Source of the DNA: Lachnospiraceae bacterium
GTDB lineage: Bacteria > Bacillota > Clostridia > Lachnospirales > Lachnospiraceae
Direction of reading: 5' to 3'
Assembly (NCBI GenBank): GCA_021771755.1
Contig: JAETOL010000001.1
Coordinates: 296,526 to 360,525, forward strand
DNA: 64,000 nucleotides
In this document: one piece after another, positions 1-64,000 of the stretch
Numbering within the stretch: the first letter of the stretch is position 1
How the letters are laid out: each line of letters opens with the position of its first letter
Translations under genes and position numbers: made by a program
The notes under the pieces: model-generated
Database searches by the model: none
Told to the model about the DNA's origin: nothing
The model's input: the letters and a program-made list of their open reading frames with translations, nothing else

Positions 1-573
1 ATAATCAAATCCCAGCTCTGCAATGATTCCACGAAGATACGGCATGGGATCGTGAAGATCCCGCACTACATCCACGAACTTTTTGTCGTACAGGCCAAAT
101 CCGGTAAACTGTTCTATATGGTCGATATCTGTGATCTTCTGGATCATTTTGTAGTAAAGCCCGCGGATCTTATACATGATCTTCCGTTCCTGACTGGCTT
201 TTTTGACACCGATCACAATCTTATGCCCGTCTTCCCATTCTTTTACAAATTTGGGGATCATGTCCACAGGATCCTGAAAGTCCGCGCACATACGGACCAC
301 ACAGTCTCCGTAGGCCTGCTTCATTCCATAAACAGGAGATCTTGCCTGACCGAAGTTCTTAGCGTTAAAAATAGCCTTAATCTTTTTATTATTTGCACAA
401 AGACCTCTGAGGATCGCCTGGGTATTATCTTTGGAATGATTGTCAATAAACAGGATCTCATAATCATAATGACTGAGATCCCTCTCCATTACTTCTATGA
501 TCGCTTTTGCAAGAGCAACGACGTTTGCCTCTTCATTATAGGTGGGGATCACCACCGATATCTTTTTTTTCAT
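1..573 (-). CDS. Glycosyltransferase family 2 (GtrB/DPM1-like), C-terminus cut by window edge
   Basis: Manual translation of minus strand from cat at 571-573: MKKKISVVIPTYNEEANVVALAKAIIEVMERDLSHYDYEILFIDNHSKDNTQAILRGL...NAKNFGQARSPVYGMKQAYGDCVVRMCADFQDPVDMIPKF; typical GT2 motifs. Missing from ORF track because it runs off the edge. Confidence 0.9.
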   Translation of the reverse strand, partial: MKKKISVVIPTYNEEANVVALAKAIIEVMERDLSHYDYEILFIDNHSKDNTQAILRGLCANNKKIKAIFNAKNFGQARSPVYGMKQAYGDCVVRMCADFQDPVDMIPKFVKEWEDGHKIVIGVKKASQERKIMYKIRGLYYKMIQKITDIDHIEQFTGFGLYDKKFVDVVRDLHDPMPYLRGIIAELGFDY

Positions 574-1502
574 TTTGTTTCTCCTGTATTCCCGGTTTTC
601 AGCCAGGTGATGGTTTCTCTGATTCCCTCCCGGAAGGTATATTCCGGCACAAATCCGGTATCTTCTGTAAGAGATGAGATATCCGCACAGAGATTCATCA
701 CTGCACCTGCCGGATATGGTCTGGCTCCGATCCCGGTTTCTTTCGCTCCGGTAAGCTCCGCCATGATTTCTATATAATCTTTAAGAGGAGCGGCATTCCC
801 GCTTCCCACACAGTACACAGCTCCGTCTTTTCCTTTTTCCCCAATGAGGCAGTATGCTCTTCCGGCATCTGCACTGAAAAGGTAATCCCACCTCTGCAGA
901 GCAGGGGTAAAGGATGTCGGTTCCCCGGCAAGCATTTTACGGAGGCCGGAAGCCACCATGGTGGTTTCCTTTTCGTAAATTCCGTAAACACTGAAAATCC
1001 TTGGCCAGATACACTCCATTCCCAGCTCCTTACAAAGCATACGTGCCAGCTGCCCGGAGGCAAACTTTGCAGTGCCGTAGGGAGTGGTCGGATTGACCGG
1101 ACTGTCCGGAGAGATCTTATCCACATCCATAGGTCCGTATTCCGCCTGGGATCCTGCGCCGATAAAGCGCCTGCAGCCAAGGGCATGAGCTGCCTTCACT
1201 GCTGCCAGCGTATATGCGATATTCCTGCTCTGAAGCTCTGTGCTGGAATTTCGATTTTCTCCGGTATTTCCCCATGCAATATGATAAAAGGTATCGCATT
1301 TTTCCGGAATCTTCTGAGGAAGCGTCTCCAGATCTTCCAGAGAGCCGTCTACCATATGCAGTTTTTCGCTTTGCGGCAGACGCATCTTCTTTCCTGAGAA
1401 AGCCCGGACCACTGCATAAACCTCGATGCCCTTTTTGATGCATTCTTTTATCAGGGCCGTACCGATCATACTGGTGGCTCCTGTTACAATAATCCTCTGC
1501 AT
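570..1502 (-). CDS. NAD-dependent epimerase/dehydratase (extended SDR), likely nucleotide-sugar reductase/epimerase
   Basis: MQRIIVTGATSMIGTALIKE Rossmann GxxxxxG and YGTAK (YxxxK); start moved to M8 of the ORF because an SD-like GAAAGGA precedes it. Confidence 0.85.
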   Translation of the reverse strand: MQRIIVTGATSMIGTALIKECIKKGIEVYAVVRAFSGKKMRLPQSEKLHMVDGSLEDLETLPQKIPEKCDTFYHIAWGNTGENRNSSTELQSRNIAYTLAAVKAAHALGCRRFIGAGSQAEYGPMDVDKISPDSPVNPTTPYGTAKFASGQLARMLCKELGMECIWPRIFSVYGIYEKETTMVASGLRKMLAGEPTSFTPALQRWDYLFSADAGRAYCLIGEKGKDGAVYCVGSGNAAPLKDYIEIMAELTGAKETGIGARPYPAGAVMNLCADISSLTEDTGFVPEYTFREGIRETITWLKTGNTGETK

Positions 1503-1535
1503 ATTTTCCTTTCTCTTTCCCATCCGGTATTTTTG

Positions 1536-3377
1536 TCAGCTGCGCTCCGGAAGTGGAATGTACATATTTTCTTCCAGTTCCTCCCTGGATAAAAACGGAT
1601 ACATATCCTCCAGCGACGCGGAGATCATTCTTCCGTCCGGAAGCTTTTTGGAGGAAGTCTTCGGCTCGGTTTTCTGATATTTGGTAACAAACACCTCACA
1701 GATCACAGCGCCTTCCGTCTCCAGAGTCTTATTGATTTTTTCTTCCAGCTCCTCTGAACTGTGGATACAGTCATAGGGAAATCCATACGCAGGTGCAAGC
1801 CGGCTCAGATCCGGAAAACTCAGATCTCCGCTTTCTTCCCCTACACCTACCAGCGGTTCCCCGAAATACGTCTGCTGTGTCTGACGGATGGAATGATATC
1901 CCTGATTGTTTATCACAAAAAGCTTTATCGGCAGACGATTATGGATGATCGTCTGAAGCTCCTGGATATTCATCTGGAGACTTCCTTCTCCGGTCACACA
2001 TACCACCGGTTTCTTATCTGACGCAATGCAGACTCCAATAGCGCCCGGAAGGCAGAAGCCCATGGATGCCGTATTGGGGTTTGTGATAAATCTCTGTCCT
2101 TTTTTCACCTTGAAAGTCTGACTTCCTGCCACACGGGAGGTTCCCACACTGACCATCAGATTCTGATCTTCTTTCATGGCTTTTGACAGTTCTTCATAAA
2201 AAGCATAGATATTGGTACAGCCTTCTTCTATCGTCTCATAATGCTTTTCTGTGACCACCGGATATTTCTCTTTCCAGAGCAGACACTGCTCTCTCCAGGG
2301 CCGCCCCTGAAACAGAGGTTTTTCTGCAGAAGCGCCTCGATTCCGGGCAGAGTGGATCAGCTTTCGGATCAGTTCTCCTGCATCTCCGCATACCGGAAGA
2401 CTTACATGAAGACTCGGCTTTTTTAATTCATTTTCATCAATGTCATTGAGAATGGTATAGCTTTCTCTTGCCCAGTCCTGAAACTGGAATCCGGTCTGTG
2501 CAAAGCCCTGACGGTTTCCAATGGAGAGAAGCACATCACTGTTCTGCAAAGCAAAGTTTCCGGGTCTGGTTCCGGTTCCTCCGCTTCTTCCCACAAACAG
2601 AGGATGGTCATATTCCATGGCGTCTACACTGCTCATTCCTGTCACTACAGGAACCCCCAGCAGCTCTGCCAGCTGATGAAATTCCTCTGCCGCACCTGCA
2701 AGGCGCACACCGTTCCCCGGAGAAAGCACCGGACGGCTGCTGTTCTGGATCTTATCCAGGATCTGGTCTATCATCTCCTCAGAAATCTCCCCCGGCTTCT
2801 GTTCCGGATTTTCAGAAGGATCATAGGCCCGAAGCTCCTCCGTTTCCACCACAGCTCCCTGTACGTCCAGAGGAATGTCCAGCCATACCGGTCCCGGTCT
2901 TCCATTTACCGCAAGATAAAGAGCTTTTTCCAGATGATAACGGATTTCCTCCGGCCGGATCACCATATGGGCATATTTTGTCAGAGGTTTTACCACCGGA
3001 ACAATATTACACTCCTGTACGCCCATACTCCTCAACGGGAGTCCGGAAGCCTCCACCGTAGTGGCATATCTGGCCTGACCGGAGAATACAAGCATAGGAA
3101 TAGAATCCATCCAGCCGCCAAGAACACCGGTCACTGCATTGGTTGCTCCAGGTCCCGTGGTAACACAGACTGCTGCCATTTTATTTCCCAGACGCGCATA
3201 GGCTTCTGCTGCCATAGCACAGGCCTGTTCGTGATGCTGATAGGTACAGTGAAGCTTCGGATGATGACCAAAGGCATCATTCATGTGCATGGCGCCTCCT
3301 CCGGTTACGGTAAATACATCCTGTATCCCCCACTGTGCAATATATTCTGCAATATAATCAGATACTTTCTGTTTCAT
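1536..3377 (-). CDS. Thiamine diphosphate-dependent enzyme, acetolactate synthase-like (candidate YerE-like branched-sugar synthase)
   Basis: 613 aa with N-terminal HHEQACAMAAEAYAR, TTGPGATNAVTGV and C-terminal GEGSLQMNIQELQTI..NNQGYHSIRQTQ ThDP motifs; embedded in a CDP-sugar/polysaccharide operon. Confidence 0.8.
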   Translation of the reverse strand: MKQKVSDYIAEYIAQWGIQDVFTVTGGGAMHMNDAFGHHPKLHCTYQHHEQACAMAAEAYARLGNKMAAVCVTTGPGATNAVTGVLGGWMDSIPMLVFSGQARYATTVEASGLPLRSMGVQECNIVPVVKPLTKYAHMVIRPEEIRYHLEKALYLAVNGRPGPVWLDIPLDVQGAVVETEELRAYDPSENPEQKPGEISEEMIDQILDKIQNSSRPVLSPGNGVRLAGAAEEFHQLAELLGVPVVTGMSSVDAMEYDHPLFVGRSGGTGTRPGNFALQNSDVLLSIGNRQGFAQTGFQFQDWARESYTILNDIDENELKKPSLHVSLPVCGDAGELIRKLIHSARNRGASAEKPLFQGRPWREQCLLWKEKYPVVTEKHYETIEEGCTNIYAFYEELSKAMKEDQNLMVSVGTSRVAGSQTFKVKKGQRFITNPNTASMGFCLPGAIGVCIASDKKPVVCVTGEGSLQMNIQELQTIIHNRLPIKLFVINNQGYHSIRQTQQTYFGEPLVGVGEESGDLSFPDLSRLAPAYGFPYDCIHSSEELEEKINKTLETEGAVICEVFVTKYQKTEPKTSSKKLPDGRMISASLEDMYPFLSREELEENMYIPLPERS

Positions 3378-3389
3378 TTTTTCTCCACC

Positions 3390-4709
3390 TTACATATAAT
3401 CCGGACATTTCTGCACACATACCATGCGTTTTCCGGATGCCTCAATCGGAATTTCATCCACATAGGTCACATCGATCTGTGCTTCGTCCCCCAGATATTT
3501 CCGGTAGGAGGCAACGACCTCCTCTTCGTTGACTCTGGTACGGTCTGCATTCAGAAGAAGCTCGTAGCGCTTCTTTTCCCACTGGATGCATTTTGCCTGA
3601 TGCACGATTCCTTCCATATTGATCAGCACATTCATAAACACATGGATGGATAAAGGCTCGCCCTTACAGTTGTACATCATGGAACCCCGACGTCCGTAGA
3701 TTTCCGTAAAATATCCGTGCTTTCTTCCTTTTTCATCGATCACTTCTTTATAGATTCCGGTATCTCCGGTATCATAGCGGATCATGGGAAAAGCTTTGTT
3801 ATAATAATCGGTCACAACAATCCTGCCCAGTTCTCCCGGCTTCACCGGTTCATCCGAATCAAGGCTGAGCATTTCAATATAAAAATTATAAAGATCCACG
3901 GTGTAACGATCCTCATCCCCTACCTGGCAGGCAAGGAATCCGTTTTCATTGTTTCCATAGGAGCGCACAGCCGTAAATCCAAAAATCTCCCGGATTTCGT
4001 CATAAGTCTTCTGGGGAAGAGCCTCGCCCATGGCAAAAACCATTTCCACATCCCATTTGCTGATATCTACCTTTTTTCTCTTCAGATATCCGGCAAGAAC
4101 CACCAGCGCACTGGAGTAAGCTACCAGAACCTGGATCCGGTCTTTGCGGATCTTTTCGCAGATCCCGGCCAGCGCCTCGTCTCCCATATTGGAAATATCG
4201 ATCATGATCAGGTTATTTTTAAAGGATTTCCATTTGGAAATCACATTTTTCCCCGGGATCCACACACGGAATTCCCCTCTTTTCATTCCCATACGGAAGC
4301 CGTTCAGTTCCATAAAAGAAATAAAATTCATATTCACCCGGTTCATTTTGTCTCCGTCGCAAAGCACGGTAAACGGCGCGCCTGTGGATCCGCTGGTCTT
4401 CAGCTGAAACAGGCTGTCCTTTTTGTCCTGATACATATCGCAAAGGATGCTGTCCTTATTTTCGTTGTATTTCATTTTTGTCATAACAGGAAAATCTGTG
4501 ATATCACGGGCATCCTGATAGTCTTTATAATATGCGGAATGCTTTTTGGCATGTTCCAGAAGCATCTCTACCCGGCGCTGTGCATATTCCTCTGTGATTC
4601 CTTCTACAATCTCCCGTTTATTTACTGCTTTTATCTTTGCAAGCTTTCCACCATGAAGCCTGTCAAGACCATTAAAAGCAGCTCTTCTTAAAATTTCTCC
4701 AGCCTGCAT
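3390..4709 (-). CDS. PaaK/CapK-like phenylacetate-CoA ligase family (AMP-binding) protein
   Basis: 439 aa; LKTSGSTGAPFTVLCDGDKM P-loop-like adenylate motif and MIRYDTGDTG; paralogue of 5975-7297. Confidence 0.8.
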   Translation of the reverse strand: MQAGEILRRAAFNGLDRLHGGKLAKIKAVNKREIVEGITEEYAQRRVEMLLEHAKKHSAYYKDYQDARDITDFPVMTKMKYNENKDSILCDMYQDKKDSLFQLKTSGSTGAPFTVLCDGDKMNRVNMNFISFMELNGFRMGMKRGEFRVWIPGKNVISKWKSFKNNLIMIDISNMGDEALAGICEKIRKDRIQVLVAYSSALVVLAGYLKRKKVDISKWDVEMVFAMGEALPQKTYDEIREIFGFTAVRSYGNNENGFLACQVGDEDRYTVDLYNFYIEMLSLDSDEPVKPGELGRIVVTDYYNKAFPMIRYDTGDTGIYKEVIDEKGRKHGYFTEIYGRRGSMMYNCKGEPLSIHVFMNVLINMEGIVHQAKCIQWEKKRYELLLNADRTRVNEEEVVASYRKYLGDEAQIDVTYVDEIPIEASGKRMVCVQKCPDYM

Positions 4710-4740
4710 ATTTTTTCCTTTCCATATAAAATCAGATTTA

Positions 4741-5958
4741 TTACTGCTTCAGCGGCTGCGCTTTTCTGTCTCCCGCTTTCCAGAGTCCCAGAAGGATCAC
4801 TGCTGCCACACGGATGGCATTGGCAATCAGAACCGCTTCCGCAAATCCCATAATACCGCTGTTCTTTGTAAAAAGCAACACAAGAGCAGTGATGATCGCC
4901 AGATGAAGAATCTGCAGAATCAACTGCCATTTTTCCTCTGTAAAGGTCAAAACCACAATAAAAAGATAAGCAGACAGAACTCCCAGAATCTGGCTCAGGT
5001 TCACAACCGTCATCATTCCTTTTACGGATTCATAAAGATCTCTGTAAAACAGCCATACAAACAGCGGTGTTCCAATCTGAGAGCCTATAAAAAACACAAG
5101 GCTGACTCCCACGCCGATCCCGGTAAACTGCAGAAACTGCTTTCTTCCCATCCTCTCCTGCTTCCGTGTAAGATAAGAAATAATGATCGTGTTTACCGGA
5201 GCCACCAGAAGCACCAGAGTTTTTCCGATCAGGGACGTCACATAATACTGTGTCACCGCCAGATGTCCGATCAGATGCTCCAGAACAAGACGATCGATAT
5301 TCAGCGTCAGATTGGTGATCAGGTAGGAAATAACAAGAAATCCGCCTCTTTGAAAGGCTGTTCCAAACCAGCTGCTTCTCCTGAAAAATCCATGGAATAC
5401 GGTTCCGGTGGCTGCAAGATATACCAACGCCGCCACTTCTCCTGTCACAAATACCAGAAACCAGTTTTTTGTCAGGAAATAAAGGCCAAAGCCTGCCACA
5501 TAGCCCACAGTCAGAACTGCATAATAATTAAAATAATTCCGGTAGTTCAGATTCAGGCGATACTCCACATCTCCGTAATACCGGAAGATCGTCGTCATAA
5601 GAAGAAGTACGGTCCAGAAGATCACGGAAACAGAGGTCATGGAATTCTTTCCCACCAGCAGAGTCACTGCCGTACCCACGCCTCCAAATAAAAGAAGCAG
5701 GATATTATAGTCTCCGTTCTTTACCTGGTAATCTCTTCTCACAACAAGGCGGCTGGTGTTTAAAGCCTGCCCCACCGAAGGACAGAGAATCGCCACCAGC
5801 CCCATAAGATACAGCAGCTCACCAAGCTGGTCGCTTCCCATGAAACGGTTCAGCAGCGGATAGACCAGTACCTGCAGAACCCCGTTCATCAGAAGCGCGC
5901 CTCCTATGGTGTAGGCTGTATTTGATACAATTTTTTTCTGTTTTTCTTTCGATGCCAA
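4741..5958 (-). CDS. Polysaccharide flippase (Wzx/MOP-type membrane protein)
   Basis: 405 aa, about 12 hydrophobic segments, located within polysaccharide cluster. Confidence 0.75.
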   Translation of the reverse strand: MASKEKQKKIVSNTAYTIGGALLMNGVLQVLVYPLLNRFMGSDQLGELLYLMGLVAILCPSVGQALNTSRLVVRRDYQVKNGDYNILLLLFGGVGTAVTLLVGKNSMTSVSVIFWTVLLLMTTIFRYYGDVEYRLNLNYRNYFNYYAVLTVGYVAGFGLYFLTKNWFLVFVTGEVAALVYLAATGTVFHGFFRRSSWFGTAFQRGGFLVISYLITNLTLNIDRLVLEHLIGHLAVTQYYVTSLIGKTLVLLVAPVNTIIISYLTRKQERMGRKQFLQFTGIGVGVSLVFFIGSQIGTPLFVWLFYRDLYESVKGMMTVVNLSQILGVLSAYLFIVVLTFTEEKWQLILQILHLAIITALVLLFTKNSGIMGFAEAVLIANAIRVAAVILLGLWKAGDRKAQPLKQ

Positions 5959-5974
5959 AAAGCACCCTCCCCAG

Positions 5975-7297
5975 TTATTTTTTTATGTATTTCTCACATC
6001 GATTCTCAAAGGATTTCCGTTTGCCGGAATTGAGCACCGGGATCTCATCTACATATTCCACTGTAATTTCTGCTTCTTCTCCGAAATACGGTCCGATAAA
6101 ATCCAGGATGGCTTTTTCATCGATCTGCTCTTTGTCTCCGTTCAGCCAGAGCGTATATCGAGTCTCATCCTCCTGAATGAAACGGTACTGGTCGATTCCC
6201 TTTGCCATGGAAAGACCGTTCAGAAGCACAAAGGGAGAAACAATCCGTCCCTTGCAGTCGTAGATCATATCACCCCGCCGTCCGTACAGTTCTTTCAGGT
6301 ACAGACGGAAACGTCCGTCTTTTTCCTTTCGTTCTGCCACCGCCAGATCTCCGTTGTCATAACGAATCAGAGGAATGGCATAATTATAAAGATCTGTGAT
6401 CACGATACGTCCCAGTTCTCCGGGTTCTGCCGGTTCGTCACTGTCCAGCTTCAGGATTTCATAATAATAGCTTTCCGTATCAATATAGTAGCTTTCATCT
6501 TCCTCCCGCTGCAGTCCCATGATTCCGTTTTCTTCATTGGAATACCAGGAACGCACGGTACAGCGGAAGATTTTTTCCAGATTTCTCCGAACCTCACTGG
6601 GCATGCTCTCTGAAATCGGAAGGATGGCTTTCACACAAAAATCTTTTGTGTCCACCTGATATTTTTCGATATAGCGCCCCAGTTCTCCGATAGCAGAGGA
6701 GTAGCCAATGATACACTTTACTTTTTTCTTCCGGATCACAGAAACCATTTTTCCAAGAGCTTCATCATCCAGATTGGAGCAGTCCATCATGATCAGATTT
6801 TCTGCGGTACGGGAAAGCCAGCTTTTTTTTGCATGGTCTCCCACCCACATACGGATAAAAGCTTCCTTCATGCCGATATAATAACCGCCCGCAGCTCCCA
6901 GAAAAATACTGGCAGCTGTATTGTGAAGGATTTTGTTGCGGTTCTGGATCATGGCAAAGGGGGTGCCTGTAGACCCGCTGGTATACATGATCCGGTTGTC
7001 GGAAGCTTCTTTGTAAACGCTGGACTGACATTCCTCATAGTGGCTTCTGTAAGCATCTTTATTCATTACCGGCATTTTTTCCAGCGGAGTATCCGGATCA
7101 AAATCCTTATAAAATTCCGTAGTACGCACTGCATGGGCAATCAGCTTACGGATCTTTTCCTGTGTCCTGTCTATGGGAGTTCCTTTTTTGTAGCTGTCCC
7201 GGATCTCCTCATAATATTTCCGGACCTTTCCGCCCTTGAGGCGATCCACAGTCCAGAAACCATACCAGCGCAGCTTTTCATCAATTATCATTTGCAT
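5975..7297 (-). CDS. PaaK/CapK-like phenylacetate-CoA ligase family (AMP-binding) protein
   Basis: 440 aa; MYTSGSTGTPFAMIQNRNK, LIRYDNGDLA; same architecture as 3390-4709. Confidence 0.8.
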   Translation of the reverse strand: MQMIIDEKLRWYGFWTVDRLKGGKVRKYYEEIRDSYKKGTPIDRTQEKIRKLIAHAVRTTEFYKDFDPDTPLEKMPVMNKDAYRSHYEECQSSVYKEASDNRIMYTSGSTGTPFAMIQNRNKILHNTAASIFLGAAGGYYIGMKEAFIRMWVGDHAKKSWLSRTAENLIMMDCSNLDDEALGKMVSVIRKKKVKCIIGYSSAIGELGRYIEKYQVDTKDFCVKAILPISESMPSEVRRNLEKIFRCTVRSWYSNEENGIMGLQREEDESYYIDTESYYYEILKLDSDEPAEPGELGRIVITDLYNYAIPLIRYDNGDLAVAERKEKDGRFRLYLKELYGRRGDMIYDCKGRIVSPFVLLNGLSMAKGIDQYRFIQEDETRYTLWLNGDKEQIDEKAILDFIGPYFGEEAEITVEYVDEIPVLNSGKRKSFENRCEKYIKK

Positions 7298-7315
7298 GTT
7301 CCTTCCCGGCTGTTC

Positions 7316-8656
7316 TTAAAGTTCTCCGGCCTCCCGGATCACCTTTGCCATATAGTCGATCTTTTCGTCTGTCATTCCAGGATATAAGCCTACCCAGAAG
7401 GTATCACGCATGATCCTGTCTGTGTTTTCCAGTGTTCCGGCAATGCGGTAGCCTTTTCCTTCTGCTCTCATCTGATCAAAGCACGGATGCTTGGTGAGAT
7501 TTCCGGCAAACAGCATCCTTGTCTGGACGCCTTTGCTTTCAATATAAGGAACTACCTTGTTTCTGTCCACACCCTCTTTACAGGTAAGAAGGAAACCGAA
7601 CCAGCTTGGATCTGAATTCGGGCATGCTTCCGGAAGGATGAATTTTTCTTCCATACCCTCCAGGGCTTTGCGGAGGCGGGCATAATTATGACGTCTTCTT
7701 TCTACAAATCCCGGAAATTTCTCAAGCTGGGCACAGCCTACCGCCGCCTGCATATCTGTTGCCTTCAGATTGTATCCAAAATGAGAATACACATATTTGT
7801 GATCGTATCCCAGAGGAAGCTCTCCATACTGTCTGTCAAAACGATGTCCGCAGACATTGTCCTTTCCGGACGGACAGCGGCAGTCACGTCCCCAGTCGCG
7901 AAGAGATCTTACAATCTTGTGAAGCAGCGGATTTCTGGTATAAACAGCGCCGCCCTCTCCCATAGTCATATGATGAGGCGGATAAAAACTGGAGGTTCCA
8001 ATATCACCGATCGTTCCGGTCAGTTTTTTCTCGCCGTTGATCTCATACTCAGAGCCCAGAGCATCACAGTTATCCTCGATCAGCCACAGCTGATGAGCCT
8101 GACAGAAATCTGTCAGTGCTTTCAGATCAAAAGGATTTCCCAGTGTATGCGCGATCATCACTACCTTTGTTTTTGGAGAAAGCGCTTCTTCCAGACGGGT
8201 CACATCGATATTATACTGAGGAATGGTCACATCCACGAACACCGGAACCGCTCCGTACTGAATCATAGGTGCTACTGTTGTTGGAAATCCTGCAGCCACA
8301 GTAATAACCTCATCTCCCGGAAGCACCTGACGTTCTCCAAGAAGAGGGGAGGTCAGCGCCATAAACGCAAGAAGGTTTGCGGAAGAGCCGGAATTTACCA
8401 GAGAGCAGAAACGTACTCCCAGATATTTCGCAAAGTTCTCCTCAAACTGATCTGCATATCTTCCTGCCGTCAGCCAGAACTCCAGTGCGCTGTCCACCAG
8501 ATTCACCATCTCTCTGGAATCGTAAACTCTGGACGCATAGGGGATCCTGTCTCCCTCCTCAAACGGTTTCTGCTGATTATGATATTTGCGGCAGTAATCA
8601 TCTACCATACCAAGGATTTCTTCCCTGGCCTGCTGTTCTGTCATATTTTCAAACAT
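7316..8656 (-). CDS. rfbH: CDP-6-deoxy-L-threo-D-glycero-4-hexulose-3-dehydrase (E1, RfbH-like)
   Basis: 446 aa DegT-type PLP/PMP enzyme with His in place of the PLP-lysine (YPPHHMTMGEGG) and a Cys-rich segment RDCRCPSGKDNVCGHRF consistent with the E1 [2Fe-2S] site. Confidence 0.9.
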   Translation of the reverse strand: MFENMTEQQAREEILGMVDDYCRKYHNQQKPFEEGDRIPYASRVYDSREMVNLVDSALEFWLTAGRYADQFEENFAKYLGVRFCSLVNSGSSANLLAFMALTSPLLGERQVLPGDEVITVAAGFPTTVAPMIQYGAVPVFVDVTIPQYNIDVTRLEEALSPKTKVVMIAHTLGNPFDLKALTDFCQAHQLWLIEDNCDALGSEYEINGEKKLTGTIGDIGTSSFYPPHHMTMGEGGAVYTRNPLLHKIVRSLRDWGRDCRCPSGKDNVCGHRFDRQYGELPLGYDHKYVYSHFGYNLKATDMQAAVGCAQLEKFPGFVERRRHNYARLRKALEGMEEKFILPEACPNSDPSWFGFLLTCKEGVDRNKVVPYIESKGVQTRMLFAGNLTKHPCFDQMRAEGKGYRIAGTLENTDRIMRDTFWVGLYPGMTDEKIDYMAKVIREAGEL

Positions 8657-8676
8657 AGTCTGTCTCCTCTTTTATT

Positions 8677-9747
8677 CTATTTCATCTGATCCAGAAAGCT
8701 TTGGATCTGTTTTTTCATGATAAGATTGATGTCTTCTCCGGACTGCCATGTCTTTGTCCATTCTACTGTCTTTTCCACTGCCTGACGAACTCCCCATGCC
8801 GGTTTCCACCCGAAGACGCTCCTCAGTCGGGAGCAGTCCAGCTTCAGGAAGTTTGCCTCATGAGGACCGCCCGCAAAATGGTTTTCCCAGGTCTGGCCGT
8901 CTCCCCAGGCTTCACAGAACAGCTCCACCAGCTCTCCTGTAGTCACACAGTCCTCATCTCCCGGGCCTACGTTATAATAGCCTTCATACTTCCGGTCTTC
9001 ATACTGCAGGGCAGCGATCATAAGATACGCATACAAAGGCTCCAATACATGCTGGAAAGGCCTTGTAGAATGAGGATTTCTTACCTGTACAGGCTTTCCT
9101 TCCAATGCCGCACGAATGCAGTCCGGAATGATCCTGTCTGCGGCAAAATCTCCGCCTCCGATCACATTTCCGGCTCTGGCTGTGGAAATCCTGGTATCCC
9201 GGTCTCCGAAAAATGAGTTTTTGTAGCTGTGCGTCACAAGCTCAGAGCAGGATTTACTGTTAGAATATGGATCGAAGCCGTCCAGCGGATCATTTTCACG
9301 ATATCCCCACTCCCATTCCCGGTTATGGTATACCTTATCTGTAGTCACATTCAGAAAAGATCTGACTGTCTCTGTCTGACGTACACATTCCAGAATGTTC
9401 ACCGTACCCATTACGTTTGTCTCATAAGTGTATACGGGATTTTTATATGACTCCCGCACAATCGGCTGCGCTGCCAGATGGAGCACGATCTCCGGCCGGG
9501 TTTCCCGAAATACTTCCATCAGCCTGTCCAGATCCCGGATATCTCCGATCACAGAGTGCATCTGGCTTCCCATATCTGCCAGATTAAAAATTGACGGTTC
9601 TGTCGGCGGTTCCAGGGAATACCCGGTCACCTGCGCCCCTGCATCCAGAAGCAGACGGCAAAGCCAGGTTCCCTTAAAGCCTGTATGTCCTGTTATCAGA
9701 ACTTTTTTTCCATTATAAAAACTGAGATCAAAATTTTTCATAAACAA
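8677..9747 (-). CDS. rfbG: CDP-glucose 4,6-dehydratase
   Basis: 356 aa; GKKVLITGHTGFKGTWL, NVTTDKVYHNREWEWGYRENDPLDGFDPYSNSKSCSELV. Confidence 0.92.
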   Translation of the reverse strand: MFMKNFDLSFYNGKKVLITGHTGFKGTWLCRLLLDAGAQVTGYSLEPPTEPSIFNLADMGSQMHSVIGDIRDLDRLMEVFRETRPEIVLHLAAQPIVRESYKNPVYTYETNVMGTVNILECVRQTETVRSFLNVTTDKVYHNREWEWGYRENDPLDGFDPYSNSKSCSELVTHSYKNSFFGDRDTRISTARAGNVIGGGDFAADRIIPDCIRAALEGKPVQVRNPHSTRPFQHVLEPLYAYLMIAALQYEDRKYEGYYNVGPGDEDCVTTGELVELFCEAWGDGQTWENHFAGGPHEANFLKLDCSRLRSVFGWKPAWGVRQAVEKTVEWTKTWQSGEDINLIMKKQIQSFLDQMK

Positions 9748-9890
9748 CTGAAATCTCCTGTTGATTTAATCTGTCGGTAACTTTTCATAGTTATGAGTAT
9801 TATACTATTCTTTAGGCAGTGTGGCAAGGTTTCCACCAAAAACCTTCCAGGCTCTGAGGCACCGCAAAAATTTTTCATATTGTGGCAAAA

Positions 9891-9932
9891 AACAGAGACA
9901 GTTTTCTGTGTTTTCACAGTCAACTGTCTCTG
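9891..9932 (-). terminator. Intrinsic terminator downstream of pgi
   Basis: CAGAGACAGTT...AACTGTCTCTG stem with inner CTGTG/CACAG, followed by TTTTTT on the minus strand. Confidence 0.75.
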
Positions 9933-10007
9933 CCTGTATTTGATTCTATGATTCTATGTGCAAATGCAAATTATTTCCATCTCCTGTTACAGAGATTTCT
10001 TATCCTG

Positions 10008-11588
10008 TCAGATATTCAGAAGATCGCTGAACTCTTTCAGAGCTCCGTCTGTCTCATGTGCAAGCACACGTTTTGCAAGAACCTTACCAAGCTGTACGCC
10101 TTCCTGGTCAAAGCTGTTTACGTTCCATACAAATCCCTGGAACATGATCTTGTTCTCAAAGTGTGCCAGAAGCGCTCCAAGAGCCTGAGGTGTCAGTGAC
10201 TCGCCCACAATAATACTGGACGGGCGTCCTCCCTCAAAGTTTTTGTTGCGGTTCTCGTCTGCTTTGCCACATGCAAAAGCAACGATCTGAGCCACTACGT
10301 TTGCGCAGAGCTTCTGCTGGCTTGTGCTTCCCTGGATCACAACATCGGTACCAATCTGGCTATTTTTAAATCCGACAAACTGAAGCGGTATGATATCTGT
10401 TCCCTGGTGGAGAAGCTGATAGAAGGAATGCTGTCCGTTGGTTCCCGGCTCACCGAAGATCACCGGACCGGTCACATAATCTACCGGCTCGCCAAAACGG
10501 TTTACAGATTTACCATTGGACTCCATATCAAGCTGCTGCAGATGTGCCGGGAAACGGCTCAGTGCCTGAGAGTACGGAAGTACTGCAGTTGCCGGATATC
10601 CGAGTACATTGCGCTCGTACACGCCGATCAGAGCATCCAGCATGTCTGGATTCTCCCGAAGTTCTGTATTCATGGCAAGTCTGTCTTCCTCTGCTGCACC
10701 TTCCAGGAACTGTGCAAATACTTCCGGTCCAAATGCCAGAGATAATACTGCGCCGCCAACTGCGGATGTGGAAGAGAAACGACCTCCGATATAATCGTCC
10801 ATAAAAAACGCTGCCAGATAATCGTCACTCTTTGCCAGAGGAGAAGTCTCGCTGGTAACTGCGATCATATGTCTGGATGCATCCAGACCTGCATTCTTCA
10901 ATGCATCTTTTACAAAGGACTCATTTGTCAGAGTCTCCAGTGTTGTTCCGGATTTGGAAACAAGTACAAAAATAGAATGTGCAACATCAATAGAATTGAG
11001 CACTGCTGCCGCATCATCCGGATCTACGTTGCTGATGAATTTTGCTTCCATTTTGAAGGTGTTATTTTTCTTAGCCCAGTTTTCCAGTGCAAGATACATT
11101 GCACGGGGACCAAGGTCGCTTCCGCCGATACCGATCTGAACAACCGTAGTAAACTTCTCTCCTGCTGCGTTTGTAATCTCTCCTGCATGAACCTTCTTTG
11201 CAAAGTCTGCAATCTTGTTCTGCTGCTCTACATAAAAAGCACGCTTATCTACATCATCGGCAACAACAGCATCACCTAACTGTCCGCGGGTAAGCTGATG
11301 AAGGACAAGACGTTTCTCACCGGTATTGATAACCTCACCGTTATACAGGGCTTTGTATTTCTCAGTAAGCTGCGCTTCCTCTGCAAGCTTCTCAAGAGCA
11401 GCCAGTACTTTTTCATCTACCTGCTTTGCAGCATAGTTATAGGCAAGGCCTGCAGCCATAGGAACACTGTAATTTTTTACACGTTCTGCGCCGTTTTCTC
11501 CTGTCATTGCTTCTGCAAGATTCACACGTTCTACGTCAGCGATCTCCTTATAAGAAGCAAGACTGTCAAAGTTTTTCCAATTGATCAT
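10008..11588 (-). CDS. pgi: Glucose-6-phosphate isomerase
   Basis: 526 aa; IGIGGSDLGPRAMYLAL, VSKSGTTLETLTN, GRFSSTSAVG. Confidence 0.95.
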   Translation of the reverse strand: MINWKNFDSLASYKEIADVERVNLAEAMTGENGAERVKNYSVPMAAGLAYNYAAKQVDEKVLAALEKLAEEAQLTEKYKALYNGEVINTGEKRLVLHQLTRGQLGDAVVADDVDKRAFYVEQQNKIADFAKKVHAGEITNAAGEKFTTVVQIGIGGSDLGPRAMYLALENWAKKNNTFKMEAKFISNVDPDDAAAVLNSIDVAHSIFVLVSKSGTTLETLTNESFVKDALKNAGLDASRHMIAVTSETSPLAKSDDYLAAFFMDDYIGGRFSSTSAVGGAVLSLAFGPEVFAQFLEGAAEEDRLAMNTELRENPDMLDALIGVYERNVLGYPATAVLPYSQALSRFPAHLQQLDMESNGKSVNRFGEPVDYVTGPVIFGEPGTNGQHSFYQLLHQGTDIIPLQFVGFKNSQIGTDVVIQGSTSQQKLCANVVAQIVAFACGKADENRNKNFEGGRPSSIIVGESLTPQALGALLAHFENKIMFQGFVWNVNSFDQEGVQLGKVLAKRVLAHETDGALKEFSDLLNI

Positions 11589-11681
11589 AGTGATTTCTCT
11601 CCTTCAACTGTTTATTCGATACTGCCTTTATTTTACATCAAAAGCAGATGAAATGAAACGGGTAATTTGTTTTTTTAGGAA

Positions 11682-12425
11682 TTATCCTGCAATAAAAACG
11701 AATTTCTTCTCGTCAGACAGCGTTTCTTCACAGGAAAATCCCAATTCATGAAAGGCCTTGATCTCTTCCGGCTCCTGAATGTGATTTTCTGCCATAAAAC
11801 GTACCATCTCGCCTCTTGCCATTTTTGCCAGAGTTGCTTTCTGCTTTACTTTCCCGTTTTTCCACTCTCCAAATTCCACTGTGATGAACCGGTCCTCCGG
11901 CGTCAGATATTTTTCTACTGCCTTTGCATACTCTTTCGATGCCAGATTCAGGATCAGATGATTTCCATCCGTCAGTTCCCGGTACAGCCGCTCTCCCCAG
12001 AAATCATAAAGGTCTTTTTTTCCGTGTACGGACAGCTTTGCCTGCATTTCCAGACGGTAGGGCGTCACACCGTCAAAAGGCTTCAGGACTCCGTAAAATC
12101 CGGACAGGATCCGGAGGTTTTCTTCTATATATGTAAGCGCTCCCTCTGAAAAAACCTCAGGAGCCATATGCTGATACTGGAGACCTTCATAGGTCAGAAC
12201 TGCCGGCGTAAGATTCCTCTCCAAATCCATTTCCTGAAAACGTGCGTAATTCAGTTCAGCCAGCTTGTCATTGCATTTCCATAACGCCTGAGCATCGGAA
12301 AGACTCAGCTTTTGAATCTCTTTCATCAGAATCTTTGTGTCCCCCAGAAATACCGGAAGCCCTGTCACTCCATAGGTATCCGTATCCACATTCATTTTTT
12401 TCGCAGGTGATATGATGATCTTCAT
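11682..12425 (-). CDS. yaaA: Peroxide stress protein YaaA family
   Basis: MKIIISPAKKMN N-terminus and LNLASKEYAKAV; 247 aa. Confidence 0.9.
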   Translation of the reverse strand: MKIIISPAKKMNVDTDTYGVTGLPVFLGDTKILMKEIQKLSLSDAQALWKCNDKLAELNYARFQEMDLERNLTPAVLTYEGLQYQHMAPEVFSEGALTYIEENLRILSGFYGVLKPFDGVTPYRLEMQAKLSVHGKKDLYDFWGERLYRELTDGNHLILNLASKEYAKAVEKYLTPEDRFITVEFGEWKNGKVKQKATLAKMARGEMVRFMAENHIQEPEEIKAFHELGFSCEETLSDEKKFVFIAG

Positions 12426-12881
12426 TTAAGAAAGCTCTCCCAGCATCTGTGCCGGATTTTCTGCAGCCTTTACCTTTCCAAATGCCTTAACGATCATGCC
12501 CTCTTCATCGATCAGATAGGTGGTTCGCACAACACCCATAGTCTTTTTGCCGTACATGTTTTTTTCTTTCCACACATCATATGCCTGAATACAGGTAATC
12601 TCTGTATCAGAAAGAAGTGTAAAAGGCAGGTTGTATTTTGTCTCAAATTTTTTGTGAGAAGCCACACTGTCCTTGCTGACTCCCAGTACAACCGCACCCT
12701 TTTCTGTAAACTGAGGATAAAGCTCTCCAAAACCACAGGCCTGCTTGGTGCACCCCGGTGTATTGTCTCTGGGATAAAAATATAAGATAACTTTTTTCCC
12801 TCTGTATTCTTCCAGTGTATGCATGTCACCGTTCTGATCCGGAAGCGTAAAATCCGGTGCCTTTGTTCCAATCTCCAACAT
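12426..12881 (-). CDS. bcp: Thioredoxin-dependent thiol peroxidase (peroxiredoxin Q/Bcp)
   Basis: FYPRDNTPGCTKQACGF peroxidatic motif; 151 aa. Confidence 0.93.
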   Translation of the reverse strand: MLEIGTKAPDFTLPDQNGDMHTLEEYRGKKVILYFYPRDNTPGCTKQACGFGELYPQFTEKGAVVLGVSKDSVASHKKFETKYNLPFTLLSDTEITCIQAYDVWKEKNMYGKKTMGVVRTTYLIDEEGMIVKAFGKVKAAENPAQMLGELS

Positions 12882-12941
12882 TGCCGTTTCCTCCTTCGAT
12901 TGTGATTTATACCCTATTGTACCGCCTTCCTCCTTTTATGG

Positions 12942-13376
12942 TCAAGGGGCGGTATCCATAAATACGATCTCCCAAAGATCCTCAAAAGGGATTTCCGTCT
13001 CATCTGCAAGGATCAGCCTGTGCCGGAACTCATCCAGCTTTTTTACGGTTCCGCTGACCGTCACATATGCCCCGCCCTCCTTACGGAGATCCGGGCGAAA
13101 AAAGCAGACAGAGACCTCCGGGTGCTCACCGATATGCTCTTTGATAAATTCCAGCCGGCGGTTCAGGATGTCCAAAGCTTCCTCATCCGGCTGGATCCGG
13201 CGTTCTGTCAGCCTTGCCGTTTCCTTTACCGCCTCTCCGTATCCGGTCAGAGCGGCAAACGGCGCAAACTGAGCCGCCCGGTCCAGAACAGGCATCTGCG
13301 GCCGTTTATCTGACACATGATGGGGAAGATGGATGATATCATCATATTTATGGCTTTCTCCAAAATAATTTTTCAT
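12942..13376 (-). CDS. YolD-like small protein
   Basis: 144 aa; MPVLDRAAQFAPFAALTGY, directly downstream of a Y-family polymerase, as YolD-family genes often are. Confidence 0.65.
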   Translation of the reverse strand: MKNYFGESHKYDDIIHLPHHVSDKRPQMPVLDRAAQFAPFAALTGYGEAVKETARLTERRIQPDEEALDILNRRLEFIKEHIGEHPEVSVCFFRPDLRKEGGAYVTVSGTVKKLDEFRHRLILADETEIPFEDLWEIVFMDTAP

Positions 13377-13381
13377 CTTAT

Positions 13382-14920
13382 TTATGCTTTATGCCCTCCG
13401 ATCCTGGAATTGCGGTCTTTGGCGGTAGCCCCTTCCTGCAGATTCATTCCCTTTAATATGGCATTCTTCCCGAATTTTTTCTTGATATCCAACATGGCCT
13501 GCTGCATCTTACGCTCTCTTTCCAGAAGCTCCTTTTCTTTCTGCCTTTGCTTTTCCAGGGCTTCATAGTCTGTAAAAAGATCCAGCTGCTCAAAGGTTTC
13601 CTTCTGTTTCACTGCGGTTTCCGGCACTACCTTATTGGCAGCCAGATACATCCGGCGGATCAGAAGCTTTTTGTCCATGATCCGGTCATAAAGTCCCATC
13701 ACCGCATCGGTGATCTTCTTTGTGGAAGAAGTCTGACTGTCCAGATTTACTGTTCCATGAGCATGTCTGGGAATTTTTCTGCCATAGCGGTCCACCTTAA
13801 TCTCACCCTTATAATCCTTCTTCCGACCGGCATCTGTCAGATTTTCAATATCATACCCTACCGTCAGCGTCAGCTGATCTGTGACCAGCCGCTTATCCAC
13901 CAGATCAAGGACAAGAAGATCCGTCATTTCCCGGATCACCAGGCGTGCCTGCTCAAAAGTATAGGGACAGGGCAGTACCTGTCCGGATCCAATGCTGTTG
14001 GTGGACGGCTTATATTCTTTGATATCTGCAATCGTGCAGGGCTCCCATCCCCAGGCATGATCGATCAGAAGCTCTGCATTAATGCCAAAAAGCTCATAAA
14101 GAAGATCTTCATTATAAAAATCCCCCGGGCCTCCCAGAGAGCATCTGGCAATGTCTCCCATGGTAAACATGCCGTTTGCTTTCAGCTTTTTCTCATAGCC
14201 TTTTCCCACACGCCAGAAGTCCGTCAGCGGCTGATGATCCCACAAAAGCCTCCGGTAGGACATTTCATCAAGCTCTGCGATCCGTACTCCGTACTCATCC
14301 GGTTCGATATGTTTTGCCACAATGTCCATGGCGATCTTGCAAAGGTAAAGATTCGTGCCGATCCCTGCCGTTGCTGTGATCCCGGTTGTCTGCAGTACGT
14401 CGCGGATCATCTTCATGGCAAGTTCTCTGGCAGTAAGCCCGTAGCTTTTCAGATAGTGTGTGGCATCAATAAAGACCTCGTCAATGGAATAAATATGGAT
14501 ATCCTCCATTGCAATATATTTCAGATAAATGTCCACGATCCGGGTGCTGTATTCCATATAAAATGCCATCCGGGGCGGAGCGGCTATATAACTGACCTCC
14601 AGTTCCGGATAGCGCTCCAGATCCTCTGCCATATAAGAAGAACCGGCAAATTCTCCTCCCGGAGCAAGCTTTTTCCTTCTGGCATTGACTTCTTTCACCT
14701 TCTGCACCACCTCAAAAAGTCTGGGGCGGCCCGGGATGCCGTATGCCTTCATGGATGGGGACACTGCCAGACAGATGGTTTTTTCCGTACGGCTGGCATC
14801 TGCCACTACAAGATTTGTTTTCATGGGATCCAGTCCCCGCTCCCGACATTCCACGGAAGCGTAAAAGGACTTCAGATCAATGGCTATATATACATGATTT
14901 TCGCTAATATCACTCATCAC
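13382..14920 (-). CDS. Y-family DNA polymerase (UmuC/UvrX-like)
   Basis: 512 aa; VYIAIDLKSFYASVECRERG, IHIYSIDEVFIDATHYL, TATAGIGTNLYLCKIAMDIVAKH. Confidence 0.92.
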   Translation of the reverse strand: MMSDISENHVYIAIDLKSFYASVECRERGLDPMKTNLVVADASRTEKTICLAVSPSMKAYGIPGRPRLFEVVQKVKEVNARRKKLAPGGEFAGSSYMAEDLERYPELEVSYIAAPPRMAFYMEYSTRIVDIYLKYIAMEDIHIYSIDEVFIDATHYLKSYGLTARELAMKMIRDVLQTTGITATAGIGTNLYLCKIAMDIVAKHIEPDEYGVRIAELDEMSYRRLLWDHQPLTDFWRVGKGYEKKLKANGMFTMGDIARCSLGGPGDFYNEDLLYELFGINAELLIDHAWGWEPCTIADIKEYKPSTNSIGSGQVLPCPYTFEQARLVIREMTDLLVLDLVDKRLVTDQLTLTVGYDIENLTDAGRKKDYKGEIKVDRYGRKIPRHAHGTVNLDSQTSSTKKITDAVMGLYDRIMDKKLLIRRMYLAANKVVPETAVKQKETFEQLDLFTDYEALEKQRQKEKELLERERKMQQAMLDIKKKFGKNAILKGMNLQEGATAKDRNSRIGGHKA

Positions 14921-15743
14921 CTTTTTTCAGCAGAAAACGTTCAATAATCTCCGCAACACCATCATGATTGTTATCTCGTTCCGTCACATAATCCCCATGC
15001 TCTGCCACTCCTTCATAGGCATTGCACATAACTGCACCCACATGCGCCGCCCGGATCATTTCCACATCGTTTGGAGCATCCCCGGCAGCCACAGAATTTT
15101 CCAGCGGGATTCCCAGATAATCACACATCCATTCTACTGCAAATCCTTTTGACACTCCTTCCGGTGCGATCTCCAGATAATACTCTGTAGAAAAAAAGCT
15201 CCGCACCGTTCCCTCCAAAGGCTCCACACATTCCCTCTGATATTTTTCCAGTTCGGAACGGTTGTCCAGTCCGACCAGAAGGATTTTATACGGATCAAAA
15301 GGGAAGGCCGCATCCACATCCGGTACGATCTCGTAAGGAACGGTGGATCTGTCTATATAATAATGCAGCTCCGGCGTATCCTTCATGGCAAGTACACTGG
15401 TATCCGAATAGGACTGCACGTGAAGTCCACGATCCAGCGCCTCCTGAAACAAAGTTTTTGCCACTTCTTTTTTAATAGTTTTTCCATAAATCGTTTTTTT
15501 ATGAAACGGATCATAAATCTGACCACCGTTAAATGCGATCACATAACAGCCTTCCCTGGTAAGCCCGATCCGTTCTGCAATGTGAACGCCGCTGGCAAGA
15601 GGTCTTCCTGTTGTCACAACGATCTTATGCCCCTGCTCCAGCGCCCGGTCAATGGCTGCCTGATTTCCTGCGGTTACTTCCTTCTGATCATTTAAAAGAG
15701 TGCCATCCAGATCTGTAAATAAAATTTTTGTGTGTTTTCCCAC
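14910..15743 (-). CDS. Cof-type HAD-superfamily hydrolase
   Basis: ILFTDLDGTLLNDQKEVT, GDAPNDVEMIRAAHVGAVM. Confidence 0.92.
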   Translation of the reverse strand: MGKHTKILFTDLDGTLLNDQKEVTAGNQAAIDRALEQGHKIVVTTGRPLASGVHIAERIGLTREGCYVIAFNGGQIYDPFHKKTIYGKTIKKEVAKTLFQEALDRGLHVQSYSDTSVLAMKDTPELHYYIDRSTVPYEIVPDVDAAFPFDPYKILLVGLDNRSELEKYQRECVEPLEGTVRSFFSTEYYLEIAPEGVSKGFAVEWMCDYLGIPLENSVAAGDAPNDVEMIRAAHVGAVMCNAYEGVAEHGDYVTERDNNHDGVAEIIERFLLKKGDE

Positions 15744-15745
15744 GG

Positions 15746-16765
15746 TTATTCCTCCTCAAATACGAAGCCGTATACCGGATCCTTTCGGAAGCTTTCGGAC
15801 AGAGTGGTCTTCATTTGTTCCACAAATTCAGGACTCAATTCCTTAAATTCCATATGTTCATAGAGCTCCGAATGTCTGTATGCATCCATTTCCTCTACGG
15901 CATCTGTTAATTTTTTCATATATTCTCTGACTTTTTCCCTGTCTTTTTCCATCAGGGGAATCTGCAGCTGTGCGGAGATCTTATGATATTCTCCAGATTC
16001 AAAAAGCTCTGCAAGCCCTGTCATTTTTTCTGTGATCATTCTGGCTTTCTGAAAATCTCCATCCTTTTCTGCCAGCATAAATATACCGCCCAGCGCCATT
16101 TCCGCTACGTTATTTACCTGAAAAAGCAGCTCTTCATATTCTTTAAAGGCGCCGTTCCGGTCACCTTTTATTTCACAAAGCTGTGCCTTATGGATCTTTT
16201 TCACCGGATCCAGCCGGGAAAAATAGTTCAGACAGGCTTCTGCCTTTTCATAATCCTCATTGCGGTAATAATAGCCGAACAGGGCATCTGCGGCCCGTTC
16301 CCGAATCTCAGAATCTTCACTTTCCAGCGCCTGCTTATACCATCCCAGGATCTCCCGGTCGTATTCTTTCATTGTTTCCGAATCCGAAATCCCTCTCAGG
16401 ATCCTCCAGCCGTCCAGCGTCATGGCAAGATGAAGGACCAGTCTGCTGCAGCCGGGATACTGACAGATTTTTTTCCTGCAAAAATCAAAAGCTTCCTCAA
16501 AACTGCTCTTTTGAAATTTTCCTTCTGCTTCCAGAACGATTGCACGAACCTCTTCCTGTGTAAGCTCCTCCCGGAAAGAAAGCAGCGTATCCGGCGTTGT
16601 CTCCAGCACCCTTGCAATAGGCGCAAGAAGGGTAATATCCGGCAAAGAGACATTGTTCTCCCATTTATTCACTGCCGGAGCCGTCACACCAAGGCGTCTC
16701 GCCATTTCCTCCTGCGTCAGATTTCTGCTTTTTCTGTATGTTCTGATAACCTCACCGATTCTCAT
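15746..16765 (-). CDS. XRE-family HTH regulator with helical-repeat C-terminus
   Basis: MRIGEVIRTYRKSRNLTQEEMARRLGVTAPAVNKWENNVSLPD; start reset to M18 of the ORF, preceded by AAAGGAGAT. Confidence 0.85.
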   Translation of the reverse strand: MRIGEVIRTYRKSRNLTQEEMARRLGVTAPAVNKWENNVSLPDITLLAPIARVLETTPDTLLSFREELTQEEVRAIVLEAEGKFQKSSFEEAFDFCRKKICQYPGCSRLVLHLAMTLDGWRILRGISDSETMKEYDREILGWYKQALESEDSEIRERAADALFGYYYRNEDYEKAEACLNYFSRLDPVKKIHKAQLCEIKGDRNGAFKEYEELLFQVNNVAEMALGGIFMLAEKDGDFQKARMITEKMTGLAELFESGEYHKISAQLQIPLMEKDREKVREYMKKLTDAVEEMDAYRHSELYEHMEFKELSPEFVEQMKTTLSESFRKDPVYGFVFEEE

Positions 16766-16907
16766 AAAATAATCTCCTTTGCTTTTTTCCACATCGGCCT
16801 CTGCTGCTTTTATCATAGCAGAGAGAACGTCTTCTCACAACTGAACAGATGTTAAGTAAAAAGCAAAAAATTTAACTGTCATTCAAAAAAGCAGGACTCC
16901 GGTCCTC

Positions 16908-17840
16908 TTATCCGGCAAAGTATGCTTCTATTTTTTCTTTTACAGGGTTCTCACCAATAACAATCAGAACTTCCTGCCCTGCACGGATCGGACGCAGAGC
17001 GGCTTTTCCACGGGCAGCATTCAGCTCCATCCACTGTCCTTCTCTGTTTTTGCCAAATCCCTTGATCCGAAAAACAGATCCGCAGTCCGGATCAGCCATG
17101 ATCTTTTCTGACCTGCAGGCCAGCTCTTCTGCAGGAAATGCAAGATTCATAAAATAAAGAGAAGTAAATTTCTCCTCTGAAAAGTGCTTTTTTTCGTAGG
17201 CTGTAGAGCGGTATCCGCATTTCAGCAGTCGGTCATAATCCTGATCGGTCAGTTTTTCCCAGTCTTTTGAAAAAATCTCTCCCTCAAAGGTTCGTCTGCA
17301 GCGGACATTTTCCATTGCCCGCTCCAGATGCTCTGCCACGGATTTCTTTTGTTCTTCCGAAACCTCATCACATCTGCTCAGCACCACACAGCCTGCGGAT
17401 GCCGCCTCTGATGCCAGCAGATATTCCGCCTGGTCCGAAAGCTTTTCTTCCAGACCGCCGTCCACCACTGCGATCACATTTCCAATCTCATACCAGCGGT
17501 CCAGCGGCTCCTCATAAAGTGCATCAAAAAACTCATCCACATCAAAGATCCCGGAAGGCTCCACGATCACTCTGTCGTATCCGCACATTCCCATGGCGAT
17601 CAGTTTCGTCTTAAATCTTCTTCTGTGCGTCTCCCTGTCGCAGCCGCCTGCGATCATTTCCAGCTCACAGTTCTCTCCCTCCAGATCCTTCAGAAGCATC
17701 ATATCCACATTAACTGCGCCGAAATCGTTTTCTATGATTCCGATATTCTGTCCCTGCTTTAAAAGATAGGAGGCATATTTTTTTATAAAGGTTGTCTTAC
17801 CTGCTCCCAGAAAGCCGGTGATCAGATCAATTTTTACCAT
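16908..17840 (-). CDS. CobW/G3E-family GTP-binding protein
   Basis: MVKIDLITGFLGAGKTTFIKKY Walker A; IIENDFGAVNVD; VIVEPSGI. CxCC motif not canonical (GGCDRETH). Confidence 0.85.
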   Translation of the reverse strand: MVKIDLITGFLGAGKTTFIKKYASYLLKQGQNIGIIENDFGAVNVDMMLLKDLEGENCELEMIAGGCDRETHRRRFKTKLIAMGMCGYDRVIVEPSGIFDVDEFFDALYEEPLDRWYEIGNVIAVVDGGLEEKLSDQAEYLLASEAASAGCVVLSRCDEVSEEQKKSVAEHLERAMENVRCRRTFEGEIFSKDWEKLTDQDYDRLLKCGYRSTAYEKKHFSEEKFTSLYFMNLAFPAEELACRSEKIMADPDCGSVFRIKGFGKNREGQWMELNAARGKAALRPIRAGQEVLIVIGENPVKEKIEAYFAG

Positions 17841-17874
17841 AATGTCAAATCTCCTGTCCTGAACAAAAGAGGGC

Positions 17875-17920
17875 TGCCAGATTCTCTTTTTCAGTGAATT
17901 TCTGACAACCCTTCTGTTTT
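17875..17920 (-). terminator. Intrinsic terminator of secA
   Basis: AGGGTTGTCAGA...TCTGGCAGCCCT stem on minus strand followed by CTTTTG. Confidence 0.55.
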
Positions 17921-20495
17921 ATGCTTTCATCGCCTTACGTCCGCAGCACTGTTTATATTTCTTGCCGCTTCCGCACGGACATGGATCATTCGGATAAACC
18001 TTTTCTTCTTTTCTCTGAACAGGCTTACGTACACTGGAGTCATCCTTGTTGGTTCCGGTAACCTTGGCAACCTGCTCACGCTCGATCTTCTGTTCAACAT
18101 GTACATGATACAGCATACGCACGGTATCCTCCTGAATGGAGTTTGTCATTTCATTGAACATATCATAAGCGCTCATCTTATATTCCACAACCGGATCTCT
18201 CTGACCGTAGCCAACCAGTCCGATACCCTGACGGAGGATTTCCATATCGTCAATATGATCCATCCACTTACTGTCAATAGATTTCAGAAGAACCACACGC
18301 TCCAGTTCACGAAGCTGCTCCGGTTCCGGGAACTCAGATTCTTTCGCTTCATAAAGCTTCACCGCTTCTTCTTTCAGGATATGCTTCATTTCATTTTTCT
18401 TCTTGCCTTTTACCTTATCCTGAGTAAGAGCCTCGATCGGGATGATCGGAAGAAGAATAGAATTAAACTCCTCCAGATTCCATTCTACTGCGTCTACATC
18501 ATCTGAGAAACATCTGTCCACTGTATTGTCCACAATGTCTGTGATCATCTTATAAATGGAATCGCGCATGTTCTCTCCGTCCAGAACCTGACGGCGCTCT
18601 TTGTAAATGATCTCACGCTGTTCGTTGTTTACCTGGTCGTAATCAAGAAGATTTTTACGAATACCAAAGTTGTTAAACTCGATCTTCTCCTGTGCTTTCT
18701 GAATCGCATTGGAAAGCATCTTATGTTCGATCTGCTCGTTTTCGGCAACTCCAAGAGAAGTAAATACCTTCATCAGACGCTCAGATCCAAAGAGACGCAT
18801 CAGATCGTCCTCCAGAGAGATGTAGAAACGGGATTCACCCGGATCTCCCTGACGTCCGGAACGTCCACGAAGCTGATTATCAATACGTCTGGACTCGTGT
18901 CGTTCTGTACCGATGATCTTCAGACCGCCGGCCTCTCTCGCTACATCATCCAGCTTGATATCTGTACCACGGCCTGCCATGTTGGTAGCAATGGTAACGG
19001 CTCCGGCCTGACCTGCCTGTGCAACGATCTCAGCCTCCAGCTCATGGAATTTCGCATTCAGGACATTATGCTGGATTCCCTGACGGCGGAGCATTTTGCT
19101 GAGAAGCTCAGATGTTTCGATGGTAATGGTACCTACCAGAACCGGCTGCTGTCTCTCATGAGCTTCCTTCACCGCCTCAACAACTGCGTTGAATTTTTCT
19201 TTCTTTGTCATATACACAGCGTCTTCCAGGTCTTTACGCTGTACAGGTCTGTTCGTAGGAATCTCCACAACGTCCATTCCATAGATATCGCGGAATTCTT
19301 TTTCCTCTGTAAGGGCAGTACCGGTCATACCGCCTTTTTTGTCATATTTGTTAAAGAAGTTCTGGAAAGTGATCGTTGCCAGAGTCTTGCTCTCACGTTT
19401 TACCTTTACATGCTCCTTGGCTTCGATTGCCTGATGAAGTCCGTCAGAATAACGACGGCCCGGCATGATACGTCCGGTAAATTCATCGACGATCAGGATC
19501 TCATCATCTTTTACTACATAATCCTGATCTTTGTGCATCAGGTTATGGGCACGGAGCGCCAGAATAATGTTGTGCTGAATCTCCAGGTTTTCCGGATCTG
19601 CAAGGTTTTCGATATTAAAGAATCTCTCAACCTTCTTCACACCGCGTTCTGTCAGATTTACGATCTTATCCTTTTCATTTACTACAAAATCTCCGGTCTC
19701 AATGACCTCTTCACCCATGATAGCGGCCATCTTGGTCATCTCATGGCTGGCCTCACCACGCTCCAGCTGCTGCGCCAGAATATCACAGACCTCATAAAGC
19801 TTGGTGGATTTTCCGCTCTGTCCGGAAATGATCAGAGGAGTACGTGCCTCATCAATAAGGACAGAGTCCACCTCATCGATGATGCAGTAGTGAAGTTCTC
19901 TCTGTACAAGCTGTTCTTTATAAATAACCATGTTGTCACGCAGGTAATCAAATCCCAGCTCGTTATTTGTCACATAGGTAATATCACATCCATAAGCTGC
20001 ACGGCGTTCCTCAGGCTTCATATCATTGAGCACCACGCCTACCGTCAGTCCAAGGAACTCATGAACCTTGCCCATCCACTCGGCATCACGCTTTGCCAGA
20101 TAATCGTTGACAGTAACAATATGCACGCCTCTGCCTTCCAGTGCATTCAGATATGCCGGAAGTGTAGATACAAGGGTCTTACCTTCACCGGTTTTCATCT
20201 CTGCAATACGTCCCTGATGAAGGATGATACCGCCGATGATCTGTACACGGTAATGCTCCATTCCAAGAACACGTTTCGCAGCTTCACGTACAGTTGCAAA
20301 AGCCTCTGGCAGCAGATCATCAAGGGTTGCTCCCTCTTCCAGACGCTTCTTATATTCTCTTGTTTTGTCCCTGAGTTCCTCATCAGTTAATTTCTGCATC
20401 TCCGGGCGCAGAGCCTCTGTCTTTTCTACAAGCGGCATGATACGCTTGACTTCACGCTGGCTGTGCGTTCCGAATACTTTTGAAAACACGTTCAT
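17919..20495 (-). CDS. secA: Preprotein translocase ATPase SecA
   Basis: 858 aa; [42 protein letters not shown]-terminal SEC-C zinc motif [16 protein letters not shown]. Confidence 0.98.
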
Positions 20496-20731
20496 ACATA
20501 TACTCCTGTTTGTTTTATTCTATAAAAATCTGTTCTACGGAATCCTCCGTAATTTAGTTAATATAATAAATCTATTCTATTCTATCACTTTCTTAAATGG
20601 AAAACAATGATTTTCTCAGGCTTGTCATATTTTTCCCCCTGTGCTATGATTAGCTTCGAGTTATGGAAACAGCCTGACATTTTTCTTTTGATGTCGGCAT
20701 ATCCACTTTTTATAAAAGAAAGGAATCGCAT

Positions 20732-21100
20732 TTGAAAAAAAAGGAAGTTATCTTTATCATCTCCATACTTGCCTCAGCCCTGCTTCTGTGGGGTATTATG
20801 CTTCTGATCCGAAAGGGCGACTACGGTTCCGTAAGGATCACGGTAAACGGAGAAGAATATGGAACCTACTCCCTTTCTCAGGATCAGGTGATCTCCATCG
20901 GAGAGACCAATGTCTGTGAGATCAGGGACGGGCAAATAAAAATGACCGGGGCTGACTGTCCCGACCACCTCTGTATGAAGCAGAAAGCCGTGGGAAGTTC
21001 CGGCGGAACGATCGTCTGCCTTCCCAATAAAGTTGTCATAGAAGGAGTAAAGGCCGCCGGTTCCGAAGAGTCCTCTCCGGAATTTGATACGGCAGTATAA
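20732..21100 (+). CDS. NusG domain II-containing membrane-anchored protein (EetA-like)
   Basis: N-terminal TM, then VRITVNGEEYGTYSLSQDQVISIG...GQIKMTGADCPDHLCMKQ..IVCLPNKVVIE; TTG start with upstream AGAAAGGAA. Confidence 0.8.
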   Translation: MKKKEVIFIISILASALLLWGIMLLIRKGDYGSVRITVNGEEYGTYSLSQDQVISIGETNVCEIRDGQIKMTGADCPDHLCMKQKAVGSSGGTIVCLPNKVVIEGVKAAGSEESSPEFDTAV

Positions 21101-21103
21101 ATT

Positions 21104-21589
21104 ATGAACCATAAAAAAACAGCCTATCTGGGACTTTTTGCCGCTGTTGCCATTATCTTTGGCTATGTGGAATCTCTGATCCCGTTTTTTGCAGGAATTC
21201 CCGGTATGAAACTGGGACTGGCAAACCTTGCCGTACTCTTTATCCTTGAAAAATACACCTGGAAGGAAGCCGCTCTGGTTTCCGCAGTAAGGATCTTGGT
21301 GATCGGTTTCCTTTTTGGAAATATGTTCAGCATCCTTTACAGTCTGGCAGGAGCTGCTCTAAGCCTTGCAGTCATGACTCTGATGAAAAAATTTTCCGGC
21401 TTCAGCATCCTTGGGATCAGTGTTGCCGGGGGTGTTTCCCACAATATCGGACAGCTGATCGTCGCCGCTCTCATTGTAGAAAACACCAGTCTTCTTTATT
21501 ATGCTCCGGCCCTTCTGATCTCCGGTGTTGTAACCGGACTTCTGATCGGGCTTCTTACCGGAGAAGTCACAAAAAGGATACGCCTGTAA
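21104..21589 (+). CDS. Gx transporter family membrane protein (EetB-like/HepS1-like)
   Basis: MNHKKTAYLGLFAAVAIIFGYVESLIPFFAGIPGMKLGLANLAVLF; 161 aa, immediately after NusG-II gene. Confidence 0.8.
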   Translation: MNHKKTAYLGLFAAVAIIFGYVESLIPFFAGIPGMKLGLANLAVLFILEKYTWKEAALVSAVRILVIGFLFGNMFSILYSLAGAALSLAVMTLMKKFSGFSILGISVAGGVSHNIGQLIVAALIVENTSLLYYAPALLISGVVTGLLIGLLTGEVTKRIRL

Positions 21590-21605
21590 AGCGTATCCTT
21601 TTTTC
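21573..21605 (+). terminator. Intrinsic terminator
   Basis: AAAGGATACGC ctgtaaa GCGTATCCTTTTTT. Confidence 0.8.
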
Positions 21606-21611
21606 TGTCTA

Positions 21612-22652
21612 TTATTTCAGTGTTTCTGTCTCATAAGTATTTTTCATAAGCTCAAATCGCTCTTTCATTCCTTCTGTAAGATATACCTTATGATCCTCAT
21701 CTACAAAAGCTGCATCTGCCCCGTATTTTTCCAGAACGGGAAGCGCTTTTTCTTTTCCCAGAACAAAACACGCCGTAGAAAGACCATCTGCAAAAAGTCC
21801 GCTGTCGCAGACAACTGTTACAGAAGTAAGCCCGTTCCATACAGGGTATCCGGTTTTTGGATCAAGAATGTGATGATATCTTTTTCCATCTTCCATAAAA
21901 TACCGCTCATAATCTCCGGAAGTGGAAAGAAATTCTCCCCCCTTCAGAGAAACAGCTCCCAGGTAGTCTCCCTCCGGTTCCCTTGGATCCCGTATTGCCA
22001 CCCTCCAGTCTGACTGATCCGGCTTTTCTCCGTAAGCCATCACGCTGCTGCCTCCCAGATTCAGGATCATACCGGAAACATCCGCATCCTGTTCCAGAAG
22101 CTCCATAACCAGATCACAGCCGATTCCCTTGCCTGCCGCCCCCAGATCAAGGGTGGCGCCATCTTTTAATGTTGCCTTGTTTCCGTCAAGCTCCAGCTTT
22201 TCATATCCGGTTTCTTTGAGAAGCGATTCCAGTTCTCCCGCCTGAGGAATCCCTGCATTTTCTCCTCCAATGTCCCAGAGACGGATCACTTTACCCAGTG
22301 TGGGATCAAAGGCTCCCTCTGAATCTTCTGCAAGCTGCTGTATTTTTTGCAGATAATCCGTAAGCTCATCAGAAACCTCCACCGTTTCTCCTCCCGCCTG
22401 ATTCACTTGGGCAATCTGAGAGTCTTCTTCTGTCCAGGAAAGAAGCTCCTCCTCTGTTTTTTTCAGAAGCTTCCCGATAGAAGGATTCAGATCTTTTCCT
22501 TTCGTATACAAGGTTTCTGAGACAACTGTATTCATGGCAAAATCTGTATTTGTATATTTTTGTGTTTTTGCCTGAACGGGACTGAAAACAAGCCCTGTCA
22601 ATACCGCGCCTGCTAAAACAGTGCCCATTCCAAATTTCTGTTTTTTTGTCAT
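21612..22652 (-). CDS. apbE: FAD:protein FMN transferase (ApbE)
   Basis: 346 aa; signal peptide, TDFAMNTVVSETLY, GAFDPTLGKVIRLWDIG, DLGAAGKGIGCDLV, LNLGGSSVMAYG. Confidence 0.9.
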   Translation of the reverse strand: MTKKQKFGMGTVLAGAVLTGLVFSPVQAKTQKYTNTDFAMNTVVSETLYTKGKDLNPSIGKLLKKTEEELLSWTEEDSQIAQVNQAGGETVEVSDELTDYLQKIQQLAEDSEGAFDPTLGKVIRLWDIGGENAGIPQAGELESLLKETGYEKLELDGNKATLKDGATLDLGAAGKGIGCDLVMELLEQDADVSGMILNLGGSSVMAYGEKPDQSDWRVAIRDPREPEGDYLGAVSLKGGEFLSTSGDYERYFMEDGKRYHHILDPKTGYPVWNGLTSVTVVCDSGLFADGLSTACFVLGKEKALPVLEKYGADAAFVDEDHKVYLTEGMKERFELMKNTYETETLK

Positions 22653-22666
22653 TAAACCACCTTTCG

Positions 22667-24208
22667 TCAGTGTGGCAGCAGTTCTCTGGTCTCTTCCACT
22701 GCCTTTTCTGTTCCTGCCAGCATAGAGCAGGGCTGATCCAGCGTAATGGATGTCCCGTCAATCTGCCCAACCACTCCTCCGGCCTCCTCGATGATGACAG
22801 AAGCAGCAGCATAATCATACGGCTGAAGCTTCATTTCCAGATAAACCGCATTTCTTCCGGAAGCGATCCTGCACAAATCCAGTGCAGCAGAACCTCCGCT
22901 CCGAATGCAGAGACTTCTCATATAAAGCTCCTTCACAGTCTGAAAAAGAATATCAATTTTATCTTCATTATATCTTGCACATCCAAAAGCTGCAATTCCT
23001 TCTGCAAGAGAAATATTTTCCATTTTCAGCTTCTGCCCGTTCAGCGTACTTCCTTTCCCACGGATTCCCACATACATTTCGTCCATATAGGGATCAAAAA
23101 CAAATCCTGCCTCTATTTTTCCATGATGTGCCAGACCCACAGAAATACAGCTGAAATGATAATCAAACATAAAATTTGTAGTTCCATCTATGGGATCAAT
23201 ATAAAATGTATATTCTCCAGAAGCTCCCGCTCCCTGATTTCCCTCGGTATCCTCTTCACCAAAAAAAGTGGCTCCCGGCAGAATTTTACTTAGTTCACGA
23301 ATCAGAAAACGCTGGATTTCTGTGTCAAAATCCGTGCAGAAATTAGCAAGTCCTTCTTTTTTGTGGATATTTTCCTGGAGAGGCTTCGCCTGTCGCAGTT
23401 TCTCGCCAGCCTCGCGTACAAGATCTTCTATCGCCTGATAAGCGATATTCGTACTGATTTCCACAAACGGTTCTCCTGGCGCTGTCTCCTCTGTCATCAG
23501 GATTTCCTCTGCCGGCTTCTTTTCCGGAACTTCAGGTTTCTCCGCTTTTCTACTCTCTCCGTCCATCTCGGAGTATCCCTTCCACGGTTCCACATCCCAG
23601 CCGCCAAATTCTCTGACATTTTTTACCACATATTTTCTGCTTCGGTCAAAGCCCCAGTAAAGAACACCGCCCAGTACACCTCCAAGGCTGTTAAAAAACA
23701 GATCCGTCAACTGAAACGTTCCAATTTTCAGAAAAAGCTGACAGCACTCGATACACAAAGAGCAGAAGAAACCGATCCAGAGACTGTTCAGCAGAACCTC
23801 CTGCACCTTTTTCTTTCTGTAATCGGTCCTGTATTCCCATACCCGGTATAAAAGAGGAAGCAGCGGCAGAAACATGATCAGATTCTCCACATTTTCTGTG
23901 TAAATACTTCCGTCTGCCTTATGTAATCCCCAGATTCCCAGCACACTGTCCAGAGGATTTCCCCAGATAGTTCTGCAGAAAAGTGTTCGGAACAGAACCA
24001 GACATCCATAAAATACCACAAGGAACTCTCTCCGAAACTGCCTGCTGGTTCGAAATTCCTGTATCCAGGTCCGTATCACCGCTTCCGTACCTTTTTTCTT
24101 GACCTGCATGTATACACTCATAAAAAGAACCGCAATCACCAGCGATGCCCCGCAGCTCTGATAAAGAACGCCAAGCACATTCCCGATCACTGAAACCATA
24201 TATTCCAT
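22667..24208 (-). CDS. VanZ-like membrane domain fused to inositol monophosphatase-family domain
   Basis: N-half: TM helices with ENLIMFLPLLPLLYRVW...CIECCQLFLKIGTFQLTDLFFNSLGGVLGGVLYW (VanZ-like). C-half: EEDTEG...FYIDPIDGTTNF...YDYAAASVIIEEAGGVV (IMPase motifs). Confidence 0.85.
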   Translation of the reverse strand: MEYMVSVIGNVLGVLYQSCGASLVIAVLFMSVYMQVKKKGTEAVIRTWIQEFRTSRQFRREFLVVFYGCLVLFRTLFCRTIWGNPLDSVLGIWGLHKADGSIYTENVENLIMFLPLLPLLYRVWEYRTDYRKKKVQEVLLNSLWIGFFCSLCIECCQLFLKIGTFQLTDLFFNSLGGVLGGVLYWGFDRSRKYVVKNVREFGGWDVEPWKGYSEMDGESRKAEKPEVPEKKPAEEILMTEETAPGEPFVEISTNIAYQAIEDLVREAGEKLRQAKPLQENIHKKEGLANFCTDFDTEIQRFLIRELSKILPGATFFGEEDTEGNQGAGASGEYTFYIDPIDGTTNFMFDYHFSCISVGLAHHGKIEAGFVFDPYMDEMYVGIRGKGSTLNGQKLKMENISLAEGIAAFGCARYNEDKIDILFQTVKELYMRSLCIRSGGSAALDLCRIASGRNAVYLEMKLQPYDYAAASVIIEEAGGVVGQIDGTSITLDQPCSMLAGTEKAVEETRELLPH

Positions 24209-24270
24209 TCCAATACCATCCTTTCTTTGATTATTCTTTTTCTATTATAATCAAATCTTTCTTAAACTTC

Positions 24271-24354
24271 AATTTCTGTTTATGGGGATGGGAGGATTTT
24301 AGTTTCCTGTTTCCTACAGACGGCGCATATGAGAAAAAGGCAGATCATGTGCTG
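24271..24354 (+). repeat. Copy A of an inverted, structured intergenic element (pairs with 42430-42512)
   Basis: AATTTCTGTTTATGGGG...GTTTCCTGTTTCCTACAGACGGCGCATATGAGAAAAAGGCAGATCATGTGCTG; near match to reverse complement of copy B. Confidence 0.8.
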
Positions 24355-24375
24355 CACACCAAGAGATTTTCTTTT

Positions 24376-24537
24376 TTACTGACTTACCACAGGTTTTCCA
24401 TCTTTATCAAGCAATGGCGTAAAACCTGATGCATTTCCATTTCTATGAAAAACATAATTTACACCTGTTTGTGTGTCAACCCAAATTTCAATTACCTCAA
24501 TAGTTCCTTGCTTGTATATTTTTTTAAAACGCTCCAT
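24376..24537 (-). CDS. Small DUF6440-like protein, 53 aa (not in ORF track)
   Basis: Manual translation: MERFKKIYKQGTIEVIEIWVDTQTGVNYVFHRNGNASGFTPLLDKDGKPVVSQ*; SD-like GGGAGAG upstream. Confidence 0.75.
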   Translation of the reverse strand: MERFKKIYKQGTIEVIEIWVDTQTGVNYVFHRNGNASGFTPLLDKDGKPVVSQ

Positions 24538-24793
24538 AATTTTCTCTCCCTTCGTAAAAATAAGGCGATATCTTTACTCGTATTATATGTGAAATATCAA
24601 GATTACTCAATTGTTTCTTGAAACAAAAGCAAAAAGTCATAAAAATCACAAAATTTTCAATCTGCCCTTACGCAAGATATAACACTCCTGCAGGCTCATA
24701 AGTATTAATTTAAATAATTACAAACATCTCTACTTTACGTAGGTATACAAATTGATCATTCTCATCTATACTTTTTTCAAGGAGGGATAAACG

Positions 24794-25384
24794 ATGAATC
24801 AATATATTACAGGAGCTATAATCCGACAATTACGAGAAAACAGCCATTTAACACAAGCTGAACTTGCAGAAAAACTATGTGTATCTGACAAAACAGTTTC
24901 CAAATGGGAAACCGCCAAAGGGTATCCTGATATTTCTCTCTTGGAGTCACTGGCACAAATTTTCAACGTATCTGTTGCAGAACTTTTTTCGGGAAGTACT
25001 GTACAAAACAGCAATATTTCTGCAAATATGATGCGTTCTAAATTTTATGTATGTCCTGTGTGCGGAAACTGTATTCACACTATGGGGGAAGCTGTCATTT
25101 ATTGTCATGGAATATTACTTACACCCTGCCAGGCAGAAGAATCAGATGTAAAACACAAAATCACTGTCGAACAGATTGAAGATGAATACTTCATTCATAT
25201 ACAGCACGATATGATAAAAACACATTATATTTCTTTTATTGCAGCATTGTCCTCAGATAAAATCCAAATGGTGAAACTTTACCCGGAAGGAAATGCAGAA
25301 GTCAGATTCAAAATGAATGGCGTAAGCCAGATTTTATTTTACTGCAATCGTGACGGCTTGTTTTATTTCGATATAAGAAAATAA
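24794..25384 (+). CDS. XRE-family HTH regulator fused to desulfoferrodoxin-like domain
   Basis: HTH ITGAIIRQLRENSHLTQAELAEKLCVSDKTVSKWETAKGYPD; C-terminal YVCPVCGNCIH...IQHDMIKTHYISFIAAL...KLYPEGNAEVRF...FYCNRDGLFYF resembles desulfoferrodoxin. Confidence 0.8.
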   Translation: MNQYITGAIIRQLRENSHLTQAELAEKLCVSDKTVSKWETAKGYPDISLLESLAQIFNVSVAELFSGSTVQNSNISANMMRSKFYVCPVCGNCIHTMGEAVIYCHGILLTPCQAEESDVKHKITVEQIEDEYFIHIQHDMIKTHYISFIAALSSDKIQMVKLYPEGNAEVRFKMNGVSQILFYCNRDGLFYFDIRK

Positions 25385-25429
25385 AAAAACAAGCCATAAG
25401 CTGTTGCAGATATAACCATTGAGGGGCGT

Positions 25430-25478
25430 AAGCCCTGCTGTTAGTCGAGTACGAGTAACAGCAGGGCTTATTTTATTT
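25430..25478. terminator. Terminator between convergent genes
   Basis: Perfect 14-bp stem AAGCCCTGCTGTTA gtcgagtacgag TAACAGCAGGGCTT followed by ATTTTATTTT. Confidence 0.85.
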
Positions 25479-26360
25479 TGCAAAAAATATCTTAATTTGC
25501 AGTTTATCATTGTTGTAAACTGCTTCAATACTTCCACCCATACGCTCAATCAGTATCTTGGCGATAGATAATCCCAAACCCGTTGAATTGCGGCTGGCCT
25601 CTACTGTATAGAATCGGTCAAACAGTCTGCCAACTGTAACTGCGGTCAGGTTATGCGCTGTGTTGGTAAAAGTAATATCCCCGTTGCTCGTCATAGTAAC
25701 CGACAAATCACCGTCAGAATATTTCAGCGCATTACTAATGATATTGGAGAAAATACGGTTCACCGCACCCGCATCCAGCTCACAGAAAACAGATTGCTCC
25801 GGTAATCTGATTTCCGGTTGAATTCCTTTCTCCTGCATGACCGCATAAAAAGACAGCAGGCTTTCCTCCAATGCCCGTACAATATCCATGCGTTCCAGCT
25901 TTAGCTCCTGCGAAGCTGTAACAACACTGTATCGGAATAATTCTTCGGTCATATTTTTCAAAACTTCGGTTCTGTTCTGTATTTGTGAAAGATACCGCTG
26001 AACATCCTTACTCTTTTCCTCACGCTGTAGCAAATCAAGATAACCGTTGATCGCCGTGAGAGGTGTTCTCAGATCGTGGGAAATGTTAGTAACAGCTTCT
26101 TTCAGTTCCAGATCCCCTTGCTGATAACGCTGGCGTTCTTTACGGAGCAGACGAAGCTGCACATTGATTTCTGACGCTAACTTTCGCATACAGGAATCAC
26201 GGGTGGAAATATTGACAAGAGTGTTGGTATCTGTTGTCAACCGGTCCCGGAACGCATCTGCAATTTCATGTGCCGACCTGCGCAGAAAACAGATCTTTGC
26301 AAGAAGCACAAAAATAATCAGAAGCAATATTCCGATAATGATTAACAGTAGATACTCCAT
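25473..26360 (-). CDS. Sensor histidine kinase
   Basis: N-terminal TM, AVTNISHDLRTPLTAINGYLDLL H-box, FSNIISNALKYSDG N-box, STGLGLSIAKILIERMGG. Confidence 0.92.
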   Translation of the reverse strand: MEYLLLIIIGILLLIIFVLLAKICFLRRSAHEIADAFRDRLTTDTNTLVNISTRDSCMRKLASEINVQLRLLRKERQRYQQGDLELKEAVTNISHDLRTPLTAINGYLDLLQREEKSKDVQRYLSQIQNRTEVLKNMTEELFRYSVVTASQELKLERMDIVRALEESLLSFYAVMQEKGIQPEIRLPEQSVFCELDAGAVNRIFSNIISNALKYSDGDLSVTMTSNGDITFTNTAHNLTAVTVGRLFDRFYTVEASRNSTGLGLSIAKILIERMGGSIEAVYNNDKLQIKIFFAK

Positions 26361-26372
26361 TTTCTTTTCTCC

Positions 26373-27149
26373 TTACCGAATATCCTTATTTTCAAATCCA
26401 CGGCAGCTGACAACTGCAGAAATGGCAGCCAGCAGAAAACTGCAAAGTCCGCTGTATTCCGGCTGAAGAACCTGCCAGGCAGACAACTGAGCCGCCTGAC
26501 CGGTAGGATTCAGGTTGTGTAAAAGCAGATACGCTTGCCGTACGATCCCTGACACATAGTGGGAATTGACAGCGTCGTTTTTGTAAGGGGACTGCACCAG
26601 GATACTGTTGGTATGCAGAGCCAGTAAAAGCATTCCAAAGGCCATAGCCATAGTCACCAGGATACCCCTGGATTGATTGGCACACAGCAGGGTCAGTCCG
26701 GCAAAGAAACACCCCTGAGCCATGCTCATCCCCAGACCTGTCAGAGTAAACCGGAGAAAATCCACGGCTTTCACATTCATTTCAAACAGTGGCATACTCA
26801 AAACCGTTGTAAATCCGACGACTATCAGGTAAATTCCTCCGCAGCCCACCGCTGCCACTGCCAGCTGTGCCAGTACATAGTCCCGGCGGCAGGGTATGCT
26901 CAACAGCTTGCACCGAACAAATCCTCCTGAAAAATCCTGTCCCAGAAAAAAGCTGACAAAAGCTGCCGAAACCATGCCCCAGAGAGTCAGGGGAAGAAAG
27001 ATTACCCGGCTGATCGGCACGGTATAATCCATAGCGGTGGCCTGCATTCCGACAAATCCGGCTGAAGTTACTAACATTCCTGTCAGACAGAGCCAGAAGG
27101 CAGGACTTTTCCACAGGCGGTACAACTCGGCGCGGAAACACTTAATCAT
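26373..27149 (-). CDS. ABC-2 type transporter permease
   Basis: MIKCFRAELYRLWKSPAFWLCLTGMLV and several hydrophobic segments; start reset to M17 of the ORF (SD aggtgg). Confidence 0.8.
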   Translation of the reverse strand: MIKCFRAELYRLWKSPAFWLCLTGMLVTSAGFVGMQATAMDYTVPISRVIFLPLTLWGMVSAAFVSFFLGQDFSGGFVRCKLLSIPCRRDYVLAQLAVAAVGCGGIYLIVVGFTTVLSMPLFEMNVKAVDFLRFTLTGLGMSMAQGCFFAGLTLLCANQSRGILVTMAMAFGMLLLALHTNSILVQSPYKNDAVNSHYVSGIVRQAYLLLHNLNPTGQAAQLSAWQVLQPEYSGLCSFLLAAISAVVSCRGFENKDIR

Positions 27150-28056
27150 GGAAACCACCTCCCACCAGAGAAATATAGTAACTCTCCAGACTTTCATTCT
27201 TTTCCTGCATGGACATTACCTCGCAGTTTTCCTTTTCAAGAGCCATGATCAGCTGAGTCACGTTGACTTTAGCGAACACATCAGCGGTGGTTTCGGACAG
27301 AATCTTGTATTCCAGGTTCATGGAATCCAGAATACGGGCCAGGACTGTAGTGCTGCTCACTTCCATGCGAACACATTTCCGACAGGCAGCATTCAGCTCG
27401 TCTGCACTCAGTTCCTTTACCATGCGTCCACTGTCAATAATACCATAATGGGTAGCCAGACGGGAAAGCTCGTCCAGAATGTGACTGGAAATCAGAACAG
27501 TGATCTGCCTTTCACGGTTTAGTTTCAAAATCAGTTCACGCATTTCCACGATGCCCTGTGGGTCAAGTCCATTTACAGGCTCATCAAGAACAAGAAAGTC
27601 AGGATCGCCAGCCAATGCAGCGGCAATCCCCAAACGCTGTTTCATGCCCAGGGAAAAGTTCCTGGCTTTCTTCTTCCCGGTATTCTCCAGCCCCACCAGC
27701 TTCAGCAGTTCAGGGATACCGTCATAGGAAGGCAGACCGAGAACAAGATACTGCTGCTTCAGATTTTCCTCCGCCGTCATATCCATATAGATAGACGGTG
27801 TTTCCACCACAGCGCCCATACGGCGGCGGGATTTAATGATGTCTTTCGTGTTATTGCAGATTCCGTATAGGGTAAAGTCACCGGAAGTTGGCATCTGCAA
27901 TCCGCAGATCAGTCGAATCAGAGTAGTCTTACCAGCACCGTTTTTCCCGACAAATCCATAAATGGAGCCTTTGGGAACATTCATGGTCAGACCGTTCAGA
28001 GCCTGAAAATTTTTATACCTTTTTGTCAGACTGTTTGTTTGTAAAATATAGTCCAT
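27142..28056 (-). CDS. ABC transporter ATP-binding protein
   Basis: GFVGKNGAGKTTLIRLICGL Walker A, NFSLGMKQRLGIAAAL signature, FLVLDEPVNGLDPQG. Confidence 0.95.
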   Translation of the reverse strand: MDYILQTNSLTKRYKNFQALNGLTMNVPKGSIYGFVGKNGAGKTTLIRLICGLQMPTSGDFTLYGICNNTKDIIKSRRRMGAVVETPSIYMDMTAEENLKQQYLVLGLPSYDGIPELLKLVGLENTGKKKARNFSLGMKQRLGIAAALAGDPDFLVLDEPVNGLDPQGIVEMRELILKLNRERQITVLISSHILDELSRLATHYGIIDSGRMVKELSADELNAACRKCVRMEVSSTTVLARILDSMNLEYKILSETTADVFAKVNVTQLIMALEKENCEVMSMQEKNESLESYYISLVGGGFHD

Positions 28057-28133
28057 AATACGTTACCTCCTTTGATGACTCCAGTTTATAAAACAAAAGT
28101 CAGGAAAGTGGTCAAGAAAAAGTCAGGATTTCG

Positions 28134-28805
28134 TCAAGATTTTTGCTCTGCCAGTTTAAAGCCGATACCCCAGACAGTTTCAACATAGTCAGCACCGCTG
28201 ACTTCCTGCATTTTTCTGCGAAGGTTGCTGATGTGCTGCTTCAAAGAACGCTCAGTACAGTCAGGAGTGTCCAGACTGATTCTGTCAAGCAGAACACTCT
28301 TGGCAATAGCCTGTTTTGGATTCTCCATCAGGAGTTTCAAAATAGCATATTCCGTTCTTGTCAGCTTCACTGGCTTATCTTGTACAGTCAAAGAAAGGAC
28401 GTCCGTATCCAACACCAGATCTCCCACGGAGAGGGTTTTACTGTCACCATGCCGCTCTGCCTTACGAAGCTGAACCGTGATGCGGGCAAGAAGTTCCTTT
28501 GTATCAAAAGGTTTGGTCATGTAATCCGCAGCACCGCCCAACAGAAGATTTACCTTATCCTGCACATCCACCTTTGCACTGAGAACAATGACCGGAATGT
28601 TCTTAATGTGCGGCAAAACTTCTTCTCCGGAGAGTCCCGGCAGCATCAGATCCAGCAGCACCAGGTCAGGCTTGTTTTGTGAAAGAAGATATAAAGCTTC
28701 TGTACCTGAGTATGCACGAAGAACAGCATAGCCCTCCTGTGTCAGTACCTCCTTCAGCATATCTCCAATATGAATATCATCATCTATGATTGCAATCGTT
28801 TTCAT
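28134..28805 (-). CDS. OmpR-family response regulator
   Basis: IAIIDDDIHIGDMLKEVL receiver, DLVLLDLMLPGLSG, winged-helix LTRTEYAILKLLMENPKQ. Confidence 0.93.
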   Translation of the reverse strand: MKTIAIIDDDIHIGDMLKEVLTQEGYAVLRAYSGTEALYLLSQNKPDLVLLDLMLPGLSGEEVLPHIKNIPVIVLSAKVDVQDKVNLLLGGAADYMTKPFDTKELLARITVQLRKAERHGDSKTLSVGDLVLDTDVLSLTVQDKPVKLTRTEYAILKLLMENPKQAIAKSVLLDRISLDTPDCTERSLKQHISNLRRKMQEVSGADYVETVWGIGFKLAEQKS

Positions 28806-28830
28806 TTTTGTCCCTCACAAGCAAAAATTA

Positions 28831-28873
28831 TATAGTCCATTTTGTTCCAAAACCGTATAGTCCATTCCGTTCC
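28831..28873. repeat. Two direct repeats in divergent promoter region
   Basis: TATAGTCCATTTTGTTCC (28831-28848) and TATAGTCCATTCCGTTCC (28856-28873), period 25 bp. Confidence 0.75.
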
Positions 28874-28906
28874 GACCTATACTTTCTGAAAAAAGGAGGT
28901 ACAGGC

Positions 28907-29119
28907 ATGAAATTTCAGCGTATTCAGGATCTTCGCATAGACTCTGACCTGTCGCAGAGACAGATTGGAGAGATACTCCATATCAGTCAGCGCACCTACT
29001 CCCACTATGAGACCGGCTCCCGGGATATTCCTGTCGAAATGCTTATCCGAATTGCAGATTACTATAATATCAGTCTTGACTATCTGGTTGGACGAAGTGA
29101 TCGGAAGGAAAAAGTCTGA
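28907..29119 (+). CDS. Small XRE-family HTH regulator
   Basis: MKFQRIQDLRIDSDLSQRQIGEILHISQRTYSHYETGSRDIPVEMLIRIADYYNISLDYLVGRSD; SD AAAGGAGG at 28891 region. Confidence 0.88.
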   Translation: MKFQRIQDLRIDSDLSQRQIGEILHISQRTYSHYETGSRDIPVEMLIRIADYYNISLDYLVGRSDRKEKV

Positions 29120-29133
29120 ATAAAAAGGATGTG

Positions 29134-29505
29134 TTATCTGGCTGGAACGATTTCCAGCCAGTATCCGTCCGGATCGCTGATAAAATAAATGCCCATTCCC
29201 GGATTTTCATAACAGATGCAGCCCATTTCCTGATGTTTTTTGTGAGATGCTTCCATATCGTCTGTAGTAAACGCAAGATGGATCTCATTGTCTCCCAGAT
29301 TATAGTGATCCTTTTCCCAGTCTCTGAGCCAGGTAAGCTCCAGCTGAAAATCTGTTTCTCCATCTCCAAGATAGCAGAGGATAAAGCTTCCGTCCTCTGC
29401 TTCTTTACGTCTTACTTCCTTAAGGCCAAGCGCCTCCTCATAAAATCTTAAAGATTTTTCCAGATCAACTACATTATAATTATAGTGTGCGAATTTAAAA
29501 CTCAT
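29134..29505 (-). CDS. VOC-family protein (lactoylglutathione lyase-like)
   Basis: FAHYNYNVVDLEKSLRFYEEALGL...FISDPDGYWLEIVPAR. Confidence 0.9.
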   Translation of the reverse strand: MSFKFAHYNYNVVDLEKSLRFYEEALGLKEVRRKEAEDGSFILCYLGDGETDFQLELTWLRDWEKDHYNLGDNEIHLAFTTDDMEASHKKHQEMGCICYENPGMGIYFISDPDGYWLEIVPAR

Positions 29506-29506
29506 G

Positions 29507-30334
29507 TTATTTTCTCCCTTCTGTTAATTCATAATAAAAAATATACTGCTGCATGATTCCTCTCATACCGTGATATCTTCTGTTTGGAAATCCTCTTTTA
29601 TAATGAAGCTCCAACACCTGGCGGATATGGGTGTCCACAGGAAAGGCATCCATATGGTGCAGGGCAAACAGACAGATACAGTCTGCAACCTTTTCTCCCA
29701 CACCGCTGAGCTTCATCAGCTCTTTTTTTGCCCGGCTGTAATATTTCATCTGAAAGATCTTTTCCAGAGAAACCTCTCCTTCTGTAATGCTTCGTGCTGT
29801 TTCCACAAGATATCTGGCACGGTAGCCCATCCCCAGCTCTCTCAGTTCTTCCTCCGTAGCCAGTGCCAGCGCTTCCGGACCGGGAAAGCTGTAATACTCC
29901 ACTCCCTCCCGTGAGATCTTTTTATCTCCGTAACGGACACAGAGTCTTTCAATGCATCCCCGAATTCTGGTAATGTGATTCTGCTGGGAAATCAGAAATG
30001 TAATGATCATTTCCCATAAGTCCTGTCTGAGGATCCGAATCCCGCTCCCTTTTTCTGCTGCCGCGCTGAGATACCGGTCTCTGGGATTTACTTTTTTTAT
30101 GTAGGCACTGTAATCCGTATCCAGGTCAAAATAAGGAACCCAGAAACAGATCAATTCCACATCGCTGCAGTGAAAATCTACAATGGTTCCTTTCTGTGTG
30201 ATTTCCAGATACTGATCTCCCGCCACAAGAGAATAAGTATGCTCTCCAATCTTTTTCATGCGAAAGCACTGTCCGGAGTCACAGATCTGCTCCAGACTGA
30301 AATTATCAAGTTCCATGGTTACCATATATATCAC
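29507..30334 (-). CDS. OGG1-like 8-oxoguanine DNA glycosylase/AP lyase
   Basis: LISQQNHITRIRGCIERLC, helix-hairpin-helix LSGVGEKVADCICLFALHHMDAFPVDTHIRQ. Confidence 0.88.
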   Translation of the reverse strand: MIYMVTMELDNFSLEQICDSGQCFRMKKIGEHTYSLVAGDQYLEITQKGTIVDFHCSDVELICFWVPYFDLDTDYSAYIKKVNPRDRYLSAAAEKGSGIRILRQDLWEMIITFLISQQNHITRIRGCIERLCVRYGDKKISREGVEYYSFPGPEALALATEEELRELGMGYRARYLVETARSITEGEVSLEKIFQMKYYSRAKKELMKLSGVGEKVADCICLFALHHMDAFPVDTHIRQVLELHYKRGFPNRRYHGMRGIMQQYIFYYELTEGRK

Positions 30335-30354
30335 TCTGTACTTTCTGATTTATT

Positions 30355-30594
30355 TTACATCTGATGACGTACCACTTTATATTCATCTCCCGAACGATAA
30401 TAGGGACATTCCTTTACATTACTGGTAAGAAAACGGTAATACTCATCTTCATCCAGATTCACATCACAATAATAAGTTTCTGTTTCTTCGTCATAAACAT
30501 AGTTGGCACAATAATCACAGCTTGCCGCACCCACATTTTTCACCTCCATCTTTAAAATGCCATCATATTTTTCTGTCTGTATGCATCTTATCAC
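30355..30594 (-). CDS. Small Cys-containing DUF6472-like protein (start uncertain)
   Basis: ASCDYCANYVYDEETETYYCDVNLDEDEYYRFL...CPYYRSGDEYKVVRHQM; true start likely internal. Confidence 0.65.
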   Translation of the reverse strand: MIRCIQTEKYDGILKMEVKNVGAASCDYCANYVYDEETETYYCDVNLDEDEYYRFLTSNVKECPYYRSGDEYKVVRHQM

Positions 30595-30679
30595 AGATGA
30601 ATGTAAATAGTAAATTAAGGAATCAAATTTTTTTAAAACCTTATTGCCTAATTCCTACTGATATGATATGCTGTGTAAG

Positions 30680-30697
30680 TTGTTAACCTTTTAACGA
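30680..30697. promoter_or_regulatory. Candidate Rex operator upstream of rnfC
   Basis: TTGTTAA CCTT TTAACGA, one mismatch from TTGTTAANNNNTTAACAA. Confidence 0.65.
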
Positions 30698-30734
30698 ATC
30701 AAGAAATATTTTTAAAAGCAAAGGAGACCAGGAT

Positions 30735-32117
30735 ATGCAGAAACTGCAAAAATCTGTATTCCCCGGCGGCGTACATCCTACCGACGGATTTGACAAGGCT
30801 CTTTCCATGAACTGCGCGGTAACGCCTTACTATCCCGAAACGGTTACTATTCTTTCGGAGCAGTCTTTTGGAGGAAAATGCAGCTTCCTTGTAAAACCCG
30901 GCGAGCATGTAAAAGAAGGCCAGCTTATCGGTAAGCCTGAAGCCTTTATGGCCGCTCCCCTCCACGCCAGCGTAAGCGGTAAAGTCCTTGCTGTAAAAGA
31001 GATCACAGAACAGGGCCGCAGACTTATGGCGTGTATCCTGCAAAGAGAGGAATCTCCGGTTTCAGAAGCAGAAGCTTCCTATAAAAAAGGAACTGCTGAT
31101 ATCAGCCTTATTTCCAGACAAGAAATCCTTACTGGAATTCGTAACGGCGGTCTGACCGGAATGGGCGGAGCAGGATTCCCCACCCATAAAAAATATGAAA
31201 CTGACAAAAAGATCACAGATCTTCTCATCAACGGCGCAGAATGTGAGCCTTTCCTTACCTGCGACTACCGTCTCATGCTGGAAGAAGGCTATGCTCTCCT
31301 TAATGGGGTGCGGCTTCTTCTAAAAGGCAGCGGCGCCAAAAAAGCCTATATCTGTATGGAGGACAACAAGCCTCTGGCAGCAGAGAATCTCCAGAAGATC
31401 CTCACAGAAATGTCTTCCTCCGGCCTGATGGCAGAAGAAGAAAAGCTGGAGATCCGTGTACTTCCCACCAAATATCCTCAGGGAGGTGAGCGTCAGCTCA
31501 TCCAGGGTGTCCTTGGACGTGAAGTTCCCATGGGCGGACTTCCTGCAGATGTGGGTGTGATCGTTTCCAACGTAGGAACCGCCAAAGCCGCGGCAGACAT
31601 GATCCTTGGAAATACACCTCTGACAAAGAGAATCGTCACCGCTACCGGATCCGTAAAAAATCCGGGAAATTATCTGGTTCCTGTAGGAACCTCGGCGAAA
31701 GAGCTGATCCAGCTCTGCGGTGGAATAACCACAGCCCAAAACCGTATCATTGCAGGCGGTCCTATGACCGGTCCCTGTGTGGCACATAACTGGAACGGTG
31801 AAACCGAACTTTTCCATGTAACAAAAAACACCTCCGGAATCCTTGTACTTTCGGAACCCGGCTATGAAGAACAGCCCTGTATCCGCTGCTCCGGCTGCGA
31901 AAGCGTATGCCCGGCAGGACTGGTTCCCTACAAGATTGAATTTGCACTTCTTGATGAGGACTACGATCTCTGCGAAAAGCTTTATGCAAGCGAATGTATC
32001 GCCTGCGGATGCTGTTCTTATATCTGTCCTGCCAGACGTGAGCTTTCTGTACGGACCAGAGAAGCCAGAGACATTGTGAAACAGAGAATGAGGGAAAGGG
32101 CGGTAAAAAAATCATGA
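30735..32117 (+). CDS. rnfC: Rnf electron transport complex subunit C
   Basis: 460 aa; GGVHPTDGFDKA, GAGFPTHKKY, two 4Fe-4S motifs CIRCSGCESVCP and CIACGCCSYICP. Confidence 0.92.
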   Translation: MQKLQKSVFPGGVHPTDGFDKALSMNCAVTPYYPETVTILSEQSFGGKCSFLVKPGEHVKEGQLIGKPEAFMAAPLHASVSGKVLAVKEITEQGRRLMACILQREESPVSEAEASYKKGTADISLISRQEILTGIRNGGLTGMGGAGFPTHKKYETDKKITDLLINGAECEPFLTCDYRLMLEEGYALLNGVRLLLKGSGAKKAYICMEDNKPLAAENLQKILTEMSSSGLMAEEEKLEIRVLPTKYPQGGERQLIQGVLGREVPMGGLPADVGVIVSNVGTAKAAADMILGNTPLTKRIVTATGSVKNPGNYLVPVGTSAKELIQLCGGITTAQNRIIAGGPMTGPCVAHNWNGETELFHVTKNTSGILVLSEPGYEEQPCIRCSGCESVCPAGLVPYKIEFALLDEDYDLCEKLYASECIACGCCSYICPARRELSVRTREARDIVKQRMRERAVKKS

Positions 32118-33082
32118 ATCAGACAAAAACCTTCAGCGGCCCCCATATCCGCACAGCCAACACAACAAGGAACATCATGCTCCATGTTGCTATTTCTCTG
32201 ATGCCGGCCCTCTTAGGTTCCATTTACTTTTTCGGGATCCGCTCCCTGTACATTACCGGTCTTTCCGTAACCGTCTGCGTCCTGACAGAGTATATCTGGC
32301 AGAAGCTGGCAAAAAAACCGGTCACTGCAGGGGATTTCAGTGCTGTGGTCACAGGTATCCTTCTTGCCTTTAACATGCCGGTCACCGCGCCTTTGTGGGT
32401 GATCGTTGCAGCTGACGTTTTCAGCATCCTTGTTGTCAAGCAGATGTTCGGCGGTATCGGATGCAACTTTGCCAATCCGGCACTGATGGGACGTCTTCTG
32501 ACCATGGTCGTATGGCCGGGGACAGTAATGCAGTATGTAGCGCCCAGAACGCTGACAGCCTCCGGCTTTGATGCTGTTTCCTCAGCTACCGTACTGGGAG
32601 CTGTAAAAAACGGCGGCGAAGCCGGCTACAGCTATCTGCAGATGCTCCTTGGCGAGACACCCGGCGCACTTGGTGAAACCAGCAAGCTTCTTCTGCTTGT
32701 AGGCTTTGCCTATATGTGCTTTATGGGAATTGTAAATGCAGAAGCGGCACTTACCTATATCGGTACGGTAGTTCTTCTGACCTTTGTGTTCGGACCTTCC
32801 GGACTCTTTACAGGAGACATCCTTCTGAACCTTTTTGGCGGTGGTCTGATCCTGGGCGCATGCTACATGCTTACCGACTACGCCTTTGCCTCAAGAAGAG
32901 GCCGTCTGCTTTATGCAGTCACCGCCGGAGTCATTACTGCGGCCATCCGTATCTTCAGTTTTTATCCGGAGGGAATCTGCTTCGGTATCCTGACAGCCAA
33001 CTGTCTTGCCGGCGCTCTGTCTCTGCTCCATAAAAAACATGTATACGGTGTAAAAAAGCTTAAATTGGAGGAATATTCATGA
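32114..33082 (+). CDS. rnfD: Rnf electron transport complex subunit D
   Basis: 322 aa membrane protein; SGPHIRTANTTRNIMLHV, GGIGCNFANPALMGRLL; SSATVLGAVK carries the S-A-T flavin attachment-like motif. Confidence 0.9.
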   Translation: MNQTKTFSGPHIRTANTTRNIMLHVAISLMPALLGSIYFFGIRSLYITGLSVTVCVLTEYIWQKLAKKPVTAGDFSAVVTGILLAFNMPVTAPLWVIVAADVFSILVVKQMFGGIGCNFANPALMGRLLTMVVWPGTVMQYVAPRTLTASGFDAVSSATVLGAVKNGGEAGYSYLQMLLGETPGALGETSKLLLLVGFAYMCFMGIVNAEAALTYIGTVVLLTFVFGPSGLFTGDILLNLFGGGLILGACYMLTDYAFASRRGRLLYAVTAGVITAAIRIFSFYPEGICFGILTANCLAGALSLLHKKHVYGVKKLKLEEYS

Positions 33083-34476
33083 AAAATAAAGAAGTAAAAG
33101 GAATTCTTGCCCTTGTTGTGGTAACCGCTCTCTCTTTTGGCGTGATCATTGGTTCAAAATCCCTGGCCATCAGCGCAGGCGGCGATTCCGCCGCTCAGAG
33201 TGCGGAAGCTCTGGAAGAGCTTGATGTAAGCGGTGCAGAAAACATTGAAAAAGCGTCCAAAACTTCTGACGGTTATCTGGTAACCGTACGCACCAAAGGC
33301 TATGTAGGCGATATCGTAATGGATGTAGCTTTTGACGAGTCCGCATCTAAGATCACAGGTGTTCAGGTAGTTGAACAGTCTGAGACAGACGGTCTTGGTT
33401 CTAAAATCGCAGAAGCTGAGTTCCTGGATCAGTTTAAAGGAGTGGAAGCACCTGTTTATCTTCCGAGTATGGATGTTTCCGCAGAAACAGACAGTGCGGA
33501 AGAAGAAGCTGCTCCGGAAGAAGCGGAAGATCTCAGCATCCTTGAGGGAGCTTCCCTTGCAGACGGTACCTATGAGGCAAAAACAGAGGCTCCGGATTCC
33601 AACGGATTTATTGATGTTGTTACACTCACTGTAAAGGACGGCGCTATTACAGAAGCAAGCTGGGATGCTGTAACCGAAGACGGCAGCAAAAAAAGCATCA
33701 TGTCCGAAAACGGTGAGTACACGATGACAGAAGACGGACTTACATGGAAAGAGCAGGCTGAGGCTCTTGCTTCCGCTCTGATCGAGAACCAGTCTCTTTC
33801 CTTCCTGAACACCGATGCAGAAGGCAAAACTGACGCTGTTTCCGGTGTAAGTATTTCTGTAAACGGTTTTATCGACCTGGCTGCACAGTGTATGAAACAG
33901 GCTGCAGGCCTGGAAGATGCCCCGGCAGATCCTTTTGCCGGCGCCACTCTCACAGACGGTACTTATGAAGCCAAAACAGAAGCTCCGGATTCCAACGGAT
34001 TCACAGATGTAGTCACTCTTACTGTAAAGGACGGCGCTATTACAGAAGCAAGCTGGGATGCTGTGACCGAAGACGGCAGCAAAAAAAGCATCATGTCCGA
34101 AAACGGTGAGTACACGATGACAGAAGATGGACTTACATGGAAAGAGCAGGCTGAGGCTCTTGCTTCCGCTCTGATCGAGAACCAGTCCCTTTCCTTCCTG
34201 AACACCGATGCAGAAGGTAAGACCGATGCCGTTTCCGGTGTTAGTATTTCTGTAAACGGCTTTATCGATCTGGCAACCAGATGTCTGGAGGAGGCTTCCG
34301 GTATTCAGGCTTCCCAGCCGGAAACAGAAGAAGCTCCGGAAGAAGAGGCTGCTTCCGAGGAAACTGCTGATATAGCCGGAACTGAAATCGATGCAATCTC
34401 CGGTGCTACCATGTCTTCTACTGCAGCAGTGACCGGTATTAATGAAGCATATGATTTCTTACAGACAGTGAAATAA
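33079..34476 (+). CDS. rnfG: RnfG-like subunit with two inserted FMN-binding-like repeats
   Basis: 465 aa; N-terminal RnfG-like part, C-terminal EIDAISGATMSSTAAVTGINEAYDFL flavinylation motif, two near-identical internal repeats. Confidence 0.88.
   Translation: MKNKEVKGILALVVVTALSFGVIIGSKSLAISAGGDSAAQSAEALEELDVSGAENIEKASKTSDGYLVTVRTKGYVGDIVMDVAFDESASKITGVQVVEQSETDGLGSKIAEAEFLDQFKGVEAPVYLPSMDVSAETDSAEEEAAPEEAEDLSILEGASLADGTYEAKTEAPDSNGFIDVVTLTVKDGAITEASWDAVTEDGSKKSIMSENGEYTMTEDGLTWKEQAEALASALIENQSLSFLNTDAEGKTDAVSGVSISVNGFIDLAAQCMKQAAGLEDAPADPFAGATLTDGTYEAKTEAPDSNGFTDVVTLTVKDGAITEASWDAVTEDGSKKSIMSENGEYTMTEDGLTWKEQAEALASALIENQSLSFLNTDAEGKTDAVSGVSISVNGFIDLATRCLEEASGIQASQPETEEAPEEEAASEETADIAGTEIDAISGATMSSTAAVTGINEAYDFLQTVK
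33562..33882 (+). repeat. Intragenic repeat 1 (DGTYEAKTEAPDSNGF...DAVSGVSISVNGFIDLA)
   Basis: Near identical to 33955-34275 at DNA level; period 393 bp (131 codons). Confidence 0.95.
33955..34275 (+). repeat. Intragenic repeat 2
   Basis: Near identical to 33562-33882. Confidence 0.95.
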
Positions 34477-34494
34477 GAAAACGGAGGTTTCAAT

Positions 34495-35262
34495 ATGAAA
34501 TTAAGATATCCGGCAGAAGCCTTTGCTCTGGGGATCGTTCTTTTTTCCGCAGGCATGAAAGAAGCCTTTGCAGCCGGGATCCTGGTGATCTTCACTTCTG
34601 TATTTGCAGAACTTTTGAAGAATCTTCTGGAAAAGGCAGTTCCCACATGGAGTCTGAAACTCTGTGTCTATATTGCCTCCGGTTCTGTATGTGCTTCCGC
34701 TTTTCTTACAGGCTTTGCAGTTCTGGGTACTGTTCTTACAACAGAACTGTGGATCATGGTTTTTATTGTAGGACTTCTCTGCGGAAAACATGCGCTTTCC
34801 GGAAATACAGACAGTGAATATGGCGAGCTCCTTCTGGAATCCGCCTTTGTCTGGGGACTTTGGATCCTGTTTACTGTTTTCCGCGAATTTCTGGGCAGCG
34901 GAAGCATCTTCGGAAATACAGTCTTTACAGCATCGTTCCAGTCCAAAGCCTTCCTGAATACCACTTTTGCATTCATGGAAGCCGGACTTGTCCTTGCATC
35001 GGTAAACGGAATCCTGAAAAAAGACTGCAAAGGAATGAACAGCCTGTTCCCTGTGGTTCCCGCCATGTTTCTCTTCCATCCTTTTACAGTGGAAAGCTTT
35101 GCGGGGCTCCCTGGAACGGTGTGGGTGATCGCTGTTCCCATTCTTCTGTTCCTTTCTGTAAAGCAGACTTTAAAATTTGCCCGTACCGGAAGATTTTTCC
35201 GCGGGCTTCCTGTAGATATGCTGGCAGCAGGATTCATTTACATGATCCTGAGCATCTACTGA
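34495..35262 (+). CDS. RnfE/RnfA-like integral membrane protein (divergent)
   Basis: 255 aa; multiple TM segments, VFREFLGSGSIFG resembles the RnfE/NqrD REhLGSGTLFG motif; last gene of rnf operon. Confidence 0.65.
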   Translation: MKLRYPAEAFALGIVLFSAGMKEAFAAGILVIFTSVFAELLKNLLEKAVPTWSLKLCVYIASGSVCASAFLTGFAVLGTVLTTELWIMVFIVGLLCGKHALSGNTDSEYGELLLESAFVWGLWILFTVFREFLGSGSIFGNTVFTASFQSKAFLNTTFAFMEAGLVLASVNGILKKDCKGMNSLFPVVPAMFLFHPFTVESFAGLPGTVWVIAVPILLFLSVKQTLKFARTGRFFRGLPVDMLAAGFIYMILSIY

Positions 35263-35270
35263 TCTTTTTG

Positions 35271-35302
35271 CGGCATGGCCTTTGGGCTGTGCCGTTTTTT
35301 TA
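35271..35302 (+). terminator. Terminator of the rnf-like operon
   Basis: CGGCATGGCC tttg GGCTGTGCCG TTTTTTT. Confidence 0.8.
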
Positions 35303-35314
35303 TATAAATTTTAT

Positions 35315-35343
35315 TTGACAAAGTATATACCCGATGCTATAAT
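35315..35343 (+). promoter_or_regulatory. Consensus sigma-A promoter for FUSC gene
   Basis: TTGACA, 17 bp, TATAAT. Confidence 0.8.
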
Positions 35344-35378
35344 TCCTCCCCGATATCTCAACCGAAAGGAGCGTTTTT

Positions 35379-36428
35379 ATGACATTTTATCAGGAACTGC
35401 AGCTGAATCAGCAGGGATCCAAAGCAATCATCAAGGCTTCTTCCAGCCCTGGCGAAAAGCTGCGCCATATCTCTGTTTATCTGTTCAAGATCTTCATTAC
35501 AATGGTCTTCTGCATGGCCTTTGTTATGGGCTACACCAAAATCTTCGGGGATGAAAACAGTATCGTAGGTGTGATCGTCCTTCTTTGTATCATGGTCTTC
35601 CGCTATGCCGACTTCGGCATGCAGATGCCGGGCTCTCTGGCCTCCCTCGCCATAATCTTTGGTATCCTTGCCTTGGGTCCGCGACTGGCAAACGCCGCCG
35701 GACTTTTTGGAGAACTGATCATCAATGCAGGATGCATCTTTGCTCTTCTGCTTTTGGGCTGTCACAATGTCATGATGGCAAATCATTCCACTCTTGTTCT
35801 TGGCTATCTTCTGCTTTACGGCTATGATACCACCGGAAAAACTTATCTGATGAGACTGGCTGCCATAGGAGCCGGCGCTGTTCTGACTGCCTTTGTCTTT
35901 TACAGAAATCACAGAAAGCTGACCTATAAAAGAAAACTCCGCGATGTCATAAAAGAATTTCGACTGACTTCACTTCGGACACGCTGGCAGCTGACCGTAA
36001 CCTTCGGCGTTTCCACTGCGGTTTTTCTCGGAGGACTTTTTCATATTCCAAGAACCATGTGGATCGGGATTGCCGCCATGTCTGTGCTGCTTCCTTTCCG
36101 CGCAGATATGAAAGAAAGAGTCAAAGGACGTATTCCCGGAAACATCATCGGTGCGGTTGTCTTCCTTGGCATCTGTGTGTTCCTTCCGGCCTCTGTCTTT
36201 CCTTATATCGGCGTGATCGGAGGCATCGGTGTCGGACTTTCCGCCACCTATCAGTGGCAGGCAGTATTTAATTCTCTGGGCGCCATGGCGATCGCCACCA
36301 GTATTCTTGGTCTTCCCGGAGCTATCCTCTTCCGGATTGCCAATAACTTTATTGGTTCTGTTTACGGACAGTTCTTTGAAAAAATATCCAGCCGGTTCCT
36401 TGACCGGATCACTCCTGCCCGGGCCTGA
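35379..36428 (+). CDS. FUSC/aromatic acid exporter family membrane protein
   Basis: 349 aa with paired TM blocks; RTRWQLTVTFGVSTAVFLGGLFHIPRTMWIGIAAMSVLLPFRADMKERVKGRIPGNIIG. Confidence 0.8.
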   Translation: MTFYQELQLNQQGSKAIIKASSSPGEKLRHISVYLFKIFITMVFCMAFVMGYTKIFGDENSIVGVIVLLCIMVFRYADFGMQMPGSLASLAIIFGILALGPRLANAAGLFGELIINAGCIFALLLLGCHNVMMANHSTLVLGYLLLYGYDTTGKTYLMRLAAIGAGAVLTAFVFYRNHRKLTYKRKLRDVIKEFRLTSLRTRWQLTVTFGVSTAVFLGGLFHIPRTMWIGIAAMSVLLPFRADMKERVKGRIPGNIIGAVVFLGICVFLPASVFPYIGVIGGIGVGLSATYQWQAVFNSLGAMAIATSILGLPGAILFRIANNFIGSVYGQFFEKISSRFLDRITPARA

Positions 36429-36443
36429 GTTTTCTGAAATCAT

Positions 36444-36497
36444 AAAAAGCCATAGTTTCCGGTATTTTCTGTCATACCGGAAACCATGGCTTTTTTA
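36444..36497. terminator. Intrinsic terminator
   Basis: AAAAGCCATAGTTTCCGGTAT ttctgtc ATACCGGAAACCATGGCTTTTTT. Confidence 0.85.
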
Positions 36498-36536
36498 TTC
36501 AGGATACCTGTTCTATATGGAAAAAGGCAGTCTTTT

Positions 36537-36722
36537 TCAGGAATTCTCCTCCAGAATATCTCTTACCAGGCAGCGGATAAAATCTCTGCACTTTCCGCAT
36601 CCTGTTCCAAATCCCGTTGCCTTCTGTACTTCTTCAAAATCCTTTGCACCTGCCTTAATGGCATCTTCGATCATTCCGTAAGTAATATTCTTACAATGGC
36701 ACGCTTCTTTTTTTCGATTCAT
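36537..36722 (-). CDS. BFD-like (2Fe-2S)-binding protein
   Basis: MNRKKEACHCKNITYGMIEDAIKAG...GTGCGKCRDFI, CxC..CxxC pattern. Confidence 0.85.
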   Translation of the reverse strand: MNRKKEACHCKNITYGMIEDAIKAGAKDFEEVQKATGFGTGCGKCRDFIRCLVRDILEENS

Positions 36723-36755
36723 AGATCACCCTCTCTTTCTGATTTGTTTTGTGAT

Positions 36756-37532
36756 TTATTCCCACACCTTCCACGGTGCGTTTCCCTTCTGCCACAGTTC
36801 TTCCAGATAATTTTTTTCGCGAAGCGTATCCATACACTGCCAGAATCCTTTATGGCGGTATGCATTCAGCTGTCCGCTGCGCGCTGCCTCTACCAGAGGC
36901 TCCTTCTCAAATACTGTGGAATCGTCCTGGATCAGATCCATGATCTCCGGTTCAAGAACCATAAATCCGGCATTGATCCAGCCTCCGTCCTCTTTTTTCT
37001 TCTCTTTAAAGTTTGTAATGGTACCGTCCTCACAGATATCAAGGATACCAAAACGACCTCCCGGCTGGGCAGCTGTGATCGTTGCCATTTTGCCATGAGA
37101 TCTGTGGTATTCCAGAAGTTCTTTTATGTTCACATCTGCGACTCCGTCCCCATAGGTCAGCATAAAGGTATCTCCGTCCAGATATTCCCTGACTCTTTTG
37201 ATACGTCCTCCTGTCATGGTATACAGTCCCGTATCCACCAGCGTCACCTTCCATGGTTCCAGCGTATTGTTGTGGACGATCATCTTGTTTTCCTGTGTAA
37301 AGTCAAAGGTAATGTTGCTGTTATGCAGATAGTAGTCTGCAAACCATTCTTTGATCACATGCTGCTTATAGCCGCAGCAGATAACAAACTCATTAAATCC
37401 ATAATGAGAATACATTTTCATAATATGCCATAAGATAGGCTTTTCTCCGATCTCGATCATTGGCTTGGGCTTCAGATGACTTTCTTCACTGATCCTTGTT
37501 CCAAATCCTCCTGCCAGAATAACAACCTTCAT
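36756..37532 (-). CDS. rfbF: Glucose-1-phosphate cytidylyltransferase
   Basis: 258 aa; MKVVILAGGFGTRISEESHLKPKPMIEIGEKPILWHIMKMYSHYGFNEFVICCGYKQ. Confidence 0.95.
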   Translation of the reverse strand: MKVVILAGGFGTRISEESHLKPKPMIEIGEKPILWHIMKMYSHYGFNEFVICCGYKQHVIKEWFADYYLHNSNITFDFTQENKMIVHNNTLEPWKVTLVDTGLYTMTGGRIKRVREYLDGDTFMLTYGDGVADVNIKELLEYHRSHGKMATITAAQPGGRFGILDICEDGTITNFKEKKKEDGGWINAGFMVLEPEIMDLIQDDSTVFEKEPLVEAARSGQLNAYRHKGFWQCMDTLREKNYLEELWQKGNAPWKVWE

Positions 37533-37720
37533 ATAGATTCTCCCATCTTCCTTTATTTCTATCTGTCCGTCTGATCTTTATGTCCTTTTCATTCTAATAC
37601 AAATATGTTCAAAAGAAAACCCCAAAAGATAAAAAGCCATACAGTCAGCCGGGAAAATATCTCTTTCCCAACTGACCATACGGCTGTTCAAATATCTGTT
37701 CTGCTTCTGGCGTATCGTTT

Positions 37721-39106
37721 TTATTTTGCCTTTGCAGCTTTTTTCTCCTGAGTTTCTTTCCACAGTCTGTCCGCTTCCGGTGTCCACTGCTGCGCATAGG
37801 CGGTGCACTTTCCGCAAAGATGCTCTGCTGTTTCTGGAGACTGCAGGTCTGTGGAATGTGCTCCGGATTCTTTTACAAGTCTCTGGAGGATCTCCGGATT
37901 CTCCAGCATCGGACATGGGCGAAGCATGTTCTCATTAAACGGCTGATTGTTATGGTATGCCATAAATAACGGCTGCTTCAGGATCTCCAGGATGGTATTT
38001 TCCCGGATATTTCCATTGGAATAATGGATAAACACACAGGGTTCCGCATCTCCATTGGCATTAATATGGAAGTAATTTCTGCCTCCTGCAATGCATCCTC
38101 CCACAAACTCTCCGTCATTCTGGAAGTCCATGGTAAACAGTCCCGGCCCATGTTCCATATTGCGGATTTCTCTTACTCTGTCATGCATATAAACTCTCTG
38201 TTCTGCTGTTGGAAGAAGTTCCAGAGAAGCATCGTTTCCAACCGGCATATAGTGAAAATACAGAGAATAACGGCAGCCTTTTTCCACCAGCATATTTACA
38301 AACTCATCGCTTGTCACACTGTCGATATTCTGACTGGTATAGCAGATCGAGGTACCAAAAACAAGACCGTTCTTCTTCAGAAGTTCCATAGCATGCATGA
38401 CTTTTCCGTAAACACCCTCGCCACGGCGCAGATCATTTACTTCCGGCTTTCCTTCCAGACTCAGCGCCAGGAACAGGTTTCCTGCTTCCTGCATCTGATG
38501 ACAGAGCTCTTCGTCTACAAGAGTACCATTTGTGTAAGCAAGGAATACACAGTCGTTATGCTTTTTGCAGAGTGCGATCACGTCTTTTTTGCGTACCATC
38601 GGTTCTCCGCCTGTCAGCATATAGAAATACACACCAAGCTCTTTTCCCTGAGTAATGACAGAATCCATTTCTTCAAAGGTAAGATTCAGCTTGTTTCCGT
38701 ATTCTGCCGCCCAGCATCCTGTACAGTGAAGATTGCACGCACTGGTAGGATCCATAAGAATGATCCAGGGGATATTGCAGTTATGTACTTTTCTCATTTC
38801 ACGAATGGTTTTTGTGCCATGATAAAACGCCTCATATCCCAGATTCACAAGAGTCGTCTTCAGAACATTGGGATGAAGTTCCTCCACCATAGAGCTTACA
38901 TAACGGTTCAGTGTATATTCCGGGTTTAAAGTCACCCGTCTTAAATACTCCCAGTTGATCCCCAGATCAAACTCATTCATATATTTTTCCGCAGTGTCAA
39001 GGATCTTTTCATAAGCGCCCTGACGGTCTTTATTGATCTGACTGAGTTCATGCTCTACGATTCCTGAAAAAACTTTTCTGCCTGCTGCGTGTGCGATTCT
39101 GCTCAT
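37721..39106 (-). CDS. Radical SAM protein with C-terminal Cys-rich (SPASM-like) region
   Basis: MDPTSACNLHCTGCWAAEYG CxxxCxxC motif, TGGEP; start reset to M20 of the ORF (SD ggaggaatt). Confidence 0.88.
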   Translation of the reverse strand: MSRIAHAAGRKVFSGIVEHELSQINKDRQGAYEKILDTAEKYMNEFDLGINWEYLRRVTLNPEYTLNRYVSSMVEELHPNVLKTTLVNLGYEAFYHGTKTIREMRKVHNCNIPWIILMDPTSACNLHCTGCWAAEYGNKLNLTFEEMDSVITQGKELGVYFYMLTGGEPMVRKKDVIALCKKHNDCVFLAYTNGTLVDEELCHQMQEAGNLFLALSLEGKPEVNDLRRGEGVYGKVMHAMELLKKNGLVFGTSICYTSQNIDSVTSDEFVNMLVEKGCRYSLYFHYMPVGNDASLELLPTAEQRVYMHDRVREIRNMEHGPGLFTMDFQNDGEFVGGCIAGGRNYFHINANGDAEPCVFIHYSNGNIRENTILEILKQPLFMAYHNNQPFNENMLRPCPMLENPEILQRLVKESGAHSTDLQSPETAEHLCGKCTAYAQQWTPEADRLWKETQEKKAAKAK

Positions 39107-39241
39107 CTGCAATTCCTCCCTGTAATGTACGCTTCCAAAACGGTACCTGTTTTTACTTATCAATTTGTATAGCTTTCATTATAGGCGGAAATATACTTTT
39201 TTCCATAAACAAAAGCAGGGCAGTGTTTAGTTTTTTATCAT

Positions 39242-40021
39242 TCAAAGCATTTTGTCTAATTCCTTCAATTCGCAGAAGGGAATACTCCCTCCAAAAAGAT
39301 CCAGGGCGCTTCCTACGGTTACATCCAGCCGTCCCCTGCCATGCACCTTCAAAAGCCGGATATCCTCCATACAGCCTACTCCGCCTGCATAGGTAACCGG
39401 TTTTTCTCCATATTCCGCAAGGATCTCTGCAAGTTCCGTCTCTATACCGGAAGCCTTACCTTCCACATCTACTGCATGGATCAGAAACTCATCGCAGTGG
39501 CTGCCAAGCTCCCTCATCCTTTCCGGCGTCACTTCCACATCTGTAAATTTCTGCCAGCGGTCTGTAACGATGTAGTATGCGCCGTCCTTTTTCCGGCAGC
39601 TGAGATCCAGGACAAGATGCTCTTTCCCGGCTTCTCTTTCCATTTTTTCCAGGTTTTCCCAGCACAATCTGCCCTCCCGGAACACATAGGAAGTCACGAT
39701 CACATGACTTGCCCCTGCATCCAGATACTGCTGTGCATTGTCCGGACGTACCCCGCCGCCGATCTGCAGACCTCCGGTAAATGTTTTCAGTGCCTTTAGC
39801 GCCTGCTTCCTGGTTTCTTCAAAATACGGAGAACTCTCCGGATTCAAAAGGATCACATGTCCTCCTCTGAGTCCTGCATCTCTGTACAGAGCCGCATAAA
39901 AAGCCGCATCCTGCTCTGAAACAAAATTTTCCCGCGCCTGATCTCCGGCATCCTTCAGGCTTCCTCCTACAATCTGTTTCACCTTGCCATTATGTATATC
40001 AATACACGGACGAAATCGCAT
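39242..40021 (-). CDS. hisA: Phosphoribosylformimino-5-aminoimidazole carboxamide ribotide isomerase family (HisA)
   Basis: MRFRPCIDIHNGKVKQIVGGSL, LQIGGGVRPDNAQQYLDAGASHVIVTSYVF. Confidence 0.88.
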   Translation of the reverse strand: MRFRPCIDIHNGKVKQIVGGSLKDAGDQARENFVSEQDAAFYAALYRDAGLRGGHVILLNPESSPYFEETRKQALKALKTFTGGLQIGGGVRPDNAQQYLDAGASHVIVTSYVFREGRLCWENLEKMEREAGKEHLVLDLSCRKKDGAYYIVTDRWQKFTDVEVTPERMRELGSHCDEFLIHAVDVEGKASGIETELAEILAEYGEKPVTYAGGVGCMEDIRLLKVHGRGRLDVTVGSALDLFGGSIPFCELKELDKML

Positions 40022-40124
40022 TATGCTCCCTCCTCATAAGTATAAGCAGCCGGAAAAAGCCGCTGAAACTACTGCTTTTTCCGGTATGCAGATATCATAA
40101 TATAATTTTATTTCCTTCGCAACC

Positions 40125-40577
40125 TTATCTTCCCTCTACAGCGTTGTCTGCGGCATCGCCCAGATCCTCCACCGCATTTCCTACACCATCGCCCAGATCT
40201 TTTACGCTGTTTCCAAGCTCACCGGAAATGGTATCATCATTTCTGTCCGGATTTTTATTTTCATCTGCGGTACCGTCTCCGCTGCCATCTGTATCATCTC
40301 CGGCGATCGTATTGTCATCTGCCGCATTGTTTTCAGAAGCTGTATTACCGGCTGCATTTTCATCTACGGTACCGTTGTCTTCTATAGCGTTTCCGGCATC
40401 CTTGTTGGTGTCTTCCGGTTTTCTGTTATCCTGCCCTGTGCTGTCAGAATTCCCTTTATTGTCTGTCATAGTTCCTGATTCATCTGCATTATTATCTGTG
40501 TTTTCTCCGCAGGCTGTAAACGCCCCCAGGGCAAGCACCAGCATCATACCTGTCATAATCCTTTTTAATTTTTTCAT
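40125..40577 (-). CDS. Low-complexity acidic lipoprotein of unknown function
   Basis: MKKLKRIMTGMMLVLALGAFTAC lipobox, then Asp/Asn/Glu/Gly-rich tract and NSVKDLGDGVGNAVEDLGDAADNAVEG. Confidence 0.75.
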   Translation of the reverse strand: MKKLKRIMTGMMLVLALGAFTACGENTDNNADESGTMTDNKGNSDSTGQDNRKPEDTNKDAGNAIEDNGTVDENAAGNTASENNAADDNTIAGDDTDGSGDGTADENKNPDRNDDTISGELGNSVKDLGDGVGNAVEDLGDAADNAVEGR

Positions 40578-40719
40578 ACTGATCCGTCTCCTTTTCTTGA
40601 ATTTTATATCTGATACAGATAATATGTGCAGTTTACAAAATAATATCAAAGGAAATTTTTACCATAAAATTTATAAGTCCTTCTTCTGCAAAAGCCGATT
40701 CAGGACTTAAAAAGAAATA

Positions 40720-41529
40720 TCAGATATGTAAATCTTTTTTGCAGAATATCAGAATCCCGATTATATAAATCCCAACTGCGCCGGCTCCAAGAATACCTGC
40801 GCCAATCATTGCACTGTTTTCGGCGGCTATTATTCCCTTTGCATCAAAAAGAGTAAAAAATGTAAAGTATTTTGCCGCTTCCGCTTTTTTACCGGTATTT
40901 GCAAGCATCTGAAGTACATACATAAATGCCGGAATACCTGCGCCAAAAGCAATGCTGTATTTTGTCTCTGAAAAAATACAGGAAGCAAGAAAACAGATGC
41001 TCCCGATAAATAAAAGCAGGCACAAAAGAGCGATATTTAATTTCAGCAGTTCTGATATTACAAGCGCATTTGGAAAACCTGTTTCAGCAATTACGATTTC
41101 CAGCCCGGTAGTATAAATAACAAGCAGCAGTATTCCGCTGATAAGAACAGCCGCCTGCGTCGCTGCAACAGTTCTGCGTTTTATCGGAGCCGCCAGCAAA
41201 GTGACCATGGAACCCTTGTCCGCATACCTGGCGATCAGAGCATTTCCGCGCAAAATGCAGAAGATCATAGGAAAAATCAATAATATAAATCCATAGAGGT
41301 ATGAGATCATAAATCCGATCAGACTTGTCGCTCCTGCAGTCATTCCAACGGATGCCATAAGTTCCGGCATAATTTTATAAAAGCTGTCCAGTGTTTTCAT
41401 CATCTCCGGATCATACATACTGATGATAACAGAAACATACAACGAAATGACAGCAGCAAATATGACCAGCATCTTCAGACTGCCTTTCATTTCCCGCTTA
41501 TACAGAGCCATATTAAGCATTTTGGTCAC
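40720..41529 (-). CDS. ABC transporter permease
   Basis: 269 aa, multiple TM segments, overlaps downstream end of ATPase gene. Confidence 0.82.
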   Translation of the reverse strand: MTKMLNMALYKREMKGSLKMLVIFAAVISLYVSVIISMYDPEMMKTLDSFYKIMPELMASVGMTAGATSLIGFMISYLYGFILLIFPMIFCILRGNALIARYADKGSMVTLLAAPIKRRTVAATQAAVLISGILLLVIYTTGLEIVIAETGFPNALVISELLKLNIALLCLLLFIGSICFLASCIFSETKYSIAFGAGIPAFMYVLQMLANTGKKAEAAKYFTFFTLFDAKGIIAAENSAMIGAGILGAGAVGIYIIGILIFCKKDLHI

Positions 41530-42331
41530 CTCCGTAATAGTTCATAAAAATTGTTTCAAGACTTTGTTTGGCAGATACGGTAACCGTACTTCCATCGCAT
41601 ATTCCATTAAAATCTCCGGCAAAGTCTCTCGCAAGTTCCGGGGAGTCCAAATGAACTGTATAGGTGCGCATATGACGTTCTCTCAATGTTTCAACCAGAT
41701 CAACTGCAGCCAGCTTTCCGTTGCGGATCATACCGATACGGTCACAGGTGCGCTCCACCTCCTCAAACATATGACTTGATAAAAGAATGGTTTTCCCTTT
41801 CTTTTTTTCTTCTGCAATCAATTCAACAAAACGGTTCTGCATCAGTGGATCAAGTCCGCTGGTAGGCTCATCCAGGATCAGTATCTCAGGGTTGTGCATA
41901 AAAGCCGCTGCAATACCAAGCTTCTGTTTCATTCCCTTACTCATTTTTTTGATCTTGCCTCTGGGATCTAATTCAAATCGTTCCAGCATTTCCTGTATCC
42001 GGTTGTCCTTTTTTATCTTTCGGTAATCCGATAGGAACTTCAGAAATTCGTTTCCTGTCATATCATCGAAGAAACTGATTTCTCCGGGAATATACCCTAA
42101 TCTGCTTTGAATCACATCACGATCCCTCCAGCAGTCCAGTCCCTGGATCTGGCAGCTTCCCTCCCTGGGTTTGATAAATCCCATCAAATGACGGATCGTT
42201 GTGGTTTTTCCAGCTCCGTTTGGACCCAGAAATCCAAAAACCTCTCCTTTTTCTACCTGAATAGATACATTAAATATTCCTTTACCCGAACCGTAATCTC
42301 TGGTCAGATTCTGTATATTTATTTCACTCAT
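41513..42331 (-). CDS. ABC transporter ATP-binding protein
   Basis: GFLGPNGAGKTTTIRHLMGF, KMSKGMKQKLGIAAAF, ILILDEPTSGLDPL; start reset to M14 of the ORF. Confidence 0.93.
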   Translation of the reverse strand: MSEINIQNLTRDYGSGKGIFNVSIQVEKGEVFGFLGPNGAGKTTTIRHLMGFIKPREGSCQIQGLDCWRDRDVIQSRLGYIPGEISFFDDMTGNEFLKFLSDYRKIKKDNRIQEMLERFELDPRGKIKKMSKGMKQKLGIAAAFMHNPEILILDEPTSGLDPLMQNRFVELIAEEKKKGKTILLSSHMFEEVERTCDRIGMIRNGKLAAVDLVETLRERHMRTYTVHLDSPELARDFAGDFNGICDGSTVTVSAKQSLETIFMNYYGGDQNA

Positions 42332-42389
42332 TGACCTTTTTCTCCTTATGAATCCCTGGATGTTGCCCATATTCAGAAGTAAAAAGAAA

Positions 42390-42447
42390 AAGGCAGATCA
42401 TCGTGCCTTGCGAGGTTTCCCAGGAAACACAGCACATGATCTGCCTT
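42390..42447 (-). terminator. Large terminator hairpin at 3' end of element copy B
   Basis: AAGGCAGATCAT...GTGC...GCAC..ATGATCTGCCTT then TTTTCTTTTT on minus strand. Confidence 0.75.
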
Positions 42448-42512
42448 CTTCTCATATGCATCGTCTGTGGGTAACAGGAAACAAAAGCCCGTTCCTCCCC
42501 ACAAACAGAAAT
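42430..42512 (-). repeat. Copy B of structured intergenic element (candidate ncRNA)
   Basis: Minus strand: AATTTCTGTTTGTGGGGAGGAACGGGCTTTTGTTTCCTGTTACCCACAGACGATGCATATGAGAAGAAGGCAGATCATGTGCTG. Confidence 0.8.
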
Positions 42513-42524
42513 TTTTATATGTCT

Positions 42525-43286
42525 TTATTTTGCTTCGATCACATCTGCCATATCGTATTTTCCAACAGGTTTCCCTGCAAGAAATTTGGCAGCCTCTACA
42601 GCGCCTTTGCCAAATACGGCCTTGGAATAAGCAGTATGCTTAAACTCGATCACCTCATCCGGGCCTGCAAAGATCACTTCATGATCTCCCACGATTGTTC
42701 CGCCTCTGACAGCAGAAATTCCAATCTCCTTGTCAGAACGCATTTCTCTTTTCTGGCTGCGGTCGAATACATATTTATATTCATTTCCCATTGCTTCATT
42801 GAGACTGTCTGCAAGAGCAAGAGCAGTACCGCTTGGCGCATCCAGCTTCAGACGATGATGACGCTCTACGATCTCCATATCAAATCCTGCCGCTGCGAGA
42901 ACTTTTGCAGCCTCCTGAATCAGCTTCAGAAGCGTGTTGATTCCCAGAGACATGTTTGCAGATTTCAGCACTGCTGTTTTTTTCGCAGTTTCCTCAACCT
43001 TTGCAAGCTGTTCTTCGCTGAGACCTGTTGTACAGAGAACAACCGGAAGCTTCCTTTCTGCACAGTAGTCTAAAAGCGCATCTACCGCTTTGGCAGAAGA
43101 AAAATCAATCACCACATCAATTTCCTCCTGACACGCAGAAAGCTCTGTATATACAGGATAAGAAGTATTTCCTCTGTCTGCAATATCCACTCCTGCTACG
43201 ATCTGAGCATCAGGGTCTTTCTCTACAAGTTCAGAGATCACCTGGCCCATATGTCCACAGCATCCGTGCATCATAATCTTTATCAT
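42525..43286 (-). CDS. dapB: 4-hydroxy-tetrahydrodipicolinate reductase
   Basis: MIKIMMHGCCGHMGQVISELV, EIVERHHRLKLDAPSGTALALAD; SD aggagg. Confidence 0.95.
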   Translation of the reverse strand: MIKIMMHGCCGHMGQVISELVEKDPDAQIVAGVDIADRGNTSYPVYTELSACQEEIDVVIDFSSAKAVDALLDYCAERKLPVVLCTTGLSEEQLAKVEETAKKTAVLKSANMSLGINTLLKLIQEAAKVLAAAGFDMEIVERHHRLKLDAPSGTALALADSLNEAMGNEYKYVFDRSQKREMRSDKEIGISAVRGGTIVGDHEVIFAGPDEVIEFKHTAYSKAVFGKGAVEAAKFLAGKPVGKYDMADVIEAK

Positions 43287-43288
43287 AA

Positions 43289-43355
43289 TTTCCTCCTCAT
43301 TGTGCAGTTTTTTGCACATCCAGGTACACTCTTGAGTGTTTCCTCCTCATTGTGC
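43289..43355 (-). repeat. Two direct repeats in dapA-dapB intergenic (GCACAATGAGGAGGAAA)
   Basis: Copies at 43289-43305 and 43339-43355, period 50 bp. Confidence 0.85.
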
Positions 43356-43360
43356 GGGGT

Positions 43361-44254
43361 TTATGCAAGCTTCAGACCGTAATCCAGCATTGCTTTTTTC
43401 AGGATTTCTTTATTGCTCTCTTCCATTTCACAAAGAGGCATACGAAGTGGTCCTACTTCCATTCCCATCATGTTCATAGCTGTTTTTACCGGAATCGGAT
43501 TCACTTCACAGAACAGAGCATTTACCAGAGGGATGGCTTCGATCTGAAGTTTTGCAGCTTCTTTGATGTCGCCCTCCAGGAATTTCATTACCATATCATG
43601 AGTCTGCTTAGGAGCAACATTGGAAAGCACAGAGATTACTCCAAGTCCGCCAAGAGACAGTACAGGAAGAACCTGATCATCATTTCCTGAATAAAGCTCC
43701 AGCTTCTCTCCTGCAAGAGATACCGTCTTGGCGATCTGAGAAAGATCACCGCTGGCAGCCTTGATTCCAACAATGTTCTTAACATTTTTTACAAGTGCGG
43801 CCACTGTTGCCGGCTGAAGGTTACAGCCTGTACGGCTTGGTACGTTATACATGATGATCGGAGTTTCCGGAACAGCTTCTGCGATTGCTGTATAATGTGC
43901 GATCAAACCTTTCTGGGTAGCCTTATTATAATAAGGAGTGACGATCAAAAGCGCATCCGCTCCATAGGAAGCAGCTTCTTTTGACAGCATGATCGCTGTT
44001 TCTGTACAATTAGAACCTGTACCTGCAATTACAGGAACACGCTTTGCCACCTTATCAATTGTAAACTTAATGGTTTTCAAATGTTCTCCATGAGTCATGG
44101 TAGATGACTCTCCTGTTGTTCCACAGATAATAATGGCATCTGTACTGTTAGCGATCTGATACTCCAGGATTTCCTCCAGTTTCTCATAATTTACACTTCC
44201 ATCTTCATGCATAGGTGTAATGATCGCAACACCTGCTCCCTTAAAAATTGCCAT
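43361..44254 (-). CDS. dapA: 4-hydroxy-tetrahydrodipicolinate synthase
   Basis: MAIFKGAGVAIITPMHEDGSVNYEKL, CGTTGESSTM, IIMYNVPSRTGCNL. Confidence 0.95.
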   Translation of the reverse strand: MAIFKGAGVAIITPMHEDGSVNYEKLEEILEYQIANSTDAIIICGTTGESSTMTHGEHLKTIKFTIDKVAKRVPVIAGTGSNCTETAIMLSKEAASYGADALLIVTPYYNKATQKGLIAHYTAIAEAVPETPIIMYNVPSRTGCNLQPATVAALVKNVKNIVGIKAASGDLSQIAKTVSLAGEKLELYSGNDDQVLPVLSLGGLGVISVLSNVAPKQTHDMVMKFLEGDIKEAAKLQIEAIPLVNALFCEVNPIPVKTAMNMMGMEVGPLRMPLCEMEESNKEILKKAMLDYGLKLA

Positions 44255-44310
44255 ATCAGTTCCTCCTTTATCCTTCTGTACTATATTATGCATCTAACAG
44301 CTCTATCGTT

Positions 44311-44835
44311 TTATTCCTCCGGCTGTATTTCAGAATCACTTTTTTCAACTGCATCTTCCGTAAGTCTTATTACGGTATCCACATATGGTCTCAGTCCTTC
44401 CGGCAGATTCGTACCGGTCATAACAATCTGCATATTACGATCCCTCTGCTTAAGGATTTCTGCCACCGTGTCTACAGAAACGATTCCCTGTTCTATTACT
44501 CCAAGAATCTCATCTAAAAGCAGAAAATCGCATTCCTGTGTCACAATTACTTTTCTTGCAAAATTTAATCCGTTCAGAATATTAGACCGCTCTTCTTCCT
44601 TCTCTTCATCTGTAAGATCATCATAACAGCAGTCTTGTTTTTCAAAACGGAAAATCTTGATATCCAGATCATCCAATTGTTCCAGAAAATCTACAGAACG
44701 GCGTTCCCGCCCTTTCAGAAACTGGATAATAATAACGCTTCTTCCTTCAGCAGCCGCGCGAAGGCTCTGACCAAGTCCTAATGTAGTCTTTCCCTTTGCA
44801 CTTCCGCAGTATGCTTCTACTAATTCTTTTTCCAT
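44311..44835 (-). CDS. Cob(I)alamin adenosyltransferase family (CobA/CobO/BtuR-type)
   Basis: VEAYCGSAKGKTTLGLGQSLRAA P-loop, VMTGTNLPEGLRPYVDTVI. Confidence 0.87.
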   Translation of the reverse strand: MEKELVEAYCGSAKGKTTLGLGQSLRAAAEGRSVIIIQFLKGRERRSVDFLEQLDDLDIKIFRFEKQDCCYDDLTDEEKEEERSNILNGLNFARKVIVTQECDFLLLDEILGVIEQGIVSVDTVAEILKQRDRNMQIVMTGTNLPEGLRPYVDTVIRLTEDAVEKSDSEIQPEE

Positions 44836-44951
44836 GACAATTCCTCTTAATATTGATGAAACTGCATCTTTTTTTAATGTCCTTATCTTACCGCAATTTT
44901 TCTGAAATTGCAAGCATTACTCTGGCAGAGCCATCTATATATTGGGGCTGG

Positions 44952-45013
44952 CGGTACTGTTCACACGGTACTATCCCACGAGGTGGGTTCGTTGCTGTGA
45001 GCGGAGTAAACCG
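44952..45013 (+). other. Long nested hairpin in noncoding DNA
   Basis: CGGT-CTGTTCACA ... CCCAC gag GTGGG ... TGTGAGCGG-ACCG; G-U pairs retained only if + strand is transcribed. Confidence 0.65.
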
Positions 45014-45075
45014 TAGCGAGCTGGTTATATGCAGGCATCATGCTTCTGTCTGTATAAGCTGTCGCATCTCCTGTT

Positions 45076-45702
45076 TTATTCCAGATATTCCAGCTTACTT
45101 ACAGAGACTTCGTATGCTGTGCGGCGTTCTGTCTGATTTTCACCCAGTTTTTTTACATATTCCCGGCTTTGTATCCTCCCCCAGATCAGAACATGTCCCC
45201 CGACTGTAAAAGCGGACGCATAGCGTGCGTTTCTTCCCCAGCAGATACAGGGTATGTAATCCGATTTTCCATAGGGACGGTTTACTGCCAGAAGCACATC
45301 TGCGATTTCTCTCCCCAGAGGTGTTTTTCGGTAAACCGGAGGCTTACAGATATATCCGTCCATAAAAATCTGATTTGTTGGAAGAGCATCTTCTTCCGAT
45401 CCTATAAACCTCACTTCTCTGGCAAAAACGGAAAGCACCAGGCGATTATGCTTTTCTTCATGGCGGTTATAGGAGCGAAACTGTCCGCTGATCTCTATAT
45501 ATTCACCCACATAATCCTGCGTTACATCCACCAGACGCTCTGAGACCATTACCGGAATCCGGTCCTCAGAATCACTTAGTCGCTTTACGATCAGATCCAT
45601 CACATAAAATCCCTCTCCAAATACCTGATGACTGAATGTAAAGCCGGTAGCAATCTTCCCCATGATCGATACCTGATTGTTTTCAATGATTTTGTCTGCC
45701 AT
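45076..45702 (-). CDS. Single-stranded DNA-binding protein, apparently two OB-folds
   Basis: 208 aa; ssb-like NQVSIMGKIATGF...LVLSVFAREVRFI and second copy NQIFMDGYICKPPVYRKTPLGREIADVLLAVNRPYGKSDYIPCICWG. Confidence 0.82.
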   Translation of the reverse strand: MADKIIENNQVSIMGKIATGFTFSHQVFGEGFYVMDLIVKRLSDSEDRIPVMVSERLVDVTQDYVGEYIEISGQFRSYNRHEEKHNRLVLSVFAREVRFIGSEEDALPTNQIFMDGYICKPPVYRKTPLGREIADVLLAVNRPYGKSDYIPCICWGRNARYASAFTVGGHVLIWGRIQSREYVKKLGENQTERRTAYEVSVSKLEYLE

Positions 45703-45892
45703 AATACAGTTCTCCTTCCTCTTTGGGTATTTTGTCTATATTAGCCTATGTACCTGTCCGGAAGTTTAGAACCTAAATCTCAAAAATTTTTTTGGAACAC
45801 CTTGTATTCTTTGAAAAATGTGGTAAACTGGAATGTCGTACCGTGAATAAAACACATTAATATAGAAGAAAAAAGAAAGGATTTCGATTTTT

Positions 45893-47725
45893 ATGAAGAC
45901 CAAACGCGAAGATGTACGCAACGTTGCCATTATCGCCCATGTTGACCATGGAAAAACCACTCTGGTAGATCAGCTTCTGAAACAGAGCGGTGTTTTCCGT
46001 GAAAACCAGGAGGTACAGGAGCGTGTTATGGACTCTAACGATATCGAGCGTGAGCGTGGTATCACAATTTTGTCCAAAAACACAGCTGTCCATTACAAAG
46101 GCGTAAAGATCAATATCATTGACACTCCGGGACATGCTGATTTCGGAGGAGAAGTGGAACGTGTACTGAAAATGGTAGACGGTGTAATTCTTCTTGTCGA
46201 TGCCTTCGAGGGTGCTATGCCGCAGACAAAATTCGTTTTGAAAAAAGCTCTGGAACTGGATCTCCATGTGATTGTATGCATCAATAAGATTGACCGTCCG
46301 GAAGCCCGTCCTGATGAAGTCATTGACGAGGTTCTGGAACTTCTCATGGATCTGGAGGCTTCTGACGAGCAGCTTGACTGTCCGTTCCTGTATGCTTCTG
46401 CCAAAGCAGGCCATGCTGTCCTGGATCTCTCCGATACACCGGAAAACATGGAGCCTCTTTTTGAAACTATTCTGAAATATATTCCGGCTCCGGAAGGCGA
46501 TCCTGATGCAGATACACAGGTTCTCATCAGTACCATTGACTATAATGAATATGTAGGTCGTATCGGCGTAGGTAAAGTAGAAAATGGTAAAATCACAGTA
46601 AATCAGGAACTGACACTTCTGAATCATCATGACCTTGATAAACGCCAGAAAGTAAAGATCAGCAAGCTTTATGAATTTGACGGCTTAAATAAAGTTGAAG
46701 TAAAGGAAGCTTCCATCGGTTCTATCGTAGCTGTTTCCGGTATCGCAGATATCCATATCGGAGATACCCTCTGCGGCGGAGATAATCCGGAATCCATCCC
46801 GTTCCAGAAAATCTCCGAGCCTACAATTTCCATGAACTTCCTTGTAAATGACAGTCCTCTGGCTGGTCAGGAAGGTAAATACATTACCTCCCGCCACCTT
46901 CGCGACCGTCTTTATAAAGAGCTGAACACTGACGTCAGCCTTCGTGTGGAGGATACGGAAAGTACTGAGTGCTTTAAGGTTTCCGGCCGTGGAGAGCTTC
47001 ATCTTTCTGTCCTTATTGAAAACATGCGCCGTGAAGGCTACGAATTTGCAGTCAGCAAACCAGAGGTTCTCTATCATGTAGACGAACGCGGCAAAAAGCT
47101 GGAGCCTATGGAACTGGCCTATGTAGATGTTCCGGAGGAATTTTCCGGTACAGTGATCCAGAAGCTCAGCGAAAGAAAAGGCGAGCTTCAGGGAATGAGT
47201 ACCGCAAGCGACGGTTCTGTCCGTCTGGAATTCCACATTCCTTCCCGTGGACTGATCGGCTTCCGAAGCGACTTCATGACATCCACCAAGGGAACCGGTA
47301 TCCTGAACACGATTTTTGACGGCTACGCTCCATACAAGGGAGATTTCCAGTACCGTAAACAGGGATCCCTGATCGCTTTTGAAGCAGGCGAAGCTGTTAC
47401 CTACGGACTTTTCTCCGCTCAGGAACGCGGTGTTCTCTTTATCGGACCAGGCGCGAAGGTTTACAGCGGTATGGTCATCGGTCAGAACGGAAAAGCAGAA
47501 GATATCGAACTGAACGTCTGCAAAACCAAACATCTGACTAATACACGTTCCTCTTCCGCTGACGAGGCTCTGAAACTGACACCTCCTAAGGTATTAAGCC
47601 TTGAGCAGGCTATTGAGTTTATCGACAATGACGAGCTTCTGGAAATAACACCCAGCAGTCTTCGAATCCGTAAGAGAATTCTTGACCCAAGAGAAAGAAA
47701 ACGTGCAGGATTTAAGAAAAACTAA
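45893..47725 (+). CDS. typA: Translational GTPase TypA/BipA
   Basis: 610 aa; NVAIIAHVDHGKTTLVDQLLKQSGVFR, RGITILSKNTAV, DTPGHADFGGEVERV. Confidence 0.97.
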   Translation: MKTKREDVRNVAIIAHVDHGKTTLVDQLLKQSGVFRENQEVQERVMDSNDIERERGITILSKNTAVHYKGVKINIIDTPGHADFGGEVERVLKMVDGVILLVDAFEGAMPQTKFVLKKALELDLHVIVCINKIDRPEARPDEVIDEVLELLMDLEASDEQLDCPFLYASAKAGHAVLDLSDTPENMEPLFETILKYIPAPEGDPDADTQVLISTIDYNEYVGRIGVGKVENGKITVNQELTLLNHHDLDKRQKVKISKLYEFDGLNKVEVKEASIGSIVAVSGIADIHIGDTLCGGDNPESIPFQKISEPTISMNFLVNDSPLAGQEGKYITSRHLRDRLYKELNTDVSLRVEDTESTECFKVSGRGELHLSVLIENMRREGYEFAVSKPEVLYHVDERGKKLEPMELAYVDVPEEFSGTVIQKLSERKGELQGMSTASDGSVRLEFHIPSRGLIGFRSDFMTSTKGTGILNTIFDGYAPYKGDFQYRKQGSLIAFEAGEAVTYGLFSAQERGVLFIGPGAKVYSGMVIGQNGKAEDIELNVCKTKHLTNTRSSSADEALKLTPPKVLSLEQAIEFIDNDELLEITPSSLRIRKRILDPRERKRAGFKKN

Positions 47726-47820
47726 AAACACCTGAAGCACGATCATAAATATTGTTTCTGAAATACATCATCCCCCTGTATGACTCATATGAATCATGCA
47801 GGGGGATTAAAAACGGAAAG

Positions 47821-48126
47821 TTAATTTACTTTATACACCGAATGAAAAACAACTTCCTTCCCTTTACTTTTTGCAAATGCAATTTCTTTAGAAACCTGAT
47901 TTCCAATATATCCTTGAATATCCACAACATAAATCGCATCGGAGAGTTCGATCTTTCTATAATGCGCATTTTCAAGGGCAACCTGTTCCATAGGTGTAAT
48001 ATCCAAATTATCTATATTGTACACACATTGTAAAACGTTCATATCATGCTTTGTTTCTAACAGAAATGCGATCCTCTGCATTTCTGTTTCAAATTTCATA
48101 CTTCCACAGATTGTAACTGTTCTCAT
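47821..48126 (-). CDS. Small Rossmann-like protein (nucleoside 2-deoxyribosyltransferase/DUF4406-like)
   Basis: MRTVTICGSMKF...AIYVVDIQGYIGNQVSKEIAFAKSKGKEVVF. Confidence 0.6.
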   Translation of the reverse strand: MRTVTICGSMKFETEMQRIAFLLETKHDMNVLQCVYNIDNLDITPMEQVALENAHYRKIELSDAIYVVDIQGYIGNQVSKEIAFAKSKGKEVVFHSVYKVN

Positions 48127-48266
48127 CGTACACCTCGCTCAATCAGGCTTTAACAGGGTCAGGCAACTTCAGTAATTCACTTTGACTATCTGGATACCGT
48201 TTTTCTATCTTTTGGAAACTTTTAAAATGACGATCGTAGCCAGTATCTAATATTTTTGCATTTTTC

Positions 48267-48731
48267 TTAAATAACTCTACTTTCCAGGTAACACTCCAGT
48301 AAATAAGCTGGATTCTCGTAATACATACTGCTGTTATAATCATCAATCTTAGTACTTAAAAAGGAATTGTATACCTTAAACAATGCTTCAATAATTCCGA
48401 TTTTTTCATGCTCAGCTACAGCTTTTATCAATCTTTTATACACTTTTCCAATATCCCAATGTGATGGAATTGCATAATTACACTCATTTACATTATCAAA
48501 TTCACCGTTTTTAATACCTGCTTCCCGTATAAAATCATCACTGACACGTTCTATATTATCACTATGGTATATGTCTGCTAAATCGTAAATTTTTTCAATT
48601 TTTTCTGCCCCTAACATATTTACGACATCTGCCCGCGTATTTCGAGTTTTTCTGGCAATATAATCAATCAGGCTACAGGTAAAAAATAAATCGTTATCTT
48701 TTGCCGCTTCTCTTCCATTATTTTCCGTCAT
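48267..48731 (-). CDS. DUF3791-like protein with C-terminal extension (antitoxin-like partner)
   Basis: KDNDLFFTCSLIDYIARKTRNTRADVVNMLGAEKIEKIYDLADIYHSDNIERVSDDFI; stop at 48267 followed by a readable tail in the +1 frame. Confidence 0.7.
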   Translation of the reverse strand: MTENNGREAAKDNDLFFTCSLIDYIARKTRNTRADVVNMLGAEKIEKIYDLADIYHSDNIERVSDDFIREAGIKNGEFDNVNECNYAIPSHWDIGKVYKRLIKAVAEHEKIGIIEALFKVYNSFLSTKIDDYNSSMYYENPAYLLECYLESRVI

Positions 48732-49195
48732 TACAACACCTCCTCAGCCCCTCTATATTCCAGACATTTCAGTGCCTCATTTGTACAGAAATTAATCTGA
48801 TGTGTTGGATATTTAAATTTTGCCAATATCCAGAATTGTTCTCTGGTAATAGCCCCTTCCATATAATCGGATACATAATTATAAATCTGATCGTTTGCCA
48901 TTGCCCCGATTACAATATCATAATCATGAGGTTTTCCACTCCTGCAGTCAATTATAAAATCCAACCATTCATCCGTCATATCTTTGAAGTCTTTTATCCG
49001 TAAATTTGAATTCAAACGTACCTCATATATAGACACAACTTTAGTATCATATCGTTTCGCCCACCGTTGTGCCTGCTCTTTTATAATTGTACAATAAAAT
49101 CCTGTTCCGAAATCTTTCGTATTCCTCCCGATACGGATTTCCGGATGCTCTACCGGCATAAACCCACCATGGTATACTGTCATTTTTGCCATCAA
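48731..49195 (-). CDS. DUF3990-like protein (ADP-ribosyltransferase-like toxin candidate)
   Basis: TVYHGGFMPVEHPEIRIGRNTKDFGTGFYCTIIKEQAQRWAKRY...WLDFIIDCR...DIVIGAMANDQIYNYVSDYMEG. Confidence 0.75.
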   Translation of the reverse strand: MMAKMTVYHGGFMPVEHPEIRIGRNTKDFGTGFYCTIIKEQAQRWAKRYDTKVVSIYEVRLNSNLRIKDFKDMTDEWLDFIIDCRSGKPHDYDIVIGAMANDQIYNYVSDYMEGAITREQFWILAKFKYPTHQINFCTNEALKCLEYRGAEEVL

Positions 49196-49501
49196 ATCCC
49201 CCCTGTCTATCCAAAATACTCCTGCATAAGACTGTTAAATAACACTTGCGTTTTATTCAATATGTACTGCAATTTTTGATTTGTCGCTTTATTATTTCCA
49301 TTCTACCACAATTCCGAGAACGTGCCAACGCCGGACTGGTGAAAGTCCGTTTTGAAAGGTAAATCAAGTTACTGTTCAAGGGCAATGTCATTTAGTAAAG
49401 CTACAAGGCTAAAACCTCTATTGGGGATCCAACCAAATTTTTAGAAAATTCTCTAATTAGTTCTGCTATATGCAGTTCTACTTTTATATCTTCTGGTTTC
49501 G

Positions 49502-49780
49502 TTAGTTGCCGTCCAACAGTTCTGTATCATCAATGAGAATCTGCCACTTTTTCATTACTCTATCGTTATCGAAGGTTTTTCGACAGATCATACAGTATGC
49601 AATATCTTTCTGTATTTCTTCCAGTTCTTCGAAATCCATTATTTCCAAAAACTCATTTACAGTAACTCCATGCGGAAGGTAATCCTCTTTGCATCTCCAA
49701 GAAAAGAGTAGCGTTTCTCTACAACACTGTCATCACTAAACTTCCGCATTATCTCCTGCATACAAAAAACAATAATTATT
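49502..49780 (-). pseudogene. Decayed transposase N-terminal fragment
   Basis: Minus-strand translation CRETLLFSWRCKEDYLPHGVTVNEFLEIMDFEELEEIQKDIAYCMICRKTFDNDRVMKKWQILIDDTELLDGN*, with upstream MQEIMRKFSDDSV in a different frame. Confidence 0.65.
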
Positions 49781-49855
49781 TCGACATATTTCCTCATAAT
49801 ACACCGGATTTTATGATAGAATAAAATGGAAGTTATATGGAAGGGAAGTAGTGCT

Positions 49856-50572
49856 ATGTATAGAATCGGAATCTGTGATGATGAAAAAGGAACCTGCGAA
49901 GAACTGGAAAAAATGACTCGTCATTTCTTTGATATCCAGAGGGAAAAAACAGAAATAGAAATTTTCTATTCCGGAAATATTTTTATGGATTATCTGGATC
50001 AGGGAAACTGGTTTCACTTATTATTTCTTGACATAGAGCTAACATCCTCCAACGGAATAGAGATCGGAAATTACATCCGAAAAAATCTGAAAGACGAACA
50101 GGTAGAAATTGTGTATATATCCTCCAAAACACATTATGCCATGGATCTTTTCCAATGCAGACCTTTAGATTTTCTTGTAAAGCCACTTAAATATTCAGAA
50201 GTTTCCAGATCATTGGAAACTATGAAAAAAAGACATATAATCAATAAGAAAATATTTGTATATTCATCAGATAAAACTATAAAAAGAATACCTGTTGAGA
50301 ATATTATGTACTGCATCAGCGAAAATAAACAAATTACTATGACCCTTCACACAGGAGAACATATCCGATTTAGAGGCAAACTCAGCGATACTGCAAATAA
50401 ACTGCCAGATACAACCTTTATCCAAATACATAAATCATATTTGATAAACCTTAATTACATATCAGAATACTCTGCTGACAAAGTAAAAATGACGGACGGA
50501 ACCGTACTTGGAATTTCTCCGTCAAAGAAAAAAGAGGTAAAGGCAAAATTTATGCAATATGAACTGCTTTGA
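49856..50572 (+). CDS. AgrA-like LytTR-family response regulator
   Basis: MYRIGICDDEKGTCEELEKM receiver; LytTR domain KRIPVENIMYCISENKQITMTLHTGEHIRFRGKLSD..FIQIHKSYLINLNYISEY. Confidence 0.92.
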   Translation: MYRIGICDDEKGTCEELEKMTRHFFDIQREKTEIEIFYSGNIFMDYLDQGNWFHLLFLDIELTSSNGIEIGNYIRKNLKDEQVEIVYISSKTHYAMDLFQCRPLDFLVKPLKYSEVSRSLETMKKRHIINKKIFVYSSDKTIKRIPVENIMYCISENKQITMTLHTGEHIRFRGKLSDTANKLPDTTFIQIHKSYLINLNYISEYSADKVKMTDGTVLGISPSKKKEVKAKFMQYELL

Positions 50573-50582
50573 GGAATAAGGT

Positions 50583-51845
50583 ATGGAAGGAATCTTATTA
50601 GGAATTATAGGAAATATTATAAGAGTATATGCTATATATCGTGGAATGGAGGTACTTTTTGATTCAAAAAAAGAACTTCGATGGCATAAAATTTCAGCTT
50701 ATTTTTGTTTCATTCTTTTTACAAGCGCAGGATATTATCTTGTACATCAGGTTTATATAACATTTGCTTTGAATATTCTTTCTCTAAGCATAATTTCTTT
50801 GTGTTACACAGGCACTGTCCTGAAAAAATTTGTTGTAGTCACCAGTATCTATGTAGTAAATATTATGACAGAAAGCTTATTATTTTTTATGCCTGCATCA
50901 TATCCCGGACAAGATTCAGTTATGGAAGGAATCCTCCAATGTATTATGGGAATGGGAATGTTGGCAATCTCTGTCCTTTATGAAAAAACAATCGAATTGC
51001 GGACAAAAAATATGGAACTTCCTGCATATCTGTGGGGAAGCGTTCTTTTAATTCCATTGCTAAGCTTTGCCATGATGCTAAAAATAACAATGATCAGAAG
51101 AAGTTCCGGCGAATCTGTAACAGAACTTATTTTAGGTATTTTGATTATTAATGTACTAATCATATATCTATATGATGCTCTGCAGAATTATTATAAAGAA
51201 AAAGCAGATAAAGAGAATCTGAGAAAACTGGTATCCGGATACAGTCGGCAATTAAATATTATGACAGAATCCTATGCGCAGATCCGGGAAATACGTCATG
51301 ATTTGAAGCATCATATTTTTTCGCTTACACACCTCATTCAGAATAATCGAAAAACAGCAGCTCTGGATTATATCTCTCAAATGGAACGGCATATCTGCAA
51401 TCCGGAAGAATATGCATCTTCTGGAAACAAGGAAATTGACAGTATATTAAACTATTTCCTGAATGAAGCTAAAGGATCTTTAAAACAGCTTCATGTACAT
51501 ATTGGAATTTCCAACAAAATAAATCTGAACAGCTTCTATGCGAGCGTTGTGATCGGAAATCTTCTGGAAAATGCAATTGCCGCTTCACAAAATTCAGAAG
51601 AAAAATATTTAAGTATTAAACTGATGGAAACAAAAAATGCGCTACTTATAAAAATTGAAAACAGTTATGACGGTATTATTTCTCACAAAAACGGAAATCT
51701 AACTACCAGAAAAAAAGAAAAAGGCAGCCATGGAATCGGCCTTCAAAGTGTAAAACGAATCGTAGCAGAGACTGGCGGAGTATTAGAAACAAGCTGGGAT
51801 GATAAGCATTTTTATATATCTGCAATGCTTTTTCAAACCAAATAA
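50583..51845 (+). CDS. AgrC-like GHKL-domain sensor histidine kinase
   Basis: N-terminal TM block, IREIRHDLKHHIFSLTHLIQ, ASVVIGNLLENAIAAS, GSHGIGLQSVKRIV. Confidence 0.92.
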   Translation: MEGILLGIIGNIIRVYAIYRGMEVLFDSKKELRWHKISAYFCFILFTSAGYYLVHQVYITFALNILSLSIISLCYTGTVLKKFVVVTSIYVVNIMTESLLFFMPASYPGQDSVMEGILQCIMGMGMLAISVLYEKTIELRTKNMELPAYLWGSVLLIPLLSFAMMLKITMIRRSSGESVTELILGILIINVLIIYLYDALQNYYKEKADKENLRKLVSGYSRQLNIMTESYAQIREIRHDLKHHIFSLTHLIQNNRKTAALDYISQMERHICNPEEYASSGNKEIDSILNYFLNEAKGSLKQLHVHIGISNKINLNSFYASVVIGNLLENAIAASQNSEEKYLSIKLMETKNALLIKIENSYDGIISHKNGNLTTRKKEKGSHGIGLQSVKRIVAETGGVLETSWDDKHFYISAMLFQTK

Positions 51846-51854
51846 TTTTTCAAA

Positions 51855-51882
51855 GAGGAAGTAACAGTCACTTCCTTTTTTA
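51855..51882 (+). terminator. Terminator after agrC-like gene
   Basis: AGGAAGT aacagtc ACTTCCTTTTTTATTTT. Confidence 0.75.
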
Positions 51883-51883
51883 T

Positions 51884-51911
51884 TTTCGCCGAAAACTATA
51901 TAAATTTCGCC
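51884..51911 (+). promoter_or_regulatory. Candidate LytTR operator: two TTTCGCC direct repeats 21 bp apart
   Basis: TTTCGCC at 51884-51890 and 51905-51911; a TATATT -10-like element lies downstream at about 51941. Confidence 0.5.
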
Positions 51912-51976
51912 CTTCACATGTTCTTCTTTAAAAATCATGCTATATTGAAAAAAAGCACAAAGAAAGGGGCAATAAT

Positions 51977-52117
51977 ATGAAAAAAATGCAGCTACATGGA
52001 TTTAAAACTATAATTTTTTCCGCCGCAAAAAAAATAACAAAATTTGAATCTAATTCAGCTTGTACTTTTTGGGCGTATCAGCCAAAATTACCAGAAGGAG
52101 CCAAACGTAACAAATAA
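51977..52117 (+). CDS. AgrD-like cyclic lactone autoinducer propeptide, 46 aa (not in ORF track)
   Basis: MKKMQLHGFKTIIFSAAKKITKFESNSACTFWAYQPKLPEGAKRNK*; amphipathic leader, core Cys, P/E-rich charged tail; stop overlaps agrB start (TAATG). Confidence 0.88.
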   Translation: MKKMQLHGFKTIIFSAAKKITKFESNSACTFWAYQPKLPEGAKRNK

Positions 52118-52680
52118 TGTTTTTACAAAACATAATCCTGAAGCTTATCAGCAACGATCCGAACTTAAAAGAAGACGATATTCCGCTTATTTATTATGGA
52201 CTTACCCAAGGTTTCTTTCTCATTTTAAATTTACTTATATCTTTAACAATTGGTATACTATGCGGTGTCTTTCTCCAATGTTTCTGGACGGTTTTTTTAT
52301 TGTTTCCATTAAGAATCTATGCCGGGGGATATCATGCTCAAACTCGAACCTCCTGTTTTTTCATATCAATTTTTATGATATTGATAACATCATTAATTTT
52401 GCGGTATTTTACCATCCCCGGTAATGTTTGCACAGCTTTTTCAGCCATATTAACAGCATTTATATGGAAACAAGCACCTTTAGATACTGAAAACAAAAGA
52501 CTTGACGATGAAGAAAGAAAAAAATATCGAAAAAAAACACATATCATTCTTCTCATCCATGCGTTGCTAATTATCACTTGCATCACATTAAAAAATATAT
52601 CCTTTTTAAATTGTATCTTTTTAGCGCAAGGAATTACAGGAATTTTATTATTTGCATGCAAAATGAAAATGAAGAGGTGA
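52117..52680 (+). CDS. AgrB-like autoinducer-processing membrane protease
   Basis: 187 aa; LLFPLRIYAGGYHAQTRTSCFF (catalytic His and Cys), multi-TM. Confidence 0.93.
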   Translation: MFLQNIILKLISNDPNLKEDDIPLIYYGLTQGFFLILNLLISLTIGILCGVFLQCFWTVFLLFPLRIYAGGYHAQTRTSCFFISIFMILITSLILRYFTIPGNVCTAFSAILTAFIWKQAPLDTENKRLDDEERKKYRKKTHIILLIHALLIITCITLKNISFLNCIFLAQGITGILLFACKMKMKR

Positions 52681-52743
52681 TACCAATGTACCTATTTATC
52701 CTTTCAAATTTTCAAAACACCCATTATACTAGGAGGAAATATT

Positions 52744-53172
52744 ATGAAATTAAAAAAGAAAATAGGATTATTCGTCACTGCTGTATCTTTAATATTTACC
52801 AATTGTACAAGTGTATTTGCTGCCAGACCTTCATTTTCATTCAGCCTTTCTGCCTACAGTAGCACCTCAACATGGACAAGCAATGCAGCAGATAATTATA
52901 ATGTCAAAACAATTCCAAATGATGACTGGACATTAATATTAAGAGGCATCTCTTTTTCAGAACCTATTGAAGGTGTTGGAATGGCATATGCATTATTTAC
53001 CAATACGACCCGTAAATCTTCTATTGTTTGGAGAACTTCAAGTGGAACAGGACACTATTCTTGGGATGGAACTGTAGGGTATACATATAATTTAAAAGGC
53101 AGGCTAGATACAGATCAACCAGGGCGTTGTATTTCATCTGGTATTTATAACGCAGATACTATTTATGATTGA
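52744..53172 (+). CDS. Small secreted protein of unknown function (DUF2712-like)
   Basis: Signal peptide MKLKKKIGLFVTAVSLIFTNCTSVFAA then RPSFSFSLSAYSSTSTWTSNAADNYNVK; 142 aa. Confidence 0.7.
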   Translation: MKLKKKIGLFVTAVSLIFTNCTSVFAARPSFSFSLSAYSSTSTWTSNAADNYNVKTIPNDDWTLILRGISFSEPIEGVGMAYALFTNTTRKSSIVWRTSSGTGHYSWDGTVGYTYNLKGRLDTDQPGRCISSGIYNADTIYD

Positions 53173-53255
53173 TTTTTATTCAGCAAGCATATTATATACA
53201 TCTGAATAATTTCAATTTCCTTAAAACCAACTCTCAAACAGAAAGTGGTGACGCC

Positions 53256-54179
53256 ATGAAACAGTTTCCTCAATTTCTTACAAAGCCGATACTGTTCTTT
53301 GCTGTCATAGCAACAGTATCCTGCGGTGCATCTATTGCAAACGCCGATTCCAAAGACTATGATCTGCCGGAACATATCACAGAAGTATACAATGGAAAAG
53401 AAGGGGAATTCCGTATTGATGCAGATGTTGAAGTCATTTCCAGCGACGTTTACACGGGAACCGTAATTTTTTCAGATATTTCATTAGAAAAAGGAAAACT
53501 TCTGTATGGCGATATTGAAAAATGGGAAATTACAGATGAAATAAAAGATGCAGAAGCTCTAAAATATGATAATGAAAATATATATCTGTATAAGCTGAAT
53601 GACACACACCAATTTTATTTTGATACACCGAATAATGTCCCTGCAGATTATGATATTGGTATAGCAGCAGCAAATAACTTAGCGACAGAAGCGGTTAATT
53701 TATTAGAACTCAATGCTGAAATACAGGGACCCGTTGCAGAATATGATGATCCCAAAGGTATTTACAGCTATGTGCTGCGAGGAAAAATCCAGGATATACC
53801 TACCGTTTATATGTCAGAAGTCCCATCCATAGGTAGCCTTGAAATCACCGGACAAAACTACAGCTACCTGCAATATGGAAATAATTTACATATTGAAAAT
53901 CAAGAAAAAGCAGAATTACTGGATTTCGAAGAAATTCTCGATAAAGCCCAGCTCTATGCAGAAGCAGGATATATTAAAATACCAGATCATATGTCCATAA
54001 CAAATATTTCTCTGGGTTATTATATCGAATTGACATCGGAACAGCCCCGCTTTTTCCCGGTTTGGAATTTCCAGGTACCCTCTCTTATCGATGGCTCACG
54101 ATTCATGTGGGGACAGAATGCTGATGATCTTTTCTACATAAATGCTGTAACTGGAGTTCTGGTAAAAGTTATTGCATAG
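53256..54179 (+). CDS. Secreted or membrane-anchored protein of unknown function
   Basis: N-terminal signal MKQFPQFLTKPILFFAVIATVSCGASIANA; start reset to the ATG at 53256. Confidence 0.65.
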   Translation: MKQFPQFLTKPILFFAVIATVSCGASIANADSKDYDLPEHITEVYNGKEGEFRIDADVEVISSDVYTGTVIFSDISLEKGKLLYGDIEKWEITDEIKDAEALKYDNENIYLYKLNDTHQFYFDTPNNVPADYDIGIAAANNLATEAVNLLELNAEIQGPVAEYDDPKGIYSYVLRGKIQDIPTVYMSEVPSIGSLEITGQNYSYLQYGNNLHIENQEKAELLDFEEILDKAQLYAEAGYIKIPDHMSITNISLGYYIELTSEQPRFFPVWNFQVPSLIDGSRFMWGQNADDLFYINAVTGVLVKVIA

Positions 54180-54189
54180 GAGCAAACTT

Positions 54190-54924
54190 ATGGAAAAAAA
54201 CTGCATTATAAATAAACGGATGCTGCTTTCCGTACTTATTTCAATCGTTATAATGGGACACACCTATATAACCTCCGATATCCATTGGAAAGAATCAGAT
54301 GTACTTCAGCTTCTTACCTTTCCTATGGCAATGTCGATGTTCAATCCTTTTGCAGCGATTTTCCCCGCTTTTCCTCATGCAATGAGCTTTACAGAAGATT
54401 ATAATACTTCTTTCTTTCATTTTGTACTCACCCGCTGTACACGAGGAAAATATATTTTGCGAAAAATATTTAGTGTAGGATTATCAGGGGGATTTATGAT
54501 GTTCCTGTCATATGGATTTATTTTTTTAATTGCTTTTTTAATTGGCGCTCCGACCACAACTGAAAATGTTTCAGAATTTTATCTTAACACCCTATGGTAT
54601 CCTATTGCAGCAATATGGGGAGGAGGACTTGTCCTTCTTTTGAAACTTACTCTTGCTTTTTTATTCGGACTTGTATGGAGTAATATCTGCCTTTTTCTGT
54701 CTGTTTTGTTTTTAAACAGATATGTGGCTTTTATCGGAACCTTTATTATGTATCAATTTTTATGGCAGGCACTGTCCGCCAATATCTGGAATCCCGTATA
54801 TTTACTACGAGGCGATTGGGGATATGCTTCTTATTGGCAGCCAGTTCTGATCCAGACATTTATATTTTCTATAGTATGTGTACTAAACTGGATAGGTTTG
54901 AAAGGAAGGCTGAAAAATGGATAA
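54190..54924 (+). CDS. Multi-TM protein, probable ABC permease component
   Basis: About 6 hydrophobic segments; contiguous with ATPase operon. Confidence 0.65.
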   Translation: MEKNCIINKRMLLSVLISIVIMGHTYITSDIHWKESDVLQLLTFPMAMSMFNPFAAIFPAFPHAMSFTEDYNTSFFHFVLTRCTRGKYILRKIFSVGLSGGFMMFLSYGFIFLIAFLIGAPTTTENVSEFYLNTLWYPIAAIWGGGLVLLLKLTLAFLFGLVWSNICLFLSVLFLNRYVAFIGTFIMYQFLWQALSANIWNPVYLLRGDWGYASYWQPVLIQTFIFSIVCVLNWIGLKGRLKNG

Positions 54925-55768
54925 GCATAAATTGATATTAATACAATTAAAACTTCAGTCTTCCATTCTTATCCCCCGAATTTGGGCTGGATATATCTAT
55001 GGATTCTGGCTTGGCTTATCTATTTCGATACGTTATTTACAATTTGCTGCAGGAAATACAGTGGGAATTTTCGATTCTTTTCTCCTGCTGTATAATGATA
55101 TATTCCAGGTTACTCTTCTTGTAATTGGATTTTTTATAATAATTGCCGATGCGCCCTTTGTGAATTCTATGACTTATTTTACATTGATAAGAAGCAGCGG
55201 ATTATTCTGGCGGCTATCCATGACATCTTATCTGCTTATACAACTTCTCATATACCAGGCAATTATTATAATGGGCTGCATATTTCCAATTTTTATAAAT
55301 GGAAATTTTACCTCTGGATGGAGTGATACTATGCAAATACTACTTGGCGCAGCACCTCAGATTGCAATGACTGAATACAGTCTGCCTATACCCAATAGTT
55401 GGATTTTAAAATTTTTCAGTGTAAATGAAACTCTTTTTCATAGTTTTTTATTAATATCTCTTTATTGTTCCTTTTTAGGGATCATGATTTTTATAGGCAA
55501 TTTAAACTCCCGATTTCCGATGGGAATGCTCTTTGCGATAGGAATTCATTTTTCAGGCATGCTGCTAATGTCTGATTTTGTTCCCTCATATCATCCTGCT
55601 GTGCTGGCACATGGAATAATGCAATTTCATATTCCGGGAAAAGAAATGTTATCTTTTACAGAAAGCTATTCATTATTTTTATTAAGCAATGCAATTTTGT
55701 TATCCATTCTAACTCAAATCTCAGGTCATATTGATTACAATATAGCAGTGAGTCAAAAAAACTGGTAA
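54917..55768 (+). CDS. Multi-TM protein, probable ABC permease component
   Basis: 283 aa, 6 or more hydrophobic segments, overlaps previous gene end. Confidence 0.65.
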   Translation: MDKHKLILIQLKLQSSILIPRIWAGYIYGFWLGLSISIRYLQFAAGNTVGIFDSFLLLYNDIFQVTLLVIGFFIIIADAPFVNSMTYFTLIRSSGLFWRLSMTSYLLIQLLIYQAIIIMGCIFPIFINGNFTSGWSDTMQILLGAAPQIAMTEYSLPIPNSWILKFFSVNETLFHSFLLISLYCSFLGIMIFIGNLNSRFPMGMLFAIGIHFSGMLLMSDFVPSYHPAVLAHGIMQFHIPGKEMLSFTESYSLFLLSNAILLSILTQISGHIDYNIAVSQKNW

Positions 55769-55782
55769 ACAAGGAGATAGCT

Positions 55783-56424
55783 ATGGCAATTATAGAAATT
55801 GATAATATCTCGAAAGAATTTTCTGGCGATATTGTTCTTCACCCTGTTAGTATCTCTTTTGAAAAAGGAAAAATATATGGGATAATCGGGAGAAATGGTT
55901 CTGGAAAGACAGTTTTATTAAAAATAATAAGCGGTTTTCTTAGACCAACCACTGGCACAGTAACTATTAATGGAATATCGCTTGGAAAGAAAAACGAATT
56001 TCCTAAAAACACAGGAATTCTAATTGAGAAACCGGGTTTCCTTCCATACAAAAACGGTTTTCAAAATCTGAAATATTTAAGTCAAATCCAGAAATTAATT
56101 AATGATCAGGAAATTTACAAAGTCTTAGAACAAACAGGTTTAACTTCTGCAGTAAAAAAGCTTGTTGGAAAATACTCTATGGGTATGAAACAGCGTCTGG
56201 GAATCGCACAGGCAATTATGGAAAACCCGGAAATCCTTATTTTGGATGAACCTATGAATGGATTAGATGATCAGGGCGCTTCGCAAATGCGAAAACTTTT
56301 TCTGCAGCTTCGCAATGAAGGAAAAACTATTCTTCTTGCCAGTCATATGCAGGAAGATATTCATGAATTATGTGATAAAGTATATCGTATAGATGCAGGA
56401 ATTATAGAAGAAATAAAAATCTGA
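55783..56424 (+). CDS. ABC transporter ATP-binding protein
   Basis: GIIGRNGSGKTVLLKIISGF, KYSMGMKQRLGIAQAIMENPEILILDEPMNGLDDQG. Confidence 0.95.
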   Translation: MAIIEIDNISKEFSGDIVLHPVSISFEKGKIYGIIGRNGSGKTVLLKIISGFLRPTTGTVTINGISLGKKNEFPKNTGILIEKPGFLPYKNGFQNLKYLSQIQKLINDQEIYKVLEQTGLTSAVKKLVGKYSMGMKQRLGIAQAIMENPEILILDEPMNGLDDQGASQMRKLFLQLRNEGKTILLASHMQEDIHELCDKVYRIDAGIIEEIKI

Positions 56425-56455
56425 TCCCCGAAGCCGACACAGTCGGCCCGGGGAT
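56424..56455 (+). terminator. Hairpin terminator of agr/ABC locus
   Basis: ATCCCC gaa GCCGAC aca GTCGGC cc GGGGAT. Confidence 0.65.
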
Positions 56456-56502
56456 TGTATAAATAATAAAGGGATTTGTTTCAAATGGTTTTTCTATAAA
56501 AC

Positions 56503-57261
56503 TTACTGAAAATCAATGATATCTGCCCAGCGGAGAAGGAATTCCTCTTCTTCCGCCACACCTTTTGTCAGCTGTGCTGCTGCTGCAACAGGAAGCCATT
56601 TCTGTACATACTGTTTTGCAGTATCGCTCTTCCTGCAGAAAAGATTCAGGTACAGATCTGCTGCTTTCTGATCCTTAAGGGCAAACTCAAGATAGGTAAT
56701 GGCAGCATCACCGCTGGCATTTCCCTGGGTTGCATGAGCCCAGTCTACGATCTTCATGGTTCCGTCCTCTGTTACGATCACATTGCTTGGATTAAAATCT
56801 CCGTGACAAAGCTTGGTATGATTTGGCATGGAATCCAGTCTTGTAAGAAGCTCATAGCGGACAGTAGCATCCAGCTTGTCTCTCATACTCTCGATCTTAC
56901 GGGCAAATTTGTCTTTCTGGCGTGTAAGACGGGGAGCTTTTTTCTCATGCATGGAAAGCTGAAGATCCACAAATTTCTCCATGTATTCTTCCAGCTTGTC
57001 CGGATTCTCCTGCATCAGCTGTTCCAGAGTTTTGCCTTCCACATACTCGATCACAACCGCCCATTCTCCATCGATCTGTGTGACCTCGAGCACCTTCGGG
57101 ATGTCCAGCCCGCTTTCCTCTACGCGAGCCTGGCAGAGCGCTTCGTTAAAGACATTTGCCTTTCCGTGCTCTTTGGTAAATACCTTGATGATACGGTCTC
57201 CGTCTTTGTAGACTACCTTGTATGGACGTGTCAAAAATACTTTTTTGTCTTTCAGATTCAT
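56503..57261 (-). CDS. APH/choline kinase-family phosphotransferase
   Basis: KLCHGDFNPSNVIVTEDGTMKIVDWAHATQGNASGDAAITYLEFAL. Confidence 0.85.
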   Translation of the reverse strand: MNLKDKKVFLTRPYKVVYKDGDRIIKVFTKEHGKANVFNEALCQARVEESGLDIPKVLEVTQIDGEWAVVIEYVEGKTLEQLMQENPDKLEEYMEKFVDLQLSMHEKKAPRLTRQKDKFARKIESMRDKLDATVRYELLTRLDSMPNHTKLCHGDFNPSNVIVTEDGTMKIVDWAHATQGNASGDAAITYLEFALKDQKAADLYLNLFCRKSDTAKQYVQKWLPVAAAAQLTKGVAEEEEFLLRWADIIDFQ

Positions 57262-57282
57262 GGTAAATACCCTCCCTTTTCT

Positions 57283-59901
57283 TTATTTGGACTCTTTTCC
57301 GTAGTAAGCCTTCAGATAGATTTCTTTCAGCTCGGACATCAGCGGATATCTCGGGTTCGCACCTGTACACTGGTCATTAAATGCCTGCTCTGTCATCTCA
57401 TCCAGAGTCTCAAGGAAATACTTCTCATCTACATTATAATCCTTGATCGTAGGTTTGATCTCGATGGTCTTTTTCAGTTCCTCAAGCTTATCAAGAAGCT
57501 TCTCAAATACTTCCTGATCGTCTTTTCCTGTAAGTCCTACGAAGCGTCCGATCTCAGCATAACGTGCCAGTGTATGCGGATACTGGTACTGAGGGAATGT
57601 TCCCATCTTTGTCGGTACCTCAACACTATTATAACGCATCACATCTGTAAGAACCAGCGCGTTTGCAATTCCGTGAGGAATATGATGGAAAGCGCCAAGC
57701 TTGTGAGCAAGGGAGTGGTTTACACCCAGGAACGCATTTGCAAAAGCCATACCTGCCATACAGGAAGCATTTGCCATATGGTCTCTTGCCTCTACATCGT
57801 TTCCGTCTCTGTAGGCTCTCGGCAGGTAATCAAATACCAGCTTGATCGCTTTCAGAGCAAGACTGTCTGTATAATCAGAAGCCATGACAGACACATAAGC
57901 TTCAATAGCATGAGTCATAACGTCAATACCGGAAGCACAGGTCAGTCCCTTTGGTGCGCTCATCATATTGTCTGTATCTACGATCGCCATATTCGGCATA
58001 AGCTCGTAATCTGCCAGAGGCCATTTGATACCGGTATCCTTGTCTGTGATAATGGCAAAAGGTGTTACCTCAGATCCTGTACCGGAGGATGTAGGAATTG
58101 CTACGAAGTATGCTTTTTTACCCATTTTCGGGAAGGTGTAGATTCTCTTTCTGATATCCATGAAATCCATAGACATATCTTCAAAATCTGCATCCGGATT
58201 CTCATAAAGTACCCACATGATCTTTCCGGCATCCATTGCGGAACCGCCGCCAAGAGCAATGATGCAGTCCGGCTCAAAGGCACGCATTGCTGCTGCTCCG
58301 GCTTTTGCAGATGCAAGAGAAGGATCCGGTTCTACATCAGAGAAGCAGGTATGAACGATTCCCATCTGGTCCAGCTTGTCTTCGATTCTCTTTGTGTATC
58401 CGTTTTTATAGAGGAAGGAGTCTGTTACGATAAAGCAGCGTTTCTTGCCCATAACAGTTCCCAGTTCATCAAGTGCAACCGGCATACAGCCTTTTTTGAA
58501 GTAAACCTTTTCCGGTGTTCTCATCCAGAGCATGTTCTCTCTCCTCTCTGCAACAGTCTTAATATTGATCAGGTGCTTCACGCCTACGTTTTCGGAAACA
58601 GAGTTGCCGCCCCAGGAACCGCAGCCCAGTGTAAGAGAAGGAGCAAGCTTAAAGTTGTAAAGATCGCCGATTCCACCCTGAGAGGACGGAGTATTTACAA
58701 GGATACGGCAGGTCTTCATTGCTGCTGCATGTTTTGCCATTTTTTCTTTTTCATTTACATTGATATAAAGAGAAGATGTATGTCCATATCCGCCGTCAGC
58801 TACCAGCTGTTCAGCCTTTGCGATTGCTTCGTCAAAGGTTTTTGCCTTATACATGGCAAGTACCGGAGAAAGCTTCTCATGAGCAAACTCTTCACTGATA
58901 TCTACAGACTCTACTTCACCAATCAGAATCTTTGTCTCTGCCGGAACCTTTACGCCTGCCATTTCTGCTATAGTCGCAGCTTTCTGACCTACGATCTTTG
59001 CATTCAGGGCACCGTTAATAAGAATGGTTTTTCTCACCTTATCGAGCTCATCTTTTTTCAGGAAATAGCAGCCTCTGTAAAGGAACTCGTCTTTCACTGC
59101 CTGATACACACCTTCCAGAACAGTTACAGACTGTTCAGAAGCACAGATCATACCATTATCAAAGGTCTTGGAATGAATGATAGAGTTTACTGCCAGACGT
59201 ACATCTGCTGTATCATCAATGATAACCGGAGTATTTCCTGCACCTACGCCAAGTGCCGGTTTTCCTGAGGAATAAGCTGCTTTTACCATTCCAGGACCGC
59301 CTGTTGCAAGAATGATGTCTGCCTCTTTCATAACCAGATTGGTAAGCTCAAGGCTTGGTACGTCGATCCATCCGATGATTCCTTCCGGTGCTCCCGCTTT
59401 CACAGCCGCTTCCAGGACAATTTTTGCTGCCTCAATAGTGGAAGTCTTTGCACGGGGATGTGGACTGATAATGATCGCATTTCTTGTTTTCAGAGCGATC
59501 AGAGTTTTGAAGATAGCGGTTGAAGTAGGATTGGTAGTCGGAATAACCGCTGCAATCAGTCCAATCGGCTCTGCAATTTTTTTGATTCCATAAACCGGAT
59601 CTTCTTCAATCACTCCACAGGTTTTTGTATCTTTGTATGCATTGTAGATATATTCTGCTGCATAATGGTTTTTGATGACCTTATCTTCTACAATTCCCAT
59701 ACCTGTTTCTGCAACAGCCATTTTTGCAAGGGGAATACGTGCTTTGTCAGCAGCGGTAGCTGCAGCCTTAAAAATCTTGTCTACCTGCTCCTGTGTATAG
59801 GTGGCGAAAAGTTTCTGTGCTTCTTTCATCGCAGCCATCTTTGCTTCCAGTGCTTCTGCAGTGTCGATCACAGCCGGGATGTGGGTTTCTGTCTTTGCCA
59901 T
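57283..59901 (-). CDS. adhE: Bifunctional acetaldehyde-CoA/alcohol dehydrogenase
   Basis: 872 aa; N-terminal ALDH domain (NGMICASEQSV), C-terminal Fe-ADH domain (ALGGGSAMDAGKIMWV, GVNHSLAHKLGAFHHIPHG). Confidence 0.97.
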   Translation of the reverse strand: MAKTETHIPAVIDTAEALEAKMAAMKEAQKLFATYTQEQVDKIFKAAATAADKARIPLAKMAVAETGMGIVEDKVIKNHYAAEYIYNAYKDTKTCGVIEEDPVYGIKKIAEPIGLIAAVIPTTNPTSTAIFKTLIALKTRNAIIISPHPRAKTSTIEAAKIVLEAAVKAGAPEGIIGWIDVPSLELTNLVMKEADIILATGGPGMVKAAYSSGKPALGVGAGNTPVIIDDTADVRLAVNSIIHSKTFDNGMICASEQSVTVLEGVYQAVKDEFLYRGCYFLKKDELDKVRKTILINGALNAKIVGQKAATIAEMAGVKVPAETKILIGEVESVDISEEFAHEKLSPVLAMYKAKTFDEAIAKAEQLVADGGYGHTSSLYINVNEKEKMAKHAAAMKTCRILVNTPSSQGGIGDLYNFKLAPSLTLGCGSWGGNSVSENVGVKHLINIKTVAERRENMLWMRTPEKVYFKKGCMPVALDELGTVMGKKRCFIVTDSFLYKNGYTKRIEDKLDQMGIVHTCFSDVEPDPSLASAKAGAAAMRAFEPDCIIALGGGSAMDAGKIMWVLYENPDADFEDMSMDFMDIRKRIYTFPKMGKKAYFVAIPTSSGTGSEVTPFAIITDKDTGIKWPLADYELMPNMAIVDTDNMMSAPKGLTCASGIDVMTHAIEAYVSVMASDYTDSLALKAIKLVFDYLPRAYRDGNDVEARDHMANASCMAGMAFANAFLGVNHSLAHKLGAFHHIPHGIANALVLTDVMRYNSVEVPTKMGTFPQYQYPHTLARYAEIGRFVGLTGKDDQEVFEKLLDKLEELKKTIEIKPTIKDYNVDEKYFLETLDEMTEQAFNDQCTGANPRYPLMSELKEIYLKAYYGKESK

Positions 59902-59959
59902 GTGAAATCCTCCTTGTTATCCTTTTATTTTTTATGCTTTTACTTTTGTCTGATAATGT

Positions 59960-60000
59960 GACAAATAATTCTGTTAATCAATTAACGTTAATTATTTGTC
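59960..60000. promoter_or_regulatory. Nested palindrome with Rex-like operator in adhE leader
   Basis: GACAAATAATT (59960-59970)/AATTATTTGTC (59990-60000) flanking TGTTAA-TCAA-TTAACG (59972-59987). Confidence 0.7.
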
Positions 60001-60015
60001 AAACTCGATACTGTT

Positions 60016-60044
60016 ATTATAGGAGCTTGTTAATCATTTGTCAA
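60016..60044 (-). promoter_or_regulatory. Consensus sigma-A promoter of adhE
   Basis: Minus strand TTGACA (60039-60044), 17 bp, TATAAT (60016-60021). Confidence 0.85.
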
Positions 60045-60258
60045 TCATGGTTTTCCACCAAAAAATTCATTTGTATTTATTATTTTTTATCAGTAATACA
60101 CAAAAAACTTTCCGGAATACTTTTCCTTTTCCCGGCATATCTTAATTGATGTAGTCCCATAACACCGAAAATCCTCATGTATTATCGATGTTTTCCATAA
60201 AATTTAACCCATGATTAACAGCAGCTTTATTTCTATTTATCATAAGGAGCGCAAAATC

Positions 60259-60954
60259 ATGAACAGTTGCATTGCAATAAAAAACAGCGAGAGACCTGTT
60301 TATACTCAAATTGAAGAAGAAAGACAAAGATTGAAGAAAAAAGAACAATTTAAGCGTCTGCTGAACGGCAGTGAATTTCAAATGAAAGGAAAATGTGCCA
60401 TCAGTCTGATGCAGACAAAGCTTGATATCATAAACACAATACTTACCATGAAATATGGGCGAAATGTAATCCAGACACAAACCGGACGTCTGAAGGAATT
60501 TGACAGCATTTGCAAAAAGATGCAGAAAAAAGGACTGGAACTGAATTTTGATCTTGCGCTGGAGAAAATCAATGATTTAATCGGAGTAAGGGCTGTCTGC
60601 GCTTACATGGATGATATTTATCAGGTAGCGGAGCTTTTAGGCAGACAAAAGGATATCCGTATCCTCAAAACCAAGGATTACATCAGAGAGCCCAAAAAGT
60701 CCGGTTATCAGAGCCTTCATCTGATCCTGGAGGCTGCTATCCCCCAGCAGGATGACGTCCAGTGGTTAAAAATCGAGCTTCAGCTCCGGACTGCGGCTAT
60801 GGATTACTGGGCCAACCTGGATCACCAGCTCCGGTACAAGAGAGGGAAAAAGGATGCCCAGCTAATGGATGAGGAGCTTCAGCAATGTGCCGCCGTGATT
60901 CGTTCACTGGATCAGAAAATGCTGAAGATCCGCAAAAAGATTGATAAAATTTAG
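60259..60954 (+). CDS. Small alarmone synthetase (GTP pyrophosphokinase, RelQ/RelP-like)
   Basis: INDLIGVRAVCAYMDDIYQVAELL, KDYIREPKKSGYQSLHLILEA, ELQLRTAAMDYWANLDHQLRYK. Confidence 0.92.
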   Translation: MNSCIAIKNSERPVYTQIEEERQRLKKKEQFKRLLNGSEFQMKGKCAISLMQTKLDIINTILTMKYGRNVIQTQTGRLKEFDSICKKMQKKGLELNFDLALEKINDLIGVRAVCAYMDDIYQVAELLGRQKDIRILKTKDYIREPKKSGYQSLHLILEAAIPQQDDVQWLKIELQLRTAAMDYWANLDHQLRYKRGKKDAQLMDEELQQCAAVIRSLDQKMLKIRKKIDKI

Positions 60955-60973
60955 ACAAAAAATAACACAAAAA

Positions 60974-61015
60974 CGGATCAACTCCCCGTATCTTTAGGGG
61001 AATTGATCCGCTCTA
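60974..61015 (-). terminator. Terminator downstream of aminotransferase
   Basis: CGGATCAATTCCCC ... GGGGAGTTGATCCG then TTTTTGTGTTATTTTTT on minus strand. Confidence 0.8.
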
Positions 61016-61044
61016 TACACCCTCCATGTCAGGATGATGCTTTT

Positions 61045-62241
61045 TTATTTTGCACCAAAACCATACTCTGCTGCCAGTTTTCTGAATTCCGGAAGAGAAT
61101 GAAGGATTGTCTCATAAGAAACACAATAGGCAAGTCTCACATATCCCGGACATGCAAAAGAGCTTCCAGGCACCATAAGAATATTATATTTTTTACCTGC
61201 CTCACAAAAAGCTTTTTCATCCGGAACCGGAGATTTTACAAAAAGGTAAAAAGCTCCCTGCGGCTTGATACACTGAAATCCACATTCCGTCAGCCCGTTA
61301 TAAAGGGCAAGACGGTTTCTGTCATAGGCTGCCACATCTACCTCCGCATCTACGCAGCGGGCAATCACCTTCTGCATCAGAGACGGCGCATTTACACTTC
61401 CAAGAATACGGTTTGCGATTCCGGCAGCAGCGATCACGGTATCGCTGTCTTCCAGCTCATCCGGAATCACCAGATATCCAATCCGCTCTCCGGGAAGAGA
61501 CAGGGACTTACTGTAAGAATAACCCACGACTGTATTATTGTAATACTTCGTCAGATAGGGCACTTCCACACCATCATAAGCCAGTTCCCGATATGGCTCA
61601 TCCGAGATCAGGTAAATCACCTTCCCGAACTCTCTTTGTTTTTCCTCCAGAACAGCTGCCAGAGCCCGGATCGTCTCCTCCGAGTAAACGACTCCGGTAG
61701 GATTATGAGGTGTATTTACGATCACTGCTCTGGTACTGGCAGTGATCTTCTCCTTCAATTCCCGGAGATTTGGCTGAAAAGTTTCGGTATCCGGAGAAAC
61801 TTCTATAAGCTTCCCGTCATAGTTTTTTACATACGCTCCATATTCCAGAAAATACGGTGCAAATACGATCACTTCTTCTCCTGGATTCAGGATTGTCTTC
61901 AGGATCACATTCAGTCCGCTTGCCGCACCTACTGTCATGATCAAATTTTTTGCAGAAAAAGCGGTTCCAAAACGACGGTTCAAGGACTGCGCAATCGTCT
62001 CTCTTACATCCTCAAAACCGGCATTGTTCATGTAACCATGAAGAACCGTGGGATCCTCGCTGTTCACCAGGTCAATGATTGCTTCCCGCACACAGTCCGG
62101 CGCCGGAACACTGGGATTTCCCAGACTGAAATCAAAAACCTTATCTGCTCCGTATTTTTTCTTCAGACGGTTTCCCTCCTCAAACATCGTACGGATTGCA
62201 GAATTATTCTGTACAAAAGGAATCATTTTTTCTGCTATCAT
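61045..62241 (-). CDS. PLP-dependent aminotransferase class I/II
   Basis: NTPHNPTGVVYSEETI, SYSKSLSLPGERIGYL. Confidence 0.9.
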   Translation of the reverse strand: MIAEKMIPFVQNNSAIRTMFEEGNRLKKKYGADKVFDFSLGNPSVPAPDCVREAIIDLVNSEDPTVLHGYMNNAGFEDVRETIAQSLNRRFGTAFSAKNLIMTVGAASGLNVILKTILNPGEEVIVFAPYFLEYGAYVKNYDGKLIEVSPDTETFQPNLRELKEKITASTRAVIVNTPHNPTGVVYSEETIRALAAVLEEKQREFGKVIYLISDEPYRELAYDGVEVPYLTKYYNNTVVGYSYSKSLSLPGERIGYLVIPDELEDSDTVIAAAGIANRILGSVNAPSLMQKVIARCVDAEVDVAAYDRNRLALYNGLTECGFQCIKPQGAFYLFVKSPVPDEKAFCEAGKKYNILMVPGSSFACPGYVRLAYCVSYETILHSLPEFRKLAAEYGFGAK

Positions 62242-62246
62242 ATCTG

Positions 62247-63725
62247 TCAGCTCCTGTCTTTTTTGTTCTTATTATGTCCAAATGCGATCCAGCCTACCAG
62301 CATAAGCATCGCAATACCTACGATCATCCATGGAACAAAATATGCTGTTCCTCTTGGCTTAAACATGTCATAATATCCTTTCAGATATATGATAGAAACT
62401 ACCACCGGAAGAACAATAAGCATATACATACGGATTCCTGCCGGGAATTTTGCACCTTTTCCCGTATTCGCTTCTTTCAGGAAATTGTCCCATCCCCATC
62501 CCTTTTTGGATGCACAGAAAAGCACAAACAGCACTGAACCAAGAGGAAGGATATTGTTGGATACAATAAAATCTTCCAGATCCATGATGTTGGTACCTTC
62601 ACCCAGAATCTGGATTCCGGACCATGGGCCAAATCCCAGCACTGCCGGCATAGACAGAATAATCACAAGCACAATATTGACCATGACTGCTTTTTTGCGT
62701 GTCCAGCCCCAAAGGTCAATCGCAAAGGACAGAATGTTTTCAAATACAGCAATTACTGTGGAAAGAGCTGCAAAGGACATAAACAGGAAGAACAGAGTAC
62801 CCCAGATTCTTCCGCCCATCATCTGATTAAATACATTTGGAAGCGTGATAAATACCAGTCCCGGACCGGCTCCCGGTTCCACACCAAAAGCAAAGCATGC
62901 CGGAATGATGATCATACCTGCCATTAATGCAACAAAAGTATCCAGGACAAGGATATTCAGACTCTCTCCTGCAAGAGTCAGATCTTTTTTCATATAGCTT
63001 CCAAAGATTTCCATAGCTCCGATTCCGATACTCAGGGTAAAAAATGCCTGAGACATGGCTCCGAAGATCACATTTCCGATTCCGGCCTTTTTTATATTAT
63101 CAAAGTTCGGTACCAGATAAAATTTAATTCCTTCCATCGCGCCTTCCAGCGTCGCTGAATGAACTGCCAGCACAACGATCAGTGCCAGAAGGCAGATCAT
63201 CATCACCTTGGTAATTCTTTCTACACCATTCTGAAGTCCCAGAGAGCAGATTCCAAATGCCAGAAGAACTGCCAGGATCATCCAGAATGTCATCGTACCG
63301 GTAGACTGCTGAAAATTTCCAAAGAACTCTGTCACCTGCCCTGTGTCAGCGCCCGCAAGCTTTCCTGTTGCCATTACATAGCAGTAATACATGGTCCAGC
63401 CTGCAACCATGGTATAAAACATCATCAGCATGTAATTACCGATCATTCCCATGTAGCTGTATTTGTGGAAATTAGATCCCTGTGGCTCCAGTTCATGGAA
63501 TGCCTTCGCTGTACTTTTTCTGCTGGCACGTCCCACAGCAAACTCGCTGACAAGGATCGGCAGACCCAGCACTACAAGAAATACCAGATAGATCAGAACA
63601 AATGCTGCCCCTCCGTATTGTCCTGCCATGTATGGGAATTTCCATACGTTTCCAAGACCAATGGCGCACCCGGCTGATACCAGAATAAAGCCAAGTCTCG
63701 AACCAAAAGTTTCTCTTTCTTTCAC
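62247..63725 (-). CDS. Sodium-dependent (NSS/SNF-family) transporter
   Basis: GFILVSAGCAIGLGNVWKFPYMAGQYGGAAFVLIYLVFLV NSS N-terminal signature; 492 aa. Confidence 0.93.
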   Translation of the reverse strand: MKERETFGSRLGFILVSAGCAIGLGNVWKFPYMAGQYGGAAFVLIYLVFLVVLGLPILVSEFAVGRASRKSTAKAFHELEPQGSNFHKYSYMGMIGNYMLMMFYTMVAGWTMYYCYVMATGKLAGADTGQVTEFFGNFQQSTGTMTFWMILAVLLAFGICSLGLQNGVERITKVMMICLLALIVVLAVHSATLEGAMEGIKFYLVPNFDNIKKAGIGNVIFGAMSQAFFTLSIGIGAMEIFGSYMKKDLTLAGESLNILVLDTFVALMAGMIIIPACFAFGVEPGAGPGLVFITLPNVFNQMMGGRIWGTLFFLFMSFAALSTVIAVFENILSFAIDLWGWTRKKAVMVNIVLVIILSMPAVLGFGPWSGIQILGEGTNIMDLEDFIVSNNILPLGSVLFVLFCASKKGWGWDNFLKEANTGKGAKFPAGIRMYMLIVLPVVVSIIYLKGYYDMFKPRGTAYFVPWMIVGIAMLMLVGWIAFGHNKNKKDRS

Positions 63726-64000
63726 TGATTTCCCCTCCTAAAAAATAATCGAAATTATTATATCACATTAAAGTGATATTGTGAACAAGAGATTCAGGAG
63801 GGAGATGGTCTTATTGCAATAATCCTTCATTTTTCTATTAGCCTATGCTCCCACGAGGGGAGAGACAGAATAATGGCAGTAATTACTCTCCTTCCTATAA
63901 TGTCAAGCCCTAAATCATTAATTTTTCAGGCTTTTCTTTAAATATTTACCTCATAAAACAGAGCCAAAAGTGTATGACAGTCATTGTATCTTGTACTGAA

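Follow-up and report, generated by a model that had tools for sequence, protein, structure and literature searches.

A four-gene Rnf-derived operon of Lachnospiraceae without rnfA and rnfB, encoding an RnfG with inserted PplA-like repeats

The Rnf complex (RnfABCDGE) is viewed as a semicircular ferredoxin:NAD+ pump. Within it, four cysteines of RnfA and RnfE hold a [2Fe-2S] cluster that accepts electrons from RnfB and thereby connects the complex with ferredoxin (PMC12174285). RnfG proteins with more than one FMN-binding domain, encoded in RNF clusters defined by the presence of RnfB, were already published in 2021, when a bifurcated multi-flavinylated RNF was also proposed (Meheust et al. 2021, PMC8238504). 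Two-subunit NQR/RNF-like systems, in which RnfD/NqrB is fused to PF00175 and has no flavinylation site, retain a single transmembrane path and have been proposed to pass electrons outward from NAD(P)H (PMC8238504, PMC11334425). Tandem FMN-binding domains are also found in PplA of the Listeria flavin-based EET (the Ndh2/EetA/EetB system), a free lipoprotein with the sites EVVSGAT and DTVSGAT, and in the stand-alone proteins SaFMN3 and CbFMN4, which carry near-identical FMN domains on one chain with flexible linkers (PMC10339131). The arrangement of multi-flavinylated proteins has been described as 'beads on a string' (PMC11334425).

The operon reported here lies in the window, the whole 64,000-nucleotide stretch of Lachnospiraceae DNA that was analysed (assembly GCA_021771755.1, contig JAETOL010000001.1). 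Its four tightly packed genes, rnfC-rnfD-rnfG-rnfE* with rnfG third (30735–35262; Table 1), share with Rnf the homologous subunits RnfC, RnfD and RnfG in equal order, an RnfG FMN_bind domain with DAISGAT and a fourth subunit derived from RnfE. They differ from it in that rnfA, canonical rnfE and rnfB are all missing from the operon, RnfE* lacks the [2Fe-2S] cysteines and RnfG carries two extra FMN-binding domains. A complete Rnf with an ornate RnfG is thus ruled out for this operon, rnfA and rnfB being absent both here and at the loci of its relatives, and the multi-flavin wire that the earlier note saw as attached to Rnf is not an addition to a complete complex. The missing rnfA and rnfB, together with the loss of the RnfE* cysteines, argue for a separate complex, probably outward-directed. 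We propose, with a probability of roughly two in three, that the operon encodes a four-subunit Rnf-derived complex that has kept the NAD(H) branch, has lost the ferredoxin branch and would send electrons from NADH outward via flavin beads. This 'half-Rnf' differs from the published multi-flavinylated clusters in being a partial Rnf without RnfB. Like the NQR/RNF-like systems it has a single transmembrane path, but its RnfC is separate, its RnfD keeps the site DAVSSAT and an RnfE relative is present. In the literature searched, the NQR/RNF-like systems were the only partial or RnfB-less Rnf clusters, and no four-subunit complex combining a cluster-free RnfE with the lack of RnfA and RnfB appeared there, although an earlier listing in paywalled or supplementary material is possible.

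Table 1 Features of the operon and its setting in the window.
Feature	Position	Strand	Evidence
rnfC, 460 aa; FMN/NADH (Complex1_51K), SLBB, two CxxCxxCxxxCP 4Fe-4S motifs	30735..32117	+	TIGR01945 398 bits (cut-off 246); Pfam
rnfD, 322 aa; flavinylation site DAVSSAT	32114..33082	+	TIGR01946 236 bits (cut-off 207); PF03116
rnfG with inserted PplA-like repeats, 465 aa	33079..34476	+	ORF list, Pfam, NCBIfam, PDB matches
Single N-terminal membrane helix, aa 6–24	33094..33150	+	Hydropathy maximum; AF2 helix 4–33
N-terminal part of RnfG's own FMN_bind, ~aa 57–131	33247..33471	+	PF04205 profile 1–36; 7zc6_G alignment
PplA-like FMN-binding repeat 1	33562..33882	+	Repeat comparison, NCBIfam PplA model
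Motif DAVSGVS in repeat 1, predicted FMN acceptor Ser258	33832..33852	+	Kept across relatives
PplA-like FMN-binding repeat 2	33955..34275	+	Repeat comparison, PDB match
Motif DAVSGVS in repeat 2, predicted FMN acceptor Ser389	34225..34245	+	Motif position
RnfG's own DAISGAT, predicted FMN acceptor Thr444	34390..34410	+	PF04205 profile 43–76
RnfE-derived subunit without [2Fe-2S] cysteines (RnfE*), 255 aa	34495..35262	+	AF2, Foldseek, family HMM
Strong terminator-like stem-loop ending the operon, directly 3' of the RnfE* gene	35270..35295	+	Hairpin search
ApbE flavin transferase, Pfam-matched stretch	21711..22535	-	PF02424 270.7 bits; sole ApbE found in genome

Both 4Fe-4S motifs of RnfC are retained in all 40 of the 40 homologues compared. 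The RnfD site has Ser for Gly relative to the usual SGAT and is mostly DAVSSAT across this operon type; PF03116 is the only significant Pfam family in the window's RnfD, with no PF00175 fusion. A complete rnfCDGEAB operon, whose RnfG has a single FMN_bind, is present on another contig of the same genome. The two RnfGs are the only PF04205 proteins above cut-off in this genome, which encodes no free PplA lipoprotein. No acceptor gene lies within the window's operon, and the window contains no Rfam match to a regulatory RNA.

The repeated unit within RnfG spans 107 codons at an offset of 393 nt, and its two copies, whose near-identity the earlier note had seen, are identical at 298 of 321 nucleotides and 106 of 107 amino acids. 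An assembly artefact or collapse is ruled out, as 23 of the 321 bases distinguish the copies and two or more repeats occupy the same site at 24 further loci. The first part of PF04205 (profile 1–36) matches aa 74–131 of RnfG and the second (profile 43–76) lies near the C-terminus around DAISGAT, and the RnfG structure 7zc6_G covers aa 39–121 and 432–463 in alignment; the repeats, being flanked by the two PF04205 halves, therefore sit inside RnfG's own FMN_bind, just ahead of its flavinylation motif, where the earlier note had placed them. TIGR01947 (RnfG) scores 64.6 bits on this protein, with its cut-off of 102 not reached. The PplA-like character that the earlier note gave to the repeats is supported by the match of the pair to the PplA model NF041941 (103 bits, E = 1.3e-29, aa 134–404; family cut-off 325 bits) and of a repeat to PDB 2kzx (E = 6e-21), with 3o6u also similar. 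In addition, L. monocytogenes PplA was recovered by tblastn at 29% identity. Pfam places four PF04205 stretches in the protein, which has three ApbE-type motifs, two of them GVS variants; the suggested PF04205 search matched the repeats, but at 18.3–18.6 bits each a single repeat stays under the cut-off of 22. The window's RnfG thus resembles PplA in its tandem pair of FMN-binding domains, which belong to the same family, and differs from it in that the pair is inserted in RnfG, carries DAVSGVS, follows an N-terminal membrane helix and scores below the PplA cut-off of 325 bits. It likewise differs from the stand-alone SaFMN3 and CbFMN4, as its near-identical domains belong to a membrane-complex subunit. 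The AF2 model of RnfG (mean pLDDT 77.9, pTM 0.41, 26-sequence alignment) has separate domains with low-confidence linkers, similar to the 'beads on a string' arrangement. The topology of the helix is presumed to be N-in/C-out, which should put all RnfG beads outside the cell.

Flavinylation of the DAVSGVS sites appears likely from their motifs, yet is less certain than that of DAISGAT, as GVS departs from the ApbE consensus Dxx[S/T]GA[S/T] and changes of this kind lowered flavinylation in other targets, where A to V approximately halved it and T to S led to a drop of 10–55% (PMC12052999). The same departures, both the SSAT of RnfD and the GVS of the repeats, count against the half-Rnf proposal. 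All 59 extracted repeats end in D-x-V-x-G-V-S, a count that is not independent as the extraction pattern itself demanded GVS. However, V257 and S258 are invariant among 26 aligned intact proteins, and a separate listing of motifs contained no GAT in the inserts. It is quite unlikely, in our assessment, that the repeats are PplA-fold beads that are not covalently flavinylated, with flavin bound non-covalently or not at all, and that serve solely to extend RnfG through the cell wall. The fixation of GVS for GAT in the family, the reduced flavinylation after such substitutions and the sub-threshold Pfam score of a single repeat would fit such spacers, but the motif Asp, Gly and Ser are retained at the same place, and 20 of the 21 codon differences between the window's repeats are silent, indicating strong purifying selection. 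Free PplA-like lipoproteins of relatives likewise end in GVS or GVT. Furthermore, the homologous Listeria PplA is experimentally flavinylated, with FMN linked to T143 and T265, which are the ends of the two sites in its sequence, and Ser may replace its Thr (PMC8906456). The fixed GVS motif provides a natural test case of ApbE specificity.

RnfE* has no family match in Pfam or NCBIfam. AF2 models it with confidence (pLDDT 90.5, pTM 0.89), and the best nine PDB matches in Foldseek are all RnfE/NqrD (probability 1.00, target-normalised TM-score 0.50–0.59, E 0.02–0.1). Profile comparison with RnfE gave E = 1.2e-5, with hhalign alone reaching only 81% probability, and the RnfE* family HMM picks up genuine RnfE in complete rnf operons (E ~1e-15). 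An unrelated membrane protein is ruled out by these three lines of evidence, and on profile and modelled fold we identify the fourth gene as a divergent RnfE that has lost all [2Fe-2S] cysteines: no conserved Cys matches C39/C122 of RnfE (conserved in 30/30) or C26/C114 of RnfA (28/28). The C-terminus of RnfE* also has a weak hhalign match to RnfA (E = 4e-5), a slender hint at an RnfE-RnfA fusion. As both the cluster and RnfB are lost, the ferredoxin branch would be gone. RnfE* has nevertheless been kept despite the loss of the cluster and so must do something; it probably completes the membrane part as a structural remnant or docking partner. Another Rnf-like variant was observed at two loci (L119 and L126, in genomes G742 and G693). 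At L119 neither [2Fe-2S] cysteine is present in an RnfE-like subunit, an RnfA-like one is missing the first but keeps FNCAVLG, and RnfD has no SGAT site, while a subunit at L126 scores similarly against RnfE and RnfA; this variant may represent another cluster-free Rnf that arose independently.

A family scan over 84,980 species genomes returned ~49 loci, nearly all in Lachnospiraceae (Blautia, Mediterraneibacter, Merdimonas, Lachnoclostridium and others), with the gene order rnfC-rnfD-rnfG-rnfE* wherever the flanks allow reading. Save for one 21-bit RnfB match (L081), none of the ~49 loci has rnfA, canonical rnfE or rnfB beside the operon. In many relatives ApbE adjoins it, often just downstream on the opposite strand. 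Strong matches (E < 1e-25) occur in 25 of 397 genomes spread over the window's family and, in a class-wide genome sample, in the window's own genome only; weak matches in the genome tables were canonical RnfE where checked. The operon-type RnfD groups into a single clade, separate from canonical RnfD (tree support 100, with long branches), and within this clade the window lies nearest to a Blautia MAG and B. caecimuris. We favour, at slightly lower confidence than the reading of the window's own operon, the view that the half-Rnf is a distinct class, recurrent but patchy in Lachnospiraceae, acting as a one-way NADH:extracytosolic-acceptor oxidoreductase in which RnfG is a socket for swappable modules.

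Canonical RnfA and RnfE are also encoded in 27 of the 29 operon-bearing genomes tested, some of which have both operons on a single contig, separated by a few kb. This co-occurrence counts against a half-Rnf standing alone, and functional interplay is possible. It would also fit an alternative RnfCDG module that assembles with canonical RnfA, RnfE and RnfB into an Rnf isoform in which RnfG would route some of the electrons outward, for which the multi-flavinylated RnfGs published in RNF clusters (PMC8238504) are a precedent. We consider such a module unlikely, as the operon brings its own RnfE homologue, its RnfD forms a separate clade and two genomes carry the operon intact without an RnfA/RnfE pair: G283 (97% complete, with one 24.9-bit match only) and G375 (87% complete), in neither of which RnfB rises above ferredoxin background. 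The operon of the half-Rnf can thus occur alone. Among its cultured carriers (B. hansenii, B. caecimuris, Mediterraneibacter glycyrrhizinilyticus and Lachnoclostridium sp. An138), Lachnoclostridium sp. An138 appears to be without canonical Rnf, and the presence of the operon in cultured species makes the proposal testable.

In the proposed half-Rnf mechanism, NADH would be oxidised at RnfC (FMN, two 4Fe-4S clusters) and electrons would cross the membrane via the RnfD flavins to the RnfG FMN on Thr444. From there they would reach the FMNs of Ser258 and Ser389, one on each PplA-like bead; the beads would protrude from the RnfG FMN domain and hand electrons on, by relay or by swinging, to an extracytosolic acceptor. 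We infer the direction and the acceptor from the retained parts, the NQR/RNF-like precedent, reductases fused to RnfG in relatives and the midpoint potential of a related multi-FMN protein. Flow could in principle be inward, with extracellular or cell-wall donors reducing the beads and RnfG, and RnfD and RnfC reducing NAD+, along the canonical Rnf route RnfG -> RnfD -> RnfC -> NAD+ (PMC12174285), all parts of which are retained. The midpoint of the related protein, however, is ~-184 mV (PMC10339131), well above that of NAD+/NADH, which favours outward flow unless an ion gradient drives the reverse, and the fumarate-reductase-type FAD_binding_2 domain fused to RnfG in four relatives is an electron sink; inward flow is in our view highly improbable. 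If the outward half-Rnf mechanism is true, it would be a previously undescribed route by which gut anaerobes discharge electrons, a candidate means by which Blautia and relatives dispose of NADH or carry out extracellular reduction, and a natural experiment on which Rnf parts transmembrane electron transfer needs.

The outer part of RnfG varies between loci. Inserts number none (five loci, ~175 aa), one, two (24 loci) or three (L074), so copy number, which the earlier note expected to vary among strains, varies between species. At four loci (L082, L084, L085 and L086) the RnfG FMN_bind is followed by the fused FAD_binding_2 domain in place of PplA-like beads. The zero-insert and reductase states each have a single origin on the RnfD tree, and the one/two-insert state changed ~8 times, at least three of these changes being forced by well supported branches. 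In genome G125 (L139:6498-11839), a canonical rnf operon is followed by a separate protein with three FMN_bind-like units and then by a half-Rnf operon. The RnfG of the latter is made up of three FMN-binding domains bearing DVVSGA[TS] motifs. In two one-insert loci (L079, and L012 in G039), RnfG's own motif is DAVTYAT, not SGAT. The second RnfG repeat of one MAG (L047:1-714) has one in-frame stop, reflecting a pseudogene or an assembly error.

Repeats within a gene are on average 87% identical at the nucleotide level, compared with a median of 68% against the first repeat of other loci (25 loci with at least two repeats). In the 106-codon core of the window's repeats 21 codons differ, and differences are fewest mid-repeat (2 in codons 38–87 vs 20 outside; Fisher p = 0.0003, with boundaries picked post hoc). 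Paralog-specific sites are common to close species (8 for the window and L040, 45 for L064 and L069), which indicates that the two copies are older than those splits. In more distant pairs, species-specific states are found in both copies (34 vs 1 for the window and L041, 25 vs 1 for L063 and L064). These patterns amount to concerted evolution by conversion, in which older duplications are homogenised within genes and not between them; contraction and re-duplication possibly also contributed to the homogeneity of the repeats. Recent duplication as the sole cause is ruled out by the paralog-specific sites that predate some species splits. Of the two origins put forward in the earlier note for the near-identity, conversion is therefore upheld, while recent duplication can account for only part of it.

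Adjoining the operon terminator, the window contains a perfect sigma-70 consensus (35315–35343; TTGACA-17-TATAAT with TG ahead of the -10), which lies just upstream of a FUSC-like gene (35379–36428).

Follow-up and report, generated by a model that had tools for sequence, protein, structure and literature searches.

The window, meaning the whole 64,000-nucleotide stretch of DNA that was analysed, holds what is, judged by sequence, a complete agr locus in the order agrA-agrC-agrD-agrB, followed 3' of agrB by five genes in the same direction (52744-56424), which encode the proteins P142 and P307, two permeases and an ABC ATPase and are referred to here as the cargo (Table 1). The start given for agrA is that of the listed open reading frame, and a later in-frame start is possible. 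AgrC has at least five transmembrane segments by hydropathy and an H-box that reads RHDLKHH, and is 25-33% identical to the AgrC proteins of most syntenic agr loci, while in AgrB the catalytic residues H73 and C80, seven apart, are invariant in an alignment of 14 AgrB sequences. One intact AgrB is encoded in the 3.7-Mb genome from which the window comes, and elsewhere in the same genome a degraded AgrB-like fragment is interrupted by three stops (G000:C146:2142-2354). Separately, the agrA beside one of the five AgrD genes of a related genome, G037, looks shortened within the LytTR domain (L088:3649-4107).

Table 1. Genes and predicted features of the agr-cargo block; positions are those of the window.
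Feature	Position	Strand	Description and basis
agrA	49826..50572	+	response regulator, receiver and LytTR domains; Pfam LytTR 7.1e-18, Response_reg 1.1e-9
agrC	50583..51845	+	420-aa membrane sensor kinase; Pfam GHKL 1.6e-21
terminator-like hairpin	51852..51880	+	3' of agrC, between agrAC and agrD; 11-pair stem, then T run (terminator scan)
predicted AgrA (LytTR) operator	51883..51911	+	direct repeat ATTTTCGCC/AATTTCGCC with 21-bp period, then TATATT -10-like box
agrD	51977..52117	+	46-aa pheromone precursor; TIGR04223 9e-12 and ring spacing
agrD parts (predicted)			leader M1-A28; ring C29-T30-F31-W32-A33; C-terminal recognition tail YQPKLPEGAKRNK
agrB	52117..52680	+	membrane peptidase/cyclase; Pfam AgrB (PF04647) 1.5e-36
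P142	52744..53172	+	142 aa, N-terminal hydrophobic signal-like segment, predicted secreted
P307	53256..54179	+	307 aa, N-terminal hydrophobic segment, predicted exported
ABC permease 1	54190..54924	+	~5 transmembrane segments by hydropathy; synteny
ABC permease 2	54917..55768	+	hydropathy; two genomes of the genus have relatives (53%, 48%)
ABC ATPase	55783..56424	+	Pfam ABC_tran 7.8e-33; nearest the lantibiotic-protection type

The agrD reading frame had earlier been picked out as an unannotated AgrD precursor, with coordinates and a peptide that proved exact. Its product scores 44.9 bits against NCBIfam TIGR04223 (quorum_AgrD, AgrD family cyclic lactone autoinducer peptide), for which the curated cut-off is 19, so that the frame is no chance ORF and, by this family match, is a genuine AgrD precursor. 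It is the sole AgrD over that cut-off in the genome, the runners-up reaching 13.9 and 13.8 bits, and an AAAGGGG ribosome-binding site precedes its ATG. Other elements of the original prediction also stand: C29 is the only cysteine of the peptide, the proposed agr context is borne out by the LytTR, GHKL and AgrB domain matches of the adjoining genes, and the agrB start does lie inside the agrD stop codon (TAATG at 52115-52119), the overlap from which translational coupling had been proposed. The leader, described as amphipathic, contains an 18-residue stretch with a hydrophobic moment of 0.49, a value reached by 2% of shuffles, although this figure is optimistic because the stretch was chosen as the best among 12 positions. 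AgrD itself is a known kind of gene, an ordinary agr peptide; the new part is the cargo, which together with the operator described below goes beyond what had been noticed at first. In a genome of another genus (G070), an agrD-like frame is broken at an eight-T run directly after the Cys codon (L050:7577-7725), a break that may reflect faulty sequencing or a genuine switch.

The direct repeat upstream of agrD looks like an AgrA operator. In S. aureus, AgrA binds a pair of direct repeats located 5' of its promoters (PMC4227749), and across 14 agrD upstream regions a period of 21/22 bp scores 110, against a mean of 86 and a maximum of 94 in shuffles and 80-94 for other periods. The repeat takes the form TTTTGACA or TTTCTACA in many loci, in several of them roughly 72 bp away from the start of agrD; a convincing repeat was not found in six of the 19 agrD upstream regions listed (L047, L048, L049, L089, L090 and L094). 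The window and L093 have in common a CGCC-type repeat and LytTR residues distinct from those at TGACA-type loci, and this covariation of repeat type with LytTR residues, seen in few cases, is only suggestive. At up to three mismatches, 0.72 chance matches would be expected in the window alone, and one was found, with a single mismatch. The site also ranks first among matches genome-wide, where the 42 found at up to three mismatches equal the count in a reversed control and none of the others is convincing; the two next-best were rejected, as their common CCATCAGCGCATGGA core looks like a coding repeat. Because the best genomic site is its own and no other convincing site was seen in the genome, the agr system appears to be dedicated to the locus in which it lies. 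In the proposed mechanism, AgrC would sense the peptide and AgrA would bind the repeat and so turn on agrD-agrB, with read-through extending expression to the five cargo genes, the whole forming a dedicated quorum switch for local cargo. Read-through is suggested by the layout, by synteny, and by the result of a terminator scan, which found no terminator at the junctions from agrD through the ATPase gene.

The proteins of the cargo mostly fall outside known families. P142 has no Pfam or NCBIfam match at E<=1, and so no match to a bacteriocin family, and P307 has nothing above the Pfam or NCBIfam cut-offs, its weaker Pfam matches (YycI-like, InlK_D2) being taken as noise, as was a dehydrogenase match, under the Pfam cut-off, of a protein from G070. 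Both permeases are without a Pfam or NCBIfam family above cut-off. The ATPase scores 180.4 bits against TIGR03740, under the cut-off of 309.75 that marks membership of the lantibiotic-protection family, and 109 bits against TIGR03608, for which the cut-off is 254.85. A lactococcin-972-type bacteriocin system was considered and rejected, given the lack of a bacteriocin family match for P142 and the score of the ATPase under the TIGR03608 cut-off. AlphaFold models built from four-sequence alignments were too poor for use (pLDDT 46 for P142 and 44 for P307), and profile searches against solved structures found nothing, one match at E=0.51 being disregarded. Relatives of P142 occur in three genomes of the genus (60%, 58% and 30%), and a search of genome contigs with the P142 alignment returned three relatives only; the same kind of search with AgrB alone returned none. 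P307 has relatives at 42-43% in L039 and L040, and its equivalents elsewhere look lipoprotein-like.

The same cargo order adjoins agr in G059, G037 (three loci), G020, G060, G040 and G033, and a looser version of the arrangement is found in G070. In G037 (L087) and G060 (L046) the cargo sits between agrD and agrB, which is the clearest sign that agr and cargo form one unit. The window carries the P142 class; a search of 64 genomes of the genus for another class of agr-linked secreted protein gave 16 strong matches, every one of them no more than 10 kb from an AgrD and several at most 150 bp away, and nine of 17 AgrD loci carry a match. Nine of these sequences were used to build the class profile and their source loci had been picked for carrying agr, so that the later matches (G033, G040 and further G037 loci) are the informative ones. 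The statistic for this linkage assumes independent clusters and unrelated genomes, and is read only as "not chance". Outside the genus this class is rare, with weak matches in 4 of 397 genomes of the family. Because the alignments are weak, both for P142 against the other agr-linked secreted proteins (hhalign probability 76% over 63 columns that start in the signal peptide) and for P307 against its counterparts (at the C-terminus), the equivalence of the cargo is mainly positional, a matter of gene order. At two loci (L042:18-8765 and L044:5684-12902) a secreted protein and a lipoprotein of about 370 aa occur in tandem, interspersed in L044 with additional copies of agrD.

Control by agr is not obligatory for the cargo, because the nearest P142 relatives (58-60%; G034 and G042) sit in genomes without an agr match, beside divergent BlaI (PF03965) and M56/BlaR1-type (PF05569) genes. 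A BlaI-type gene also adjoins the ATPase gene of the 30% relative in G059 (L041). BlaI and M56 regulators answer cell-wall-active antibiotics in known cases. The BlaI-type repressors by the closest cargo relatives, at loci without agr, lie at L039:2756-4357, L040:7377-8959 and L041:12368-12739, and an M56 (BlaR1-type) peptidase accompanies two of these repressors. Related ABC modules lie 3' of an AgrC-like kinase in G013 (L103) and G025 (L105); in L103 the presence of a LytTR regulator was confirmed, and agrD and agrB were not recognised near either module. The same type of output thus seems to stand under several controllers.

The whole agr-cargo block lies in a stretch (48000-56424) of about 34% GC, compared with 44% for the window, whose flanking genes encode a TypA/BipA-like GTPase and a kinase-like protein (both named by eye). 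The stretch was probably acquired; no integrase was seen. Mobilisation-like and sigma-like genes flank agr in other loci (L087:3321-3698 and 13306-13951; L049:7719-8394), and suggest that some agr loci travel on integrative elements. In plasmid records the agr-linked secreted-protein class was not matched; unannotated phage records gave three weak AgrB matches, and hence no sign that the locus of the window is phage-borne.

Taken together, an AgrD that acts in local control of the cargo is a reading that can be held with considerable confidence, a confidence that leaves cargo function out of account. Function is the weakest step: P142 would most likely be a secreted effector, with P307 and the ABC transporter serving in export or self-protection, and the cargo is possibly a bacteriocin-like competition system. 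The layout, with its secreted protein, exported partner, protection-like ABC ATPase, tandem duplication and quorum control, is the ground for an antibacterial reading, and the cargo most likely provides a secreted factor, which may be antibacterial, together with a transporter for protection. The more specific proposal, of a new class of secreted antibacterial protein with an exported immunity protein and an ABC transporter in Blautia-group gut bacteria, under interchangeable controllers (agr or BlaI/M56-type), is put forward as a tentative one that may well prove wrong.

A serious contender, if still short of probable, is that the link to agr is real but the cargo is no weapon, being instead a surface or stress module (for envelope sensing, peptide detoxification or adhesion) that is turned on at high density. 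The BlaI and M56 genes that serve as alternative regulators would suit such a module, as would the want of a bacteriocin family match for P142, whereas the combination of secreted protein, exported partner and protection-type ABC ATPase, as well as the tandem duplication seen in G059 and G020, fits effector-immunity pairs better, though not decisively. It is improbable that agr, whether self-contained or a global regulator, just happens to stand beside unrelated cargo on a low-GC island. The closest P142 relatives do lack agr, and with the low GC of the block a joint arrival by chance is possible, but such an account must contend with an arrangement that recurs beside agr in six genomes and, more loosely, in G070, with the two of these genomes in which agrD and agrB enclose the cargo, and with the lack of another convincing operator in the genome.

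In the proposed mechanism AgrD, recognisable by gene, family and conserved spacing, is processed to a cyclic peptide signal, the chemistry of which is deduced. AgrB would cut between A33 and Y34, closing a five-residue thiolactone, C-T-F-W-A. The ring is preceded by NSA and followed by YQPKLP, which places its Cys five residues before an aromatic-Gln/Glu-Pro motif, and this spacing was counted in AgrDs gathered by TIGR04223 match from relatives up to the order level, in collections of one genome per species, and read from DNA; sequences were chosen by their TIGR04223 coordinates, a spacing-based pattern having been dropped as circular. Among 46 AgrDs with a recognisable [Q/E]-P-type motif, the residue at -5 is Cys in 28 and Ser in 10 (38 of 46), seven are scored at 4 and likewise carry Cys or Ser at -5, which is weaker support, Ser being common, and the Cys of the one scored at 6 sits five before a Phe. 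The verified pentapeptide of C. thermocellum stops right before the conserved Tyr (PMC5322536), and in C. perfringens a tailless five-residue thiolactone is thought to be natural, the six-residue CLWFTH being an inhibitor (PMC7300355). Because nearly all related AgrDs keep Cys or Ser at -5, and because of these two precedents, the ring is most likely CTFWA, the first choice of the original prediction; its second choice, the six-residue C-T-F-W-A-Y, for which the aromatic Y34 directly adjoins A33, runs against both the spacing rule and the two precedents and is very unlikely. The NSA before the Cys is like the ATSA listed before the ring of the C. perfringens precursor (PMC3673130), a likeness that suggests a tailless signal, and N-terminal trimming after NSA would probably release such a ring, as has been inferred for C. 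perfringens. Tailless thiolactones can rearrange to all-amide rings of unchanged mass (PMC11297923), and the CTFWA ring, with a calculated [M+H]+ of 609.25 as the thiolactone, may likewise rearrange to cyclo(CTFWA). The corresponding calculated values are 767.32 for SA-CTFWA, which keeps a tail, and 772.31 for the six-residue ring.

AgrD-type genes are common in the family, with 86 of 397 sampled genomes carrying them, and the papers found on such genes in gut commensals offer little on their targets. Because the predicted signal is short, synthesisable and of defined mass, and its likely targets are adjacent and mostly without known family, the signal, receptor, operator and output are directly testable. 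The recurring cargo module is a candidate source of new gut competition factors.

Among known systems, the LanFEG-type lantibiotic-protection ABC transporter (TIGR03740) is the one to which the window ATPase is most similar, and it too has two small permeases, but the window ATPase is under the family cut-off, its permeases are without a family, and no lanthipeptide genes were seen nearby. The AgrD-type pentapeptide of C. thermocellum shares a five-residue ring ending right before the conserved Tyr (PMC5322536), and differs in being a lactone (Ser) rather than a thiolactone and in having no surrounding agr operon. Clostridium perfringens AgrD likewise has a probably tailless five-residue ring with two aromatics (PMC7300355), but the ring is CLWFT rather than CTFWA, and its agrBD is linked to VirS/VirR, whereas agrC and agrA are adjacent in the window. 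Clostridioides difficile agr2 (R20291) has the same agrA-agrC-agrD-agrB order, a 46-aa AgrD and a LytTR-type AgrA, and is reported to modulate virulence and colonisation genes more broadly (PMC3754575). The window locus differs from agr2 in having a terminator-like hairpin between agrAC and agrD, and cargo directly 3' of the agr genes.
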